Shown: positions 1 to 64,000 of the stretch, in pieces | Layout: every line of letters starts with the position of its first letter | Position numbering within the stretch: position 1 is the first letter of the stretch | Source: Porticoccaceae bacterium | GTDB taxonomy: Bacteria; Pseudomonadota; Gammaproteobacteria; Pseudomonadales; Porticoccaceae | Length of the DNA: 64,000 nt | Direction of reading: 5' to 3' | Assembly: GCA_029242085.1 (NCBI GenBank) | Contig: JAQWUP010000070.1 | Location: forward strand, 1-64,000 | Position numbers and translations under genes: made by a program | Notes under the pieces: generated by a model | Seen by the model: the letters and a program-made list of their open reading frames with translations, nothing else | The model's database searches: none | What the model was told of the DNA's origin: nothing

Positions 1-39
1 AATAATTTCGCTGATTTCTGATGGATTCAGTTGCTGCAT
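1..39 (-). CDS. atpA: ATP synthase F1 alpha subunit, first 13 codons only
   Basis: Reading the minus strand from 39, the 13 visible codons give MQQLNPSEISEII, the usual opening of proteobacterial AtpA, the nucleotide-binding alpha subunit of the F1 ring. A ribosome-binding stretch AAGGATTGAGG lies just upstream, between the atpH stop and this ATG. The gene runs off the left edge. The position directly after atpH is the standard atpIBEFHAGDC order, which supports the call; the rest of the operon lies outside the window. Confidence 0.9.
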   Translation of the reverse strand, partial: MQQLNPSEISEII

Positions 40-55
40 GCTTTGGCCTCAATCC

Positions 56-592
56 TTAGGAATTTAGTGATTCGGCGAGTTTGGTCAAACGACCGCGAAT
101 GGACCCGTCAATAACGGTATCCCCGGCGCGTATTACCGCACCTCCCAACAGGCTCTTATCTAAACTAACCTGCATATTTATTTTGCGTTCGAGTTTCGCG
201 CTCAGTGCGTCGCTGAGTGTTTGCTGTTGAGCAGCATCCATCTCTTGCGCTGAAACCACATCCACATCAATCGCTTTTTCACGATTGGCTTTCATGATTT
301 CAAACTGATGCGAGATCTGTGGCAACAGTTGCAAACGTCGATTTTCAGACAGAATTGCAATGAAGTTCTGACCAGTTGCGCCCAACTCGTCTCCACATAT
401 TTCTATTACCGCTGCCGCTTGCTGCGCCGCTGTTGAGCTCGGGGAACTTAAGAGCTTAACAACCGCCGACTGCTGTGCAACAGCCCCAGCAGTGGAGAGG
501 CTTTTTGACCAGCCTTGCAGGTCCCCGACATCTGCAGCAAACTCAAACGCTGCCTTTGCATAGGGCCGAGCTAATGTGCTCAATTCTGCCAT
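56..592 (-). CDS. atpH: ATP synthase F1 delta subunit
   Basis: 178 residues, the normal length for the delta subunit (OSCP family), which joins the tip of F1 to the b-subunit stalk of Fo on the cytoplasmic face. The N-terminal helical part begins MAELSTLARPYAKAAFEFA, a typical opening, and the C-terminal part carries the family-like stretch LLGGAVIRAGDTVIDGSI before a short tail. It sits 12 bases downstream of atpF and 16 bases upstream of the atpA start, so it is translated as part of the atp operon. Nothing unusual is seen. Confidence 0.95.
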   Translation of the reverse strand: MAELSTLARPYAKAAFEFAADVGDLQGWSKSLSTAGAVAQQSAVVKLLSSPSSTAAQQAAAVIEICGDELGATGQNFIAILSENRRLQLLPQISHQFEIMKANREKAIDVDVVSAQEMDAAQQQTLSDALSAKLERKINMQVSLDKSLLGGAVIRAGDTVIDGSIRGRLTKLAESLNS

Positions 593-604
593 GTTAAACC
601 TCGG

Positions 605-1075
605 TTACAGCTGTGCTGCCAGTTTGTCGACTAACGCGCGGTTAGCTTTATCATCGATGGAAGCTTCGAGCACTTTCTCCGCACCAGCTAGAGCCAAGCC
701 TGCCACAGTGGCACGCAACTCTTCTTTAGCACGATTGATTTCTTGCTCGATGTCCGCTTGAGCTGCAGCTTTTAGGCGATCGCCCTCAACTGAAGCCTGC
801 TGCTTTGCTTCATCGATAATTTGATTAGCACGTTTGTTGGCTTGATCGATAATACCGGCCGCTTCCTGTTTGGCTTCTTTCATCTGGTCAGTCGCTTTAT
901 TCTGAGCCAGTTCAAGATCACGCAGGGCTCGGTCGGCCGCATCAAGTCCATCGGCGATTTTTTTCTGGCGCTCTTCCATGGCCTCAATAATGACTGGCCA
1001 TACAAACTTCATGCAAAACCACACAAAGAATGCAAAGGTCACCATTTGACCAAAAAGCGTTAAGTTAATATTCAC
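605..1075 (-). CDS. atpF: ATP synthase Fo b subunit
   Basis: 156 residues, matching the E. coli b subunit length. One N-terminal membrane segment (about residues 4-26, [20 protein letters not shown] onward) is followed by a long charged coiled coil rich in Ala, Lys and Glu, which forms the peripheral stalk that holds F1 still against the turning c ring. It lies 44 bases after atpE and 12 bases before atpH. One copy only is visible, as expected for a homodimeric b stalk. Confidence 0.95.
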
Positions 1076-1119
1076 GCCATTTCCTCACTAATAGATGAGT
1101 TAAAAATCATTAATTTTTG

Positions 1120-1374
<255 letters not shown>

Positions 1375-1399
1375 TTAATAGTTAAGTAATAAAGTGAAA

Positions 1400-2434
<1,035 letters not shown>

Positions 2435-2507
2435 TCATTAAATCAGTGCAATTCTAATTTGGGCTGACAGGCACCTTGAGGGGCACGCCAGGCATTATCT
2501 GGTATTA

Positions 2508-2876
2508 CTATTTCAATATTCTTATGGTAATAAACCACTGCAGTGGCATCATTACGATAAAAGTACTGAAAACGGCCAAATAGTTTAGCTGTTTCCACAA
2601 TACAAATGTGGTGATAAACATAGCCGCGGTTAAAACTATCTTTCCTGTCTCACCTCGATACATGGCCCGAACGACTAAATCTACTTGCCGAGCACCTGTA
2701 TGCTTGTAAGCCTGTCTAGCAAACCAGGCTTGCGGAGCAATCTGAATCAAGCCACCGATTAAGACTGACCAACCAATTACCTGACTCGCAAATAACGTCA
2801 AGCCGCTGAGAGGGAGCAGTAACATCAACTGATACAGCGCGACTCTATGTATTGGCGGCTTGGGAATGGTTGTCAT
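2508..2876 (-). CDS. atpI: ATP synthase protein I (assembly factor)
   Basis: 122-residue hydrophobic protein with about four membrane segments, first in the atp operon. AtpI proteins help assemble the c ring and are not part of the final enzyme. The sequence is poorly conserved in this family, so the call rests on length, membrane pattern (for example LYQLMLLLPLSGLTLFASQV) and its place 85 bases before atpB. A strong sigma-70 promoter lies about 70 bases upstream. Confidence 0.88.
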   Translation of the reverse strand: MTTIPKPPIHRVALYQLMLLLPLSGLTLFASQVIGWSVLIGGLIQIAPQAWFARQAYKHTGARQVDLVVRAMYRGETGKIVLTAAMFITTFVLWKQLNYLAVFSTFIVMMPLQWFITIRILK

Positions 2877-2944
2877 GATATGTTTTGGCCAGTTTCCCCA
2901 CGTCGGTTACGGGGTTACAAAGCCCCCTCCTCGAACGGATCGGC

Positions 2945-2973
2945 ATTATAGGTATAGTGTTGGCGATATTCAA
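2945..2973 (-). promoter_or_regulatory. Sigma-70 promoter of the atp operon
   Basis: On the minus strand the sequence reads TTGAAT, 17 bases, TATAAT (-35 at 2968-2973, -10 at 2945-2950), a near-perfect housekeeping promoter reading into atpI. It lies just after the parB stop, so the atp genes are uncoupled from parBA. Confidence 0.8.
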
Positions 2974-2976
2974 CTC

Positions 2977-2996
2977 GCTATATACCTTTATATAGC
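2977..2996. repeat. Perfect palindrome abutting the atp promoter
   Basis: GCTATATA, CCTT, TATATAGC: an 8-base perfect inverted repeat with a 4-base loop, four bases upstream of the -35 box of the atp promoter and 26 bases beyond the parB stop. It may be an operator or a weak AT-rich hairpin ending parB transcription. There is no T run, so a classical terminator is unlikely. Confidence 0.5.
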
Positions 2997-3021
2997 TGCA
3001 ATTAACCTGCGTGACGCTCGG

Positions 3022-3930
3022 TTATTTTAAATGGGCGAGAATACCCTCGAGTTCATCGACGCTGTTGTATTTAAAAACCAGCTTGCCAGCCCCTTTGGCG
3101 CTGTGCTGAATCTGCACTGCGGCACCTACCTTTTCGGATAGCTCTTCCTGTAATCGCATGATATCTGGGCTGTTATCCTGAGCGTGCTGAGGCGTTTTGG
3201 CCTCTGTTGGGTTTTGCAGTTTTTTAACCAACACCTCTGTCTGGCGCACAGTCATCGCATTGGCGGCAACCGTTCTCGCAGCCTGTATCTGCACGTTACC
3301 CTCTAGGCCTAGTAGGCATTTTGCATGGCCTAGCTCCAGCTCGCCGCGCTCAACCTGAAGCTGTACCGCAGGCTCCAACGTCGCCAGGCGCATTAAATTG
3401 GTTACCGCTGAACGAGACTTACCCACTGCGTCCGCTACCTGCTGCTGGGTTAGTTTAAATTCATCCTGCAATCGGATAAGCGCCAAGCTCTCTTCTATAG
3501 GGTTAAGGTCTTCGCGCTGAATGTTCTCGATTAGAGCCATAGCAATAGCGGCTTCATCTGACACTTCGCGAACAATCGCAGGAATGCTGTCGAGGCCAGC
3601 CTGCTGGGTAGCGCGCCAGCGTCGCTCACCAGCAATAATTTCGTATTTATCCTGACCTATAGCCCGCACCACGATGGGTTGCATTACGCCCTGAGTGGCA
3701 ATGGAGCTAGCCAACTCCTGCAATGCCTCTGGATTTAGGTCTCGGCGCGGCTGGTATTTTCCGCGCTGAAGGAATTCCACCGGTAACTGACACAGCCTGC
3801 CATCCAGCTTGGTTTCAGTAGAGCTTGCAACAGCTTGAACATCTAGGTGCTGATCGGAAGCGGTTGTTTCTTCCGGAATGCCTAGTAATGCATCTAATCC
3901 TTTACCAAGACTTTGTCGTTTTGTTGCCAT
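3022..3930 (-). CDS. parB: Chromosome-partitioning protein ParB
   Basis: 302 residues. ParB is the parS-binding CTPase that loads onto DNA near the origin and works with ParA to segregate chromosomes. Visible features are the N-terminal LGKGLDALLG peptide (ParA-contacting), the ParB/Srx core with GERRWRA, the ALIENIQREDLNPIEE block, the helix-turn-helix QQQVADAVGKSRSAVTNLMR and a C-terminal dimerisation part. It starts four bases after parA, so the two are co-transcribed. Matching parS-type sites are present in recF about 11 kb away. Confidence 0.96.
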   Translation of the reverse strand: MATKRQSLGKGLDALLGIPEETTASDQHLDVQAVASSTETKLDGRLCQLPVEFLQRGKYQPRRDLNPEALQELASSIATQGVMQPIVVRAIGQDKYEIIAGERRWRATQQAGLDSIPAIVREVSDEAAIAMALIENIQREDLNPIEESLALIRLQDEFKLTQQQVADAVGKSRSAVTNLMRLATLEPAVQLQVERGELELGHAKCLLGLEGNVQIQAARTVAANAMTVRQTEVLVKKLQNPTEAKTPQHAQDNSPDIMRLQEELSEKVGAAVQIQHSAKGAGKLVFKYNSVDELEGILAHLK

Positions 3931-3934
3931 GTGG

Positions 3935-4732
3935 TTAGCTTCCTGAAGCTTGAGGTTTTTGAGTTTGCTGTGTTTTTTCCTGACGCAGTATCTCGCCGGC
4001 TAGTGCGAGATAGGCGACAGATCCCTTAGAGTTTCTATCATAGACCAGCGCGGGCATACCGTGGCTGGGCGCTTCCGCTAAACGCACATTGCGTGGAATG
4101 CTAACGCGATAGACGCGGTCGCCAAAGTACTTCCTCAGTTGCGCCGACACCGCATTGGTTAGACTACTCCTAGGGTCATACATGGTACGCAAAATACCTT
4201 CAATCTTTAACCTTGGATTAATCAGCTTAGCTATTTGACGAATGGTGTTGTTGAGGGCGGAGAGGCCTTCAAGTGCATAGTATTCGCACTGCATAGGGAT
4301 AAGCACGCCATCACTGGCTACTAACGCATTAACAGTAAGCATATTTAGTGAGGGGGGACAGTCAATAATCACGTAGTCATAGTTACTGGCAACGCGCTTA
4401 ATAGCGTGGCGCAGTCGACTTTCCCGTCCAATCTCCTGCATTAACTCTACCTCTGCAGCCACCAGGTCACCATTGGAGGGCAGCAGATGATATTTGCCCT
4501 GCTCTGCCGTGACAATGACATCTTCAATGGTGTTTTTCTCAGTGAGCACATGATAGACGCTCAGCTTACAGTCCTGTTTGTTAATGCCTGAGCCCATGGT
4601 CGCGTTACCCTGGGGATCAATATCCACTAGCAGCACACGTTTTTTATAGGCCGCCAGTGACGCAGCAAGATTGACGCTGGTAGTAGTTTTACCGACCCCG
4701 CCTTTCTGATTTGCTATCGAGAGTATGCGCAC
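3935..4732 (-). CDS. parA: Chromosome-partitioning ATPase ParA (Soj)
   Basis: 265-residue deviant Walker ATPase. The N-terminus MRILSIANQKGGVGKTT is the P-loop with the signature lysine, followed by DIDPQGN (switch) and IIDCPPSLNML (Walker B region). It partners ParB in origin segregation on the nucleoid surface. It lies between rsmG (30-base gap) and parB (4-base gap) in the rsmG-parA-parB order common to gammaproteobacterial origins. No N-terminal regulatory extension is present, so this is the chromosomal type. Confidence 0.96.
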   Translation of the reverse strand: MRILSIANQKGGVGKTTTSVNLAASLAAYKKRVLLVDIDPQGNATMGSGINKQDCKLSVYHVLTEKNTIEDVIVTAEQGKYHLLPSNGDLVAAEVELMQEIGRESRLRHAIKRVASNYDYVIIDCPPSLNMLTVNALVASDGVLIPMQCEYYALEGLSALNNTIRQIAKLINPRLKIEGILRTMYDPRSSLTNAVSAQLRKYFGDRVYRVSIPRNVRLAEAPSHGMPALVYDRNSKGSVAYLALAGEILRQEKTQQTQKPQASGS

Positions 4733-4762
4733 TAATCTTATTACCTTATATATGCTGTAACA

Positions 4763-5446
4763 CTAGCTGTGGGTTATCGTTATGAGATGCCTTTCGCCAT
4801 CAACATTAGGTATATCTAATCGACACAAGTCAGCGACCTTATAGTTTTTCGGTATTGCGCTCAACTCTGATTGCGGTAATTTACCTTTCATCGCGATAAA
4901 ACAACCGTTGCGATCAACCAGGTTCTGACAGGTTTTAAGCATATCCGGGATAGAACTAAAGGCGCGACTTAGTACTGTGTCGTAGGGGGCTTCAGGCATG
5001 AAGGCCTCTGCACGTTTATTAATTTCAACCACATTATCCAACCCTAACTCGGTGCGTACCTGAAACAGGAAGCGTGTTTTCTTGCCCGCGCTATCCAGCA
5101 AGGTAAATTTTTTATCTGGATTCATAATAGCCAGCGGTATGCCCGGCAGCCCTGGCCCAGTACCAATATCAATCAGGTTCTTTTTATGAGCAATATGGGG
5201 CTGCACTGCCAAACTATCGAGCAGATGAAGATTGATCATCTGCATAGGGTCGCGAATAGCGGTGAGATTATAGGTTTTGTTCCAGCGCTCAAGCATATCT
5301 AAGTAGGCTAAGAGTAGATCCAGCTGCTCTGTGGTGCAGGCGAGAGCAAGAGAATTTATGCCCGCCTGAAGCTGAGCCCGTTTTTGACTTGTAGGCCCTC
5401 TGCTATAGGGGTTAAACGGCTTGCTGGCGGAGGAATCAGGCAGCAT
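4763..5446 (-). CDS. rsmG: 16S rRNA m7G527 methyltransferase RsmG (GidB)
   Basis: 227 residues, class I SAM-dependent methyltransferase that makes m7G at position 527 of 16S rRNA. The cofactor motif is [15 protein letters not shown], preceded by YNLTAIRDP and [11 protein letters not shown], all typical of GidB. The N-terminus is about 15 residues longer than in E. coli. The start overlaps the mnmG 3' end by 11 bases, indicating translational coupling. Confidence 0.95.
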
Positions 5447-7310
5447 GTTTTTTTAGCATCACCAGCAGCAGAGAGACTGCAGCGGGAGTAACGCCTGGTA
5501 CTCGCGAAGCGCGAGCCAAGGTCTGCGGCTGAGCATCAGTAAGTTTTTGTTTGATCTCATTAGATAGGCCACTGATTTTTTTGTAGTCAAAGTCTGCTGG
5601 GATAGCGGTGTTCTCATGGCGCTGTAATTTGTCGACCTCATCCTGCTGGCGATTGATATAACCGGCGTACTTGGCATCAATCTCAACCTGCTCTGCCACC
5701 TTCTCATCAATCGCAGTTTTAGCGGTGGGGTAAAGCGAGTTAATCATTTTATGGCTGAGTTCTGGGCGCTTAAGCAGCTCAAATAGCGAATACTCATGGG
5801 ACAGCTTATTTTCAATATGATCGGCTAGCTTGTGCGCCGCCTCTGTACCGGGCTGAATCCAGGTATCCTTTAGGCGTTGACGCTCTAATTCAATAGCTTC
5901 GCGCTTTTCACAAAAACTCTGCCAGCGGCTGTCATCGACCAGCCCCAGTTCACGGCCTTTTTCTGTGAGACGCAGGTCGGCATTATCTTCACGCAAGAGC
6001 AGACGATATTCTGCACGACTGGTAAACATGCGATAGGGCTCTGCAGTTCCCATACTAATAAGATCATCGACCAATACACCCATATAGGCGGTATCACGCC
6101 TCGGGCACCAGCTATCTTTGTCTTGAACCTGCAATGCCGCATTGGTGCCAGCCAACAAACCCTGAGCACCGGCCTCTTCATAACCTGTGGTGCCATTTAT
6201 TTGGCCAGCAAAAAACAAACCGCTTATAGATTTGGTTTCCAATGAGTACTGTAGGTCTTGGGGATTAAAGTAATCGTACTCAATCGCATAACCAGGGCGA
6301 GTGATGTGGGCATTTTCAAAGCCTTGGATAGAGCGCACCAAATTCAGCTGAACATCAAACGGTAGGCTTGTTGAAATACCATTGGGGTAGAGCTCATGGG
6401 TATCTAAACCCTCTGGCTCGACAAAAATTTGATGTTTATCTTTGTCAGCAAAACGCACGACTTTATCTTCAATCGAGGGGCAGTATCTGGGGCCAACTCC
6501 GTCGATGACACCGGTGTACATGGGTGAACGGTCCATACCACCATGAATAATTTCGTGAGTTGTGGTGTTTGTATAGGTGATCCAGCAACAGGTTTGCCGG
6601 GGATGATCTTCAAGGCGTCCCATGTACGACATTACCGGCTCAGGCTGGTCGCCCCACTGTTCTGGCAGATGAGTAAAATCAACACTGCGGGCATCGATTC
6701 TTGGCGGGGTGCCCGTTTTTAGGCGTTCAACCCTAAATGGTAATTCTCGCAACCGCTGCGCCAGTTTTTCTGCTGGCGGATCACCGGCGCGGCCGGCGGA
6801 ATGATTCTCCAACCCAATATGCACCTTTCCAGCCAAAAATGTTCCCGCAGTAACCACAACAGTCTTAGCGCTGAAACGCAGCCCCATCTCTGTAACCGCG
6901 CCTGTGACCCTATCGCCCTCAATAACAAGGTCATCGACCGCTTGCTGAAATATGGTTAGATTTGGTTGGTTTTCTAGAATATCGCGAATAGCCGCTCTGT
7001 AGCGAACTCGGTCTGCCTGAGCCCGAGTAGCTCTTACAGCAGGCCCTTTTCGAGCATTGAGCACGCGAAACTGTATACCACCGAGGTCTGTTGCCAGAGC
7101 CATTGCTCCACCCAGTGCATCAATCTCTTTCACTAAGTGACTTTTGCCGATACCGCCAATGGCAGGGTTACATGACATTTGTCCCAGGGTTTCAATGTTA
7201 TGTGTCAGCAGTAATGTTCTGCACCCCATGCGAGCAGAAGCCAGGCATGCCTCTGTGCCAGCATGGCCACCGCCAATCACGATCACATCAAAGTTATCCG
7301 GGTATTGCAT
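5436..7310 (-). CDS. mnmG: tRNA U34 carboxymethylaminomethyl synthase subunit MnmG (GidA)
   Basis: 624 residues, full length. MnmG is the FAD enzyme that works with MnmE to modify the wobble uridine of certain tRNAs. The Rossmann FAD motif [11 protein letters not shown] is at residues 11-21, with the GidA signatures [10 protein letters not shown] and MGVLVDDL further on. Its partner mnmE lies 3 kb away on the opposite strand rather than beside it. It is the last minus-strand gene before the orientation switch at about 7.3 kb. Confidence 0.97.
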
Positions 7311-7522
7311 AGGGCTACAGCATGTCTATTAAATTTCGGCTGCCCATTATACGGGTGTGTGGCTAAATAATAAGCAGTTTTGTGAGTGATTTTTTATTGT
7401 GGTTATCTTGGATCTCTTAAACTTATAAGTAAGTAATATTATCTTTATATAGTATGAATTAGGTTATTGTTACTGTTATTAGGGTGCTTTTTTTTTGTTA
7501 TTAAGTTAATAATAACATTATA

Positions 7523-7535
7523 AATCAATTACTTA
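7523..7535 (+). promoter_or_regulatory. IHF-like site
   Basis: AATCAATTACTTA fits the IHF consensus WATCAANNNNTTR at every fixed position. It lies inside the candidate origin, where IHF bends DNA in enteric oriC. Such short matches arise by chance in AT-rich DNA, so confidence is limited. Confidence 0.4.
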
Positions 7536-7672
7536 GACGTGGAATCTGTCTGTATAAACACCTTGTTAAAACTGTTTTAGTGCTGTGATTATTTATGTGT
7601 GCAAAGGTATTGATTTTTCTACTGAGTTAAGGAATTGAGAATAACGGATAAATCAGTGGGTAGTTATCTGAG

Positions 7673-7694
7673 TTATCCATAGGTTTTATACACA
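7673..7694 (+). promoter_or_regulatory. Two adjacent DnaA boxes
   Basis: TTATCCATA (7673-7681, one mismatch) and TTATACACA (7686-7694, perfect to TTATNCACA) lie four bases apart in the same direction in the mnmG-rpmH spacer. Confidence 0.5.
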
Positions 7695-7832
7695 AAAATA
7701 ATTTTAGTCGCGGTTAGATGCCCCTAACTTGTTATCTTGAGAGTAAGCTGTTTATTGCTTGTGAGTTATTTATAAGCATTGAGTTAGTTAGATTGGGTAC
7801 CGGCAATTATTTTAGATTAGAGTAATAAACGA

Positions 7833-7861
7833 TTGATATGCTGAGGTAATTTCATTAGACT
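7833..7861 (+). promoter_or_regulatory. Sigma-70 promoter candidate for rpmH-rnpA
   Basis: TTGATA (7833-7838), 17 bases, TAGACT (7856-7861), followed by a C-rich stretch CCCCCGCC at the expected start point. A GC-rich discriminator is typical of stringently controlled ribosomal promoters. It lies 45 bases before the rpmH ATG. Confidence 0.55.
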
Positions 7862-7905
7862 CCCCCGCCTGAAATCAGTACTGCAAATATTTTTGGATTA
7901 AGACA

Positions 7906-8040
7906 ATGAAAAGAACATTTCAACCCAGCAACTTAAAGCGCAAACGCACCCACGGTTTTAGATCTCGTATGGCTACTCCTGGCGGTCGTGCTGTTCTTAA
8001 TCGCCGTCGTGCCAAAGGCCGCAAGCGTTTATCTGCGTAA
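7906..8040 (+). CDS. rpmH: 50S ribosomal protein L34
   Basis: 44 residues, opening [20 protein letters not shown] and ending [12 protein letters not shown]: an unmistakable L34. It is highly basic and sits in the large ribosomal subunit. It begins at the ATG at 7906 and ends with TAA at 8038-8040. It is followed after 14 bases by rnpA, the near-universal bacterial pairing, and both are probably driven by the promoter at 7833. Confidence 0.98.
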
Positions 8041-8054
8041 GGTTTTAGGGCCCC

Positions 8055-8429
8055 GTGCCCAGTCACACCTTCACTAAGCATCGACGCCTGTTAAAAGCCT
8101 CCGAATACAAGGAGGTTTTTGATCGCAATACTCTTAAAGTCGCTCATCCAAAACTCCTCCTTTTAGCACTGCCAAATAGCTCTGGTCAATCGAGACTGGG
8201 ATTGGTTATAGGTAAAAAAAATATCCCTACTGCTGTCGGTCGCAATCGTGTAAAGCGGGTTGTGCGGGAATCGTTCCGTCAATTTCACTTCTCAGTGCCT
8301 CTAGATATTGTTTTTTTGGCGCGAAAGGGGGCTGACAAGTTGTCGCCAGAGGAGATCAACTTGTTGTTGCACCAATCTTGGTGCAGACTGCTGCAGCGCT
8401 GTGAATCCCTGGGAGCTGACAATGCGTAA
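8055..8429 (+). CDS. rnpA: Ribonuclease P protein component
   Basis: 124 residues with a GTG start ([18 protein letters not shown]). RnpA is the small basic protein that binds the M1 RNA and helps it cleave 5' leaders from pre-tRNAs. The family signature is visible as [13 protein letters not shown], with GLVIGKKN before it. It lies between rpmH and yidD. Its stop overlaps the yidD start by eight bases, so the rpmH-rnpA-yidD-yidC unit is probably one transcript. Confidence 0.96.
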
Positions 8430-8685
8430 ACTGGCCATTGGTGTAATTAAGTTCTATCAATTTGCGCTCAGCCCTCTGCTGGGCAATAACTGTCGGTTTC
8501 ACCCAACTTGCTCATGCTACGCAGAAGAAGCATTTGAACGCTATGGGTTTTTCAAAGGGGGTTACCTTACAGTGCTAAGACTCGTAAAATGCCACCCTTT
8601 TCATCCAGGCGGTTACGATCCGGTCGGCGGACAAGCCGACACTGACGTAAATACCACCTGCAATAATAATCACACAGAGTTATAA
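8422..8685 (+). CDS. yidD: Membrane protein insertion efficiency factor YidD
   Basis: 87 residues from the ATG at 8422. The YidD (haemolytic domain) signature is clear: [20 protein letters not shown], then [13 protein letters not shown] and [13 protein letters not shown], with the conserved cysteines. It is an amphipathic inner-membrane-associated protein thought to aid YidC. A longer in-frame reading from 8308 exists but would overlap rnpA by 120 bases, so the short form is preferred. Confidence 0.95.
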
Positions 8686-8690
8686 ATAGA

Positions 8691-10370
8691 ATGGATTGGC
8701 TAAAAAGAACATTATTAGGTGGTATGGGTCTCATTGCCTGGATGCTGGTTATTGAGTGGACTCAGTTTCAAGATGATCGCAAACCAGAAATTGTTCAAGA
8801 GGGCAGCTATGCCATTGCCGCTGCAGACAGCCCGATTCCACAAGCTATTGCGCCAAATACTGGCGAAAATGAGTTACCGGAGTTATCCGGTGTGCAGCAG
8901 CTGCAAGCGCCAGAAATAACCGCGGCAGCTAACAGTCAGTTGGTGACGGTTCGTAATCAGGTGTTTGAAGTTGTGATAGATACCCTCGGTGGCGATATTA
9001 TCGAGGTCAACCTTCTGCAGCACCTTACTAAGATGGCAGAGGATGGAGGTAAGCCTTTTCAGTTACTCAACCGCACCAGCAAAAATATGTATATTGCGCA
9101 AAGTGGTTTAATTGGCCCAGATGGCACTGATACCCGTGATGGCAGACCGCGCTTTATCGCCGCGCAAAGTAAATATGACTTTAGCGATGGCGGCGAGTTG
9201 TTAAATGTAGACCTAACCTTTAACCAAAATGGTGTACGTTTAGTAAAGCGTTTTCAGTTCAGTGAGAGCGGTTATGATATTGGTGTTGAGTATCTGATTA
9301 ACAACTCAACCTCATTTGATTGGAACGCGACGTTCTACGGCCAAATTAAACGCGACTCTCGTTCGCCCTTGATTGAGGCGGCCGGCGTGCAACCCTATCT
9401 TGGCGCAGCTTTGCGAGAAGAAGAACAGAATTATGCCAAGTATGATTTTGGTGATATGGAAGATGAGTCTGTCACCGCCTCTGTCGAGGGCGGCTGGGTT
9501 GCAATGGTGCAGCACTACTTTGTCAGCGCTTGGATTCCGCCAACAAAAGACCAAAACAACTTTAGTCTTCGAAAGTTAGGTAGCAAAGATATTTACCTGA
9601 TGGGCTTTACAGGTCAACCCATCGCCGTGGCGGCTGGCGGCTTTGGTGGCTACAGCGCGCAGTTTTATGTCGGTCCCAAAGATCAGAATAAACTAGCTGA
9701 GTTGGCTGAGTATTTGGATCTAACCATTGATTATAGTTTTCTGTGGATGCTGGCTAAACCCATTTTCTTTGCTATGCAGGCTATTCACAACGTGGTGAAT
9801 AACTGGGGTTGGTCAATCATCCTGCTAACTCTGTTTATTAAATTACTACTTTACCCGCTGTCTGCAACTAGCCTTAAATCAATGGCCAAGATGCGCAATC
9901 TGCAGCCGGAAATGGCGCGTTTGAAAGAGCTGTATGGTGATGACCGCCAGAAGATGTCGCAAGAATTGATGGGGCTGTATAAAAAAGAGAAGGTCAATCC
10001 AGCTGGTGGTTGCTTTCCGATGCTTCTGCAAATGCCGGTTTTCTTATCGCTCTACTGGGTTTTGTTGGAATCTGTTGAAATCCGACATGCTCCCTGGGTG
10101 TTTTGGATTCAGGATCTATCAGCCAAAGACCCGTATTTTATACTGCCGCTGATAATGGGCGTCAGTATGTTGTTGATGCAGAAGCTACAGCCGATGCCAA
10201 CAGACCCAATGCAAGCAAGGGTTATGCAGATTATGCCTATTGCCTTTACCTTCTTCTTTATGATCTTTCCTGCTGGTTTGGTACTTTACTGGACAGTCAA
10301 TAACTTGCTGTCTATGGCACAGCAGTGGGTTGTCAACAAACAACTACAAAAGACAACAAAGAAAAAGTAG
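8691..10370 (+). CDS. yidC: Membrane protein insertase YidC
   Basis: 559 residues. Layout is the gammaproteobacterial one: an N-terminal membrane anchor (about residues 5-22), a large periplasmic beta domain to about residue 345, then the conserved five-helix insertase core starting near LWMLAKPIFFAMQ, with the cytoplasmic MRNLQPEMARLKELYGDD hairpin and GGCFPMLLQMPVFLSLYW. It inserts and folds inner-membrane proteins alone or with SecYEG, including AtpE, whose gene is nearby. It begins five bases after yidD and is followed by a terminator. Confidence 0.97.
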   Translation: MDWLKRTLLGGMGLIAWMLVIEWTQFQDDRKPEIVQEGSYAIAAADSPIPQAIAPNTGENELPELSGVQQLQAPEITAAANSQLVTVRNQVFEVVIDTLGGDIIEVNLLQHLTKMAEDGGKPFQLLNRTSKNMYIAQSGLIGPDGTDTRDGRPRFIAAQSKYDFSDGGELLNVDLTFNQNGVRLVKRFQFSESGYDIGVEYLINNSTSFDWNATFYGQIKRDSRSPLIEAAGVQPYLGAALREEEQNYAKYDFGDMEDESVTASVEGGWVAMVQHYFVSAWIPPTKDQNNFSLRKLGSKDIYLMGFTGQPIAVAAGGFGGYSAQFYVGPKDQNKLAELAEYLDLTIDYSFLWMLAKPIFFAMQAIHNVVNNWGWSIILLTLFIKLLLYPLSATSLKSMAKMRNLQPEMARLKELYGDDRQKMSQELMGLYKKEKVNPAGGCFPMLLQMPVFLSLYWVLLESVEIRHAPWVFWIQDLSAKDPYFILPLIMGVSMLLMQKLQPMPTDPMQARVMQIMPIAFTFFFMIFPAGLVLYWTVNNLLSMAQQWVVNKQLQKTTKKK

Positions 10371-10390
10371 CTCTAACCGGTTGATTTTAA

Positions 10391-10413
10391 AAGGCCCCTG
10401 ATGGGGCCTTTTT
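10391..10413 (+). terminator. Rho-independent terminator after yidC
   Basis: AAGGCCCC, loop TGAT, GGGGCCTT, then further Ts: an 8-base perfect GC-rich stem with a 4-base loop, 20 bases beyond the yidC stop. It separates rpmH-yidC from mnmE. Confidence 0.9.
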
Positions 10414-10456
10414 GACATTCGCGTTTTACTTTGAGTTTTTCAGGCATAATTATTCT

Positions 10457-11830
10457 ATGTTGCAAAATAATCGAGATGTTATTGTCGCTGTTGCCACTGC
10501 TCCCGGAAGGGGTGGTGTCGGGGTTGTTCGTCTGTCTGGTGCCGTTGACTTAACGACTTACCTCTCCGGTCTGTTGGGAAGAGAGTCGCTAGAGCCGCGG
10601 CGCGCTGCCTACTGCCGTTTTAGAGATGCCGAAGGCGATACTATTGATGAAGGTATTGCGCTTTATTTTCCGAACCCGAATTCTTTTACTGGTGAGAATG
10701 TTGTCGAGCTGCAGGGCCATGGCGGCACTGTGGTGCTTGATAGACTGGTACAGCGCTGTGTGGAGCTGGGTGCGCGGCTAGCTCAACCCGGTGAGTTTAG
10801 TGAGCGGGCATTTCTCAATAACAAAATGGATCTGGCCCAGGCCGAGGCTATTGCCGACTTAATCGACGCATCATCCTTTCAAGCCGCGCGTTCAGCAGTG
10901 CGCTCAATGCAGGGTGAATTCTCTGTGCTGATTAATCAACTGGTTGAAAAGATGATTGAGTTGAGAATTTATGTGGAGGCTGCAATTGATTTCCCCGAGG
11001 AAGAAATTGATTTCTTGGCCGATCAGGGCCTTATCAAAAATCTACATGAGTTGGCTGCTAATCTACGCAACATACTCAGTCGTGCGCAACAGGGGTCATT
11101 GCTGCGTGATGGTATGACGCTGGTTTTAGCGGGCAAACCCAATGCTGGTAAATCGAGTTTATTAAACGCTTTGGCCGGCAATGATGCCGCCATTGTTACT
11201 CCGGTAGCTGGCACCACTAGGGATGTGTTGCGCGAACGTATTCTTCTCAACGGTTTGCCGTTAAATATTGTTGATACAGCCGGTCTCAGGGATAGTGATG
11301 ATGAAATAGAACAGGAGGGTGTGCGCCGCGCCTGGGCTGAAATAGAAAAGGCTGATCTGGTTCTATTTGTGGTGGATGCAACTGAGACAGACAACCCCGA
11401 TCTAACTCAAATTTGGCCCGAGTACTTCAGCAGATTCCCTGATACTCGGCAGCCAGTTACTCTGGTATTAAACAAGATCGATCGCTCTGGTCATATTGCT
11501 GGACCGGTTGCTGGGCGTGACCGCGCCTTTGCTATTTCAGCCAAACAAAAAAAGGGGTTTACCGCACTCAGCGACTATCTGCAGCAGAGCATTGGTTATG
11601 AGGGTCAGGCCGAAGGGCTTTTTTCCGCGCGTCGTCGACACCTCGACGCTCTGCAAAGGGCATTGAGTTTGATTACTACAGGTATTGCTCAGCTTGAGGG
11701 TGCCGGAGCTGGAGAGTTGCTTGCTGAAGATTTGCGTCAGGCGCAACAACAGCTATCAGAGATTACCGGCCAGTTTACCTCTGACGACTTGCTAGGCCGT
11801 ATCTTTTCTTCATTTTGTATTGGAAAGTGA
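10457..11830 (+). CDS. mnmE: tRNA U34 modification GTPase MnmE (TrmE)
   Basis: 457 residues from the ATG at 10457 ([17 protein letters not shown]); an upstream in-frame start at 10412 would lie inside the yidC terminator and is rejected. It has an N-terminal tetrahydrofolate-binding domain and a helical domain holding an inserted G domain with GKPNAGKS (G1), GTTRD (G2), DTAGLR (G3) and NKID (G4), and ends in CIGK, whose Cys is characteristic. It works with MnmG on wobble uridines. It stands alone after a terminator and so should have its own promoter. Confidence 0.96.
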
Positions 11831-12258
11831 CCAAGGTTTAACAGCTGGTCACTATAGAATAGTGTCTTGCCGTCGGTATTCTTTATTACAGTCGGATTTA
11901 CCAGTTAAACACTGGTTTTATACTGTATACACACATGTTATCCACAAGTATTGGTTAAAAAATAACCAATTTATTTTAAAACCTTGTTGATAAAAAAAAC
12001 ATTGAGTTTATATAACGTGTTGATTTTATTGGGGTAAATAAAACTCCGTTGTTTTTTGATGTTTTTTGTATTGTGGATAATCCGTAATCTTGGGTATAGA
12101 ATCACTGGCAAGCGAGATGGTTAAAGTTCGCGTTTAAAATTACAAAATAACAGGTTGGTTTGCTGGACTGAATACGCCGAAAAGCTGCGCTCTCACTTTG
12201 AGGCGAGGTTTGCGAGTTTACCCGAGTAAATCAACAGTAGAATTGAAAGGTCGAGAGA
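11831..12258. other. Spacer before dnaA with a DnaA-box cluster; second origin candidate or dnaA control region
   Basis: 428 bases with no gene. It holds two perfect DnaA boxes TTATCCACA (plus strand 11938-11946, minus strand 12072-12080), one TTATCAACA (minus strand 11985-11993) and a near box GTATACACA (11925-11933), with very AT-rich DNA between about 11947 and 12070. The plus-strand G excess (about 83 to 61) is weaker than in the mnmG-rpmH spacer. The location directly before dnaA matches the pseudomonad origin. It could be oriC, a DnaA autoregulatory region, or both. Confidence 0.55.
11938..12080. promoter_or_regulatory. Cluster of three consensus DnaA boxes
   Basis: Boxes at 11938-11946 (+), 11985-11993 (-) and 12072-12080 (-). 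The last overlaps a possible dnaA -35 (TTGTGG, 12071-12076), which is followed after 18 bases by TATAGA (12095-12100), so bound DnaA could repress its own gene. Confidence 0.65.
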
Positions 12259-13692
12259 ATGGGGTTTGATTTACCTGAGGTAGTTTGGTCTCAATGCCAG
12301 AGTCAGTTGCGAAGTGAGTTGCCAGAACAGCAGTACAATACTTGGATTAGACCGTTAATTATTCAAGCGCCTTCTGACCAATTAGATGCGGCGGTGCAAC
12401 TGTTGGCGCCCAACCGGTTTATTGAAGACTGGGTGAAGAATAAGTTTCTGGCGCGTATCGAAGAGTTGTTTCATCAGCTCGGAGGCAAGTCCGTTTCTTT
12501 GGCTGTTGCTCGCGATAGAGTCAGTACTCCGGTCTTCCAAAGATCTGTTAAGCCTGAGAGTTCCAGCGAACAGTCTCGGGTTATCGCATCCTTAGAGAGC
12601 GGCATAGCCCCTCAGGCTGCAAAAATTATTGAAGCGCCAGCGATTATTAAGTCTGCCGCCGAGAACAGTCTTAAAACCAACCTAAATAAAAATTTCACCT
12701 TCGATAGCTTTGTTGAGGGCAAGTCAAATCAGCTTGCCTTTGCCGCTGCGCAGCAGGTGGCTGAGAATCCCGGTGGTTCCTACAACCCGCTGTTTATCTA
12801 CGGTGGTGTTGGTCTGGGTAAAACTCACCTTATGCATGCCGTGGGCAATGCCATGCGCGCGAAGAAACCTGATGCAAAGATAGTCTATCTGCACTCTGAG
12901 CGTTTCGTTGCGGACATGGTTAAGGCGCTGCAGCTCAAGGCGATCGATGAATTTAAGAGCTTTTATCGTTCGGTAGATGCGTTACTGATTGATGATATCC
13001 AGTTTTTTGCAGGCAAGGAGCGGTCCCAGGAGGAGTTCTTCCATACCTACAACGCGCTGTTAGAGGGTGGCCAACAGATGATTCTGACCTGTGACCGCTA
13101 TCCAAAAGAAATTGATGGTGTTGAAGAGCGCTTAAAGTCTCGTTTTGGTTGGGGTTTGACCGTGGCAGTAGAGCCTCCTGAGTTAGAGACTCGCGCGGCA
13201 ATTTTAATGAACAAGGCCGAACAGGTTGGCACCTCATTGTCCAAGGATGCGGCCTTCTTTATTGCACAGCGCATTCGTTCCAATGTGCGTGAACTGGAGG
13301 GAGCGTTGAAGCGTGTTATGGCTCATGCACAGTTCACTGGCAGAACCATTGATATTGATTTAATTCGTGAATCGCTGAAAGATTTATTGGCACTGCAAGA
13401 CAAGCTGGTTACCATAGACAACATCCAGAGAGTGGTGGCTGACTATTACAAATTAAAGATGTCGGACATGCTTTCGAAGCGGCGCAGCCGCTCTGTTGCA
13501 CGCCCGAGGCAGGTGGCCATGTCCATTGCTAAGGAGCTGACCAATCATAGCTTGCCTGAGATTGGGGAGTCCTTTGGCGGGCGCGATCACACGACAGTAC
13601 TGCACGCATGTCGTAAGGTAAAAGAGCTTGAGGGGATAGATCGCGAAGTACAGCGAGATCTTAAAAATCTCTATCGAACGCTGTCTACCTGA
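12259..13692 (+). CDS. dnaA: Chromosomal replication initiator DnaA
   Basis: 477 residues with all four domains. Domain I is at about 1-80 ([21 protein letters not shown]), followed by a linker to about 140. The AAA+ domain has Walker [10 protein letters not shown] at 182-190 and Walker [10 protein letters not shown]. The C-terminal DNA-binding domain carries the DnaA signature [14 protein letters not shown]. It binds DnaA boxes and melts oriC. The ATG is preceded by GGTCGAGAGA as ribosome-binding site. It leads dnaA-dnaN-recF-gyrB. Confidence 0.98.
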
Positions 13693-13772
13693 TAATGCCA
13701 TACAATTCCTGAAACTGATCGATGTAATTATTTTTAAAATGACTTACACAATGATGGAGATAGAGAGTTACC

Positions 13773-14870
13773 ATGAAATTCAGCCTTTCCCGCGAAGCAT
13801 TATTGAAGCCGCTACAGCTTGTTGTTGGTGTTGTTGAGCGACGTCAAACACTACCTATTTTATCTAATGTGCTGTTGAGCTTGGAAGGCACCAAACTATC
13901 CCTTACCGGTACTGATCTCGAGGTTGAGATTGTGGGTTCCACTGTGGTCGGCGTTGCGGCAGAGGCTGGTGAGGTCACAGTTTCAGCGCGCAAGTTTCTC
14001 GATATATGTCGTTCCTTGCCAGAGGATGCGCAGGTTGATTTTTCCAGTAGCGATGGCAAAGCCATGCTTAAAAGCGGGCGCAGTAAGTTTACCCTGGCTA
14101 CCTTGCCCGCCAATGAATTCCCCTCTGTTGATGAGGGAGAGAAGAGCATAGGGTTTGCTGTGCAAGCCAGCATGCTTAAGGGCCTGATTGAGGCTACCTC
14201 TTTTGCCATGGCGCAGCAGGACGTTAGATATTACCTCAATGGTATGCTCTGGGAGCTAAGCACTAATAAGCTACGTGCAGTGGCGACAGATGGGCATCGA
14301 ATGGCACTCTGTGATGGTGTCTGTGAGGTTGAGGTTGCCGAGACTATAACGGCGATACTACCGCGTAAGGGTATTATGGAGTTGTCGCGGTTACTGGGTG
14401 AAGAAGAGGTTCAGGTGTCTATGGGGTCTAACCATATTCGCATAACTGGCACTGATTACTGCTTTACCTCGAAGTTGGTCGATGGCGCGTACCCCGATTA
14501 CGATCGCGTATTGCCCAAAGGAGGTGACAAGGAGGTGACGGGTGATCGCGCTGAACTCAAGCAAGCCTTTGGTCGCACCGCTATTCTATCCAATGAAAAG
14601 TATCGCGGGGTTCGTATTCTGCTATCTGATGGCGCTATTAAAATGGTTGCCAATAACCCAGAGCAGGAAGAGGCTGAAGAAGAAGTTACCGTTAACTATG
14701 TTGGTGATGACCTTGAGATTGGCTTCAATGTCAGTTATCTGTTGGATGTACTAAATGTGCTCAAGGGTACTGATATTCGTTTTACTCTCTCTGATTCAAA
14801 CAGCAGTGCCCTAGTGCAGGATGCCGGTGAAGGTAGCGCTGTCTATGTCGTTATGCCCATGCGTCTTTGA
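13773..14870 (+). CDS. dnaN: DNA polymerase III sliding clamp (beta subunit)
   Basis: 365 residues, the standard length. Opens MKFSLSREALLKPLQLVVG and closes AVYVVMPMRL, which is the conserved C-terminal end that forms part of the client-binding pocket. The dimeric ring tethers Pol III and other clients to DNA. It lies 80 bases after dnaA and 41 bases before recF, in the common dnaA-dnaN-recF-gyrB order. Confidence 0.97.
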   Translation: MKFSLSREALLKPLQLVVGVVERRQTLPILSNVLLSLEGTKLSLTGTDLEVEIVGSTVVGVAAEAGEVTVSARKFLDICRSLPEDAQVDFSSSDGKAMLKSGRSKFTLATLPANEFPSVDEGEKSIGFAVQASMLKGLIEATSFAMAQQDVRYYLNGMLWELSTNKLRAVATDGHRMALCDGVCEVEVAETITAILPRKGIMELSRLLGEEEVQVSMGSNHIRITGTDYCFTSKLVDGAYPDYDRVLPKGGDKEVTGDRAELKQAFGRTAILSNEKYRGVRILLSDGAIKMVANNPEQEEAEEEVTVNYVGDDLEIGFNVSYLLDVLNVLKGTDIRFTLSDSNSSALVQDAGEGSAVYVVMPMRL

Positions 14871-14911
14871 TGCTGGGCGCTCACCGCTTTTCTCCTAAGT
14901 TTTAAGTCTCT

Positions 14912-16000
14912 ATGCACCTTTCCCAGCTGGATATTCTGCAGGTTAGAAACCTACAGAATGTTCAGATACTCTGCCATGCAGGGGCCAATGTTATCTACGG
15001 CTCCAATGGCAGCGGCAAAACCAGTCTCCTCGAAGCAATCTACCTGCTCGGCCGCGGCCGTTCCTTTAAACATAGAGACCTGCGTGTAGTGGTAAATTGC
15101 CATGCTGATGAGCTGGTGGTGTCAGCGCGGATTGAGCGGCACAGTTCCAATAGCAGTCACCAGCTGGGCGTTAAGCGTACGGCCCAGGGTCGCTTTGAGG
15201 CGCGGCTGGATGGCAGGTCCTTACAGTCGGCGGTTCAGTTGGTTGAAGAGCTGCCGCTGCAGCTGATAGACGCCCATAGCTTCACTCTTTTGGAGGGTGG
15301 ACCTCTGCAAAGGCGTCAGTTTTTGGACTGGGGTGTGTTCCACGTGGAACATGGGTACACCGATCTATGGAGGAGGTTCCAAAAGGCTTTAAAACAGCGC
15401 AATCAGTTGCTCCGCCATGGTAGAATAGACGAGTCCTCGTTGCGTGCCTGGACGGCGGAATTAATACCTTTAAGCGAGCAGATAACAGGTTACCGCAAGC
15501 AGTACTTGAATGAGCTCGCCCAGCAGGCACTCGCGGTTGCAGGTCGCTTCGCTGGACTGGGTGTTTTGGAGTTTGAGTATTATCAGGGTTGGGATGATCA
15601 GCGCAGCCTAGAGGATGTTATGGCGGCTGACGAGGCTCGCGATATTGCCACAGGCAAAACCAATCATGGTGCGCACAAGGCGGATATGCGGATAAAGGTT
15701 GATGGGGTGGCTGCTGCTGAGCGGCTATCAAGGGGTCAGATTAAGTTGCTGGTCTATGCATTAAAGCTCGCTCAAGGCATGCATTATCAAGAAAAGGCGG
15801 GGCAGTCCTGTCTGTTTCTGTTAGATGATTTGCCGGCAGAGCTGGATTATGAACATCGAGGGCAGGTTGTGTCCTGTCTCAATGGCCTGGGTTGTCAGTA
15901 TTTTATGACCGGGGTCGACAAGAAAGACTTTGAAGAGCTGGTTGTGGGAATCGCACATCAGATGTTCCATATGGAACATGGTGTAGCTTCAGTAGGTTGA
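14912..16000 (+). CDS. recF: DNA replication/repair protein RecF
   Basis: 362 residues, SMC-like ABC ATPase that helps load RecA at gapped DNA with RecO and RecR. The Walker A motif is YGSNGSGKTSLLEAIYLLGRG at about residues 29-49, the RecF signature LSRGQIKLLVYALKLAQG lies near residue 272, and Walker B is LFLLDDLPAELD. The gene carries a perfect parS palindrome in codons for VFHVEHG and a palindromic variant near its end in codons for MFHMEHG, so part of its coding sequence is under a second constraint. Confidence 0.96.
   Translation: MHLSQLDILQVRNLQNVQILCHAGANVIYGSNGSGKTSLLEAIYLLGRGRSFKHRDLRVVVNCHADELVVSARIERHSSNSSHQLGVKRTAQGRFEARLDGRSLQSAVQLVEELPLQLIDAHSFTLLEGGPLQRRQFLDWGVFHVEHGYTDLWRRFQKALKQRNQLLRHGRIDESSLRAWTAELIPLSEQITGYRKQYLNELAQQALAVAGRFAGLGVLEFEYYQGWDDQRSLEDVMAADEARDIATGKTNHGAHKADMRIKVDGVAAAERLSRGQIKLLVYALKLAQGMHYQEKAGQSCLFLLDDLPAELDYEHRGQVVSCLNGLGCQYFMTGVDKKDFEELVVGIAHQMFHMEHGVASVG
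15336..15351. promoter_or_regulatory. parS centromere-like site inside recF
   Basis: TGTTCCACGTGGAACA, a perfect 16-base palindrome of the chromosomal parS type used by pseudomonad ParB. It is close to the origin and to parBA, where working parS sites are expected. Confidence 0.9.
15963..15978. promoter_or_regulatory. parS-like palindrome with an altered centre, end of recF
   Basis: TGTTCCATATGGAACA is again a perfect 16-base palindrome, differing from the first site only in the two central bases (TA for CG). It may be a weaker or decayed parS. Confidence 0.6.
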
Positions 16001-16017
16001 ATAACAGGAAAGTATAA

Positions 16018-18435
<2,418 letters not shown>

Positions 18436-18445
18436 TCGTTAGCAT

Positions 18446-18480
18446 AAAGCTATTGGTGTTTGTGCACTAATAGCTTTTTT
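18446..18480 (+). terminator. Rho-independent terminator after gyrB
   Basis: AAAGCTATTGGTG, loop TTTGTG, CACTAATAGCTTT, then a T run: a 13-base stem with one G-U pair, 10 bases after the gyrB stop. Confidence 0.9.
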
Positions 18481-18493
18481 CTTCGCTGCTGTC

Positions 18494-18673
18494 TTAACTA
18501 ATAGCTTTCCAAATATCTTTATCCCCAATTCGGCGCCCGCTATTTTTGCGACGCTTGTCAGTGTTGGGTTCAAATCTGACTTCTTGCCGGCGATCTGCAT
18601 TAACGCGGCGATTTCTTTTGCGGCTATCGAGTGCTGAAGGCTGCGACTGGCTCTTCTGAGTATCCTTTTTCAT
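18494..18673 (-). CDS. Small, very basic hypothetical protein (59 residues)
   Basis: Reads MKKDTQKSQSQPSALDSRKR onward and ends GDKDIWKAIS, TAA at 18494-18496. A GGAG ribosome-binding site lies about seven bases before the ATG at 18673. It is rich in Arg and Lys with repeated Arg pairs (NRRVNADRRQ, KRRKNSGRR), resembling the short DRR-type proteins seen in many gammaproteobacteria, but I recognise no named family. It has no membrane segment or cysteines. It sits between the convergent gyrB terminator and the acyltransferase gene, on the minus strand downstream of the latter. The length, strong ribosome-binding site and balanced codons make it likely real. Confidence 0.6.
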   Translation of the reverse strand: MKKDTQKSQSQPSALDSRKRNRRVNADRRQEVRFEPNTDKRRKNSGRRIGDKDIWKAIS

Positions 18674-18747
18674 TGCCGAACTCCTGCGAAAAACTAAAAC
18701 AAGAGTCGGATTTTATCGACAATTTCCCAGAAACACTGTCTGTTAGA

Positions 18748-19467
18748 TCACATCTGCAATCTGTCGCTTATCCACTGCCGCGCACTTTCGCTCAGCTCGC
18801 GTGCATTACCTTCACTGGAATCAATAGCCGGGCCTATATGCATATGGATGGTGCCCGGCTGCTTGGTAAAGCGGTCGCGCAACCAGTAGTCGCCAGCATC
18901 GTGGGCAACAGGGACTATAGCCACGCCAGCATTCTTGGCGATGGCAGCACCACTAGTTTTAAATTCGCCAAGAGTTGCCGCTGGAACCCTAGTCCCCTCT
19001 GGATAGATCACTATTCTATTGCCCTCTTGCAGCCGCTGCTTACCACGCTTTAATACATATCGAATAGCGCCAGCTGGGTTGGAGCGTTTTATTGCAATAG
19101 GCCGCATAAAGTATAAACACCAACCAAAAAGCGGTATCCACAGCAGCTCACGTTTTAAAATAACGCTGGCCGGCTGGAAATACCACTGCAAAAAAAAGGT
19201 TTCCCAGGTGCTTTGATGATTACTCAGAATAACACAGGGGCCCGAGGGTAAATTTTCCTCACCACTGATCTCAATATGGATATTGCAGGTAACGCGCAGC
19301 CATAGCATTGTCAGGTAATTACCAGAGGTCGCTATGCGTTGCAGCAAACGAAACGGCAAGAAGCATAGCAGGCAGCAGGCTGCACTCATAACGGCCACGA
19401 TAGCGATAAAGCCAGTGTAGAAAAGCAGTGATCTTATCGAACGTCCCAGTTGCACGAGTAATATCAT
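18748..19467 (-). CDS. 1-acyl-sn-glycerol-3-phosphate acyltransferase, PlsC-like
   Basis: 239 residues from the ATG at 19467; an in-frame TTG at 19479 has a GAGG just upstream and could be used instead. The lysophospholipid acyltransferase motif appears as NHQSTWE, with the catalytic His and a Glu in place of the usual Asp (HX4E), and YPEGTR forms the second motif. One or two membrane segments lie at the N-terminus. It should acylate lysophosphatidate in phospholipid synthesis. In Pseudomonas a homologous gene lies near glyS-glyQ, as here. The gap to glyS is 23 bases. Confidence 0.85.
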   Translation of the reverse strand: MILLVQLGRSIRSLLFYTGFIAIVAVMSAACCLLCFLPFRLLQRIATSGNYLTMLWLRVTCNIHIEISGEENLPSGPCVILSNHQSTWETFFLQWYFQPASVILKRELLWIPLFGWCLYFMRPIAIKRSNPAGAIRYVLKRGKQRLQEGNRIVIYPEGTRVPAATLGEFKTSGAAIAKNAGVAIVPVAHDAGDYWLRDRFTKQPGTIHMHIGPAIDSSEGNARELSESARQWISDRLQM

Positions 19468-19490
19468 ATTAGCCAGCAATTACCTCAAGC

Positions 19491-21566
19491 TTATTTTGCA
19501 GGAACCAGTTGTGAAATATCGGCCACTCCAATAAATAGTTTGCGCAGGCTATGTAACAGCGCAAGTCTATTTTCACGGACTGCCTGATCTTCGGCCATCA
19601 CCATAACATCGTCAAAAAACCGATCTACAGGGTCACGCAACATAGCTAATTTTTGTAGCACAGCGTTGTAGTCGCGCTGCTCCAGTAATGGTGAGACCAG
19701 CTTTGCTAGAGCATCAATTTCTGTGGCCAGAGTTATCTCTGCGGCATCCTGCAACAGATCAGAACTGACGGGCTCCGGAGTCTTATCACCAAGCTGCTTA
19801 GCCAGAATGTTAGACACGCGTTTATTCGCGGCCGCGAGTGCAGTGGCCTCGGGCAGCAGGGTAAACTGGTGCACAGCCATTACTCGAGTATTGATATCCA
19901 AAGGGTTTGAAAGTCCTAGTGCAGCCACCGAGGCGAATACTTCTGGATCTATATTTTCGTCTCTGTACCACGATTTAAAGCGCTCAATAACGTAAGTAAG
20001 TACTGACTCACAAACCTCCTCTCCAGCATTGCTAAACGGCTTTGCCGCAGCGGCAATGGCTACATTAAGGTCCATATCAACCTCGCGTTCGACCATAATT
20101 CGCAATACGCCGAGGCTAGCTCTGCGTAGGGCGAAGGGGTCCCGAGAGCCGGAAGGCTGCTGGCCAATGCTAAAGATACCCACCAGGCTATCTAAGCGGT
20201 CGGCCAGCGCCAACGTAGTGCCCACTGTAGTATCAGGTACAGTATCGCCAGCAAAGCGCGGCAGATATTGTTCGAAAAGCGCTTCTGCTACATCGACATC
20301 TTCGCCGTCATTCAGTGCGTAGTCACGGCCCATTGTTCCCTGCAAGTCAGCAAATTCGCCAACCATATCGGTGACCAGATCAGATTTGCTGAGCTCAGCA
20401 GCGCGTCGAGTCAGATTGCCATCAGCAGAGGCATATTGTGCAAGCGTCTCACAGAGCGCCGCAACGCGCTCAGTTTTGTCATAAACAGAACCAAGCTTAG
20501 CCTGAAAAACCACCTGTTTAAGTGCATCTCTTCGACTTTCCAGCGAGGCATTTTTATCATTCTGATAAAAGAAGGCCGCATCTGCCAGACGTGGGCGAAT
20601 AACCCGCTCATTGCCATCAATCACCTGTGCAGGGTCTTTGCTCTCTATATTTGCAACCGTAATAAAGGCCGCCATCAATTTATTCTCGGCATCTACTACA
20701 TGGAAGTATTTCTGGTGCTCCTTCATCGAAGAAATCAATGCCTGAGCTGGCACCTCTAGAAAATGCTGGTCGAATTTACCAAGCAGCGGTACCGGCCATT
20801 CATTGAGTGCACTGACTTCATTGAGCAGATCTTCATCGATAACGGCGATGCCACCGAACTCAGTCGCGAGCCTGGTAACGCCATCGCGGATAACCTTGCG
20901 CCGCTTGTCAAAGTCGACCATCACATAGGCTTGTTCAAGCTGCTCGGCATAGCTGTCGGGAGACTGGATAATAATATCTTCACTGCAGTGAAAACGATGA
21001 CCCCTACTGATATTGCCCGACTCAAGGCCGACAATGATTTCTCGGCAAACCTGACCATTAAACAGCAGTACCGCCCATTGCACGGGCCGCACAAACTCCT
21101 CTTTGTTAGTGCCCCAGCGCATACGCTTGGGAATAGGCAGCGCGGCCAGCGATGCATTGATCACCTCAGCGAGCAGGCTATCGGTTTGACTGCCTGCTTC
21201 TACGCGGCGCACGCACAGCTTGTCCTGCTGGCCATCATTTTCAATACTGCCTTTTAACTCTGCGATCTCTATACCATTCTTAGCGGCAAAAGCTTCGGCG
21301 GCACGGGTCGGGTTACCATCGGCGTCAAAGGCGACCTTAGTGGGTGGCCCCCAGGCAACAACTTCGGAGTCCGGTGCCTGGGTATCCAAATCTTTAATTA
21401 CCAGGGCAAGGCGGCGCGGGGCAGCGAAGGGAGTTACCTCAGAAAAAGCCAGATTATGATTTTCAAAGCCACTGACAATGCCCGCGGTGAAGGCTTCGGA
21501 TAAGCTTAACAATACTTTTGGTGGCAGCTCTTCAGTGCCCAGCTCAATTAGAAAATCCGCGCTCAT
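19491..21566 (-). CDS. glyS: Glycyl-tRNA synthetase beta subunit
   Basis: 691 residues, full length for the tetrameric bacterial enzyme. Opens [17 protein letters not shown], the family hallmark, and contains [15 protein letters not shown] and GFFVGD-type HD-domain sequence in its middle (for example [20 protein letters not shown]). The C-terminal part contains an anticodon-binding-like domain. It overlaps glyQ by four bases (ATGA), so the two subunits are translationally coupled. Confidence 0.97.
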
Positions 21567-22513
21567 TTCGATTCTCCACTGTGCTTGGCAATCACTTCGG
21601 CGGCAATCTCTTGGTTAGCCAGAGGAAAACCCTTGTCCATACGTGAATCGAAATAGCCCTGCGCAACCCCGCGGGCCAATGTGCGCACACGCAGAATATA
21701 GCGCTGGCGTTCGGTTACTGAGATGGCTTTACGTGCGTCCAATAAGTTAAAAGTATGCGAGGCCTTCATAACCATTTCATAGGCGGGCAGAGGCAAGCTC
21801 GCTTCAATAAGGCGTTCGGCATCTTTTTCAAATTGATCAAAGCTCTTAAATAGAAAATCGACATCTGCATGTTCAAAGTTAAAGGTAGACATCTCTACCT
21901 CATTTTGTAAAAACACATCTCCGTAGGTCACATCACCGTCCGGGCCATGAGCCCAGACCAGATCATAGATACTGTCTACGGCCTGCAAATACATAGCAAT
22001 GCGCTCGAGACCATAGGTTATCTCACCAGTTACCGGGTAACATTCGAGACCGCCGACCTGTTGAAAATAGGTAAATTGCGATACTTCCATGCCGTTGAGC
22101 CAGATTTCCCAGCCCAGCCCCCAGGCCCCCAGAGTCGGTGATTCCCAGTTATCTTCCACAAAGCGCACATCGTGAACTAGAGTATCTATACCCAGATGAC
22201 GCAGAGAGCCGAGATAGAGCTCCTGAAAGTCAGCGGGAGAGGGCTTCATTACCACCTGAAACTGATAATAATGCTGCAAGCGATTGGGGTTTTCGCCATA
22301 GCGCCCATCAGTGGGCCGCCGCGATGGCTGAACATAGGCGCTGTTCCAAGCTTCCGGACCTATAGAGCGCAAAAACGTGGCAGGGTGAAACGTACCGGCA
22401 CCAACTTCCAGATCTAGTGGCTGCATAACCACACAGCCTTTTTCGCCCCAGTACTCCTGAAGTCTTGAGATTAATTCCTGAAAAGTATCAGGAGGTGTGC
22501 ACAGATTAGCCAC
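21563..22513 (-). CDS. glyQ: Glycyl-tRNA synthetase alpha subunit
   Basis: 316 residues when started at the GTG at 22513, which has AGGTGA five bases upstream. An in-frame TTG at 22555 would lie on top of a TATAAT-like -10 box (22555-22560), so it is rejected. The class II catalytic core is clear: [40 protein letters not shown] and [19 protein letters not shown]. It charges tRNA-Gly together with GlyS. Confidence 0.95.
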
Positions 22514-22637
22514 AAATTCACCTACAAAATTTAATACGACGTAAAGAATCGGCAATTATAAAGGCGCATGCCCAGAAAGATAGGGTATATCTGCCTCAAA
22601 GCCTTTAATAAGTGGCCTTCACCCAATCACTTATGGA

Positions 22638-22643
22638 TATAAT
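22638..22643 (+). promoter_or_regulatory. -10 box likely serving galU
   Basis: A consensus TATAAT preceded by TGGA lies 43 bases before the galU ATG. No good -35 was found, so only the -10 is reported. Confidence 0.4.
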
Positions 22644-22686
22644 GTCGCCACACAAAATGATGGCCTCAATAAATCAAGGAGTTTAG

Positions 22687-23583
22687 ATGGTTCATGTCAG
22701 ACATGGTGAAAAGGTTCGCAAAGCGGTATTTCCCGTTGCAGGTATGGGTACGCGGTTTTTGCCGGCTACCAAAGCCAGCCCCAAGGAAATGATGCCAGTT
22801 GTGGATAAGCCTCTTATACAGTATGCCGTTGAAGAGGCCGTTGATGCCGGCATTACGGAAATGATTTTCGTCACTGGTCGAACCAAGCGCAGTATTGCCG
22901 ACCACTTTGACAAAGCCTATGAGTTAGAGCACCAGCTCGAGCAGCGCGGCAAGAAAGAGTTGCTGGCTATTGCCCAGAATGTCGTGCCCAAAGGCGTGAG
23001 CTGTACCTATATTCGTCAAACCGAAGCGCTGGGCCTGGGTCATGCTGTTTCCACAGCATCCCACCTAGTTGGCGATGAACCCTTTGCAGTAATTTTGGCC
23101 GACGACCTTATCCATTGTAAAAAAGGCGCAGTGCGGCAGATGGTAGAAACCTTTGAGTTTTACAAAAGCTCAGTGATCGCAGTGCAGCAGGTTGAAGGCC
23201 CGGATATCTCTTCCTATGGTGTGATCAGTGGCGTCAAGCAAACCGAGAGAGTTTACTTGCTCGACCAAATTGTTGAAAAGCCTGCCTTTGCCGATGCGCC
23301 CTCAAATATGGGTGTTACGGGACGCTATATTTTCACTCCACAAATATTTTCGCACTTAGCACGCCTTAAGCCAGGTGCTGGTGGTGAGTTCCAATTAACC
23401 GATGCCATCCAGACTTTGCTGACCGAGGAGCAGGTGCTGGCATATGAATACGAAGGTGTTCGCTATGACTGCGGCAGTAAGATGGGCTTATTAAAAGCCA
23501 ATATTGAGTTGGGTCTGTCACACCAAGAGATTGGTGATGATCTGCGTGCCTACCTTAAAAATGACCTACTGGATAAGCTCTGA
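22687..23583 (+). CDS. galU: UTP-glucose-1-phosphate uridylyltransferase
   Basis: 298 residues. It makes UDP-glucose from UTP and glucose-1-phosphate for envelope polysaccharides. The nucleotidyltransferase signature is FPVAGMGTRFLPATKASPKE at about residues 16-35, then VVDKPLIQYAVEEA and VILADDLI. The opening MVHVRHGEKVRKAV is slightly longer than usual. An AAGGAGTTTAG ribosome-binding site precedes the ATG. It leads a plus-strand row with an acyltransferase, ubiC and ubiA. Confidence 0.96.
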   Translation: MVHVRHGEKVRKAVFPVAGMGTRFLPATKASPKEMMPVVDKPLIQYAVEEAVDAGITEMIFVTGRTKRSIADHFDKAYELEHQLEQRGKKELLAIAQNVVPKGVSCTYIRQTEALGLGHAVSTASHLVGDEPFAVILADDLIHCKKGAVRQMVETFEFYKSSVIAVQQVEGPDISSYGVISGVKQTERVYLLDQIVEKPAFADAPSNMGVTGRYIFTPQIFSHLARLKPGAGGEFQLTDAIQTLLTEEQVLAYEYEGVRYDCGSKMGLLKANIELGLSHQEIGDDLRAYLKNDLLDKL

Positions 23584-23590
23584 GACTGCC

Positions 23591-24475
23591 TTGAAAAGTA
23601 CTGTAACCCTAATCTTTCTCAAGCTGCTGTCATGGTTGCCACTTTCGGTCTCCCGCACCCTTGGAAAGTTCTTTGGTTATATGATTATCTGGCTCAATCT
23701 ACCGCCAATTCGTGTAGCGCGAATTAATCTGGCACTTTGTTATCCCCAACTGTCACCCGAGCAAATCGAGACTATAGGGCGTGGCCGTATGCTCCATTTG
23801 GGTCAGGCGCTGTGCGAGACTCCGCGTCTATGGCGCAAAGGCAATTCATGGTTAGATAATAAAATAGTGCAAGTAGAGGGAATGGACCATTTGCACAACG
23901 CCCTAGCCAATAATCGCGGCACCATTCTACTCATACCTCACCAGGGCAATTGGGAAGTGATAGGCCTGTGGATTTCAAAGCAAGCGGCCATGACCTCTCT
24001 GTATGAGCCGCCCAAGATGCGCGCATTAGATCACTATATCAAATCGTCCCGTGAACGCGCCGGTGCCACATTGGTGCCGACCAACGTACGCGGTGTAGCC
24101 GCATTAATTAAGGCGTTAAGAAAAGGTGAGGTTACGGCTATTCTTCCCGACCAACAGCCACCAGAAGTCAGTGGTGAATTCGCGCCAATTTTTGGTGTAC
24201 CCGCCCAGACTATGACGCTAGTGCACAACCTGCTGCAGCGATCTGGTAGTCAGGCTCTTCTGTGTACCGCGCTGCGCGTTGCTGGCGGTTGGAAAATAAT
24301 TTTTAAGCCAGCTTCCGATGCCATTTATAGCGAAGACCAAGATAGCAGTTTGCAGGCCATGAATCAGGGTGTAGAAACAATTGTTGATCTGGCCCCCAAT
24401 CAGTATCAGTGGGAATACAAACGTTTTCGCGCCCGCCCCGAGGGCATGCCTAAACTTTACTCCAAGGTAAATTGA
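23591..24475 (+). CDS. LpxL/HtrB-family lipid A acyltransferase
   Basis: 294 residues from a TTG at 23591 (MKSTVTLIFLKLLSWLPLS), seven bases after the galU stop; an ATG at 23561 inside galU is the alternative, and the choice is uncertain. One N-terminal membrane segment is followed by the acyltransferase motif IPHQGNWEV (HX4E, the LpxL-type form) and by AILPDQQPP. These inner-membrane enzymes add secondary acyl chains to lipid A precursors. I cannot tell LpxL from LpxM by eye. Confidence 0.85.
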   Translation: MKSTVTLIFLKLLSWLPLSVSRTLGKFFGYMIIWLNLPPIRVARINLALCYPQLSPEQIETIGRGRMLHLGQALCETPRLWRKGNSWLDNKIVQVEGMDHLHNALANNRGTILLIPHQGNWEVIGLWISKQAAMTSLYEPPKMRALDHYIKSSRERAGATLVPTNVRGVAALIKALRKGEVTAILPDQQPPEVSGEFAPIFGVPAQTMTLVHNLLQRSGSQALLCTALRVAGGWKIIFKPASDAIYSEDQDSSLQAMNQGVETIVDLAPNQYQWEYKRFRARPEGMPKLYSKVN

Positions 24476-24482
24476 GGCCACT

Positions 24483-25082
24483 TTGCCCACTTCGCGATTT
24501 TCAAATTTTCGTCTGCATAGAGAGCCTGCCTGGCGACAGATGATCTCGGTAACAGATAGATCAGTTCCTCAGCACTGGCGTGGATGGTTATCTGATACCG
24601 GCTCATTAACCCAGCGTCTTATCGATGCCAGTGGGGGTGAATTTACTGTACAGGTGCTCGAGCAGAGGTTGCAGTTACCCAGGCTGTCCGAGATGCGCGC
24701 ACTATCATTGCCGCCACGCAGGTTAGCATTGATAAGAGAGGTCATTTTATATGGCCGAGGTCAGCCCTGGGTCTACGCGCGCAGTATTATCCCATTGGCG
24801 ACCCTGACTGGGCGGCTGAGAAGACTGCGTCATCTCGACAGCAGCCCTCTTGGAGCGCTGCTATTTAATGACCCGAGTATGAGCCGTGCGCCGGTCGAAG
24901 TTGCCTGTATATCCTCAAATAATGCTCAGCTACCATCCGCATTAGGTGAGATTACATCGCTGCTCTGGGGGCGGCGTTCGGTCTTTCGTCTCGATCAAAA
25001 ACCCTTACTGGTCAGCGAGATATTTTTACCCGCATTTAAACCTTACAATCAAAGCCTTAATATTGGCTTTACGCGGCAGTAA
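24483..25082 (+). CDS. ubiC: Chorismate pyruvate-lyase
   Basis: 199 residues with a TTG start supported by a GAGG five bases upstream (24474-24477). UbiC splits chorismate into 4-hydroxybenzoate and pyruvate, the first step of ubiquinone synthesis. The family shape is visible in WLSDTGSLTQRL near the N-terminus, VREVILYGRGQPWVYARSI-like sequence in the middle (here IREVILYGRGQPWVYARSII) and FLPAFKPY at the end. It directly precedes ubiA, the next enzyme, by three bases. Confidence 0.93.
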   Translation: MPTSRFSNFRLHREPAWRQMISVTDRSVPQHWRGWLSDTGSLTQRLIDASGGEFTVQVLEQRLQLPRLSEMRALSLPPRRLALIREVILYGRGQPWVYARSIIPLATLTGRLRRLRHLDSSPLGALLFNDPSMSRAPVEVACISSNNAQLPSALGEITSLLWGRRSVFRLDQKPLLVSEIFLPAFKPYNQSLNIGFTRQ

Positions 25083-25085
25083 TAA

Positions 25086-25964
25086 ATGACCAACTCAATA
25101 GAAACACCCAGGCAGGCAAATCGATGGTTGCGACTGATGCGACTCGACCGGCCGATAGGCACCTACCTTTTATTGTGGCCGACATTGTGGGCACTGTGGT
25201 TTGCAGGGGCGGGCAGTCCATCAGTCGCAAACCTCATTATTTTTACTCTCGGTGTCGTGGCGATGCGCGCGGCGGGCTGTGTCATTAATGACTATGCAGA
25301 TCGCAATGTTGATGGCAGCGTAGAGCGAACCAAAAATCGACCTCTGCCCGCCGGTGAGATACAGCCTTATCAGGCTCTTATTTTATTTGTGTTGCTGCTC
25401 TGCTTATCCTTGGCACTGGTGCTGATGACCAACCAGTTAACCATTATCTTATCGTTTGGCGGGCTGGCACTCGCTGCGACCTATCCGTTTTTAAAGCGCT
25501 TTACCCATCTGCCACAACTGGGCTTGGGTGCCGCTTGGGCCTGGGCTGTTCCTATGGCATTTGCCGCCGAGCGCGGCCAACTACCAGTATCATTATGGAT
25601 TATTTTTGTGGCGGTAATTCTGTGGACCATCGCCTTTGATACCTACTATGCCATGGTCGACAGAGACGATGATTTAAAAGTAGGTATTAAATCTACAGCC
25701 ATATTATTTGGCCGCTACGACTTATTGATCATTGCTCTGCTGCAGCTAATGGCATTAATTTTATTACTCATGGCCGGATTGCAGTTTGGCCGCAGCTGGT
25801 TTTATATGATGGGGCTGATTGCCGCCGCACTGTATTTTATCAATCAACATATACAGGCGAGAAGCCGCGAGCGCGACGCCTGTTTTGAGTCTTTTTTAAA
25901 TAACCATCGGGTTGGCATGGTGATCTTTATTGGCCTTGCCCTAGACTACCTGCTACTGGACTAG
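25086..25964 (+). CDS. ubiA: 4-hydroxybenzoate polyprenyltransferase
   Basis: 292 residues with about eight or nine membrane helices. The two Asp-rich prenyl-diphosphate motifs are present: NDYADRNVD near residue 70 and DTYYAMVDRDDD near residue 192. The opening RLDRPIGTYLLLWPTLWALW is characteristic. It attaches the polyprenyl tail to 4-hydroxybenzoate made by the adjacent ubiC product. It is convergent with the next gene, 11 bases away. Confidence 0.96.
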   Translation: MTNSIETPRQANRWLRLMRLDRPIGTYLLLWPTLWALWFAGAGSPSVANLIIFTLGVVAMRAAGCVINDYADRNVDGSVERTKNRPLPAGEIQPYQALILFVLLLCLSLALVLMTNQLTIILSFGGLALAATYPFLKRFTHLPQLGLGAAWAWAVPMAFAAERGQLPVSLWIIFVAVILWTIAFDTYYAMVDRDDDLKVGIKSTAILFGRYDLLIIALLQLMALILLLMAGLQFGRSWFYMMGLIAAALYFINQHIQARSRERDACFESFLNNHRVGMVIFIGLALDYLLLD

Positions 25965-25975
25965 TTTTTAGCTGC

Positions 25976-26569
25976 CTAGGCTTTTTGCCACACCAAAAAC
26001 CGATTGTTAGCCGGCATCGCAAGGTCTTCTAAAAGTACTAATCCGGCCTTGAGAGCCAACCGATTAATATCGTGAAATTCTCTAATGCCCTGATGGGGAG
26101 ATTGCTGTTTGAGCATGCGATCGAACTGCACATTGCTCTGAGCACTCAGCTCTCCCATATATTTCATTGGCCCATAGAGACAAAATACACCGTTGCTTAA
26201 AAGTCGCTCACCAACGCCAGAAAACATTGCCACCACTGCTTCCCAGGGCATGATATGTGCAGTGTTGGCAGAGTAGATACCATCGTAATAGCGATTGGGC
26301 CAAGCATCTTTGAGAACATTTAAAGGAATAGGTGCAAGTAGATTGGGTAATGAACATTCGTCAAGCCACTGGCAGATACCCGAATGGTTTTGCACCTGAT
26401 CACTGGTCTGCCAGCAGAGATGTGGCATTTTACTAGCGAACCAAACTGCATGCTGGCCAGTGCCACTGCCGATTTCTAGAATATCTCTTTTGTCGGCAAA
26501 GACGCGTTCAAGGACATCGGCTATGGGGGCGCGGTTATTGATACAGGCTTGTGAAAAAGGCTTATCCAT
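25976..26569 (-). CDS. DUF938 class I SAM-dependent methyltransferase-like protein
   Basis: 197 residues. The SAM-binding motif is ILEIGSGTGQHAVWFA at about residues 30-45, and the family features DVLE upstream, YDGIYSANTAHIMPWE in the middle and a C-terminal NNRFLVWQ. It matches the DUF938 family, whose substrate is not known to me. No signal or membrane segment is present. It lies 25 bases downstream of yaaA on the same strand and may share its transcript. Confidence 0.85.
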   Translation of the reverse strand: MDKPFSQACINNRAPIADVLERVFADKRDILEIGSGTGQHAVWFASKMPHLCWQTSDQVQNHSGICQWLDECSLPNLLAPIPLNVLKDAWPNRYYDGIYSANTAHIMPWEAVVAMFSGVGERLLSNGVFCLYGPMKYMGELSAQSNVQFDRMLKQQSPHQGIREFHDINRLALKAGLVLLEDLAMPANNRFLVWQKA

Positions 26570-26594
26570 GTCCTATCCTGATTAATTCAAAAAC

Positions 26595-27362
26595 TTAACC
26601 GCGAGTAAAAACCCACTTATCCCCTTCACTCATGGCAGCACTGTAACTATAACCGTCAACATTAAAGCCTTTGATTTGCTCAACATCAGTAATCTTGTTC
26701 TTAATAATATAGGCGCTCATAAGACCACGGGCCCTCTTGGCAAAAAAGCTAATAATCTTGTACTTATCATCTTTCTTATCCATAAATTGAGGGGTGATAA
26801 TGCGGCCGTTAATATTTTTAATCTGTACCGACTTAAAGTATTCATTAGAGGCGAGATTTAACAGCACGGGAGCTTTTCCCGTAAGCACCTTATTGATTTC
26901 ATCGGTGATGATATCACCCCAAAATTTATACAGATCAGCGCCGCGGCTATTGTTAAATTTAGTGCCCATCTCCAAACGGTAGGGTTGCATTAAATCGAGC
27001 GGCCGCAGCAGCCCATAGAGCCCGGATAGAATGCGTAGATTATCCTGTGCCCAGTCGAGTTCTTCAGCGCTCATATTCTGCGCGTCCAGCCCCTGATAAA
27101 CATCACCTTTAAATGCCAGCACCGCTTGGCGTGCATTCGTTTGATTAAATGGTGTGCGCCATTCCTGAAAGCGTTCGTAGTTGAGCGCGCCGAGCTTATC
27201 GCTGAGCCCCATCAGGGCACAGACATCCTGTGGCGAAAGGGTTTTGAGGCCCTTGAGTAATTCTTTCGAATGACTTAAAAGTTCTGGTTGAGTATGGGCC
27301 TGAGTCTCAACTGTGCCGCTGTAGTCGAGCTTTTTGGCGGGAGAAATAACAGTCAACATCAT
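26595..27362 (-). CDS. yaaA: Peroxide-stress protein YaaA (UPF0246)
   Basis: 255 residues, close to the 257-258 of E. coli. Opens LTVISPAKKLDYSG, the family signature, and ends FNVDGYSYSAAMSEGDKWVFTR. Two adjacent ATG codons are available and I used the first. YaaA limits intracellular free iron and DNA damage under hydrogen peroxide stress in E. coli. It diverges from the M48 protease gene across a 92-base spacer. Confidence 0.94.
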   Translation of the reverse strand: MMLTVISPAKKLDYSGTVETQAHTQPELLSHSKELLKGLKTLSPQDVCALMGLSDKLGALNYERFQEWRTPFNQTNARQAVLAFKGDVYQGLDAQNMSAEELDWAQDNLRILSGLYGLLRPLDLMQPYRLEMGTKFNNSRGADLYKFWGDIITDEINKVLTGKAPVLLNLASNEYFKSVQIKNINGRIITPQFMDKKDDKYKIISFFAKRARGLMSAYIIKNKITDVEQIKGFNVDGYSYSAAMSEGDKWVFTRG

Positions 27363-27454
27363 TTAAATCTGCCGTTTTGTGGAAATTCGGTGAATTTAGT
27401 GCTGTCATTATAGCAACCAAAAGGCGCTAGAGAGACACAAAAAGGAGTAACAGC

Positions 27455-28996
27455 ATGGTCCACAGGAACAACCTAGTATACGCAGCTTTTTTAGCTGCGG
27501 TTGTGTTTTTGCAAGGTTGCTCGGTCAATCCGGTTACCGGTAAAAACGAGCTGTCTTTTATGTCGCCACAGCAAGAGATCGCACTGGGCGAAAGAAATTA
27601 CCAGCCCTCGCGTCAGTCACAGGGTGGTGACTACTATCTCGATGCCAAGCTTCAGGCCTATGTCGCCGGCGTGGGCAAAAAACTGGCTCTGGTCAGTGAT
27701 CAGCCCAATCTGCCCTATGAGTTCGTTGTACTCAATAATTCAGTCCCCAATGCCTGGGCCCTGCCCGGGGGAAAAATCGCTATTAACCGTGGCCTGTTAA
27801 TGTATTTAGAGGATGAATCTCAGCTTGCGGCCGTTTTAGCCCATGAGATTGTGCATGCGGCCGCTCGCCATGGCGCCTCGCAAATGACAAGGGGAACCCT
27901 GAGCAATATGGGTATTGTTGCTATCGGGATAGGCACTGCAGGGCGCGAAGGCGCTCAATTCTACAGCATGGCATCGCAGTTGGGGGCCGCGGCATGGATG
28001 GCCAAGTATGGTCGCGATGATGAATTGGAATCAGATTATTACGGTATGAACTATATGGCTAAGGCAGGTTATGAGCCCAGTGGTGCAGTGGAACTGCAGC
28101 AGGTCTTTGTCAAACTCAGTGAGGGTCGACAGGCCGATTTTCTCAGCGGACTATTTGCCAGCCATCCGCCATCGATTAAACGTGTGCAAGCTAATATTGC
28201 CAGAGCTCAAACCCTGCCGCGAGGCCAGCGCTACAAGGCGCGCTATCAGAAGGCCATTGCGCAGCTGAGCAGAGATGCCAGTGCCTATAAAGCTGCAGAG
28301 GCCGGTGCCGCAGCGCTGAAGAAAAAAGATGGCAAAACAGCATTAAACAAACTGGATAGGGCCATTGCCCTTCAGCCCGGCGAAGCCTCGTTCTGGGAGT
28401 TGCGGGGCCAGGCTTGGAAGATGATCGACAATGACAGCAATGCAGAAAAAGCATTCACCACCGCCATAGGTAAGAATCCAGAATATTTCAGTGGCTACCT
28501 CGCGCGAGGGATTCTGCGTCATGATCGCGGCCAAAAAGATTTGGGCTTAGCGGATATAAAGCGCAGTTATGCACTGTTGCCAACTCCAGCTGCCAGCTAT
28601 TATTTGGGCGAGTCGGCGATGGCCAGCCAGCAGTACCAGCAGGCGGCAGGCTATTTTAAACAGGCGGTTGCAGCTGGTGGCGAGATCGGCAAGCGGTCCC
28701 ATCAACAGTTAACAGCATTGCGTTTACAACTGGAACCACATTTATTCTTAAGTGCGCGCCTGTCCTTAACTGCAGAGGGTTACCTGCTGGTTACGACTAC
28801 AAATAACAGCCCGGTCAGCATGACCGCAATTCAGTTACAGCTGTCGGTGGCGGGGGACGGACGGCGTCTTAGATTAGCGCAAACAATTCCCTCAGGTGGT
28901 GAGCTCAGCATCAGCACAGGTATCGGTCCCATTGTGGATGCCGATAAGGCATCTCAGTATCGGGTGCGAGTGCTTACAGCAACGGCACTTAAATAA
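27455..28996 (+). CDS. M48-family metalloprotease lipoprotein with TPR repeats
   Basis: 513 residues. A lipoprotein signal ends at Cys22 (VVFLQGCS). The zinc-binding HEIVH motif is at 130-134 with the third ligand likely in DDELESDYYG near 195, and PNAWALPGGKIAINRGLL precedes it, all typical of BepA/LoiP-type M48 peptidases. Tetratricopeptide-like repeats follow from about residue 275 to 410, then a beta-rich tail. It probably sits in the periplasm and helps outer-membrane quality control. The tail beyond the TPR part is longer than I expect for BepA, so I give no symbol. Confidence 0.9.
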   Translation: MVHRNNLVYAAFLAAVVFLQGCSVNPVTGKNELSFMSPQQEIALGERNYQPSRQSQGGDYYLDAKLQAYVAGVGKKLALVSDQPNLPYEFVVLNNSVPNAWALPGGKIAINRGLLMYLEDESQLAAVLAHEIVHAAARHGASQMTRGTLSNMGIVAIGIGTAGREGAQFYSMASQLGAAAWMAKYGRDDELESDYYGMNYMAKAGYEPSGAVELQQVFVKLSEGRQADFLSGLFASHPPSIKRVQANIARAQTLPRGQRYKARYQKAIAQLSRDASAYKAAEAGAAALKKKDGKTALNKLDRAIALQPGEASFWELRGQAWKMIDNDSNAEKAFTTAIGKNPEYFSGYLARGILRHDRGQKDLGLADIKRSYALLPTPAASYYLGESAMASQQYQQAAGYFKQAVAAGGEIGKRSHQQLTALRLQLEPHLFLSARLSLTAEGYLLVTTTNNSPVSMTAIQLQLSVAGDGRRLRLAQTIPSGGELSISTGIGPIVDADKASQYRVRVLTATALK

Positions 28997-29100
28997 AAGA
29001 TTATTTGGCGTCGTGGATCAGATGTGCATAAAATGTAATCAGATTAAAACGCTGGCCTTAAATGGCCTTAAAACTTGGCTTCGAGTTAGGGGTGAACGTA

Positions 29101-29346
29101 ATGGCAGACGAAAACAGCAGGCCGCCATGTGTTATGTGCAAACTGATCCGCACCTACTTTTTAGTCGCCATACCCATGATTTTAATGCTGTACATCAGGC
29201 CTGAGTTGTCCTGGATCAAAGGTATAGCCCTTACTGACATCTTCGCCACGCTTATTGGTGTGATGTTTGTTACTACAATCCTGTGGAAAGCCTATCAGGA
29301 GTACTGGAAACCTAAGCGTGACGCAGCGAAAAAAGAACAGCCCTGA
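29101..29346 (+). CDS. Small membrane protein with an N-terminal CxxC motif
   Basis: 81 residues from the ATG at 29101, which has GGGGTGA six bases upstream; a longer in-frame start at 29062 lacks such a site. The N-terminus carries PPCVMC, followed by two hydrophobic segments (about residues 18-35 and 45-62) and a charged tail ending KPKRDAAKKEQP. No family is recognised. The next small gene starts inside its 3' end, so the pair is probably translated together. Confidence 0.65.
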   Translation: MADENSRPPCVMCKLIRTYFLVAIPMILMLYIRPELSWIKGIALTDIFATLIGVMFVTTILWKAYQEYWKPKRDAAKKEQP

Positions 29347-29509
29347 TTGCTGGGCCTGTAAATATTTTAAAATAACCCATGAGCCGAAATGGCCCTATGG
29401 ATGTGATGCCATGGGTTTTAAGTCCAAGATGCTGCCCAGCATGGACGTGATCCGTGTGCACGGCGACGAATGCCTTAGTTTTTCGCCAAAACCGGCCATC
29501 AGGCAGTAA
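29318..29509 (+). CDS. Small four-cysteine protein
   Basis: 63 residues from the GTG at 29318, with a GGAAA about eight bases upstream; upstream in-frame starts lie deeper inside the previous gene. The sequence holds CWACKYFKITHEPKWPYGC, then FKSKMLPS and DECLSF, so four cysteines could bind a metal. Short proteins with this C-x2-C, PYGC, GFKS, C pattern recur in gammaproteobacteria, sometimes under doubtful uracil-DNA glycosylase labels. I assign no function. Confidence 0.6.
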   Translation: MTQRKKNSPDCWACKYFKITHEPKWPYGCDAMGFKSKMLPSMDVIRVHGDECLSFSPKPAIRQ

Positions 29510-29517
29510 TGATCAGT

Positions 29518-30105
29518 CTAATCCTGAACCAGTAAAAAAGGCTGCTCCAGAACTCTCGCCTGGCGACAGGTCAAACTGCCATTGTAGGTATTTATAGAGC
29601 ACTTAAAGGCTTTTTGATGCCAGCTATCACTGGATGTCCAATGATTATAAGACTCTGTGGCTGGGAATACATTATCGTTTATCGCTGGTCCATTGCAGGA
29701 TGACTCGACAATTGATTTCATCTCGTCATTGGTTGGCAGGCGCCATTTAATACCGGATTTCTCAGAAAACTCTGCGGCGTAGTCTGTCGCCTCATCCCAA
29801 TTTAGGTGAAGGCTTTCACCCTTACAGCGGTAATTAGAAAAACGTTTGCCTGCGGCGCACCTATACCAGGTAGTGCCGGTTTCAATATCTTTGGCCAGGC
29901 CGGTAGCATCGGTAACAAACTTGCCTTTGTCACCGCGGGGAATTTGGTCTTTGCATTTTTCTGCAACACGATAGCCATCGCAACTGGCCAATAGAATCAT
30001 CATCGAGGCAGCCAGACCCAAGGTGCCAGCGCGGCGAAATGGGCTGTTACATAGGGCTATAAAGTTTTTTGGTACGGCTGTCTTCCCTAATACTTTATCT
30101 TTCAC
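29518..30105 (-). CDS. Lipoprotein with Lcl C-terminal (DUF1566-type) domain
   Basis: 195 residues from a GTG at 30105 with a strong AAGGAG eight bases upstream. A hydrophobic stretch ends in LLASC (Cys near residue 42), suggesting a lipoprotein with an unusually long N-region. The mature part shows DIETGTTWYRC, WDEATDYAAEF and WRLPTNDEM, the hallmarks of the Lcl/DUF1566 fold found in secreted and adhesive proteins. It carries several cysteines that may pair. It lies eight bases from the convergent cysteine protein and diverges from pomA. Confidence 0.75.
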   Translation of the reverse strand: MKDKVLGKTAVPKNFIALCNSPFRRAGTLGLAASMMILLASCDGYRVAEKCKDQIPRGDKGKFVTDATGLAKDIETGTTWYRCAAGKRFSNYRCKGESLHLNWDEATDYAAEFSEKSGIKWRLPTNDEMKSIVESSCNGPAINDNVFPATESYNHWTSSDSWHQKAFKCSINTYNGSLTCRQARVLEQPFLLVQD

Positions 30106-30443
30106 AAGCTATCTCCTTTTGCTGTATCTAATGAGTTGGACTTGTAAAACATGTAAATGATCCCAGAGACAATAAGATTCACTAGCGGATTTATAACATT
30201 GAACTCGTTTAAATAACCTTTATATTAAGCGTATTCTGAACTCTTACTCAGTATATCGACAGTTGGCAGAAATTAATAAGCTAAAGCGGCCTATTTGCTA
30301 TGATTCTGAATCAATCTAACTATTATTGGATGGAATATCTGGCGGGCTCAATATTTATTGATAACTGCCGATAATTAGAGAACAGAGAATCTGCTCATTT
30401 GAGACTCGAGCACCGACATTATTGACAGAGTTAAGGAACGTTC
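30106..30443. other. Divergent spacer between the Lcl-domain lipoprotein and pomA
   Basis: 338 bases without a gene. It contains the ribosome-binding site of the lipoprotein gene at its left end and the sigma-28 promoter of pomA at 30348-30374. I see no other feature. Confidence 0.7.
30348..30374 (+). promoter_or_regulatory. Sigma-28 (FliA) promoter of pomA-pomB1-pomB2
   Basis: TCAA, 15 bases, GCCGATAA: the -10 (30367-30374) is exact and the spacing from the -35 core (30348-30351) is the sigma-28 value. It lies 70 bases before the pomA start. Confidence 0.85.
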
Positions 30444-31199
30444 ATGGATATCGCAACGATTGTAGGTTTAGTAGGCGCCTTTGGCTTAATTGTAATGGCC
30501 ATTGATGATATGTCAGCATTTATTGATACCTCATCTATTCTTATCGTAATTGGCGGATCGATAATGGTGGTTATGTTTCGCTCTTCGCTAGGTGAATTTT
30601 TAGGCGCCGTCGGCGTAATGGCAAAAACCTTTAAAAACAAACTCGACGCGCCAGAAACGCTTATTGAGCAGATCGTTGAGCTTGCGACTATTGCCCGTAA
30701 AGACGGCATGATTGCTCTCGAGGGGCAGGAAATTGCCAACCCATTTCTAGCCAAGGCGGTGGCGATGCTGGTGGATGGTGCGGACGCCGCCATTATTAAA
30801 GGCTCTTTGGAAAGAGAGAAGACCATGACCAAGATGCGCCATTCCATGGGCGCCAAGATCTTTTCCGCCTGGGGTGAAATTGCGCCGGCGATGGGCATGA
30901 TTGGAACATTGATTGGCTTGGTACAGATGCTGGGTAATATGTCGGATCCAAAGGCGATTGGTCCCGCGATGGCTATTGCTTTGTTGACCACCATGTACGG
31001 TGCTATTTTGGCGAATGTTATCTGTTTGCCAATTGCCATGAAATTGGAGAATCAGGCGGACCTCGAAGAGGCAAACAACGAGTTAATTATCGAAGGCATA
31101 CTATTTATTCAAGACGGCGGCAATCCCCGTGTACTAAGTGACTTCCTGGCTGCCTTCTTAAGTCCTAAAGCGCGCGCCAAACTAGTGCCTGCGGCTTAG
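30444..31199 (+). CDS. pomA: Flagellar stator protein PomA/MotA
   Basis: 251 residues with four membrane segments: 4-22 and about 30-48 near the N-terminus, then two more around 150-200 flanking PAMGMIGTLIGLVQMLGNM. The cytoplasmic loop with conserved charged residues lies between. The length and the match to Vibrio PomA suggest a sodium-type stator, consistent with PomB-like partners. It is followed by two pomB genes 14 and then 21 bases apart, so one A subunit serves two B subunits. Confidence 0.94.
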   Translation: MDIATIVGLVGAFGLIVMAIDDMSAFIDTSSILIVIGGSIMVVMFRSSLGEFLGAVGVMAKTFKNKLDAPETLIEQIVELATIARKDGMIALEGQEIANPFLAKAVAMLVDGADAAIIKGSLEREKTMTKMRHSMGAKIFSAWGEIAPAMGMIGTLIGLVQMLGNMSDPKAIGPAMAIALLTTMYGAILANVICLPIAMKLENQADLEEANNELIIEGILFIQDGGNPRVLSDFLAAFLSPKARAKLVPAA

Positions 31200-31213
31200 G
31201 TTCAAGTTAACTG

Positions 31214-32428
31214 ATGGCTGAAGAGGAAGTAGTAAACGAGGTCCCGGAAGAGGTCCCCGACGAGGAACCACGGGAGGGTGGAGGCCCTACCAGTGACGCG
31301 CCTGCGCCCTGCCCCCCCTGCAAAGGCGGTGGAGCGCCGGCCTGGATGGCGACCTTTGCCGATATGGCGACATTATTGATGGCCTTCTTTGTACTGCTGC
31401 TGTCCTTTGCCGAAATGAACGTGCCCAAGTACAAGCAGATTGCGGGCTCAATGAAAGCAGCCTTTGGTGTAAAGAGAGTCGTGCCAGTTATTTCAATTCC
31501 CACGGCGCGCAGCCTGGTCAAGGAGGAGTTTACGCCAGCAGTCGCGCAGCCCACCGTTATCGATCGCAAGCGTCAGCGCTCAGAAGAGATGACCAAAAAA
31601 AATGTAGTGGTGAAAACCCAAGAAAACAAAGCTGACTTTAAAACTGAGCAGAGTTTTCGAAAGCTAGAGGAAACTCTGGCCGAAGAGATTGAGCAGGGCC
31701 AGGTCGTTGTTCGACTTGAAGGCGAGCGGGTTGTTGTCGAGCTGCAATCTCCGCAATCCAGTGGTGGAGAGGATAGCTCCAGTGATGGAAATGGCAGCGG
31801 TGGGCCGATTAGTCAAGAAACGCTGGATATCGCCGCTAAAGTCATTGATGCTCAGGCCGAGACATCCACTGAAATTGAAGTCCGCAAGCAGCAGCTTGCT
31901 TCGGGATCAGATATCAGTGCAACCGATACGCAAGACAGTGACCAGAATCCATCTGGTGGTGGCGCGAGTAACAATCAAAATATTGAGGACCGGTTGCAGA
32001 AAATTCGCTCGGATCTGGCGGCAGAAATTCAAATGGGGCTGGCGGAAGTAGAGCGCGATGGCGACCGCATTATTGTGCGATTGGCCAGTCAGGGCTCCTT
32101 CGTTTCCGGCAGCGCCAATTTGCAAGCGGGATTTATCACATTACTGCGTCAAGTGGGTGACTCGCTGGCAGCATCAGAGGGCAAAGTTCGGGTCGAGGGC
32201 CATACCGATAATGTGCCCGTCGCCTTTAGCGAGCGCTTTAATTCTAACTGGGACCTATCTGCCGCACGCTCGGCTACGGTAGCGGACTTTTTTATTAATA
32301 ATTCCGGCTTCGCTCAAGAAAATATGTTGGTTGCCGGCTTTGCTGACACCAAACCAATAGCGACCAACAACACATCTGAAGGCCGTGCGCGCAACCGCCG
32401 TATCGAGGTGATTGTCGATGGCTCCTAA
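31214..32428 (+). CDS. pomB: Flagellar stator protein PomB/MotB, first copy
   Basis: 404 residues, longer than the usual 300-330. A cytoplasmic acidic N-terminus with CPPCKGG at 33-39 leads to the single membrane helix ATFADMATLLMAFFVLLLSF, with the ion-binding Asp at residue 50. The C-terminal OmpA-type peptidoglycan-binding domain (about 295-404) contains VEGHTDNVPVAF and ARNRRIEV. Between them lies a long acidic linker with two similar segments (about 148-178 and 258-292), each of the form LAxEIxxGxVxVxxxGxRxxVxL. It resembles the next gene closely, a tandem duplication. Confidence 0.92.
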   Translation: MAEEEVVNEVPEEVPDEEPREGGGPTSDAPAPCPPCKGGGAPAWMATFADMATLLMAFFVLLLSFAEMNVPKYKQIAGSMKAAFGVKRVVPVISIPTARSLVKEEFTPAVAQPTVIDRKRQRSEEMTKKNVVVKTQENKADFKTEQSFRKLEETLAEEIEQGQVVVRLEGERVVVELQSPQSSGGEDSSSDGNGSGGPISQETLDIAAKVIDAQAETSTEIEVRKQQLASGSDISATDTQDSDQNPSGGGASNNQNIEDRLQKIRSDLAAEIQMGLAEVERDGDRIIVRLASQGSFVSGSANLQAGFITLLRQVGDSLAASEGKVRVEGHTDNVPVAFSERFNSNWDLSAARSATVADFFINNSGFAQENMLVAGFADTKPIATNNTSEGRARNRRIEVIVDGS

Positions 32429-32449
32429 ACTCAGGTTGGACCTAGTCTA

Positions 32450-33685
32450 ATGGCTGAAAACGAAGACGAAAAAATCGTTGCTGACGACCAACTCTCTGAG
32501 ATAGAGGAGGCGCCGCTGCCCGTTGTTGCGCCAGAAGAAGAGGAGATCGAGGAGGAGCCGCCCGAGGAACAAGAACCGCCTCCGGAGCCCGACTGTCCGC
32601 CCTGCAAAGGGGGTGGGGCCCCCGCATGGATGGCAACCTTTGCCGATATGGCGACACTGCTAATGGCCTTTTTTGTACTTCTGCTGTCGTTTGCCGAGAT
32701 GAACGTGCCCAAATATAAAGAAGTCAGTGGTTCGATGAAAAATGCCTTTGGTGTTCAGCGCCTAGTGCCAGTTGTAGAGCCACCCAAGGCAAAGAGTATT
32801 ATTGCCAAGCAGTATAAGACGGCCAAAGTCGATCCAACATTGATGGACGTGATTCAAGAGCAGACCACGGATGAAGAGCCGCCGGTAGATCCAGAATTAA
32901 AAACCGATACCAAGACCCAGGATTCAGATACCAACTCAGATATTCAGGTATTACAGAAGTCTCTTGCCGCAGAAATTGCCGAAGGTAAAGTCAGTGTGCG
33001 TATCGAGGACAATAAACTGGTGGTCAAGGTTGAGTCAGAGGCTAAATCAGGGACCAGTGGCGAAGCCAGCAAGGCTGACGCCGGTGCTCGAGTGGCGCAG
33101 AACGATCTTGAAGTATACGCCAAAGTTGCTGCGGCTCAGGCGCAGGTAGTTTCGCAAATACAGGTAGAGCAAGCCTCGCCAGATAATGTCGACGAGAGCC
33201 TGTCAGGTGAGAGCAGCCAAGACAGAGAACAGGCTATTGCTGACCAGTATCAGCAGCTCCGAATGGACCTGTCAAAAGAGATTAGTGAAGGGCTGGCCGA
33301 GGTCGAGCGCGATGGCGACAATATTATTGTACGGCTCGCCGAGCGGGGATCGTTCCGCAGCGGTTTCGCTGATTTGCAGCCCGGTTTTAAACCGCTGCTC
33401 AATAAAGTTGGCAGCGCGATTAGCAATAGTACAGGGCTGATTACCATTGAAGGGCACACTGATAATGTCCCCATGGCCTTTAGCGAGAGGTTCCGTTCCA
33501 ATTGGGACCTGTCGGCGGCCAGATCCGCAGCGGTAGCAGATTACCTGCTCAATAATTCGCCAGTCGCAGATGGCCGTGTGACGGTCACCGGTTCTGCTGA
33601 CACCAAGCCTCTGGCTTCAAATGACAGCCCGGCAGGGCGCGCTAAAAACCGCCGTATCGAAGTTATAATCAACGGCGGCTCCTAA
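32450..33685 (+). CDS. pomB: Flagellar stator protein PomB/MotB, second copy
   Basis: 411 residues, same plan as the preceding copy. It has an even more acidic N-terminus (Glu/Pro-rich to residue 48), CPPCKGG at 49-55, the ion-binding Asp at 66 in ATFADMATLLMAF, two similar linker segments (about 167-197 and 269-299), and an OmpA-type domain with IEGHTDNVPMAF and AKNRRIEV. The membrane helix and plug region match copy one almost exactly, while the linker has diverged. This suggests an old duplication with both copies kept under selection. Confidence 0.92.
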   Translation: MAENEDEKIVADDQLSEIEEAPLPVVAPEEEEIEEEPPEEQEPPPEPDCPPCKGGGAPAWMATFADMATLLMAFFVLLLSFAEMNVPKYKEVSGSMKNAFGVQRLVPVVEPPKAKSIIAKQYKTAKVDPTLMDVIQEQTTDEEPPVDPELKTDTKTQDSDTNSDIQVLQKSLAAEIAEGKVSVRIEDNKLVVKVESEAKSGTSGEASKADAGARVAQNDLEVYAKVAAAQAQVVSQIQVEQASPDNVDESLSGESSQDREQAIADQYQQLRMDLSKEISEGLAEVERDGDNIIVRLAERGSFRSGFADLQPGFKPLLNKVGSAISNSTGLITIEGHTDNVPMAFSERFRSNWDLSAARSAAVADYLLNNSPVADGRVTVTGSADTKPLASNDSPAGRAKNRRIEVIINGGS

Positions 33686-33700
33686 GCCGTTACTTTTTTT
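33671..33700 (+). terminator. Rho-independent terminator at the end of the second pomB
   Basis: AACGGC, a 9-base loop, GCCGTT, then ACTTTTTTT. The stem overlaps the pomB stop codon and reaches into the end of the convergent channel gene. Confidence 0.6.
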
Positions 33701-34601
33701 CTCTGCTCTCAGCCAAAAGAGCAAAAATAGCTGTGGCGTGTTCCTCTGGAATATTGAACCGTTCACGCAACTCGTCAATATGTAGTTTTTCATCCTTGGT
33801 GACAACGCCGTCACTCATCGCCGCATTAATCTCAGCTTCAAAAATAGCCTCTCGGCGAGCCATCTGGTTAGAGAATGCCGAAGCGACAATACCGGTAAGC
33901 AGCGCAACGGTGCAGACGCCCATAAGCGCAGTAAAGGCACCAATAATCTGGCCCAAAGGCGTAATGGGATAGACGTCCCCGTAACCCACAGTCGTCAATG
34001 TAATTAACGACCACCACATTGTTTGAGGTATCGAGCGGAAATGCTCGGGTTGAACCTCAAACTCTGCCAGATACATCATTGAGCTGGATAAAAACAATGC
34101 GATCGCCATGAGGTAGAGTGCGGCGGCAAACGAGCGCCGCTCCTCGTAGACGGCAGAGAATAAGTCTTCCAGGGCAGAGGAGTAGTGGGATATTTTAAGC
34201 AGTCGCACCAGGCGTAGTACGCGCAACCAGCGCAGATCCACGCCACCCATAATCAGCGGAAGGATACTGGGTAGAATGGCAGCCAGATCAATCAGGCCAG
34301 TAAAGCTAAAGATATAGCGCGCACGGCGCCCTAGAGGCGTCTTTGCGGGGTTGCGGTCATCGGCGGCAATCGACCAGATACGCAGCAAGTACTCGGCTAG
34401 AAAAATACTTACAGAAAACCATTCGAAGGCGACAAGCGCACTGTGATACTCGCGATTTATTGACGCTACAGATTCCAGGCAAACCGCCACCAGATTGAGC
34501 ACAATAAGGACAGACAGAAAGATATCACAGGCGCGACTTGTAGCGTCTTGATTATCGCCCTTATTAAGAACTTCCATTACCCGTCGTTGATAGACGTGCA
34601 T
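33690..34601 (-). CDS. Voltage-gated K+ channel-like protein
   Basis: 303 residues with six membrane segments. The S4-like helix LRWLRVLRLVRLLK (about 123-136) has positive residues at every third position, and the pore loop holds TTVGYGD (203-209), the K+ selectivity filter. A cytoplasmic C-terminal helix bundle (about 250-300) follows; it lacks an obvious RCK or cyclic-nucleotide domain. It lies between the stator operon and fliS, all convergent or unlinked in direction, so a motility link is only suggested by location. Confidence 0.88.
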   Translation of the reverse strand: MHVYQRRVMEVLNKGDNQDATSRACDIFLSVLIVLNLVAVCLESVASINREYHSALVAFEWFSVSIFLAEYLLRIWSIAADDRNPAKTPLGRRARYIFSFTGLIDLAAILPSILPLIMGGVDLRWLRVLRLVRLLKISHYSSALEDLFSAVYEERRSFAAALYLMAIALFLSSSMMYLAEFEVQPEHFRSIPQTMWWSLITLTTVGYGDVYPITPLGQIIGAFTALMGVCTVALLTGIVASAFSNQMARREAIFEAEINAAMSDGVVTKDEKLHIDELRERFNIPEEHATAIFALLAESREKK

Positions 34602-34690
34602 AGGTAATCACTCCCCAGTCAATACGATTGAGGAGTTATAGTATTACCACTTATGTATTAGCGCAATTTATCTCAGGGTAGGCTTACAGC

Positions 34691-35107
34691 CTAAGAGGCC
34701 ATCGCAACGGGCTCGCTTTTTAGTAGATTGGGAAGCAGCTCCCAGGCGGAGTTGATTTCGTTTAGCAGGCTGCGTACTTCGTGAAGAATACTGACGTCAT
34801 TGCGCAAGCTGGCTTTCAATAGGCGTCTGGTGCAGTAGTCGTAAAGTTCACTGAGATTGCGCGCTATTTCCCCGCCCTTCTCAAAGTCCAGCGAGCCCTG
34901 TAGGCCGATAATAATTTTGCTGGCGCGACCAAAAGATTCGGATTTAGCGGGAATATCATTGCGCTGTATATGACCTTCGGCGTCAGCCAGAGCGGCTAGG
35001 AGTCCATCGAATAACATCTGTATCAGCTGCACGCGATCTGCATAGGGAACGGCAGAGGCGGCGCCAACGCTGCGATAGGCATTTAGTGCTTTTTTATTGA
35101 CAGCCAT
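34691..35107 (-). CDS. fliS: Flagellin export chaperone FliS
   Basis: 138 residues, standard for FliS, a small helical protein that binds flagellin in the cytoplasm before export. Typical features are LNAYRSVGA near the start, RVQLIQMLFDGLLAAL and the LSELYDYCTRRLLKASLRND block. Neither flagellin nor the cap gene fliD is in the window, so fliS is detached from its usual neighbours. A sigma-28 promoter lies just upstream, as expected for a late gene. Confidence 0.94.
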   Translation of the reverse strand: MAVNKKALNAYRSVGAASAVPYADRVQLIQMLFDGLLAALADAEGHIQRNDIPAKSESFGRASKIIIGLQGSLDFEKGGEIARNLSELYDYCTRRLLKASLRNDVSILHEVRSLLNEINSAWELLPNLLKSEPVAMAS

Positions 35108-35137
35108 TTGGTGTAACTCCTTATTTACTTACTATTA

Positions 35138-35164
35138 ATATCGGAGAAACACCGAGATTCTTTA
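35138..35164 (-). promoter_or_regulatory. Sigma-28 (FliA) promoter of fliS
   Basis: On the minus strand: TAAA (35161-35164), 15 bases, TCCGATAT (35138-35145). The AAGGAG ribosome-binding site of fliS follows closely. Confidence 0.75.
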
Positions 35165-35202
35165 GCAAATAATGGAATTAATTACCCTAGAGCGGCGGTT
35201 TT

Positions 35203-35907
35203 TTACTGCGGGCACTTTTCATAGTTGGTTTCCAGGCATTGGTCGGCATAAACCAGCGATCTTGCGATATCTTCATCTTCAACCAATAGCTTGGATAAAT
35301 TAGAGATATCATCGGCATCCGTTTTACCATTGCGCCTCGCCAGTTCACTCCAGACCAAAGCTTTAAATGGTTCTGACTCGCCGCCATCGCCAGCTTGCAA
35401 CATAAACGCCAGCATAAACTGGGCATTGGCATAGGCCTGTTTGGCCGACTTTGAAAACCAATATTTGGCAAACTCATAATCCAGCCCAACGCCCTTACCC
35501 TGATGGTAGGCCAGACCCAGCATATATTGTGAATCGGCCAGCTCTTGCTGAGCCGCGCGCTTAAACCATTGGATAGCAACACGGTGATTCTGCGCTGTGC
35601 CATAGCCGTGGTAGTAGAGCATGCCGACATTGTGCTGTGCTTCAGCAAGGCCCTGTTCCGCAGCCTGTTTGTACCAGGTCATGGCCTGTGTATAGTTCTG
35701 TGACACGCCATAACCCTCTTCATACATATGACCAATATTATTCTGCGCCTCTGCAGCGCCGCCGCGGGCCAATTTTAGCCAGGCGCGCATTGCGGTGGCA
35801 TAGTGGCCACGCTCCAGTGCACTGAGGCCGGCTTGAAAAGCTTCTCCCAGCACTGCAGGTGATGCCAAGCAGCTGCAAACAATAATGACACGCAGAAAAT
35901 ACTTCAT
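35203..35907 (-). CDS. Secreted Sel1-repeat (TPR-like) protein
   Basis: 234 residues. A signal peptide is likely (MKYFLRVIIVCSCLASPAVLG, cleavage near 21). Four or more Sel1 repeats follow, with the pattern AEAQNNIGHMYEEGYGVSQN recurring as AEAQHNVGMLYYHGYGTAQN and later copies. Sel1 proteins act as scaffolds, some in motility or envelope complexes. The target here is unknown. It lies 95 bases before fliS on the same strand and 27 bases after the ClC gene. Confidence 0.85.
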   Translation of the reverse strand: MKYFLRVIIVCSCLASPAVLGEAFQAGLSALERGHYATAMRAWLKLARGGAAEAQNNIGHMYEEGYGVSQNYTQAMTWYKQAAEQGLAEAQHNVGMLYYHGYGTAQNHRVAIQWFKRAAQQELADSQYMLGLAYHQGKGVGLDYEFAKYWFSKSAKQAYANAQFMLAFMLQAGDGGESEPFKALVWSELARRNGKTDADDISNLSKLLVEDEDIARSLVYADQCLETNYEKCPQ

Positions 35908-35934
35908 AACAGACTCACAGGTTAACTTTTAATA

Positions 35935-37632
35935 TCAGGTGCGCTCTAAATTACGCGCCTGATTCTGTACATCAATAACCGCTTGGAACAGCGCCCCTTC
36001 AGCAATACTACCATGGAGCGCCCCAGTTTTTTTATTTACTACAGGCAGGCTCTCACCGACAAACTGGCTGACCTTGATCATAGCGGCATCGAGTGACTCA
36101 TCGGTATACAGCGTCATAGGACGACTATCCATAAATTCACTTACCGCATTGTCGCCCGCCTCAATAGCCATATAAATAGTTACTTTGCCAAGCAACTGTC
36201 CGGACTCTGTCATTACATAGGCCTCGGTATGGCCGCGGGTTTTCATCTCATGCTGCAGATCGGTGCCACAGGTTTGGGTCGTGGCGCCAATATAGTCATC
36301 GCTGGCAAATGGTCCGATAACCTGATGGCCGAGTGCTATGGCTTCGCGGCCCTTGCTCAAATCGATTCCGCGATCAAGTAATTGGCGATCAAAAAAGGAA
36401 TTGCCAAACAGGCGATTGGTGATCAGTGTACATACCATAACCGCCATCATTGCGGCGACGGCGTACTGATAAGACTGAGTCAGCTCTAAGACAATAAGCA
36501 CGGCGGAAAGCGGCGCACCAATAACGGCAGAGCTTATTGCCGCCATCGCCGCCACGCTGATAACACTGGCAATATCGGCAAAACCGAAATTGCTTAGAAT
36601 CTGCCCAGCCAGAGCACCGGCAGCCACCCCGACAAATAATGAAGGGGAAAACACCCCGCCAAAAAGACCTGAACCGAGGCATATGGCTGTCATCAATATT
36701 TTCGCCACCAGCACGACAATTAAGAGTGACAGTACAAATTCACCGGCAATCATGTCATTAATACTGGCAATACCCAGGCCCAGAATTTGCGGCACCCATA
36801 CGCCAACCAATCCACAGATAGTGGCGCCGATAAAAGGCAGTAACAGCGGTGACGTATCTAGAGAGGCAGCAAACTTTGCCGCGTAGCGTAGGCTGAGCAT
36901 AAATATAATCGCGACCAGTGCAAAAAAGGGCGATAACACCACTAAAAAAGGCACTACTTCCGCAAGACTGGGAACGACAGAGGCAATTTCAAATGTGGCT
37001 GAATGGGGAAACCAATAGTTACTCAATGTACTGGCAGATACTGAGGCCACGGTAATTGGTGCAATTGCACGAATGGAGAAGTGCCGCAAAATCGCCTCAT
37101 GAGCAAAAATTACGCCCGCGATCGGCGCGTTAAAGCCCGCTGAAATTGCTGCCGCCACACCGCAACCAAGATAGATTTCATGGCTTAAACGGCTGGAGAC
37201 AAAGCGTTTAACCCAGATGCCCATGGTCGCACCAAAGTGCACAACAGGACCATATTGACCAACTGAGGCCCCGCCGCTGGCTGAGGTAAAGGCCGCGAGA
37301 GTAGAGGCGAAACCGGTTTTAATATCCAATGGCTGATGAACCTGATGCGCTGCGTACATAGAGTCGGCGGGCCCGGTAAAGCGGGTGATGCCCAATCCAG
37401 TCCTGATAAACACAACCACAGCGGCGGCGGCCCAGAGAAACAGCACGCTAGAAAACGACAGGGTTTGATCGCCAATCGTTAAAGAGAGTAAGTCACTGGC
37501 TTGCCGCTGCTGACTAAAGTACTGCACGCCGGAAACAAACAGGTTGGATACTAGAGCCAGAGCCGCGCCAATCAGGCTGCCGACACAGAAAATAATAAAA
37601 ACTTCGATTAAAGCCTCGCGCACTCTATGCAC
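35935..37632 (-). CDS. ClC-family chloride channel with CBS-like C-terminus
   Basis: 565 residues, about 10-12 membrane helices up to residue 430, then a CBS-pair-like cytoplasmic part. Conserved ClC motifs are GQYGPVVHFGA (125-135), FNAPIAGVIFAHEA (167-180) and GLFGGVFSPSLFVG. Compared with E. coli ClC-ec1, the gating glutamate (GREGP) is Tyr127 here and the inner proton glutamate (second E of IIEEM) is Ala180. A protein lacking both is expected to be a passive chloride channel rather than a Cl-/H+ exchanger; this is inference. It diverges from the FleQ-like gene. Confidence 0.88.
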   Translation of the reverse strand: MHRVREALIEVFIIFCVGSLIGAALALVSNLFVSGVQYFSQQRQASDLLSLTIGDQTLSFSSVLFLWAAAAVVVFIRTGLGITRFTGPADSMYAAHQVHQPLDIKTGFASTLAAFTSASGGASVGQYGPVVHFGATMGIWVKRFVSSRLSHEIYLGCGVAAAISAGFNAPIAGVIFAHEAILRHFSIRAIAPITVASVSASTLSNYWFPHSATFEIASVVPSLAEVVPFLVVLSPFFALVAIIFMLSLRYAAKFAASLDTSPLLLPFIGATICGLVGVWVPQILGLGIASINDMIAGEFVLSLLIVVLVAKILMTAICLGSGLFGGVFSPSLFVGVAAGALAGQILSNFGFADIASVISVAAMAAISSAVIGAPLSAVLIVLELTQSYQYAVAAMMAVMVCTLITNRLFGNSFFDRQLLDRGIDLSKGREAIALGHQVIGPFASDDYIGATTQTCGTDLQHEMKTRGHTEAYVMTESGQLLGKVTIYMAIEAGDNAVSEFMDSRPMTLYTDESLDAAMIKVSQFVGESLPVVNKKTGALHGSIAEGALFQAVIDVQNQARNLERT

Positions 37633-37709
37633 CGAAATTCCCCTTAATTTGATTTAGTATTTTTAGTCAGACTAATGTACCTAACCAGGGCTAGTCTGTC
37701 AGTAGTTTT

Positions 37710-37729
37710 AAAGTGCTGCTCAGCGCTTT
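37710..37729. repeat. Short inverted repeat between ClC and the FleQ-like gene
   Basis: AAAGTGCT, GCTC, AGCGCTTT: an 8-base stem with one G-T pair in the 222-base divergent spacer. It could be an operator or hairpin; no role can be assigned. I see no clear sigma-70 promoter here. Confidence 0.35.
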
Positions 37730-37854
37730 CATATTAGAAACTGTATAACTCCGGTATCTTTACATCTATACTCTGGAACAGAAAAAATAATATCTCGCTG
37801 AATTAATGGATGAAACAGCTAAATATACCCAAGGATTTGCCGAGAAAATAGTTT

Positions 37855-38988
37855 TTGTCCAAGCTAACCTCAATTGTCGGATCAAGCCGAGAGATCAACG
37901 AGCTGCGTGCGTTGATAGAGGTAGTGGGTCCGAGTGGTTCAACGGTTCTGATTCTAGGCGACAGCGGCACGGGCAAGGAGCTGGTAGCCAAGGCGCTGCA
38001 CAGCTGCTCAGAGCGGGCGGATGGTCCATTTATCCCGGTTAACTGCGGCGCTATCCCGAGAGAATTGCTCGAAAGTGAACTGTTCGGCCATCGCAAAGGC
38101 TCATTCACCGGCGCTATCTCCGACCGCAAAGGCCGCTTTGAGCTGGCCAATGGTGGCACCTTATTTCTCGATGAAATCGGCGACATGTCAATGGATCTGC
38201 AGGTCAAGTTGCTGCGAGTGCTGCAAGAGCGGATCATCGATCCGGTGGGCTCCACACAGTCGACCAATATCGATGTTCGGGTGGTAGCCGCAACGCACAA
38301 AAATATTGAAAAGCTTATCCAGCAGGGTGATTTCCGCGAAGACCTCTTCTATCGCCTCAATGTTATGCCGATGGAAATAAAAGCGCTGCAAGAGCGCAGA
38401 GAAGACATTCCAATGCTATTTGAGCATTTTGCCAAACACCATGCCAAAGCGGGTCAGCCGCCGATCACTATGATGAGTGGTTCTATGCAGCTGTTGATCC
38501 AATATGACTGGCCGGGCAATGTACGCGAGTTATCCAATCTCGTGGACAGATATACCGCACTCTATTCGGGGCAACAGGTTGATTTACGCAAGGTGCCGTC
38601 GAGTATGATTCCATCGGGGATTCGCACCATTGCCGAAACCAGTAGCGCCGATGCTCTCAGTACCCTGATGAGTGGTTTTGCCGACGCAGATAATGGCGCC
38701 GAAGCTGGAGCGCTTTCACAGATAGATACCAGTATTGAGCCGCCAGAGACTGTTGACGAACCGGTCGATGAAGTGCAGCGCGTGATTATGCTCGCTCAGG
38801 GCGGCGATTCATTCCCGGAGCAGGGCATGCAGCTCAAACAGCATCTGCTTGAAATAGAGCGCAATCTCATCAAGCAGGCTCTGGGCAGAGCCGAGGGCAA
38901 TGTCTCTAAAACCGCACGATTACTCAATTTACAGCGCACCACCTTGATTGAAAAAATCAATAAATACGGCCTCTCAGAAAACAGTTGA
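37855..38988 (+). CDS. FleQ-like sigma-54 activator lacking its N-terminal domain
   Basis: 377 residues from a TTG at 37855, because the frame is closed by TAG at 37849. It is a sigma-54 AAA+ activator: Walker A GDSGTGKE (35-42), the sigma-54 loop GSFTGA (82-87), Walker B LFLDEIGDM, then a Fis-type helix-turn-helix at about 350-375 (NVSKTARLLNLQRTTLIEK). Known FleQ proteins have about 130 residues of receiver-like domain before the AAA+ core; here nothing precedes it, as in PspF. Location before a FleR-like gene and fliE supports a FleQ role. Loss of one T in the T5 run at 37852-37856 would join it to an ATG at 37806 and add only about 16 residues. Confidence 0.85.
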   Translation: MSKLTSIVGSSREINELRALIEVVGPSGSTVLILGDSGTGKELVAKALHSCSERADGPFIPVNCGAIPRELLESELFGHRKGSFTGAISDRKGRFELANGGTLFLDEIGDMSMDLQVKLLRVLQERIIDPVGSTQSTNIDVRVVAATHKNIEKLIQQGDFREDLFYRLNVMPMEIKALQERREDIPMLFEHFAKHHAKAGQPPITMMSGSMQLLIQYDWPGNVRELSNLVDRYTALYSGQQVDLRKVPSSMIPSGIRTIAETSSADALSTLMSGFADADNGAEAGALSQIDTSIEPPETVDEPVDEVQRVIMLAQGGDSFPEQGMQLKQHLLEIERNLIKQALGRAEGNVSKTARLLNLQRTTLIEKINKYGLSENS

Positions 38989-39009
38989 TCTATCGAATAC
39001 GGCGAAGCC

Positions 39010-39111
39010 TTGCCGCTAATCATTGCCAATTCCCCAATCCATTTGTACCGCTTGCCTGTCAAATAGCCGACCTCTTGCCACTGGCAGATTATTGACACTT
39101 TCTTGCCGCTA
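39010..39111 (+). repeat. Five TTGCC elements upstream of a sigma-54 promoter
   Basis: TTGCC occurs at 39010, 39023, 39052, 39075 and 39103, and the first and last extend to TTGCCGCTA. They lie between the FleQ-like gene and the sigma-54 promoter of the FleR-like gene, where enhancer sites are expected. A short hairpin (39000-39015) overlaps the first. Confidence 0.35.
39058..39071. promoter_or_regulatory. FleQ-box-like dyad
   Basis: GTCAAATAGCCGAC shares the GTC...GAC arms and spacing of the Pseudomonas FleQ box (9 of 14 positions by my alignment). It is about 80 bases upstream of the sigma-54 promoter. Confidence 0.3.
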
Positions 39112-39147
39112 TATAGCTAACTCATTGTTTTATATATACAAATCGTT

Positions 39148-39164
39148 TTGGCACATAAATTGCT
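39148..39164 (+). promoter_or_regulatory. Sigma-54 promoter of the FleR-like gene
   Basis: TTGGCAC, five bases, TTGCT, with the required 10 bases between GG (39150-39151) and GC (39162-39163). It is a full consensus match, 51 bases before the start codon. Confidence 0.9.
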
Positions 39165-39214
39165 ATCTCTGGATATAACCGTTAAAAGCGGCAATTAATC
39201 TAAAAGGTAGCAAT

Positions 39215-40639
39215 GTGGCAAAGACAAATATGATGGCCGTTCTGTGGCTGGATCCGCTGGAGCAACTGGACTCAGTGGCGTTATCGGCATTTACTGCTCA
39301 GGGTCTGATGATCAGTCAGGCCTCCTCAGCGACACTGAGCGATGAAGACATTATCAACGCCGATGTGGTGGTGGTAAATCTGAGTCGCAATATCGATCTG
39401 TTTAAGCAGCTGCAGTCGCGGCAAACTGCGATCAGTGCTATTGCCCCTATCGTCGCGCGAGTGCCTCGCGAGATGTTGGAACTGGGGGTTGAGGCCATGG
39501 GTCAGGGCGCTCTGACAGTAGTGTCCAGCGATCAAAAGTCGGCTGTTGAATGGGCTGAAACCTTTGCTCAAGCCAACGTTGCCCCGAGTAAAAAACAACC
39601 GGCATTTGTGTTTGCCGATCCCGTTAGCCGCAATCTGCTCGCCTTGACCGAGCGAGTGGCACAGGTTGATGTAACCGTTTTGCTGACCGGCCCCACCGGT
39701 GCAGGCAAAGAAGTCTTGGCCCGCATATTACATGATGCATCTCCCCGTTATGAGGGCCCTTTTATTGCGTTTAACTGCGCCGCTATGCCGGAGAATCTGA
39801 TTGAAGATATGCTCTTTGGTCACGAGAAAGGCTCATTTACCGGCGCCAGTAAAGTTCAGCCCGGACTGTTTGAACAGGCTCAGGGTGGTACCATCTTTTT
39901 AGATGAAATTGGTGAGATGTCATTTCATCTTCAAGCCAAGTTACTGCGCATCTTACAAGAGCGCTCAGTCGTGCGACTGGGTGGCCAAAAAGCCATAGAC
40001 TTAAATATTAGGGTAATCGCCGCAACCAACCGCAATTTAAAAAATGCCATTGCCCAGCGCAGCTTCCGCGAAGATCTCTATTTTCGCCTTAGTGCCTTTA
40101 AATTAACGATTCCACCACTGCGCGAGCGGCCACTGGATATTTTGCCCCTAGTTGAGCAGTTTATAAATCAACAGGCAGCTGAGGGTCAGCCCGCTCGGCT
40201 TACCACCGAAGCGCAGCAGCTATTGGTCACCTACAGATGGCCGGGCAATGTCCGCGAACTACAAAATGTGATTATTAGAGCCATGGTGTTGGCTAATCAG
40301 GGTCCCATTGATAGTCAGCATCTGATTTTTGATGACATGCCAATTGCCGATGAGTTTGAGCAGCAGCGAGCTGTGGTTCAGGCCAATGGTTATTTCACTA
40401 ATCCGCCACTGCCCAATGGCGCCCAACCCTATTTCAGCGAGACTATGGTGGAGCCGGATCAGCCGCTCAATCAGGCAGTTAAGAACAGTGAATGCCAGAG
40501 CATTATGGCGGCCCTACAGGCATCGCGCAGTCGTGACCAGGCTGCCGAGAGACTGGGAATTAGCCCTAGAACATTGCGACACAAGTTACAGAAACTGCGC
40601 GAGCAGGGTATTTCTGTGACTCGTGCTTACGCCCGATAG
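39215..40639 (+). CDS. FleR/FlrC-like sigma-54 activator with a degenerate receiver
   Basis: 474 residues from a GTG at 39215 with AAGGTAG upstream. The N-terminal 120 residues fold like a receiver (VLWLDPLEQL, ADVVVVNLSRN, IAPIVARV), but the phosphorylated Asp position is Asn55 and the conserved Lys is replaced (TVVSSD). The AAA+ part has GPTGAGKE (159-166), GSFTGA and Walker B IFLDEIGEM, and a Fis-type helix-turn-helix ends the protein (RDQAAERLGISPRTLRHKL). FleR drives mid-class flagellar genes with sigma-54. No FleS kinase gene lies beside it. fliE follows after 19 bases. Confidence 0.9.
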   Translation: MAKTNMMAVLWLDPLEQLDSVALSAFTAQGLMISQASSATLSDEDIINADVVVVNLSRNIDLFKQLQSRQTAISAIAPIVARVPREMLELGVEAMGQGALTVVSSDQKSAVEWAETFAQANVAPSKKQPAFVFADPVSRNLLALTERVAQVDVTVLLTGPTGAGKEVLARILHDASPRYEGPFIAFNCAAMPENLIEDMLFGHEKGSFTGASKVQPGLFEQAQGGTIFLDEIGEMSFHLQAKLLRILQERSVVRLGGQKAIDLNIRVIAATNRNLKNAIAQRSFREDLYFRLSAFKLTIPPLRERPLDILPLVEQFINQQAAEGQPARLTTEAQQLLVTYRWPGNVRELQNVIIRAMVLANQGPIDSQHLIFDDMPIADEFEQQRAVVQANGYFTNPPLPNGAQPYFSETMVEPDQPLNQAVKNSECQSIMAALQASRSRDQAAERLGISPRTLRHKLQKLREQGISVTRAYAR

Positions 40640-40658
40640 CGCGGCAGGAGACTAGATC

Positions 40659-41006
40659 ATGGTAAACCCAACCAACGCCGGCAATATCGAATCTGTACTG
40701 AGTCAAATTCGCCAGTATCAGGCCCAGGCCGCAGACGGAATAAAGCTGTCACCAGATGCCACAGGTGAAGTAAAGCCCACTGGCACGGCAGGATTTGCCG
40801 ACAGTATTAAAGGTGCACTGCAGGAGGTAAATGCCTCTCAGCAAACCGCAAAAACAATGCGTACGGCCTATGAGCGGGGCGAAGATATTCCCCTCACCGA
40901 TGTGGTTATGAGTATGCAAAAGTCATCGTTAGCCTTTGAAGCAACGCTTCAGATAAGAAACAAAGTATTAAAGGCCTACGAAGAAATTATGAACATGCCA
41001 GTGTAA
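40659..41006 (+). CDS. fliE: Flagellar hook-basal body protein FliE
   Basis: 115 residues. FliE joins the MS ring to the rod and is exported early. The C-terminal half is the conserved part: FADSIKGALQEVNASQQ, then AYERGEDIPLTDVVMSMQKS and LQIRNKVLKAYEEIMNMPV, the canonical end. A GGCAGGAG ribosome-binding site precedes the ATG. It opens the fliEFGHIJ unit. Confidence 0.96.
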   Translation: MVNPTNAGNIESVLSQIRQYQAQAADGIKLSPDATGEVKPTGTAGFADSIKGALQEVNASQQTAKTMRTAYERGEDIPLTDVVMSMQKSSLAFEATLQIRNKVLKAYEEIMNMPV

Positions 41007-41028
41007 GCACTGAAAAGAGAAGATAATT

Positions 41029-42867
41029 ATGGCAACTACAGTCGCAAATCCAAATGATTTGAATGCTCCAGAAAATGCTGAGAGCAGCGCCCCGGTGCCC
41101 GCTCCAGCGGTACCGTCGGCACAGAGTCAAACAGTGCCGGCCTCGCCGACGCCTGAGGCCGCATCGCCGTCGGCGTCACTGCCCAGCATACGCGATGTGC
41201 TTGAACAGCCCGCCGTGCGTAAATCCATGCCGGCCATTATTGCGCTGCTGACCATCGCCGTTTTTATAATCGCCTACTCTTGGGTTCAGGAACCGGCCTA
41301 CCGAGTAGTCTATCCGGGACTGTCCGAATCTGACCGCCAAGCTGCTTTTGAAGCCCTGTCCAGCGCCGAGTACAGCGCCAAAATTGATGCCCAAACTGGT
41401 GAATTAAAGGTCCCTGATGCGCGCTATCATGAAGCCAGGATTTTCTTAGCCTCAAGGGGTCTGCCGCAGGGTGGTGCCGCTGGCGGAATTGACTCATTGA
41501 GTGAAGATTCCTCCATGACCACCAGTCAGTTTATGGAGCAGGTTCGCTATGTTTCGGCCATGGAACAGGAGTTGGGACGCAGCATTAGCCAGATCTCTAC
41601 AATCCAGTCTGCACGCGTGCATCTCGCCTCACCTAAACAGAGCGTATTTGTGCGCGATCGCACCCCAGCCAAGGCTTCGGTCGTTGTTGCTCCCTATCCT
41701 GGGCGCGTGGTTTCCCCTTCACAGGTGGAGGCGATCACTCATATGGTGTCCTCCAGTATTCCCTATTTGGCCGCGGAAGATGTGGTCGTGGTCGATCAGC
41801 GCGGCAAGCTCTTAACTGACGCCAATAACTTTGCGTCGATGCAGCTCAACTCTGTACAAATGGAACATCAGCAGCGTCTCGAAGAAAGTTACCGCAGCCG
41901 TATTGACGCCCTTTTAACCCCAGTTGTAGGCTCTGGTAATGTGCGCTCAGAAGTGGATGTACAGATGGATTTCACCGAGATTGAATCGACTTATGAAGAG
42001 TATGATGGCAATGACAATGGACCCAGAGCACGCTCCGAAATATTAACTGTAGAAAAGGGCTCTGCCAGAGATGCTAGAGGGGTCCCCGGCGCTACATCAA
42101 ACACCGCGCCATTAGACCCAGTTGCAGTTGTCGATGGACAGCTAGTCGGCGCCGAGCCAGAAAATGAGAGCCTCAGCACTCTGAGTAGCAAAACCACACG
42201 CAACTATGAAATGGATCGTGCCGTACGTCATGTTAAACGCCAGGGCGGCACCTTAGAGCGTATCTCGGTTGCGGTCGTTATCAACGAGCCGGTGGCCACA
42301 GAGGATGGCGCTGAAGATGGCCAAGAGCTCGGCGGTACAGCGGTTGCTCAAGGCTTCTCGGAACTGGAGTTGGAGCGTTTAACCAACCTGGTTAAAGGGG
42401 TTATCGGCTTTGACGAGGAGCGTGGTGACTCGGTCACTATTCTTCCCGCCAAATTCGAAAAGCCACTGCCTATAGACACCCAGTATGCCTGGTATGAAAA
42501 TACTCAGCTGATGAGCGCGCTTCAAAGTCTCGCAGCTGCGCTGACCTTTATCGCCCTACTGTTTATTGTGGTCAGGCCGATTATTAAATCTTATCTGCCA
42601 GCGGTTGAGATGCTTGAGGAAGACGGTTCAGGCGCTGCCAAAGACGGAGAGTTGACTCAGGAAGAGCTCAATATGATTGAGCTGGGCGACGGCGAATCCC
42701 TGGAGGATATTAAAGCTAAGCTCAAACCGAAAAAATCGACCATATCTGCAGATATGCTGGATACGGCTAACACATACGATGACAAGGTTGCTCTGGTACG
42801 ATTGCTGGTAGCAGAGGACTCAGGCCGAGTTGCCAACGTACTTAAGAAAATGATTCGACCTATTTAA
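41029..42867 (+). CDS. fliF: Flagellar MS-ring protein FliF
   Basis: 612 residues, a little longer than the usual 550-580. The first 50 residues are rich in Pro, Ala and Ser and form an added cytoplasmic tail before the first membrane helix (about 69-87, IIALLTIAVFIIAYSW). The periplasmic ring-building domains follow (LSESDRQAAFEALSSAEY; VRYVSAMEQELGRSISQI; ARVHLASPKQSVFV). A second membrane helix lies near residue 495-515, then the FliG-binding C-terminus ending VANVLKKMIRPI. The gaps on both sides are about 21 bases. Confidence 0.96.
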   Translation: MATTVANPNDLNAPENAESSAPVPAPAVPSAQSQTVPASPTPEAASPSASLPSIRDVLEQPAVRKSMPAIIALLTIAVFIIAYSWVQEPAYRVVYPGLSESDRQAAFEALSSAEYSAKIDAQTGELKVPDARYHEARIFLASRGLPQGGAAGGIDSLSEDSSMTTSQFMEQVRYVSAMEQELGRSISQISTIQSARVHLASPKQSVFVRDRTPAKASVVVAPYPGRVVSPSQVEAITHMVSSSIPYLAAEDVVVVDQRGKLLTDANNFASMQLNSVQMEHQQRLEESYRSRIDALLTPVVGSGNVRSEVDVQMDFTEIESTYEEYDGNDNGPRARSEILTVEKGSARDARGVPGATSNTAPLDPVAVVDGQLVGAEPENESLSTLSSKTTRNYEMDRAVRHVKRQGGTLERISVAVVINEPVATEDGAEDGQELGGTAVAQGFSELELERLTNLVKGVIGFDEERGDSVTILPAKFEKPLPIDTQYAWYENTQLMSALQSLAAALTFIALLFIVVRPIIKSYLPAVEMLEEDGSGAAKDGELTQEELNMIELGDGESLEDIKAKLKPKKSTISADMLDTANTYDDKVALVRLLVAEDSGRVANVLKKMIRPI

Positions 42868-42888
42868 GTCAGGCGAGGAGAAAAGAAA

Positions 42889-43959
42889 ATGGCAGACGCA
42901 AATTTACAAGATCCGCTAGAGTTAAAAGAAGATGTGCCGATCTCTGAGGCCCTGCAGGCAGAATTGGATGCAATGACCACTACCGAGCGTGCAGCAGTGA
43001 TTATGTTGCTGCTTGGTGAACAGCAGGCGGCGGATATTATCCGCTTCCTAAACCCCCGAGAAGTGCAGTCCCTCGGTGGGGCGATGGTGGGTGTGGCAGA
43101 TCTATCTCAGGAAGCCGTCAACATAGTGCTGGATGACTTTGTTGCCACTATTAAAAATCAGACCAACCTCGGTTTGGGCACCACAGATTACGTAGAGAAC
43201 GTGCTTAAGCGCGCGTTGGGCGAAGACAAAGCGGCCACTGTACTAGGGCGCATTATGCCCGGTTCTTCCAGCAAAGGGCTGGAGATCCTGCGCTGGATGG
43301 ATGCCCGCTCTATCGGTGAAATGATCCGCGAAGAGCACCCCCAGGTGGTTGCGATTATTCTCTCGGTATTGGAATACGATGTGGCGGCAGACGTACTTAA
43401 CTTCTTGCCCAAGGAAAACCGCGCCGAGATCATGCAGCGAGTAGCGAGTCTGGAAACCGTCCAGCCCTCGGCAATGGAAGAACTCGAAGGCATTATGACG
43501 CAGCAGTTCTCCAGCAGCTCATCGGCTAAATCATCTAGCTTTGGCGGTGTTACCACAGCGGCCAAAATTATGAACTTTACTAAGGTCGATCTGGAAACCG
43601 CAATTATGACTGGCGTAACCGACCTAGATGAAGGGTTGGCCATGAAAATTCAGGACAGCATGTTTACCTTTGATAATCTCTCCGGCGTAGACAATCGCAG
43701 TGTGCAGGTGCTGATGCGTAATATTGAGCAAGATATGCTTATGACAGCGCTAAAAGGTGCCGATGAAATTGTTAAAGATAAGTTCCTCGACAATATGTCC
43801 CAGCGCGCCAAGATGATGTTCCTCGATGATATGGAAGCCAAGGGACCAATCCGTATCACCGATGTGGAAGATGCACAAAAAGCGATTATGCGCCTTGCCC
43901 GTAAGTTATCTGACTCAGGTGACCTAGTGTTGGCAGGACGAGGGGATGATTTTGTCTGA
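42889..43959 (+). CDS. fliG: Flagellar motor switch protein FliG
   Basis: 356 residues. FliG binds FliF and carries the torque helix that meets the stator. The middle domain has EHPQVVAIILSVLEYD and the C-terminal domain has MFTFDNLSGVDNRSVQVLMRNIEQDML and RAKMMFLDDMEAKGPI, matching the charged torque region. An N-terminal extension of about 25 residues is present. It overlaps fliH by 14 bases. Confidence 0.97.
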   Translation: MADANLQDPLELKEDVPISEALQAELDAMTTTERAAVIMLLLGEQQAADIIRFLNPREVQSLGGAMVGVADLSQEAVNIVLDDFVATIKNQTNLGLGTTDYVENVLKRALGEDKAATVLGRIMPGSSSKGLEILRWMDARSIGEMIREEHPQVVAIILSVLEYDVAADVLNFLPKENRAEIMQRVASLETVQPSAMEELEGIMTQQFSSSSSAKSSSFGGVTTAAKIMNFTKVDLETAIMTGVTDLDEGLAMKIQDSMFTFDNLSGVDNRSVQVLMRNIEQDMLMTALKGADEIVKDKFLDNMSQRAKMMFLDDMEAKGPIRITDVEDAQKAIMRLARKLSDSGDLVLAGRGDDFV

Positions 43960-44995
43960 TCAAACTCAATCGGTGAGTTGGCGCCTCAATGATCTGCTCA
44001 AGGCGGGCAAAAAAGCCAAAGCCTTTGCAGCAGCGTCCTGGCAGCCGCCAGAAAAGCTGCCAGAGAGCCACAGCTTTTCGCACTGGCAGCCTCTGGTTCT
44101 CGATACTGTCCCAGAGGGGATCGTTGAGACAGAGTCTTTGGATACTGAGATTTTGCCAGATCAGCAAGAAGCCGAAATAGAGGAATTGCCAGACGCAGCT
44201 GAGCTAGAGCAGGCTGCGGCCGAAGAGCAAGCCATGGTAGCTGCTGCTGAAGCCGAGCAGGCTAAACGCGACGCCTTTGAAGAGGGTTATCAGCGCGGCA
44301 TCGAACAGGGCACTGCAGACAGCGAAGCAAAATGGGCTCAGGCCCGCGAGGCTTTTGTTGAACTGACCCAGTCGATTCGCACTGCCCAAGATGATATGAC
44401 CGAGTTTTATGCACCGCTAAAAAAGCTCGCCTTACATCTAGCCGAGCAGCTGGTGCGCGGAGAGCTAACCATCTCGACTGCAGCCATAGAGCGACTCACG
44501 AAAGAAGCTTTAAAAGATGTCGAACAACAGGGCGAAGGTCCTATTGTTATTCATCTGCACCCGCTGGATGTAGAAAAATTCAGCACTCACCTAAACGGCG
44601 AGCTGGACGGCCTCGATCTGCGCAGTGACAGTGATTTATCTCAGGGCAGTGTCAAAGTTAGCATTGATGACAGCGCCATTGAAGATCTAATCGAGCATCG
44701 CCTGGCCCATCTATCCGAAGAGCTGCTGGGTTACGCGCCTGGCATGCGCGAGACATCTAGCGCCTCAGCATTTGATAGTAACTTTGCCAACCCGGTAATG
44801 GAAAAGGTGATTGAAATTGATCAGCCTGCAGAGATGCAGGATGAGAGTGCTGGCGACGATCAAGAGCCTCTCACTGACCTGACAGCTCTCGATGAAAAGC
44901 CTCTTGATACGCAGACTCAAGACAACCCATCGCCAGATGAAAAAATAATTGATGAACCGTCATTAGATAACGATCTGGAAGATCCAGATGCTTGA
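43946..44995 (+). CDS. fliH: Flagellar export regulator FliH
   Basis: 349 residues, longer than the 230-290 usual for FliH, with an acidic N-terminal half and an added acidic tail after about residue 270. The central coiled coil (EQAKRDAFEEGYQRGIEQGTADSE, about residues 105-128) and the VRGELTIS / HLHPLDVE / GSVKVSIDD blocks are the conserved FliH parts that bind FliI. It starts inside the end of fliG and overlaps fliI by eight bases, so translation is coupled. Confidence 0.9.
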   Translation: MILSDQTQSVSWRLNDLLKAGKKAKAFAAASWQPPEKLPESHSFSHWQPLVLDTVPEGIVETESLDTEILPDQQEAEIEELPDAAELEQAAAEEQAMVAAAEAEQAKRDAFEEGYQRGIEQGTADSEAKWAQAREAFVELTQSIRTAQDDMTEFYAPLKKLALHLAEQLVRGELTISTAAIERLTKEALKDVEQQGEGPIVIHLHPLDVEKFSTHLNGELDGLDLRSDSDLSQGSVKVSIDDSAIEDLIEHRLAHLSEELLGYAPGMRETSSASAFDSNFANPVMEKVIEIDQPAEMQDESAGDDQEPLTDLTALDEKPLDTQTQDNPSPDEKIIDEPSLDNDLEDPDA

Positions 44996-46349
44996 TTTTG
45001 CCACTCAGGTTGATGACTTTATTCCCCATTTGCAGGCACCGGAGGTATCCACTAGCGGCAAGCTTGTGCGAGTGGTGGGTTTAACCCTAGAGGCCAAAGG
45101 GATTATTGCTCCTCTCGGCGCGCACTGTCAGGTAGAAAATATTGACCTCGGCACCTATATTGATGCCGAAGTGGTGGGATTTCACGACGACTTACTCTAT
45201 TTAATGCCCTACACAGAGCCTGGCGGCGTAGGTCCGGGTGCACGCGTATGGGTGCGCTCCCATCATTCTAAAGCGTCGCTGGGTCGTGATTTACTCGGTC
45301 GTGTTATCGATGGCCTGGGCCAGCCCATAGATGGCAAAGGGCCCATAGACTACAGCGATCAGCTAGGTCTTGAGGGCCTCAGCATCAACCCCATGGAACG
45401 TGGGCCCATTAACAAAATACTGGATACCGGTATTAAAGCCATCAACACCTGCCTGACTATCGGTCAGGGCCAACGGGTTGGTCTGATTGCTGGTTCCGGC
45501 GTCGGTAAAAGTGTGTTGCTGGGTATGTTGACCCGCAATACAGAGGCCGACGTTGTTGTAATTGGCCTTATCGGCGAGCGCGGTCGAGAAGTACAGGAGT
45601 TTATCCACCAGATACTGGGTGATAAGGGCATGTCAAAAGCAGTCGTGATTGCCGCCCCAGCCAATGTGTCGCCGGTGCTCAGATTAAAGGCGACCAATTT
45701 AACCCACCTGATTGCCGAGTATTTTAGAGATCGTGGACAAAATGTGTTGATGCTGTGCGACAGTCTGACGCGAGTGGCCCATGCCCAGCGGGAAATAGGT
45801 CTGGCTATTGGCGAGCCGCCTACCGCCAAAGGCTACCCGCCTTCAGTATTCGCATTATTGCCAAGACTTATTGAACGAGCAGGGGTTGGGCGCAAGGGCT
45901 TTGGCTCTATCACAGCAATGTATACCGTACTGGCTGAGGGAGACGACCGCTCTGACCCAATCGTTGATATCGCACGAGCTTCACTGGATGGGCAAGTCAT
46001 GTTGTCCCGACAACTGGCCGATGCAGCCCATTATCCGGCGATAGATTTAGCCGGGTCCATTTCCCGCGTTATGAATAACCTGGTGCCAGCTAAGCTACTG
46101 ACCTCGGCAAATCGCTTTCGTCGTATGTGGACGCTCTATCAGCAGAACGAAGATTTGATTCAGGTAGGCGCCTACGAGGCCGGCACCAACCCCGATCTCG
46201 ATGAGGCAATTAGGCTTCGACCTGCAATGGAAGCACTCTTGCAGCAGGGTAGTGATGCCTCAGTCAATATGGAACACAGTCAAAAAATAATGCTGCAACT
46301 GACCGGCCAACTGGATCAAGCGCAGGCACCAGGAGGACATAACCCATGA
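44988..46349 (+). CDS. fliI: Flagellum-specific export ATPase FliI
   Basis: 453 residues. FliI is an F1-beta-like hexameric ATPase at the export gate. Walker A is GLIAGSGVGKSVLLG, followed by GERGREVQEFI and LMLCDSLTRVAHAQREIGLAIGEPP with the type III ATPase signature PPSVFALLPRLIERAG. It overlaps fliH (8 bases) and fliJ (4 bases). Confidence 0.97.
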   Translation: MLDFATQVDDFIPHLQAPEVSTSGKLVRVVGLTLEAKGIIAPLGAHCQVENIDLGTYIDAEVVGFHDDLLYLMPYTEPGGVGPGARVWVRSHHSKASLGRDLLGRVIDGLGQPIDGKGPIDYSDQLGLEGLSINPMERGPINKILDTGIKAINTCLTIGQGQRVGLIAGSGVGKSVLLGMLTRNTEADVVVIGLIGERGREVQEFIHQILGDKGMSKAVVIAAPANVSPVLRLKATNLTHLIAEYFRDRGQNVLMLCDSLTRVAHAQREIGLAIGEPPTAKGYPPSVFALLPRLIERAGVGRKGFGSITAMYTVLAEGDDRSDPIVDIARASLDGQVMLSRQLADAAHYPAIDLAGSISRVMNNLVPAKLLTSANRFRRMWTLYQQNEDLIQVGAYEAGTNPDLDEAIRLRPAMEALLQQGSDASVNMEHSQKIMLQLTGQLDQAQAPGGHNP

Positions 46350-46798
46350 ACGGAACTCCAGTTTGGGAGTTGTTAGCCTCCAAGGCTCAACGCGAAGTCC
46401 AACAGGCCCAACAGCAACTGGCAGAGGCTCAGCTGCGTAAGGACCAGGCTATTGAGCGCGAGCAGAAGCTTGATCAGCTGCTAATTGAGTACGCCGAGCG
46501 TCTCAACAGCATTCAGCGTCGTGCTCACAGCACCACTGAGGCGGGTAATTACAGAAATTTCATTGTTCAGCTACAGAGTATTAAGAGTCGTTCAAGCGCG
46601 GAATTTGAGACTCTGGACACAGCTTGCAAAAATGCACGCCAAGATGTGATTCACGCTGATCAGGAGCGGCTAAAAATTGAGCGGTTGGTCGAGCGCGACA
46701 AACAGCAGCGCCAGCAGGCACGTGATCAGCGTGAGAGTCGTGCCGCCGAGGCAGAGAGCATGATTCAGTTTAATTTGCGTGACCGGCTGCAGCGATAA
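46346..46798 (+). CDS. fliJ: Flagellar export chaperone FliJ
   Basis: 150 residues, almost entirely an antiparallel coiled coil rich in Gln, Arg and Glu, which fits FliJ, the export-stimulating protein that inserts into the FliI ring. Sequence identity is low in this family, so the call rests on the four-base overlap with fliI, the length and the coiled-coil pattern (for example QRRAHSTTEAGNYRNFIVQL). It is the last gene before the fliK promoter. Confidence 0.9.
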   Translation: MNGTPVWELLASKAQREVQQAQQQLAEAQLRKDQAIEREQKLDQLLIEYAERLNSIQRRAHSTTEAGNYRNFIVQLQSIKSRSSAEFETLDTACKNARQDVIHADQERLKIERLVERDKQQRQQARDQRESRAAEAESMIQFNLRDRLQR

Positions 46799-46849
46799 AT
46801 CCCCAGTTCCCCACCATCAGATAATCAACCATAGGGCCTCAACAACGAT

Positions 46850-46866
46850 TTGGCATGTCTCTTGCT
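46850..46866 (+). promoter_or_regulatory. Sigma-54 promoter of fliK
   Basis: TTGGCAT, then TTGCT, with exactly 10 bases between the GG (46852-46853) and the GC (46864-46865). One base differs from the -24 consensus. It starts a second unit, fliK to flhB. Confidence 0.8.
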
Positions 46867-46921
46867 GTACAGCTAATAACAGAATTAATTTATTCGCTAA
46901 TTAATGGGACAAGAACAGCCA

Positions 46922-48514
46922 ATGGGCGACCTAAACAGCATAATACTCAACAATGCCAAATCATCTGCAGCCAATGGAAACAATGACTTTGCGGCGGATT
47001 CAGGTGCCTCAGCGCCAGCTGCCGATGGCGCCCCGACAGATGCCACCACGGACTTTGCGGCCATTTTAAAAACCAGTTTTGCGTATAATGCGGCAGAGCA
47101 AAGCGGCAAAGCCTTGCCACAACAATCAGTCCAAACAGGCGACGATAGTGCGATTCCTAAACCCGAAAGTGCTGTCGACATGGATCTCAGTAATCAACCA
47201 CTTGAAAGCCGCTCATTACAGGGCGGAATGCAGGTGATTGTCGGTGGCAAAGCCCCCTCTCCAGCAGGCGTGGACGCTTTTGCCAAGTCGCAGGGTATAG
47301 ATCCCCGCGCATTGGCCCTATTGACGGACCGCGGTGGCAAGCTGCCTGTCGAGAACGCAGCGATTACTGATGCCCCAGAGGCAACAGAGCCCGACTCAAT
47401 CTTAGCCCACAATTTAACTGTTACAGATCCTGAGCCAAAGCTTGAGCCTATAGTACTGCCTCAGAAAATGGCGGCAGAGCCTGAACCTATCGCGGCCTGG
47501 TTATCAGACAGTGCCATAGCCCAGTTAATCAGTGGTGCGCCAGCGGCACCGTTGGTAGGACGACAGACTATTGAAGCCTATCTTCAGAAGCCAACCCGAT
47601 TTTCCGCGCCGAGCCAGCACGCAGGCAGCGGGCAAAAGCCGGCCACGGCTCTGCCTGAAGCCTTTAACCTAGAGCAACTGGCTGCCGCTATTAAGGCAAA
47701 GCCGGTAAATACGCAACAGCAGGTCCAGCCAGACACGCAAATAGCCGAAAAACTGACATTTAAAACAGCAGGTGCCAAAACCCTGACCGAGAACTTTAGC
47801 CAGCTAAATATCCAACAGCAGCACCAGCCAGCGGTTAAGTTAGAAGCGATAAACCTAATGCCAAAAGCAGAGCTTGGCATGGCCAAAGCCAAGACCGCGG
47901 ACACTAAAATAGCGACAATACCAACAGCAGCTGTAGCTGCGACGCCGCTTCCCGCTGCAGTGGTTTCGGCGCCAACAGCTGTCATTATTAATGACTCAGG
48001 ATTAATCGCTGCGGCACCCACTTTTGATACTAGATCAGAGCAAGCAACTACAGATACACTACCAGAGCAGCTTGAACAGCAATCTTTGCGCAAGCAAGAA
48101 GAGCAGGCTGATATGTCTCGCCGCCTGGCCGAGGCCCTAGGTCAGCGCCTGAGCGCGCAGATTAGTCGCGGTGTCTGGCGGGTTGAAATGGATTTGCATC
48201 CGAAATCACTCGGTCGTATTGAGATACAGCTAGAGATGAAAAATGGCGAGCTAGAGGCAAACTTTAATGCCGCAAGTGCCGCTACTCGAGAGCTTTTGCA
48301 GGACAGTATGCCCCGACTTAGGGTCGCACTTGAAGAACATGGCATGGAATCTGCTTATGAAGGTTTAGGACTGGGAAATCAGGCTCAATCTGACGGAAAT
48401 TCGACAGCGCAAAACAACAGTAGTGAGCGTGCGGGACTGTTAGAGGACGAAGAGGCTGAATCCACAGCGCATGCTGCAAGACTGGATGATAATGGTTTAG
48501 ATGTGATGGTTTAA
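46922..48514 (+). CDS. fliK: Flagellar hook-length control protein FliK
   Basis: 530 residues from the ATG at 46922; another in-frame ATG at 46904 is possible, and neither has a strong ribosome-binding site. A long low-complexity Ala/Pro/Gln-rich N-terminal part acts as the molecular ruler. The conserved C-terminal hook domain (about 405-480) reads LGQRLSAQISRGVWRVEMDL, then HPKSLGRIEIQLEMKNGELE and LLQDSMPRLRVALEEHGM. It controls hook length and the switch of export specificity together with FlhB. Confidence 0.9.
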   Translation: MGDLNSIILNNAKSSAANGNNDFAADSGASAPAADGAPTDATTDFAAILKTSFAYNAAEQSGKALPQQSVQTGDDSAIPKPESAVDMDLSNQPLESRSLQGGMQVIVGGKAPSPAGVDAFAKSQGIDPRALALLTDRGGKLPVENAAITDAPEATEPDSILAHNLTVTDPEPKLEPIVLPQKMAAEPEPIAAWLSDSAIAQLISGAPAAPLVGRQTIEAYLQKPTRFSAPSQHAGSGQKPATALPEAFNLEQLAAAIKAKPVNTQQQVQPDTQIAEKLTFKTAGAKTLTENFSQLNIQQQHQPAVKLEAINLMPKAELGMAKAKTADTKIATIPTAAVAATPLPAAVVSAPTAVIINDSGLIAAAPTFDTRSEQATTDTLPEQLEQQSLRKQEEQADMSRRLAEALGQRLSAQISRGVWRVEMDLHPKSLGRIEIQLEMKNGELEANFNAASAATRELLQDSMPRLRVALEEHGMESAYEGLGLGNQAQSDGNSTAQNNSSERAGLLEDEEAESTAHAARLDDNGLDVMV

Positions 48515-48560
48515 CCAGGGCATCGGACTTAAAAAGAGTAAAGAAATAGAGGATTAAGCA

Positions 48561-49145
48561 ATGAGTGAAGAGCTTTTAGAAGGCGAAGAGCAGGCGAAGA
48601 GCCCAATTTTAAAAATTATTTTAATAGTTGTTGGTGTGCTGTTACTGGTGACTATCAGTGTGGGTGCAACCCTGTTTGCTACCGGCTTCTTTGATTCCGC
48701 CGATAAGAAAGACGCCGAGGCGGCGATTGCGGCATTGGAAGCTGCCGCAGCCGAACAGGCAGCAGCAGATGAAGCCGCGGCAGCCGGACCAGATAAAGTA
48801 CAGCTCGATAGTCCTGAGTTGACAAAATTTCAACAGTCTTACTATCAGTTAGAAAAAGAGTTAGTGGTCAATATCGCCAACTCGAGAAAAGTGATGCAGG
48901 CCTCTGTCGCGATCATGACTCATTACGATGAGCGTGTTGTTGATAATGTAGAAAAGCATACTTTTCCGCTTCGTAACGCCATGCTCATTGTGATGTCACA
49001 GCAAACCGACAGCAGCATTACGCATCCAGATTTTCGCAATAATCTTGCCGAAGAGTTAAAGATTGTGATGAATGCGAAGCTTGAAGAGCTAGAGGACTTT
49101 GGCGGTATTGAAGCCGTTTACCTCACCGAGTTTGTAGTTCAGTAG
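48561..49145 (+). CDS. fliL: Flagellar basal-body protein FliL
   Basis: 194 residues with one membrane helix (about 20-42, ILKIILIVVGVLLLVTISVG) and a periplasmic domain. An Ala/Glu-rich stretch follows the helix, then YYQLEKELVVNIANSRKVMQ and the C-terminal VYLTEFVVQ typical of FliL. It surrounds stators and helps torque, most strongly in sodium-type motors. A GAGGATTAAGCA site precedes the ATG. It is first in the fliLMNOPQR order. Confidence 0.94.
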   Translation: MSEELLEGEEQAKSPILKIILIVVGVLLLVTISVGATLFATGFFDSADKKDAEAAIAALEAAAAEQAAADEAAAAGPDKVQLDSPELTKFQQSYYQLEKELVVNIANSRKVMQASVAIMTHYDERVVDNVEKHTFPLRNAMLIVMSQQTDSSITHPDFRNNLAEELKIVMNAKLEELEDFGGIEAVYLTEFVVQ

Positions 49146-49186
49146 ACGTCCCTTTTGTGGCAACTATTAAATAATTGAGTAGACCC

Positions 49187-50179
49187 ATGGTTGAAACAAC
49201 AAATTTATTATCCCCTGAAGAGCTGGACGCATTAGCCGCCGGTATCCAAGACGGTTCTATTGAATCTGACACGGGGTTAAATATCGAAGCGCGGGTTTTA
49301 AAACATGACCTGACCAATGAAGACTCTTCGTTGGGGGTGAATGTTGGCGCTGTAGATATGGTCAATGAGCGTTTTGTACGTCAGTTTAGACTCGGCCTTT
49401 TAGAGGTGTTACGCACCACGCCAAAAGTTAATATGGCAAATGTGGAAATCATGAAATATGGTGACTACTTAAAAGATTTAACACCGCCACTGGCCGTCAA
49501 TACAATTCGTATGAATCCACTACGTGGATATTCGATGGTGGTCATTGAGCCATCCATTGTTTTCTCCTCTCTGGATAATTTTTTTGGTGGCTTTGGCAGT
49601 GCCATCGATGCCCTGCCGCCAGGCCGATTATTTACTCCGACAGAAACCAGCATTATTAAAATTATGATGAATGTTTTATTTGGTTCTCTACAGGAAGCCT
49701 GGGCACCCATTTTACCCATTAAGTGTGAGCAGGTGGGTTCAGAAATTAATCCTCAGTTTGCACAGATAGCCGACGAAAATGACTTGGTGGTAGTAAGTCG
49801 TTTTTCCTCAGAACTGGGTGGTGATGTGAAGGGAAATATAGATCTAATCTATCCCTACAGTTCACTTAAACCAATTCGTGAATTGTTGCGTAGCCGTGTA
49901 CAAACAGGTGATGATAATGATGCGTCCGACAAGGTTTGGAGTTCCGAGCTAAAGTCGGCAGCGATAGATGCAGAGCTTGATATAAAAGTGACACTAGCTG
50001 ATATCGAAACCACATTGAAACAATTTGAATCACTACAAGAAGACGACATTATTTATCTTAAAAAGACAGATCATGCGAGAATTTATGTCAATGACATCCC
50101 CGTTTTTGATGCCGATATTGGCAGCAGCAACGCTCATATGGCCGCACAGATCGTGAAGTCTCTGGCGCCCCAAAAATAG
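49187..50179 (+). CDS. fliM: Flagellar motor switch protein FliM
   Basis: 330 residues from the ATG at 49187; the TTG at 49175 is less likely. The N-terminal LLSPEELDALAAGIQDGS resembles the CheY-binding and FliG-facing region, followed by a CheC-like middle domain (LGLLEVLRTTPKVNMANVE; PPGRLFTPTETSIIKIMM) and a C-terminal SpoA-like domain (DIKVTLADIETTLKQF) that pairs with FliN. The gap to fliN is 25 bases. Confidence 0.96.
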   Translation: MVETTNLLSPEELDALAAGIQDGSIESDTGLNIEARVLKHDLTNEDSSLGVNVGAVDMVNERFVRQFRLGLLEVLRTTPKVNMANVEIMKYGDYLKDLTPPLAVNTIRMNPLRGYSMVVIEPSIVFSSLDNFFGGFGSAIDALPPGRLFTPTETSIIKIMMNVLFGSLQEAWAPILPIKCEQVGSEINPQFAQIADENDLVVVSRFSSELGGDVKGNIDLIYPYSSLKPIRELLRSRVQTGDDNDASDKVWSSELKSAAIDAELDIKVTLADIETTLKQFESLQEDDIIYLKKTDHARIYVNDIPVFDADIGSSNAHMAAQIVKSLAPQK

Positions 50180-50204
50180 CCCTTATAAATAGCGAGTAGA
50201 AGAA

Positions 50205-50540
50205 ATGGCAGATACAGAAACTAACGCAGTAGAAGAAGAGATTACCGAAACTGAGGTGTCTCCAGAGGCTGCGATAAAAAATAAAATTAATTCAGAAGTG
50301 CTACAGAATATCCCTGTGACAATTTCAGTAGAAGTAGGCCGCACATCATTAAAAATTCGTGATCTGATGCGTCTGACACAGGGTAGTGTTGTTGAATTAG
50401 ATCGACTAGCTGGTGAGCCTTTGGATTTGCTCGTCAACAATACATTGGTTGCTCAGGGCGAAGTCGTGTTGGTCAATGAACGTTATGGTGTGCGTCTTAC
50501 CAGCGTTGTGCCGACCGCAGATCGCGTTAAAAACCTCTAG
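50205..50540 (+). CDS. fliN: Flagellar motor switch protein FliN
   Basis: 111 residues: a variable acidic N-terminus of about 35 residues and then the SpoA domain, VTISVEVGRTSLKIRDLMRL, GSVVELDRLAGEPLDLLVNN and VNERYGVRLTSVV. It forms the lower C-ring with FliM. It lies 11 bases before fliO. Confidence 0.97.
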   Translation: MADTETNAVEEEITETEVSPEAAIKNKINSEVLQNIPVTISVEVGRTSLKIRDLMRLTQGSVVELDRLAGEPLDLLVNNTLVAQGEVVLVNERYGVRLTSVVPTADRVKNL

Positions 50541-50551
50541 GACGATCGATC

Positions 50552-50938
50552 ATGGTCAATGAGTTTGGATTAATGGATTGGTTGTCAATGATGGGATCCT
50601 TCCTATTGGTGATAGGCCTTCTAATGGCGACCTTATTTTTTATAAAAAAAATGGGTCCCGGTATTAGCAGTGCAGACAATAAGCGTATGCAAATACTTGA
50701 AATTCAAAATCTGGGCGGCCGGCAGAAACTATTGCTCATGCGCGTTAATACTGATCAGGTATTAGTTGGCGTATCACCTCAGGGCATGACCGATCTCGGC
50801 AGATGGCCACTAGATCAGCAGCAACAGGAGCAGATTAATCAGCAGGGTTTAGCTGAGACTCAAGAGCCTGCAAGCTCAAATCCGGTAGAGAATTTTAAGC
50901 AACTCCTTGCGCAAACTGTCAAAAAACAAAAGGATTAA
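50552..50938 (+). CDS. fliO: Flagellar biosynthesis protein FliO
   Basis: 128 residues with one membrane helix (about 9-30, SMMGSFLLVIGLLMATLFFI) and a small cytoplasmic beta domain (LEIQNLGGRQKLLLMRVNTDQVLVGVSPQGM). FliO assists the assembly of FliP rings in the export gate. It is short but fits the family, and its location between fliN and fliP (three-base gap) is diagnostic. Confidence 0.93.
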   Translation: MVNEFGLMDWLSMMGSFLLVIGLLMATLFFIKKMGPGISSADNKRMQILEIQNLGGRQKLLLMRVNTDQVLVGVSPQGMTDLGRWPLDQQQQEQINQQGLAETQEPASSNPVENFKQLLAQTVKKQKD

Positions 50939-50941
50939 CTC

Positions 50942-51715
50942 GTGGCTTTTTTACTTTTCAAAAAGCACACAATAGCTACTCGTATTGCCATAGTTTTAAT
51001 GGGTCTAATTTTTTCCAGCCCAACATTTGCTCAGGTTGGATTGCCAATTGTCAATATGATTGAAGATGGCACTGGCGGGCAAAAATACAGTCTGACACTG
51101 CAGCTTTTAGCGCTGATGACAGTGCTGACTCTATTGCCATCACTGCTGTTAATGATGACTTCATTTGTGAGAATTATCATTGTGATGTCGCTACTGCGGC
51201 AGGCGCTGGGTACTGCTCAAACGCCCCCAAATCAGGTCCTGGTTGGACTGGCATTATTTTTAACTCTTTTTATTATGGCCCCGGTTATCAGTGCAGTATA
51301 TGACGATGCCGTAACTCCCTATTTTGAAGAGACCATTGGCTTTGAAACGGCGCTGGAAAAAGCCGAATTGCCAATTCGCAATTTTATGCTCAATCAAACT
51401 CGCGAAACAGATATTGCTATGTTTGCAGAAATTGCCCGTGACGATGATTTTGATAATCCGGCTGATGTGCCCTTTACAACATTGGTGCCGGCATTTATTA
51501 CATCCGAATTAAAGAGTGCATTTTCAATCGGATTTCTTATTTATATTCCCTTTGTGGTTATTGATCTGGTAGTCGCCAGTGTACTGATGTCGATGGGTAT
51601 GATGATGCTTTCACCGATGATGATTTCGATGCCATTTAAATTAATGTTGTTTGTGCTAGTCGATGGCTGGACTTTAATAATGGGATCGCTGGCGTCAAGC
51701 TTTGCGATGCCATAG
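50942..51715 (+). CDS. fliP: Flagellar export gate protein FliP
   Basis: 257 residues from a GTG at 50942. A cleavable signal peptide ends near SSPTFAQ, then membrane helices with the FliP signatures LLMMTSFVRIIIVMSLLRQALG and PPNQVLVGLALFLTLFIM, and the C-terminal SVLMSMGMMMLSPMMISMPF block. Five FliP copies form the core of the export pore with FliQ and FliR. The unit continues after nine bases with fliQ. Confidence 0.97.
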   Translation: MAFLLFKKHTIATRIAIVLMGLIFSSPTFAQVGLPIVNMIEDGTGGQKYSLTLQLLALMTVLTLLPSLLLMMTSFVRIIIVMSLLRQALGTAQTPPNQVLVGLALFLTLFIMAPVISAVYDDAVTPYFEETIGFETALEKAELPIRNFMLNQTRETDIAMFAEIARDDDFDNPADVPFTTLVPAFITSELKSAFSIGFLIYIPFVVIDLVVASVLMSMGMMMLSPMMISMPFKLMLFVLVDGWTLIMGSLASSFAMP

Positions 51716-51724
51716 GAGACGAAA

Positions 51725-51994
51725 ATGGACGCAGCACAGGTTATTGATTTAGGTCGCGAATCACTTTGGATTGCAGTTATGGTCGCAGCGCCCCTTTTGG
51801 GTGTTGCTCTTGCGGTTGGTTTATTAGTGGGTATTTTGCAGGCAGCAACGTCGATTCAGGAAATGACGTTGAGTTTTATTCCCAAGCTGGGTGCAATGAT
51901 AATTGCACTGGTTATATTTGGTGGTTGGCAAATTGCAATTATGGTCGATTTCTTTCGCAGTATTTTTGAACGTATACCAGAGTTGTTTATGTAA
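51725..51994 (+). CDS. fliQ: Flagellar export gate protein FliQ
   Basis: 89 residues, two membrane helices, with the family stretch LLGVALAVGLLVGILQAATS followed by IQEMTLSFIPK. It has a GAGACGAAA ribosome-binding site. It shares one base with the fliR start. Confidence 0.97.
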   Translation: MDAAQVIDLGRESLWIAVMVAAPLLGVALAVGLLVGILQAATSIQEMTLSFIPKLGAMIIALVIFGGWQIAIMVDFFRSIFERIPELFM

Positions 51995-52764
51995 TGGACC
52001 TCTTGGTTGCCGACATTGTTCAGCGCTTCTACATGTTGCTGTGGCCGATGATTCGCATCTCGGCATTTCTACTGTCGGCACCTTTTTTCTCGCTGCGCGC
52101 AGTAACCGTTAGAATCCGTGTGCTACTTGCTATCCTGCTGACATGGATGGTGTATCCATTGACCGATTGGCCGAGTGTGGATCCAATTTCGGCAGCAGGT
52201 CTTCGCGAGGTCTTTAGCCAGGTATTTATTGGCGTCCTGATGGGTTTAATACTGCAGGTGGTCAATTCTGCGCTGGTCGTTGGAGGTCAGGCAATCTCCG
52301 CTTCAATGGGTCTGGGTATGGCCAATATGGTTGACCCCAATATGGGCAATGTTCCGGTTATTTCTCAATTTCTTATTATTTGCTCGACGCTTATTTTCTT
52401 GGGGCTGGGCGGCCATGTGCTGGTCATTACCCTATTACTCGAAAGTTTTAATTTATTACCCATCGGTGAAGTTATCGATATGCAGCCTTTGATTGGGCTG
52501 GTTATCGAGTGGAGCGCGATGATCTTTTTGGGCGCAGTGTTGATGGCGCTGCCAATTATGGTGTCACTCTTATTTATTAATATTGGCCTCGGTGTCATCA
52601 CTCGAGCGGCACCGGCGCTAAATATTTTCGCCGTCGGTTTTCCGGCCATGATCTTGGCCGGTATTATTCTGTTATCTATGTCGATGACCAGTATTGGCTT
52701 TCGTATTCAGTGGCTGTGGCGTCAAGCTTTTGACACCCTGAGCCAGGCCGCGGGGATACGCTGA
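51994..52764 (+). CDS. fliR: Flagellar export gate protein FliR
   Basis: 256 residues with about six membrane helices. The FliR pattern is visible as FYMLLWPMIRISAFLLSAPF, LREVFSQVFIGVLMGLILQ and the GLGVITRAAPALNIFAVGFP block. It completes the FliPQR gate and overlaps flhB by one base, the usual coupling. Confidence 0.96.
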   Translation: MDLLVADIVQRFYMLLWPMIRISAFLLSAPFFSLRAVTVRIRVLLAILLTWMVYPLTDWPSVDPISAAGLREVFSQVFIGVLMGLILQVVNSALVVGGQAISASMGLGMANMVDPNMGNVPVISQFLIICSTLIFLGLGGHVLVITLLLESFNLLPIGEVIDMQPLIGLVIEWSAMIFLGAVLMALPIMVSLLFINIGLGVITRAAPALNIFAVGFPAMILAGIILLSMSMTSIGFRIQWLWRQAFDTLSQAAGIR

Positions 52765-53912
52765 TGGCTGAACAGGATACAACCGAAGAACGCACAGAGG
52801 AACCCACCGCCAAGCGTCTTGAAAAGGCGCAGGAAGACGGCCAGGTTGCGCGATCCCAGGAGCTGTCGGTTGCCTCCATGATGATTGGTGTGGCCTGCTT
52901 TTTGTATCTGTTTGGCGGCTATCTAATCACTCGGCTCAGTGAGGTTTTTGTTGCAGGCTTTACTTTTGATCGCAAAGATATTTTGTCCGACAACCTGTTG
53001 CCCGTAGCCTTCGGCGCTCATGCTTTAGACAGCATGCTGGTGGTATTACCGATCTTTATCCTCGCTGTATTGATTGCTTTGGGCGCAGCGGGCATTCTTG
53101 GCGGCTATATATTTTCCCTCAAATCGCTGGCGCCAAAAGCCAGTAAAATCAACCCTCTGTCCGGCTTTAAGCGTATGTTTGGTACCAAGGCGCTGGTTGA
53201 CCTGAGTAAAGCGCTAGCCAAGTTCAGCTTGGTCGGGGTGACATTGTATCTAGTGGTCAGTGAGAGCTTTAACGCACTTGTGTCACTCGGCTTCATGGAT
53301 CTTAGGCCCGCCATGGCTGAAGCAGGTGACATGATTGCGGCAGGCACAGTGCTGGTGACCCTTACCCTGATTGTCGCTGCCGCCATTGATGTGCCATACC
53401 AGATTTACGAATATAACAAGAAAATGAAGATGACTAAGCAAGAGGTCAAAGACGAATTTAAAGATACTGAGGGTCGACCTGAGGTCAAGGCGCAGATAAG
53501 GCGCAAGCAACGTGAAATGGCCATGGGGCAGATGATGGACGCGGTGGCAGATGCGGATGTTATTATCGTTAACCCGGAACATTTTGCTGTTGCTCTAAGC
53601 TATGATCCCTCGAGCAATGGCGCGCCAGTGGTGGTGGCCAAAGGCGCTGACTTTATGGCTCAGGGTATCCGTGAGCGGGCCACCGAACATGGTGTGCCAC
53701 TATTCTCTTCGCCGACTCTGGCCAGAGCTATTTATTTTACAACCGATATAAACCAAAGTGTCCCAGAATCCCTATACTATGCAGTAGCTCAGGTTATTGC
53801 CTATGTTTTTAGCCTCAATAGTCTGGGGCCAGGATCATCGGTGGCAGATAAGCCGCGGCCCGAAGTTCCCGCTGGAATGCGCTATAACACAGATGGTACC
53901 TTGGCTGAATAA
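52764..53912 (+). CDS. flhB: Flagellar export switch protein FlhB
   Basis: 382 residues: four membrane helices in the first 210 residues, then a cytoplasmic domain. The N-terminus EERTEEPTAKRLEKAQEDGQVARSQEL is the conserved FlhB opening. The autocleavage site, NPTH in the classic enzymes, is NPEH here (270-273, codons 53571-53582), while Asn and Pro, which carry the chemistry, are kept. FlhB switches export from hook to filament subunits with FliK. An unusual gene row begins 27 bases after it, where flhA is often found. Confidence 0.96.
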   Translation: MAEQDTTEERTEEPTAKRLEKAQEDGQVARSQELSVASMMIGVACFLYLFGGYLITRLSEVFVAGFTFDRKDILSDNLLPVAFGAHALDSMLVVLPIFILAVLIALGAAGILGGYIFSLKSLAPKASKINPLSGFKRMFGTKALVDLSKALAKFSLVGVTLYLVVSESFNALVSLGFMDLRPAMAEAGDMIAAGTVLVTLTLIVAAAIDVPYQIYEYNKKMKMTKQEVKDEFKDTEGRPEVKAQIRRKQREMAMGQMMDAVADADVIIVNPEHFAVALSYDPSSNGAPVVVAKGADFMAQGIRERATEHGVPLFSSPTLARAIYFTTDINQSVPESLYYAVAQVIAYVFSLNSLGPGSSVADKPRPEVPAGMRYNTDGTLAE

Positions 53913-53939
53913 GCCTGAGATGCCGAAGGATGAAATACA

Positions 53940-55451
53940 ATGGTAGATAATAAAAAAGAACCTACATTCGAATTTCAAAACTGGTTTGACGGCGGTGATA
54001 TTTTCTATCGCAAAGTCGACAAACAGCGATTTCAATATGCGCTTGATGCAGTAGTTGATGACGAGCTGGGCCTTGCAGTTATAGGTACCAATGAAACGGT
54101 TCTCGATCATTACTGCCGCATGCTGGTTGCCCGCCTTCGCGATCTCAATATTTTTCAGGTAGAGGTGTTTTTACCGACCAATACCGACAGTTTACTCAAG
54201 CGCTTTAACGAAATGCTTGCCAGCATGAGTATGGAACGTGCGCGCCAGCCTGCCGACCCAGCGACTCCAGTAAAATTACTGGTGGTTAATGATGCCAAGG
54301 CGGTGGATGAAGAGCAGTGGTCATTGCTCGTGCGTCTATTGGCAGACTTCCCCGGCGTCAATGTGCGGCTGATTTTATTTCTCGATAAAACCGGCTGGCC
54401 CGGCTATGAAAAGACCCTCGGACTTTTTGGCCGGCGCCTGTATCGCTGGGCTGTGGAAACGCCAACTCTCGATGAAGCCGCTGAGCTGATGCTTGCCGCA
54501 AAAGAACATGGCTTTGAACGTGAGACTGAAACCCTATTGCTCCACGCCGGACTGGGTGCAGCTGTGCTAGGGGGTTATTCCGAGGAAGATCCAGATGAAT
54601 ACAATCCGTTTCCCCTGCCGACTGTCGATGAAAATGATTATATCGGCGAGGATTACAGCGACAGCAACCCGTTCACAGATACCGGCCTTGATTTTCTCGA
54701 CGACGAGGACAGAGGTTACGATGAGGAGGATAGTGAGCCGAAAACAAGCAAGTTGTGGCCGGTCGCAGCAATATTCTTGGTTAGCCTGGCAATTACCTGG
54801 GCGGTGATCTCTAAACTTAACCCGGATGCAGTAGAGCAGTACGAAGCCAGCGTCTCAGGGGTGTTAACTGAGTTGGCAGACACCTCAAAAAGTGCACAGA
54901 TTACCGAGCCTTTAAATTTACCGCTGGATGCGGGAGAGCCGCAGATCAACAGAACAGGCAGCCTCAGCGATAAGCCAGTTGTTGGCAACCAGATCGCCGA
55001 AGCTCAGGCTGTCGTAGCGGCTCTGCAAAAAGAAAAGCTGGCCGAACAGCAGGCGGCAAATGAAAAGCGGGCTGCGCGAGAACAAGCAGCGCAGGTCCGT
55101 AAGGCACAACAGGCTGCGGCCGCTAAAAAAGCGGCGGCGCAAAAGCGTGCTGAAGCCACTAGAAAAGCGAAGGTCTCTGGACCGGTTCAAAGTGCCAGAG
55201 CGACAGACTTCTTTGTTCAACATATTGTACTGAGCACCAGGGAGCAGGCGGGGCTGTATATCAAACGTTACTCTGGGTTGCGCAGTGCCACTGTTGTGCC
55301 TATTGCGACCGGCAACAATATTGCCTATGCGGTGTTATCAGGACCCTTCAGTACTCGCGATGGGGCCACCGCATTTACTCAAGGCCGAGGCTTACCTGCC
55401 GACTATTGGATTAGAGCCGCGCAACAACTCAAGACTGTTGTCCGCGACTAG
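53940..55451 (+). CDS. DamX-like SPOR-domain membrane protein with a degenerate ATPase-like part
   Basis: 503 residues. Residues 25-210 look like the AAA-type ATPase fold of DamX/GspA proteins, but the P-loop position reads AVIGTNETV (46-54) with no Gly-Lys-Thr/Ser, and the Walker B position is LLVVNDA. An acidic region follows, then one membrane helix (272-291, KLWPVAAIFLVSLAITWAVI), a Lys/Ala-rich coiled coil (about 355-415) and a C-terminal SPOR domain (about 423-500) expected to bind denuded peptidoglycan. The topology is cytoplasm-in, periplasm-out, like DamX. Co-directional placement after flhB suggests a flagellar or polar role. Confidence 0.75.
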   Translation: MVDNKKEPTFEFQNWFDGGDIFYRKVDKQRFQYALDAVVDDELGLAVIGTNETVLDHYCRMLVARLRDLNIFQVEVFLPTNTDSLLKRFNEMLASMSMERARQPADPATPVKLLVVNDAKAVDEEQWSLLVRLLADFPGVNVRLILFLDKTGWPGYEKTLGLFGRRLYRWAVETPTLDEAAELMLAAKEHGFERETETLLLHAGLGAAVLGGYSEEDPDEYNPFPLPTVDENDYIGEDYSDSNPFTDTGLDFLDDEDRGYDEEDSEPKTSKLWPVAAIFLVSLAITWAVISKLNPDAVEQYEASVSGVLTELADTSKSAQITEPLNLPLDAGEPQINRTGSLSDKPVVGNQIAEAQAVVAALQKEKLAEQQAANEKRAAREQAAQVRKAQQAAAAKKAAAQKRAEATRKAKVSGPVQSARATDFFVQHIVLSTREQAGLYIKRYSGLRSATVVPIATGNNIAYAVLSGPFSTRDGATAFTQGRGLPADYWIRAAQQLKTVVRD

Positions 55452-55476
55452 CTAATAGCAATTTCAGGGGGAACCG

Positions 55477-55800
55477 ATGTCAGAGTCAGAAGAAGAGCAG
55501 TTATTTAAGCTCGATGGTGCCAGTGGTGGCTTTAATGATATAAGTGAACATGCTGTTGTGGAGACTGATGACAGCGCTTGCAGTGACCTTAACCCTGCCG
55601 CTGAAGACAGCATGTCCAGCCCAGCTAAATTTCCCATTTTTACTGAGCAGGAGTCGACTGCTCTGACTGCGCTCGATGATGGCGCTATGAGTGCTGACAG
55701 AGCCCTGTTTGATGATCTGTTACGTCAGCGGATCGCTAAAGTTAACCGTGTTTCTGCCGATGTTTCTAGACAACTAGACGCGCTAAAAAAGCCATCCTAA
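55477..55800 (+). CDS. Small acidic hypothetical protein in the flagellar unit
   Basis: 107 residues, strongly acidic (opens MSESEEEQLFKLDGASGG), with no membrane segment. A C-terminal helical part (ALFDDLLRQRIAKVNRVSADVSRQLDALKK) may be a protein-binding helix pair. A GGGGGAA ribosome-binding site precedes the ATG. It lies 25 bases after the SPOR protein and 30 bases before the next gene, so the three are probably one transcript with flhB. I recognise no family. Confidence 0.65.
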   Translation: MSESEEEQLFKLDGASGGFNDISEHAVVETDDSACSDLNPAAEDSMSSPAKFPIFTEQESTALTALDDGAMSADRALFDDLLRQRIAKVNRVSADVSRQLDALKKPS

Positions 55801-55830
55801 ACAGAGACCTGCAACCAGTCCGGAATTCAT

Positions 55831-56880
55831 ATGAGCAACCCCGAAGACGAAATTGAAAAAACTGAAGATGCTGAATCAGCAGATAATCAGGATCCAGAAC
55901 TGGATCAAGAGGCCAGTGAGCCCGCGGAGGGAGCACAGGACGGAGAGCCAGATGGAGAGTCAGATTCAGCACTGATTGCAGAGTCGATCGAGGCCTTCGA
56001 ACAGGGGTCTGAGGCAGAGGCTCAAGACGATACATTAGATTCAGGTGATCAAGAGCGCTTCGCTCAGGTACTTAAGAATGCCAAGGAGATTTCTGGCCGC
56101 CTCGAGGTTCTAGTGCCAGGTGTACTGGATACTGCAGATGCAACCAATAGTGCGGCAGATGTTAGCCGACGCGCGTCGTCGGCTCTGGAGAATGGGCTTG
56201 ATCATCTGCAAAAAAGAGTCAATGAATTAGTTGAAGCCAGCAGTAAAGGCGCAGCACTGTCGACGCGTATTTTGCTCGGTGCAGTTGTTTCGCTACTGAT
56301 TGCTGTCGGCCTTATTGGTTTTATGTCGGTTGAACTTTCCGCCCGTGTTAATCAGGTAGATGAGATGATGGTCGCTCTGAGCAAGCGCGTGGTGAAAATG
56401 AATTCGGCGCTGCAAACCTTCGAGCAGATTAATTTCTCAATCAATCAGTTGGCGACCAAGCAGGCACAATTTGCCAATAGTCAAATGCTACTCGCTGAAG
56501 CAGTAGATAAAGCAGAGAGGGCTACTGCCAATTTAAATAAGCAGGTTCCCGCTGCCACGGCTAAAAGTGTCAGCGCTGAAACTGGCAAGTTTGCGGTGCA
56601 GATTGATAAACTTAGTGGCGCACTTATCGCTCAGGGCAATAAGGTCGAGCTAGTGTCTGGATCAGTGAAAAAGCTGGAGGCCCAACTAAAATCATTTGAT
56701 GGGCGTATGGCTAGTGTTGCCAAATTAAATGCAGATGTTGAAGCCTTGATTACCTTAGAGCGTGAAAAGTATCTTGAGGCGTTACAGCGGCAGGCTGAGC
56801 TGCAAAAAATGGCCTTGGCGACGCAGCAACCAGAGGAAGAAATAGATCCCTCTATTGTGGTTTACCCCTTCGAGCGCTAA
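55831..56880 (+). CDS. Membrane protein with acidic N-terminus and long coiled coil
   Basis: 349 residues. A disordered acidic N-terminus (1-75, Glu/Asp-rich) and a helical segment lead to one membrane helix (about 146-166, RILLGAVVSLLIAVGLIGFM). Then come about 170 residues of predicted coiled coil (ARVNQVDEMMVALSKRVVKM and on), which would be periplasmic, ending VYPFER. No enzyme motif is visible. It could be a scaffold or a partner of the SPOR protein two genes upstream. Its end overlaps the end of the opposing gene by four bases. Confidence 0.7.
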   Translation: MSNPEDEIEKTEDAESADNQDPELDQEASEPAEGAQDGEPDGESDSALIAESIEAFEQGSEAEAQDDTLDSGDQERFAQVLKNAKEISGRLEVLVPGVLDTADATNSAADVSRRASSALENGLDHLQKRVNELVEASSKGAALSTRILLGAVVSLLIAVGLIGFMSVELSARVNQVDEMMVALSKRVVKMNSALQTFEQINFSINQLATKQAQFANSQMLLAEAVDKAERATANLNKQVPAATAKSVSAETGKFAVQIDKLSGALIAQGNKVELVSGSVKKLEAQLKSFDGRMASVAKLNADVEALITLEREKYLEALQRQAELQKMALATQQPEEEIDPSIVVYPFER

Positions 56881-57521
56881 CCGAGTAAGTCGTCCTCAGG
56901 CGTTGTGCCCTCGTCTATATTGGGTAGTTCGTCGAGGACATCTTCAGCACTATTATCATTGTGAGGCATCAGCTTCTCTGAAAAGGGCTGTTGTTGGTTG
57001 AGCTCGGTCCGTGAGTAGAGCAGCCCCGTCGCTTCATCAAGACTGACGCGCAGTCTAGCGCTCTCTTCGTCACCGGCATTAACGCTGGCATAGCCAGTAT
57101 GGTAAATAGTCGCTGCATGCTGAGGTGGAATCCAAGAGCTGATAGCGCCGCGCAAAGTACTGATAGTGGTTGGAACCTTCGGCTTCTTAGCTGGCGAGCC
57201 CTTTTTGCTGTCCTCGACACCCTCTGCGAAAAGTCCTTCAATATGTTTTCTCAATAGCTGTTCGTAGCGAGGCTTTAATGCGATTACATCATTGCTATTA
57301 AAGCCGCCGGGTGATTTTCCGGTCATCGCGTCCCACAATGTCTTGCCAGCCAGACCTAAAAAGGAATTATCGTCCGCGACTTCAGGGCTGCGTTCATTGA
57401 CAGCGCTATTGCTGTCAAGGGTGAGCCTCTCTAGGCGATTGATACGGTCAATCAAATAGATAATCAGAATAATCGTAGCGGCGGTGCCAAAGAAGACAGC
57501 AAGCAGGATAATTGAAGTCAT
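56877..57521 (-). CDS. Hypothetical single-pass membrane protein, last of the flhA-fliA unit
   Basis: 214 residues with an N-terminal membrane helix (about 3-25, SIILLAVFFGTAATIILIIYLI) and a soluble part containing FLGLAGKTLWDAMTGKSPGGF, then a helical region (ALKPRYEQLLRKHIEGLF) and an acidic tail. No family is recognised. It follows the 182-residue gene by 28 bases on the same strand as fliA, so it belongs to the flagellar transcript by position. In related bacteria chemotaxis genes often occupy this place. Confidence 0.65.
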   Translation of the reverse strand: MTSIILLAVFFGTAATIILIIYLIDRINRLERLTLDSNSAVNERSPEVADDNSFLGLAGKTLWDAMTGKSPGGFNSNDVIALKPRYEQLLRKHIEGLFAEGVEDSKKGSPAKKPKVPTTISTLRGAISSWIPPQHAATIYHTGYASVNAGDEESARLRVSLDEATGLLYSRTELNQQQPFSEKLMPHNDNSAEDVLDELPNIDEGTTPEDDLLG

Positions 57522-57549
57522 AGTTATGGTTATTTACCGGAGCCGGAAA

Positions 57550-58098
57550 TTATTTTTCTTCCTGATTTTGATCATCATCCATGTCGTCATTCTCTTCTTC
57601 TGTAATGACGTTTTCTTCTGATGCCTGTAATTCGTCGCGCAAAAATTGCAATGTTATAAATGGATCTTCTAGGCCCAAATCGAAACTGACGCGGGCAGCG
57701 ACTTCCTGCACCAGTGTAATAGCTTTGACAGCATCAATTTGAACCGTTTGGTACATAGCACCTAAATTAAACACTTCCTGAGTAAACTCTTCCGGAACAT
57801 AGGTAAAAATTTCACCACTTACTGTTTTAGCTTTTTGAAAAAGAGCGGGCTTTGGCGGCGCTGGCTTATCCGCTCCTTTGGCCACAGCGGCCAGGCAGCT
57901 TTTTTGAAAAGATTCAGTTTTCTTGGCACCGTCAATAAACACTTTATCCAGGTGCGCACGACAGCGAATGCCAATGCGAATTTTATAGGTACGCCCGTCA
58001 CGGCTGTCATTAGAGAGGGACGCAGCTTTGATATATTCGTTTTTGGCCTGCAGTTGAGCAGTCTTCGCCGCTCTGCCTTTAAAGATAGATAAAACCAT
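57550..58098 (-). CDS. Hypothetical soluble protein directly after fliA
   Basis: 182 residues, no membrane helix. A basic N-terminal part (MVLSIFKGRAAKTAQLQAKN) includes two cysteines (IRCRA, KSCLAA), followed by an Ala/Pro-rich linker, a helical domain (AITLVQEVAARVSFDLGLED) and a very acidic C-terminus (EEENDDMDDDQNQEEK). It begins six bases after the fliA stop, so it is almost certainly co-transcribed with fliA. I recognise no family. Confidence 0.65.
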   Translation of the reverse strand: MVLSIFKGRAAKTAQLQAKNEYIKAASLSNDSRDGRTYKIRIGIRCRAHLDKVFIDGAKKTESFQKSCLAAVAKGADKPAPPKPALFQKAKTVSGEIFTYVPEEFTQEVFNLGAMYQTVQIDAVKAITLVQEVAARVSFDLGLEDPFITLQFLRDELQASEENVITEEENDDMDDDQNQEEK

Positions 58099-58104
58099 TA
58101 TTGC

Positions 58105-58821
58105 TCACTCATCTACATTTAAATTATTGCGCAATTTCTTTACGCTAGATGACAGAATCTGGCTCACCCGGGATTCACTGACATCCAGTACTGCGCCTAT
58201 CTCTTTTAAGTTCATCTCTTCTACATAGTAGAGTGAAATCACAGTGCGGTCACGTTCTGGCAAGTCATCAATAGACGCCATCAAAGATTCCATAAACTGC
58301 TCTTCTGCCATCTGAGCCTCTGGCTCATTATTTTCACTACTGGGCATATCGACAGTGTCAGGTAGCTGAGATTCTAACGAGACGGTCTGAAAACGGTGCG
58401 CATGGGTACGCTCTTTTTGGAAGCTCTCAACATCCTTACCCATAAATTCTGCCAATTCTGCCTGTGAGGCTTCGCGGCCCAATTCACTGCTCAGCGCCGC
58501 ACTGGCTTCATTGTGATCGCGTATATTAACGATCGCAGAGCGCGGTAAATAGGACAGCTTACGCACCTGATCGAGAATTGCGCCACGCACACGATTTTTG
58601 GCAAACACTTCAAATTCAACACCCTTGCTGGCATCAAAAGAGCTATTGGCCTCGATGAGACCAATCATGCCGACCTGAATTAATTCATCCAATTCCATAA
58701 AGTTAGGCAGTCGACCTTTGAGGTGCAGTGCGACCCGCTTTACCAGCCCAACATGGGCCAGCAGTGAGTCACTGGACTGAGCAGCATTTTGAATTTCTTC
58801 ATAGACTTTAAGGTCAGCCAT
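58105..58821 (-). CDS. fliA: Flagellar sigma factor FliA (sigma-28)
   Basis: 238 residues. Region 2 is visible as LLAHVGLVKRVALHLKGRLP, ELIQVGMIGLIEA, then region 3 (VFAKNRVRGAILDQVRK) and region 4 (LPERDRTVISLYYVEEMNLKEIGAVLDVSESRVSQI). It reads late flagellar promoters; three good candidates lie in this window (before pomA, fliS and flgP). It lies eight bases downstream of flhG. Confidence 0.97.
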   Translation of the reverse strand: MADLKVYEEIQNAAQSSDSLLAHVGLVKRVALHLKGRLPNFMELDELIQVGMIGLIEANSSFDASKGVEFEVFAKNRVRGAILDQVRKLSYLPRSAIVNIRDHNEASAALSSELGREASQAELAEFMGKDVESFQKERTHAHRFQTVSLESQLPDTVDMPSSENNEPEAQMAEEQFMESLMASIDDLPERDRTVISLYYVEEMNLKEIGAVLDVSESRVSQILSSSVKKLRNNLNVDE

Positions 58822-58829
58822 GGGTAGCC

Positions 58830-59657
58830 CTACGCGATGCTCTGTTGCTGCTGAGAAAGCCGTTCAACAAAGAACTGCAGGCCGCCATTCATCGGTATAT
58901 CTGATTCCAAGCCCATCACCACTTTGGCCAGTGCTTTAAAATCGCGGCTAGCGATACTTGAGGGCGCAAAAGAGGCCAATGGCTGTGACGCTTTTATCGC
59001 TCTAAGCACCATTTCATCCTGAGTAATCGAATGCAGATAGTCGACATGACTGCCGAGAAAGTTTTGAATAACCGAATTAATACTGCCGTACAGCCGCTCA
59101 CCTTCATTTTGTGAATTAACGCCATTGGGAATCAGGCCAATACGGTCTAGCTGATGCTCCTGAATCATCACTTTGATAGTGCCATAGGCATCTGCAATGG
59201 AGGAGGGCTCATTTTTTAGTACGATAAATCGATGCTGACAGGCACGCATAAAAGTCATAACGGTGTCAGACAGGCCCGCTGCAAGATCGACAATAAAGTA
59301 ATCTAAGTCGTCTTCAATATCTGAAAACGATTGAATAATACCTGCAGTTTCTGCCGTATTTAGTGATGCCATATGCTGCATGCCACTGGCACCAGGCACC
59401 AGTTTTACACCCATAGGGCCCTCAACAATAATTTCATCGAGAGTCTTCTCGCCGGACAGAACATGACTGAAGTTGTAAGGCGTTAGACAGCCCAGCGCCA
59501 ATTGAGCGTTGGCCAGACCTAAGTCTGCATCGAAAATCATCACTTTTTTACCCAGCGACGCAAGCATTACGGCAAGATTAACTGAAACAGTCGTTTTGCC
59601 GACACCGCCTTTACCGCTGGCGATACCGATGATTTGAGTGGGTCTATTGTCAAGCAT
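58830..59657 (-). CDS. flhG: Flagellar number regulator FlhG (FleN)
   Basis: 275 residues, MinD/ParA-type ATPase. The P-loop IASGKGGVGKTTVSVNLAVML is at about 12-32, with DADLGLANAQLALG following and IVDLAAGLSDTVM as the Walker B region. The C-terminal helix could anchor it to the membrane. FlhG antagonises FlhF and FleQ to limit flagella to one polar organelle. It lies downstream of flhF after a 186-base spacer. Confidence 0.95.
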   Translation of the reverse strand: MLDNRPTQIIGIASGKGGVGKTTVSVNLAVMLASLGKKVMIFDADLGLANAQLALGCLTPYNFSHVLSGEKTLDEIIVEGPMGVKLVPGASGMQHMASLNTAETAGIIQSFSDIEDDLDYFIVDLAAGLSDTVMTFMRACQHRFIVLKNEPSSIADAYGTIKVMIQEHQLDRIGLIPNGVNSQNEGERLYGSINSVIQNFLGSHVDYLHSITQDEMVLRAIKASQPLASFAPSSIASRDFKALAKVVMGLESDIPMNGGLQFFVERLSQQQQSIA

Positions 59658-59843
59658 TTTTAAACCTTATAAGCACCTTGTTACATGCATAAAAACGGTT
59701 GGAAGGCCAGCTGGTGACTGATTTCGCATCTGAGTGAGAAAGAGATGCCGAATCAAGCAAAACTCCAACGAGCTTCCTCGCACGACTTATTGTTGGATGT
59801 AACTCTTTTTTCACCCTCATTTTCGTTTATCGCCTCAATCTAG
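59658..59843. other. 186-base spacer between flhF and flhG
   Basis: An unusually wide gap inside the flhF-flhG order. I searched it for sigma-54 and sigma-28 patterns on the minus strand and found none that fit spacing. It may hold a promoter for flhG-fliA that I cannot identify. Confidence 0.5.
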
Positions 59844-61130
59844 TCAAACAAAACTGATCGGCAGGTGGCTGAGCGCATGCTGGGCCAGCGCATGGCCTGT
59901 CAGGGGGGCCATATCAATAATTGTTGGCTCTGCCGCACCGATTGAGATGGGCGTTTCGCAATTGAGCAGCGCATTAATGACAGCCCAGGGGTAAACACCG
60001 GTCTCAAGACGTGACAGCATCACCGAATTCCATATCAGTTCGGGTGATTTTAAATGACGCCTAACTGAACTCTCTGAGGCATCTGAGGCCAGTACCAGAT
60101 GCTTGTGGGCATCTGGGAGCAATCGGCTCAATGCCTTGATTTGATTTTCAACATCAACACCAGGGGTATCAATAATAATCAGTTTGCGAGAATCGAGTTC
60201 CTGCAGCAAGCTCTCGAGCATCTCCGGACTGCTTGCTCTGAATGTCTCGATGCCAGCCTGAGCGCCGATAAGCTGAGTTTGATTCCAGGCACCAAAACGG
60301 ACGTCGTTATAGCTCACCATAGCGACGGCCTGATCACCATAATTAAGTGCGGCCTGCTTGGCTAAACGACCAGCCATCAGTGATTTGCCGGTGCCAGAAC
60401 TCCCGGCAATTATGTGAATGCCCTGTAAGTCGTCCAACACATTGATATGTTTGATCCCCGCGCCAAGCAGATTGGTAATATCGGACAACGCGGCTGTCAT
60501 ATCAGTATTCTGATTAACCACATCTGTGACCAGCGCACGCAGACCAACAGGCATACCGGTTTCGTTAAAGGCTTCAATTAAGGGGCGCATCTCGTCGGCC
60601 ACCGAATGAGTGCCACTCCAGGCATCAAGTTGCTGTGACATCTTGAATTCTTTGCGCATAACCGCCAGTTCCTGACGCACCAGATCAACGATTTCACGAG
60701 CCTTAAGTTGCTCGCGATCCTCCGCTATACGGCTGACCTCTGCGGTTTGCATCCCGTCTTTTGCGACGCTTTGCTTAAGTTCATGCATAAAATTTTCGAT
60801 AAGACCGGAGTCTATATCAGAGTCCAACCCAAGAGTTTTATTTTGCACTGGGTCATGGGCAATCGCGGACGCTGTTTTAAACACCTCCGATTCCATTACC
60901 TGTTCGAAGTTGGGCATCTCGCCAAGTGCGACACGCGGCTCCTGAACGCAGGGCACCTGCATTTCATTGAGCGTCTTCTGAGTGTCATTTGGGATATCAA
61001 TCGCGACAATAATTTCAGTCTGATCCTTGGCTCGGTTATTGGATACCACCAGCGCATCCTCGCCATAGAGCTGGATCACTTTCTCCATTGCTCGGCGCGT
61101 GTCTTCTGCCAGTACTCTTTGTAGTTCCAT
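59844..61130 (-). CDS. flhF: Polar flagellum placement protein FlhF, divergent G domain
   Basis: 428 residues: a basic N-terminal domain (MELQRVLAEDTRRAMEKVIQLYGEDALVVSN is the family opening in outline), a helical N domain, and an SRP-type G domain from about 235. G1 is GSSGTGKS (243-250), the second motif NDVRFGAWNQTQL is recognisable, and G3 is DTPGV (321-325). The TKxD motif is replaced by SRLE (373-376), so guanine specificity may be weak or lost. It sits between flhA and flhG, the normal FlhF place, and is expected to recruit FliF to the pole. Confidence 0.88.
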   Translation of the reverse strand: MELQRVLAEDTRRAMEKVIQLYGEDALVVSNNRAKDQTEIIVAIDIPNDTQKTLNEMQVPCVQEPRVALGEMPNFEQVMESEVFKTASAIAHDPVQNKTLGLDSDIDSGLIENFMHELKQSVAKDGMQTAEVSRIAEDREQLKAREIVDLVRQELAVMRKEFKMSQQLDAWSGTHSVADEMRPLIEAFNETGMPVGLRALVTDVVNQNTDMTAALSDITNLLGAGIKHINVLDDLQGIHIIAGSSGTGKSLMAGRLAKQAALNYGDQAVAMVSYNDVRFGAWNQTQLIGAQAGIETFRASSPEMLESLLQELDSRKLIIIDTPGVDVENQIKALSRLLPDAHKHLVLASDASESSVRRHLKSPELIWNSVMLSRLETGVYPWAVINALLNCETPISIGAAEPTIIDMAPLTGHALAQHALSHLPISFV

Positions 61131-61147
61131 GCTGCTCTTTCCTCGGA

Positions 61148-63256
61148 TTAATTGGTTTCTTCGACATCAACTGTCGCCACAACTTTAACCGCCTGATCAT
61201 CAGGGATCTCGCTGTAGGACAGCACAGTTAGGTCGCTCAATCGGTGTCTAATAATTTTTGCCAGCCAGGGGCGAATGCCAGGGGATACCACCAGCACTGC
61301 TGGGTGACCCTGATTTTCAACTGCTTCGGTATTTTCTGCGAGGGCTTTAAACAGGCCCTCCGCCAGTTTTGGTTCTATCACCAAGCCCTGAGTGCTGCTG
61401 CTCTGTTGCAAAACATTGTGCAGCACCTGCTCCAACGATGGATTCAGTGTGATAACTGGGAGGCTATCGTTGATATCGACCAAATTCTGCACAATCATGC
61501 GTCCCAGTCGTGGGCGCACTGCAGCGGTCAATTCATCGGCATCCTGAGTACGGCCACTCTCAGTGGATAGCACTTCAATAATGGTGCGCATATCACGTAC
61601 CGAGACAGACTCATCAAGAATGTTCTGCAGAACCTTAGTAATGGTTGCCAGGGGCAGTTTGCCCGGAACCAGATCCTCAACTAGTTTTGGTGAGCGATCA
61701 GCAACCTTGTCTAATAGCTGCTGTGTTTCATCGTGACTTAGCAGCTCAGAGGCGTTGCCGCGTAACAGGGTATTTAGATGCGTGGCAATTGCAGTGGCTG
61801 CATCCACTACGGTATAACCTAATGTGCGGGCATAGTCGCGCTGAGAGGGTTCAATCCAGATGGCATCCAAGCCAAATGCCGGCTCTTTAGTGGGCGTGCC
61901 TTCGAGGGTGCCATGGACATGACCTGGATTAATTGCCATCTCGCGGCCGACTTTGATCTCACCTTTACCGCGCACCACACCGTTCATAACAATATGGTAA
62001 ACATCGGGAGATAGATCCAGATTGTCGCGAATACGGATTGGCTGTATTAAAAAGCCCAGTTCGGCGGATAGTTTTTTACGCACACCTTTCACCCGTGGAA
62101 GAAGCTGTCCACCAGTTTCAGGGTTGACCAGAGGGATGAGGCCGTACCCAATATCCAAGCCGACTAGATCAACCTGATCTACATCGTCCCAGTTAAGTTC
62201 TTCTCTATTGGCATCTGCCTGAGCATTAGCGGCTGCCGCGATATTGTCGTTTTGCAAAGATTGGCGCTCAGAGTCTTTGGAGAGCTTGATGCCCAGCCCC
62301 ACAGCGGTGGCGCCAAGAGCAAGAAAGATCATATGTGGCATGCCCGGTATCATGCCCAGCAGAATCAAAATAGCCCCAGCTATAATCAGTGCCATAGGAT
62401 TGCTGAGTTGCGTCTTGGCCTGATCAGTCATGGATTCAGCGGTTGTTACTCGAGTAACAATAATGGCAGTCGCCAGTGACAGCAGTAGAGAGGGAATCTG
62501 TGCAACCAGGCCATCGCCAATAGTCAGTAGTACATAGATCCGCCCCGCTTCAGAGAAGGTCAGATCGTGCTGGCCTATACCGATCAGCAGGCCGCCGATA
62601 ATGTTAATAAGTAGGATCAATAGACCGGCAATGGCGTCGCCGCGAACAAATTTCGACGCACCGTCCATAGAGCCAAAAAAGTCTGATTCTTGGGAAATTT
62701 CCTCACGGCGTTTTTTAGCCGTCTCCTGATCGATCACCCCAGCATTTAAATCGGCATCAATAGCCATCTGTTTACCGGGCATGGCGTCCAGAGTAAATCG
62801 TGCAATCACCTCAGACACACGACCGGCGCCTTTGGTTACAACGATAAAGTTAATAATCATCAGGATGGCAAAGATAATAAAACCAACCATATAATTACCG
62901 GCGATGACAAATTCACCGAATGCCTCGATGACTTTACCCGCGGCATCTGGTCCCTCGTGGCCCTTAACCAGAACTAGACGAGTGGAGGCTACATTGAGCG
63001 CCAGCCGCAGCATGGTGGCAATCAACAGAATTGAGGGGAAAGCGGAGAAATCGAGGGGTTTAGAGCTATTGATGGCGATCATAATAATCACCAGGCCAAT
63101 TACAATATTAAAGGTGAACAAAAAATCCAGCAAAAAAGCGGGAAGAGGCAGAATCAACATCGAAATAATCAGTAAGACTAGGAACGGAATACCCAGTCCT
63201 GAGAGTTCGATTTTTGACAGGTCCTGTCGTATGTTCGACAGTGATGCAATGGCCAT
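61148..63256 (-). CDS. flhA: Flagellar export gate protein FlhA
   Basis: 702 residues: about eight membrane helices in the first 330 residues with the FHIPEP-like signature (RVSEVIARFTLDAMPGKQMAIDADLNAG), then a large cytoplasmic domain that docks export chaperones (LPRVKGVRKKLSAELGFLIQPIRIRDN; VRDMRTIIEVLSTESGRTQD). It begins the flhA-flhF-flhG-fliA row on the minus strand, 17 bases before flhF, behind a sigma-54 promoter. Confidence 0.97.
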   Translation of the reverse strand: MAIASLSNIRQDLSKIELSGLGIPFLVLLIISMLILPLPAFLLDFLFTFNIVIGLVIIMIAINSSKPLDFSAFPSILLIATMLRLALNVASTRLVLVKGHEGPDAAGKVIEAFGEFVIAGNYMVGFIIFAILMIINFIVVTKGAGRVSEVIARFTLDAMPGKQMAIDADLNAGVIDQETAKKRREEISQESDFFGSMDGASKFVRGDAIAGLLILLINIIGGLLIGIGQHDLTFSEAGRIYVLLTIGDGLVAQIPSLLLSLATAIIVTRVTTAESMTDQAKTQLSNPMALIIAGAILILLGMIPGMPHMIFLALGATAVGLGIKLSKDSERQSLQNDNIAAAANAQADANREELNWDDVDQVDLVGLDIGYGLIPLVNPETGGQLLPRVKGVRKKLSAELGFLIQPIRIRDNLDLSPDVYHIVMNGVVRGKGEIKVGREMAINPGHVHGTLEGTPTKEPAFGLDAIWIEPSQRDYARTLGYTVVDAATAIATHLNTLLRGNASELLSHDETQQLLDKVADRSPKLVEDLVPGKLPLATITKVLQNILDESVSVRDMRTIIEVLSTESGRTQDADELTAAVRPRLGRMIVQNLVDINDSLPVITLNPSLEQVLHNVLQQSSSTQGLVIEPKLAEGLFKALAENTEAVENQGHPAVLVVSPGIRPWLAKIIRHRLSDLTVLSYSEIPDDQAVKVVATVDVEETN

Positions 63257-63340
63257 TTTCTAAAAACCCTAATAAAAACAATTAGTTAAAAATTATTACA
63301 TTTGGCGAATCAGTTGTAATATCGCCGTTAATAGATACAC

Positions 63341-63356
63341 AGCAATAACTGTGCCA
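63341..63356 (-). promoter_or_regulatory. Sigma-54 promoter of flhA-flhF
   Basis: On the minus strand TGGCAC, AGTTA, TTGCT: a full -24/-12 consensus, 85 bases before the flhA start. Confidence 0.9.
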
Positions 63357-63392
63357 GCCCATGCCAACCTGCATACAAAGCCTATTTGCCCC

Positions 63393-63419
63393 TAAAGACC
63401 CTGACCTTACTGCCGATAT
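63393..63419 (+). promoter_or_regulatory. Sigma-28 (FliA) promoter of flgP
   Basis: TAAAG begins at 63393; the TAAA core, 15 bases and GCCGATAT (63412-63419) give the sigma-28 spacing. It lies 53 bases before the flgP start used here and diverges from the flhA promoter. Confidence 0.85.
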
Positions 63420-63471
63420 TAAGGAGACAGGGAAACATTGACTCAACGTTGGATAAACCATGGGAAGCAAG

Positions 63472-63939
63472 ATGACACATATCTTAGTGAAAGCCACTGC
63501 CGCCGTTGTGCTCGGGCTATTTTTGACCGGCTGCGCAACCAATCAGGAAAAATATGATGCCGCGATATTGGAGGCAATGGTTGACCAGAATAGAAATATT
63601 CTCGCCACCGGTTACGCCGTTATCAGTATTCAGCAGCATGACAATCCAGCACAACAGCGCCTATTGTCAATTCGCGCCTCGAAGTTGGACGCCTATCGAA
63701 CGCTTATGGAGCAGGTCTATGGCCAGTATCTCGATGCCAACACCACGATTGAGCAGATGGTTGTCGAGAGTGACATGTTTCGCGCTCGCGTTCAGGGCGT
63801 TATTTATGGCGCTCAGCTGGTCAGTATTACGCCCGTTGGTGACGATACCTACGAAACGACACTGTCGCTGAAGCACAGCATCGTCAATGATTTGCGCGTG
63901 CTGTATCTGGAACAGCTCGGCAGCGGAATGGGTAGCTAG
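63472..63939 (+). CDS. flgP: FlgP-like flagellar lipoprotein (LPP20 family)
   Basis: 155 residues from the ATG at 63472, which has GGAAG four bases upstream; an ATG at 63460 adds four residues and cannot be excluded. A lipoprotein signal ends in LTGCAT with Cys near residue 21. The mature part shows ATGYAVISIQQHD, IRASKLDAYRTLMEQVYGQYLD and VQGVIYGAQLVS, typical of FlgP, an outer-membrane-associated ring component of sheathed or high-torque flagella in Vibrio and Campylobacter. A sigma-28 promoter lies upstream. Confidence 0.85.
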   Translation: MTHILVKATAAVVLGLFLTGCATNQEKYDAAILEAMVDQNRNILATGYAVISIQQHDNPAQQRLLSIRASKLDAYRTLMEQVYGQYLDANTTIEQMVVESDMFRARVQGVIYGAQLVSITPVGDDTYETTLSLKHSIVNDLRVLYLEQLGSGMGS

Positions 63940-63945
63940 GTCATT

Positions 63946-64000
63946 ATGTCGGCATCGGCTCTTTTCATGGCTACCCGCAGAGTGCTTTTAAGGGCTACAT
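63946..64000 (+). CDS. Start of a further reading frame, cut by the window edge
   Basis: The ATG at 63946, seven bases after the flgP stop, opens MSASALFMATRRVLLRAT. A GCTAGG stretch precedes it. In Vibrio, flgO and flgT accompany flgP, so a secreted flagellar ring protein is possible, but 18 codons do not allow an assignment. Confidence 0.4.
   Translation, partial: MSASALFMATRRVLLRAT

Follow-up and report, generated by a model that had tools for sequence, protein, structure and literature searches.

Among the described systems with which this locus can be compared, Escherichia coli DamX acts at the septum and is not known to have an ATPase or AAA domain. The layout of an AAA domain, a transmembrane (TM) helix and a SPOR domain is therefore that of the DamX-type proteins of the order, eight of which we took as canonical (alignment A2). 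All eight have the three parts, seven lie beside aroB, and a P-loop-like motif is found in every one, ending in GK[ST] in seven (one of which reads APSGFGKT) and reading GxxxxGRS in the remaining one. The GxxxxGRS protein is the one from L032 (G051), a stretch without aroB. GspA and GspB (ExeA/ExeB) are inner-membrane, wall-binding helpers of another envelope machine; GspA combines a live ATPase with a wall-binding domain of its own, different from that of the protein studied here.

A 2019 structural paper assigns every known SPOR protein to cell division or morphogenesis (PMC6895207). RgsS of Sinorhizobium meliloti is presented as a SPOR protein that serves pole selection beyond division (PMC7822825); it is FtsN-like and concerns growth polarity instead of flagella. 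GspB/OutB is reported to anchor its secretin to the wall and the inner membrane (PMC9239104). For PilQ to bring PilO to the sites of future divisions, its AMIN domains, which bind the wall, are described as necessary, so the targeting of a machine by a wall-binding domain has a precedent (PMC5285504). There, as with the LysM domain of FimV, a domain that binds the septal wall brings a machine to the future poles; the domains are other than SPOR and the machine is the type IV pilus. Finally, FipA (DUF2802), with an N-terminal TM segment followed by a cytoplasmic part, is a partner of FlhF and a polar flagellum factor encoded beside the flagellar operon, in a report that calls the cooperation of FlhF with the polar landmark unclear (PMC11620751). 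FipA is unrelated to the protein studied here and has no wall-binding part.

The gene of interest lies in a stretch of 64,000 nucleotides (the window) from a Porticoccaceae bacterium. It encodes a DamX-like SPOR protein of 503 amino acids with an ATG start (53940..55451, plus strand). The gene flhB (52764..53912, plus strand; Pfam PF01312, E 8.4e-123) ends 27 bp before it, and the next open reading frame begins 25 bp after it. Upstream on the same strand run fliN, fliP, fliQ, fliR and flhB, the names of fliP, fliQ and fliR being assigned from sequence and gene order. Downstream on the plus strand follow g2 (55477..55800), a small soluble protein with no assigned function and the next gene of the module, and g3 (55831..56880), with an acidic N-terminal part, one TM segment and a coiled-coil-like C-terminal part. 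The opposite strand then carries g4 (56877..57521), with an N-terminal TM segment, a presumed cytoplasmic part and no known domain; g5 (57550..58098), a soluble protein without any family match in domain-family and PDB sequence searches; fliA (58105..58821; sigma-28 type, named from its sigma-70 domains and position); flhG (58830..59657; MinD/ParA-like, named from its domain and position); flhF (59844..61130; SRP54-type GTPase domain, PF00448, E 1.3e-10); and flhA (61148..63256; PF00771, E 1.1e-260). The module member kept most widely is g3, and g2 was not seen in the three genomes of family f40. We also observe that g5 is conserved between g4 and fliA in families f1 and f15. The six named relatives of the DamX-like protein are SAR92, HTCC2207, Porticoccaceae or Pseudomonadales records, which puts the genome in or near the SAR92/HTCC2207 group. 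The SAR92 strain H921, obtained from coastal seawater (PMC10746254), has a copy with 71% identity to that of the window (G026/L023). Since the gene adjoins flhB and is near fliA and flhG, its product might be a regulator of flagellar expression or export that senses the state of the wall, the pseudo-AAA part acting on FliA or FlhG, or on FlhB. We regard this as very improbable: fliA and flhG lie on the opposite strand, and in f40 neither of them follows in the part that was read.

Searches with the single sequence gave no AAA match in Pfam, NCBIfam or the PDB and a weak SPOR match, so that profiles and structures were needed. An AlphaFold2 model computed from 16 aligned homologues has block-mean pLDDT values of 67–90, mostly 78–90, over residues 21–210. 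Foldseek returned 59 matches to this N-terminal domain (about residues 12–212; 53973..54575, plus strand) at E ≤ 0.001, headed by 1fnn (Cdc6; E 1.4e-5); the best 50 of the 59 are all AAA+ by title. VIA-align gave Z values of about 10–12, with a STAND NTPase first and then dynein AAA modules, ORC/Cdc6 and RFC. On the predicted model, both comparisons thus place the domain in the AAA+ fold. When N-domains alone were compared by hhalign, the domain matched the AAA domain of the canonical DamX proteins with a probability of 92 (E 6.5e-7, 161 columns), against 0.2 in controls with swapped domains, so the likeness to DamX AAA is above chance, though distant; full-length alignments had yielded the SPOR match only.

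The P-loop is gone from this domain. The first-pass annotation had seen no Gly-Lys-Ser/Thr there, and this holds for the family: [GA]xxxxGK[ST] occurs in the first 260 residues of none of 32 members (the window protein and 31 homologues), and the Walker A Lys and Ser/Thr expected of an AAA+ ATPase are absent from all 32. Near the GxxGxGKT of canonical DamX, hhalign aligns IGTNETVLDHY (residues 48–58; 54081..54113, plus strand). The remnant of the Walker-B strand, LLVVNDA in alignment A1 (residues 113–119; 54276..54296, plus strand), has no Glu following the Asp. Read from sequence, these features support the view that the domain is a degenerate ATPase that has lost its P-loop.

The C-terminal domain (residues 414–503; 55179..55448, plus strand) is recognized as SPOR by Pfam, by its model, and by Foldseek and VIA-align. 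In the window protein the Pfam score is 15.1 bits for the whole protein and 20.7 bits for the domain, against a cut-off of 21; 18 of 23 family members match SPOR (PF05036) at E ≤ 0.01. Modelled alone from 23 sequences, the domain reaches a mean pLDDT of 94.7. For this model Foldseek ranks the DamX SPOR domain from E. coli first (2lfv; E 8.7e-3, TMq 0.68, rmsd 3.4), and the best PDB sequence-profile match is to DamX as well (E 0.014). VIA-align gives a tie among 6ozd (Z 8.5), the SPOR domain of RlpA (8.4) and that of DamX (8.3), and outside 6ozd and the SPOR entries the highest Z is 4.9; structure comparison matches the model to 2lfv, 6i05, 6i09 and 1x60. The domain thus belongs to SPOR by fold and by family profile. 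Q351, S354 and W416 of DamX are reported to matter for its septal localization (PMC6895207). If the alignment ends (model 7–88, 2lfv 344–427) are taken as gapless, Q427 and W490 lie opposite Q351 and W416, and the sequence profile likewise pairs Q427 with the DamX Gln. The strand-1 Gln, which in SPOR domains contacts the glycan, is kept in all 23 aligned proteins, and the W490 position is W in 21 of them and F or Y in the other two; in G151 the motifs read VQL instead of VQH and LGPF instead of SGPF. This alignment (A6) holds 23 of 32 sequences tried: L006, L010, L011, L076, L077, L079, L088 and L090 were left out because the motif search did not place the domain start or misplaced it, and L003 because it nearly duplicates L004. 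An Amidase_3 gene is present in all 12 genomes searched, so the denuded-glycan ligand can be made.

Between the two domains lies a single TM helix (about residues 272–294; 54753..54821, plus strand). The hydropathy segment starts at residue 272 and coincides with a helix of the model at 273–293, and each of the 16 aligned proteins, the window protein included, has one hydrophobic segment. A single TM helix ahead of a C-terminal SPOR domain is the DamX-type arrangement; by homology the protein would sit in the membrane with its N-terminus in the cytoplasm. The presumed periplasmic linker (54822..55178, plus strand; alignment A1) is rich in Lys and Ala here. The first-pass annotation had counted a Lys/Ala linker as part of a DamX layout: the layout of AAA+ fold, one TM helix, linker and SPOR domain is borne out, with both domains homologous to canonical DamX, and so was the structural similarity to DamX on which the annotation had made its case depend, in the N-terminal part and in SPOR alike. 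The Lys/Ala composition stands for the window protein and its near relatives and fails as a trait of the family.

The protein thus shares with the canonical DamX-type proteins of the order the domain order, the AAA fold and the SPOR domain, both domains being matched by profile. It differs from them in lacking the P-loop and the Glu after the Walker-B Asp, in lying at flhB and not at aroB, in a very low identity and in occurring in flagellar clusters only. We do not file it as DamX because the P-loop and the position at aroB, both tested, are missing; it may still work like a DamX-type wall tether. Neither is it of the GspA/ExeA type, which unites a functional ATPase with a wall-binding domain of its own: the P-loop is missing and the C-terminal domain is SPOR. 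From E. coli DamX it differs by having an AAA domain at all.

What became of the aroB-linked damX bears on whether the protein is a surviving DamX that still works in division, its place among flagellar genes serving to adjust division to motility. No damX stands behind aroB in any of 27 f1 genomes (nine of nine from the window's genus, the window's own included, and 18 more); what follows aroB there is a glutamate synthase or uroporphyrinogen decarboxylase gene, identified by eye in all 27 and confirmed by Pfam in the four scanned, and in every case it extends past the end of the sequence fetched. Among the matches listed in the genus, which include many AAA matches of about 100 bits, no two-domain canonical DamX was seen. 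In f15 and f40, where it could be judged, one domain is left. All eight f15 genomes have an aroB-linked protein of 259–272 amino acids with a Pfam AAA_22 match (seven above the cut-off), one TM segment near the C-terminal end (in G151 a second, weaker hydrophobic stretch as well) and no SPOR match; two of three f40 genomes have a protein of 149–156 amino acids behind aroB with a SPOR match and no AAA match, the stretch behind aroB in the third (G213) being too short for judging. This loss, and the homology of both domains to DamX, favour a retained division role. Against it, the P-loop of the N-domain is lost, and neither gene is found in G003, G004, G017, G018 and G033 (no flhB match, aroB locus in view) nor in genera g23 and g24 (f1, conventional flagella), which have neither an aroB-linked damX nor the flagellar DamX-like gene. 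Division in f1 therefore needs no DamX, and we consider a retained division role improbable. As g23 and g24 have neither gene, DamX can also be lost where the flagellar protein is missing. The same f1 non-carriers, which also lack the aroB-linked damX, weaken the idea that the gene simply replaces a lost DamX.

As side observations, the f15 half-DamX proteins, which have the AAA and TM parts, lie at L094:2438-3253 and in L114, L116, L117, L119, L120, L121 and L122, with an intact P-loop in seven of eight (APSQSGKS in G151); the SPOR-only halves of f40 lie at L110:1814-2260 and L115:491-958.

Homologues of the DamX-like gene occur in 17 of 56 relatives and in 22 of 390 genomes of the order, which makes 34 genomes with five common to both sets; in a class sample of 369 genomes the only match was the window's own. 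The carriers belong to three families of one order (genera g1 and g26 in f1, g15 in f15 and g44 in f40). Directly 3' of flhB is where the gene lies in 32 of the 34, as the first-pass annotation had described it for the window; the other two are cut by contig ends (G002 retains only the C-terminal end of the gene, at a contig edge, and the contig of G335 starts just before the gene). Nowhere in the 34 genomes was the gene seen away from flhB. The linkage of homologues to flagellar genes, whose absence that annotation had named as fatal to its reading, is thus confirmed by the survey of flagellar clusters. Among 35 genomes of the genus, 17 have a true flhB match; 15 of these carry the gene, and the other two are G013, cut by a contig end inside flhB, and G007, which is without the gene. 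None of the 16 genus genomes without any flhB-family match has it; in G002 and G031 a short FlhB C-terminal-like match is all there is, and G002 holds also the piece of the gene. With G013, G002 and G031 left out, Fisher's test on [[15,1],[0,16]] gives p 5.7e-8, a value of small weight, since the gene is part of the flagellar operon and its co-occurrence with flhB is thereby partly trivial. At 17 conventional flhB loci (13 + 4), flhA or unrelated genes stand behind flhB, and the profiles of the DamX-like protein, g2 and g3 found nothing there; a long flhB match outside f1 and G048 was present in 14 genomes, of which 13 were opened (G052 was left out), and second long flhB matches of G041, G042 and G055 were set aside. 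The mixed bin G032 has flhB on four contigs, all but one of which carry the gene; among its copies one is very divergent and cut at a contig end, and the reading frame of another stops at 225 amino acids. Copies that are broken or contain ambiguous bases, in G387 and in L025 (a named record that is not among the 34), were left out of the alignments.

Of the 43 rows of an FlhB tree, 24 are carrier rows (from 23 of the 34 genomes), and all of these group in a single branch, which has 26 rows and support 100/99. G007 and contig 150 of G032, which make up the rest of the branch, have near-identical FlhB, and in both flhB is followed by g3, the DamX-like gene being missing; the gene is therefore dispensable for a flagellum of this type. 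The tree requires two changes, either one gain and one loss or two gains. Genera g23 and g24, of the same family, lie outside the branch and have the conventional order flhB-flhA-flhF-flhG-fliA. The pattern could have arisen by transfer of the cluster from one family to another or from old parallel copies. Separately, we note that g3 (55831-56880) is present even in the two systems without the DamX-like gene and, being kept there, may have the more central part in the module.

Comparison of the window with three other species shows how tightly the N-domain is held: its identity is 83–91%, that of FlhB 82–88%. The SPOR domain, at 61–80%, evolves faster than the N-domain, and the TM helix with linker falls to 31–63%; g2 has 38–56% and g4 53–61% in the window comparisons. 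Over five pairs dN/dS is 0.006–0.041 for the N-domain and 0.038–0.078 for FlhB, figures to be read with dS saturated in the three window pairs and varying strongly between genes in the L024-L026 pair. Because it is conserved as tightly as FlhB, the dead ATPase domain is a working part, and a domain that has lost its nucleotide motif and is so tightly held is best read as a binding surface. These data also weigh on the proposal that the gene is a passenger without a flagellar role. The two near-identical related systems that do without it speak for that proposal; its position is nevertheless kept across three families, and purifying selection on it is as strong as on FlhB, which leaves a passenger hardly credible.

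The reading that we follow, and to which we give about even chances, is that of a DamX-derived inner-membrane scaffold that ties flagellar proteins to the denuded wall, for siting or for installing the flagellum. It would cross the membrane once and belong to a single flagellar lineage. On the cytoplasmic side, the AAA+ fold without P-loop would be the surface on which a flagellar partner that itself evolves slowly docks; candidates for this partner are the products of g2, g3 and g4, FlhF/FlhG, and the side of the export gate or C-ring. In the periplasm, the SPOR domain would grip denuded glycan made by amidases, which would be concentrated at the septum and the young poles, and through this bridge a flagellum under assembly might be held to the wall at the pole. 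We infer, for this protein, that it binds glycan, that it has such a partner and that it acts in placing the flagellum at the pole or in installing it in the wall; the first-pass annotation, too, had suggested that it may bind glycan-denuded peptidoglycan at the new pole and help to place or insert the flagellum. The whole suggests that a flagellum may be tied to wall material left by cell division.

Part of this evidence would also suit a factor for wall insertion or anchoring, somewhat like GspA/GspB, that holds or opens the peptidoglycan round the rod, or fastens the motor to the wall, at whatever site FlhF gives the flagellum, and that could also bring wall synthesis there. The protein is an inner-membrane one with a wall-binding type of C-terminal domain, the adjoining g3 encodes a one-TM protein with a coiled-coil-like part, and anchoring of this kind is reported for GspB/OutB; DamX, moreover, is reported to raise the glycosyltransferase activity of PBP1B about twofold, with PBP1A unaffected (PMC7642682). 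Domain-family and PDB sequence searches, on the other hand, matched no enzyme or wall-cutting domain, SPOR domains are described as favouring the septal wall (PMC6895207), and a GspA-like helper would work with a live ATPase, which the motif denies to this protein. We hold an insertion or anchoring factor without a siting role to be unlikely, though it ranks next after the scaffold and before a division role.

A more specific form of the scaffold reading concerns the choice of pole. A lineage with flagella of the polar type and without FipA might use a SPOR protein of divisome origin, its AAA+ domain dead, as a wall-reading landmark, so that the denuded glycan of the last septum marks the building site and links division with siting; we put this forward tentatively and think it rather doubtful. 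If true, this would be the first SPOR protein dedicated to a motility machine. A search by title and the start of the abstract, mostly outside subscription journals, returned no paper on SPOR proteins of flagella. With such a protein established in the flagellar operon of three families, the rule of division and morphogenesis would have to be widened, and there would be a way for a polar flagellum to locate new wall at the pole.

Searches for known polar factors set bounds to such a landmark. FimV-core matches were found in 20 of 21 genomes, above the cut-off in 18; G141 had none, and G399 and G007 only matches below the cut-off. The protein is not the sole polar cue, because FimV-core is above the cut-off in 11 of the 12 carriers searched; replacement of the FimV landmark was dropped in view of the 20 genomes with matches. 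DUF2802 was found in none of 17 f1, f15 and f40 genomes searched, five of them non-carriers, and in all four outgroup genomes. No match for either family came from the 14 control genomes, so these four are the only positive control for DUF2802. A loss of FipA specific to carriers was dropped as well, DUF2802 being also missing in the non-carriers G141 and G275, which have conventional clusters, G018 and G004, which have no flhB match, and G007. As a lead only, g4 (56877-57521) has a FipA-like topology in a lineage where DUF2802 was not found.

Some minor observations concern the wider cluster. In L025 the DamX-like gene and g3 are both broken across several frames (6001-7557 and 7921-8912), through either error in the assembly or decay. 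Beyond flhA, the stretch L038:2461-5782 has LPP20, FlgT_C and FliK-type matches, all below the Pfam cut-offs, and the genes there perhaps correspond to a Vibrio-like H-ring. A short FlhB C-terminal-like gene also lies beyond flhA, at G000 C11:66793-67017.
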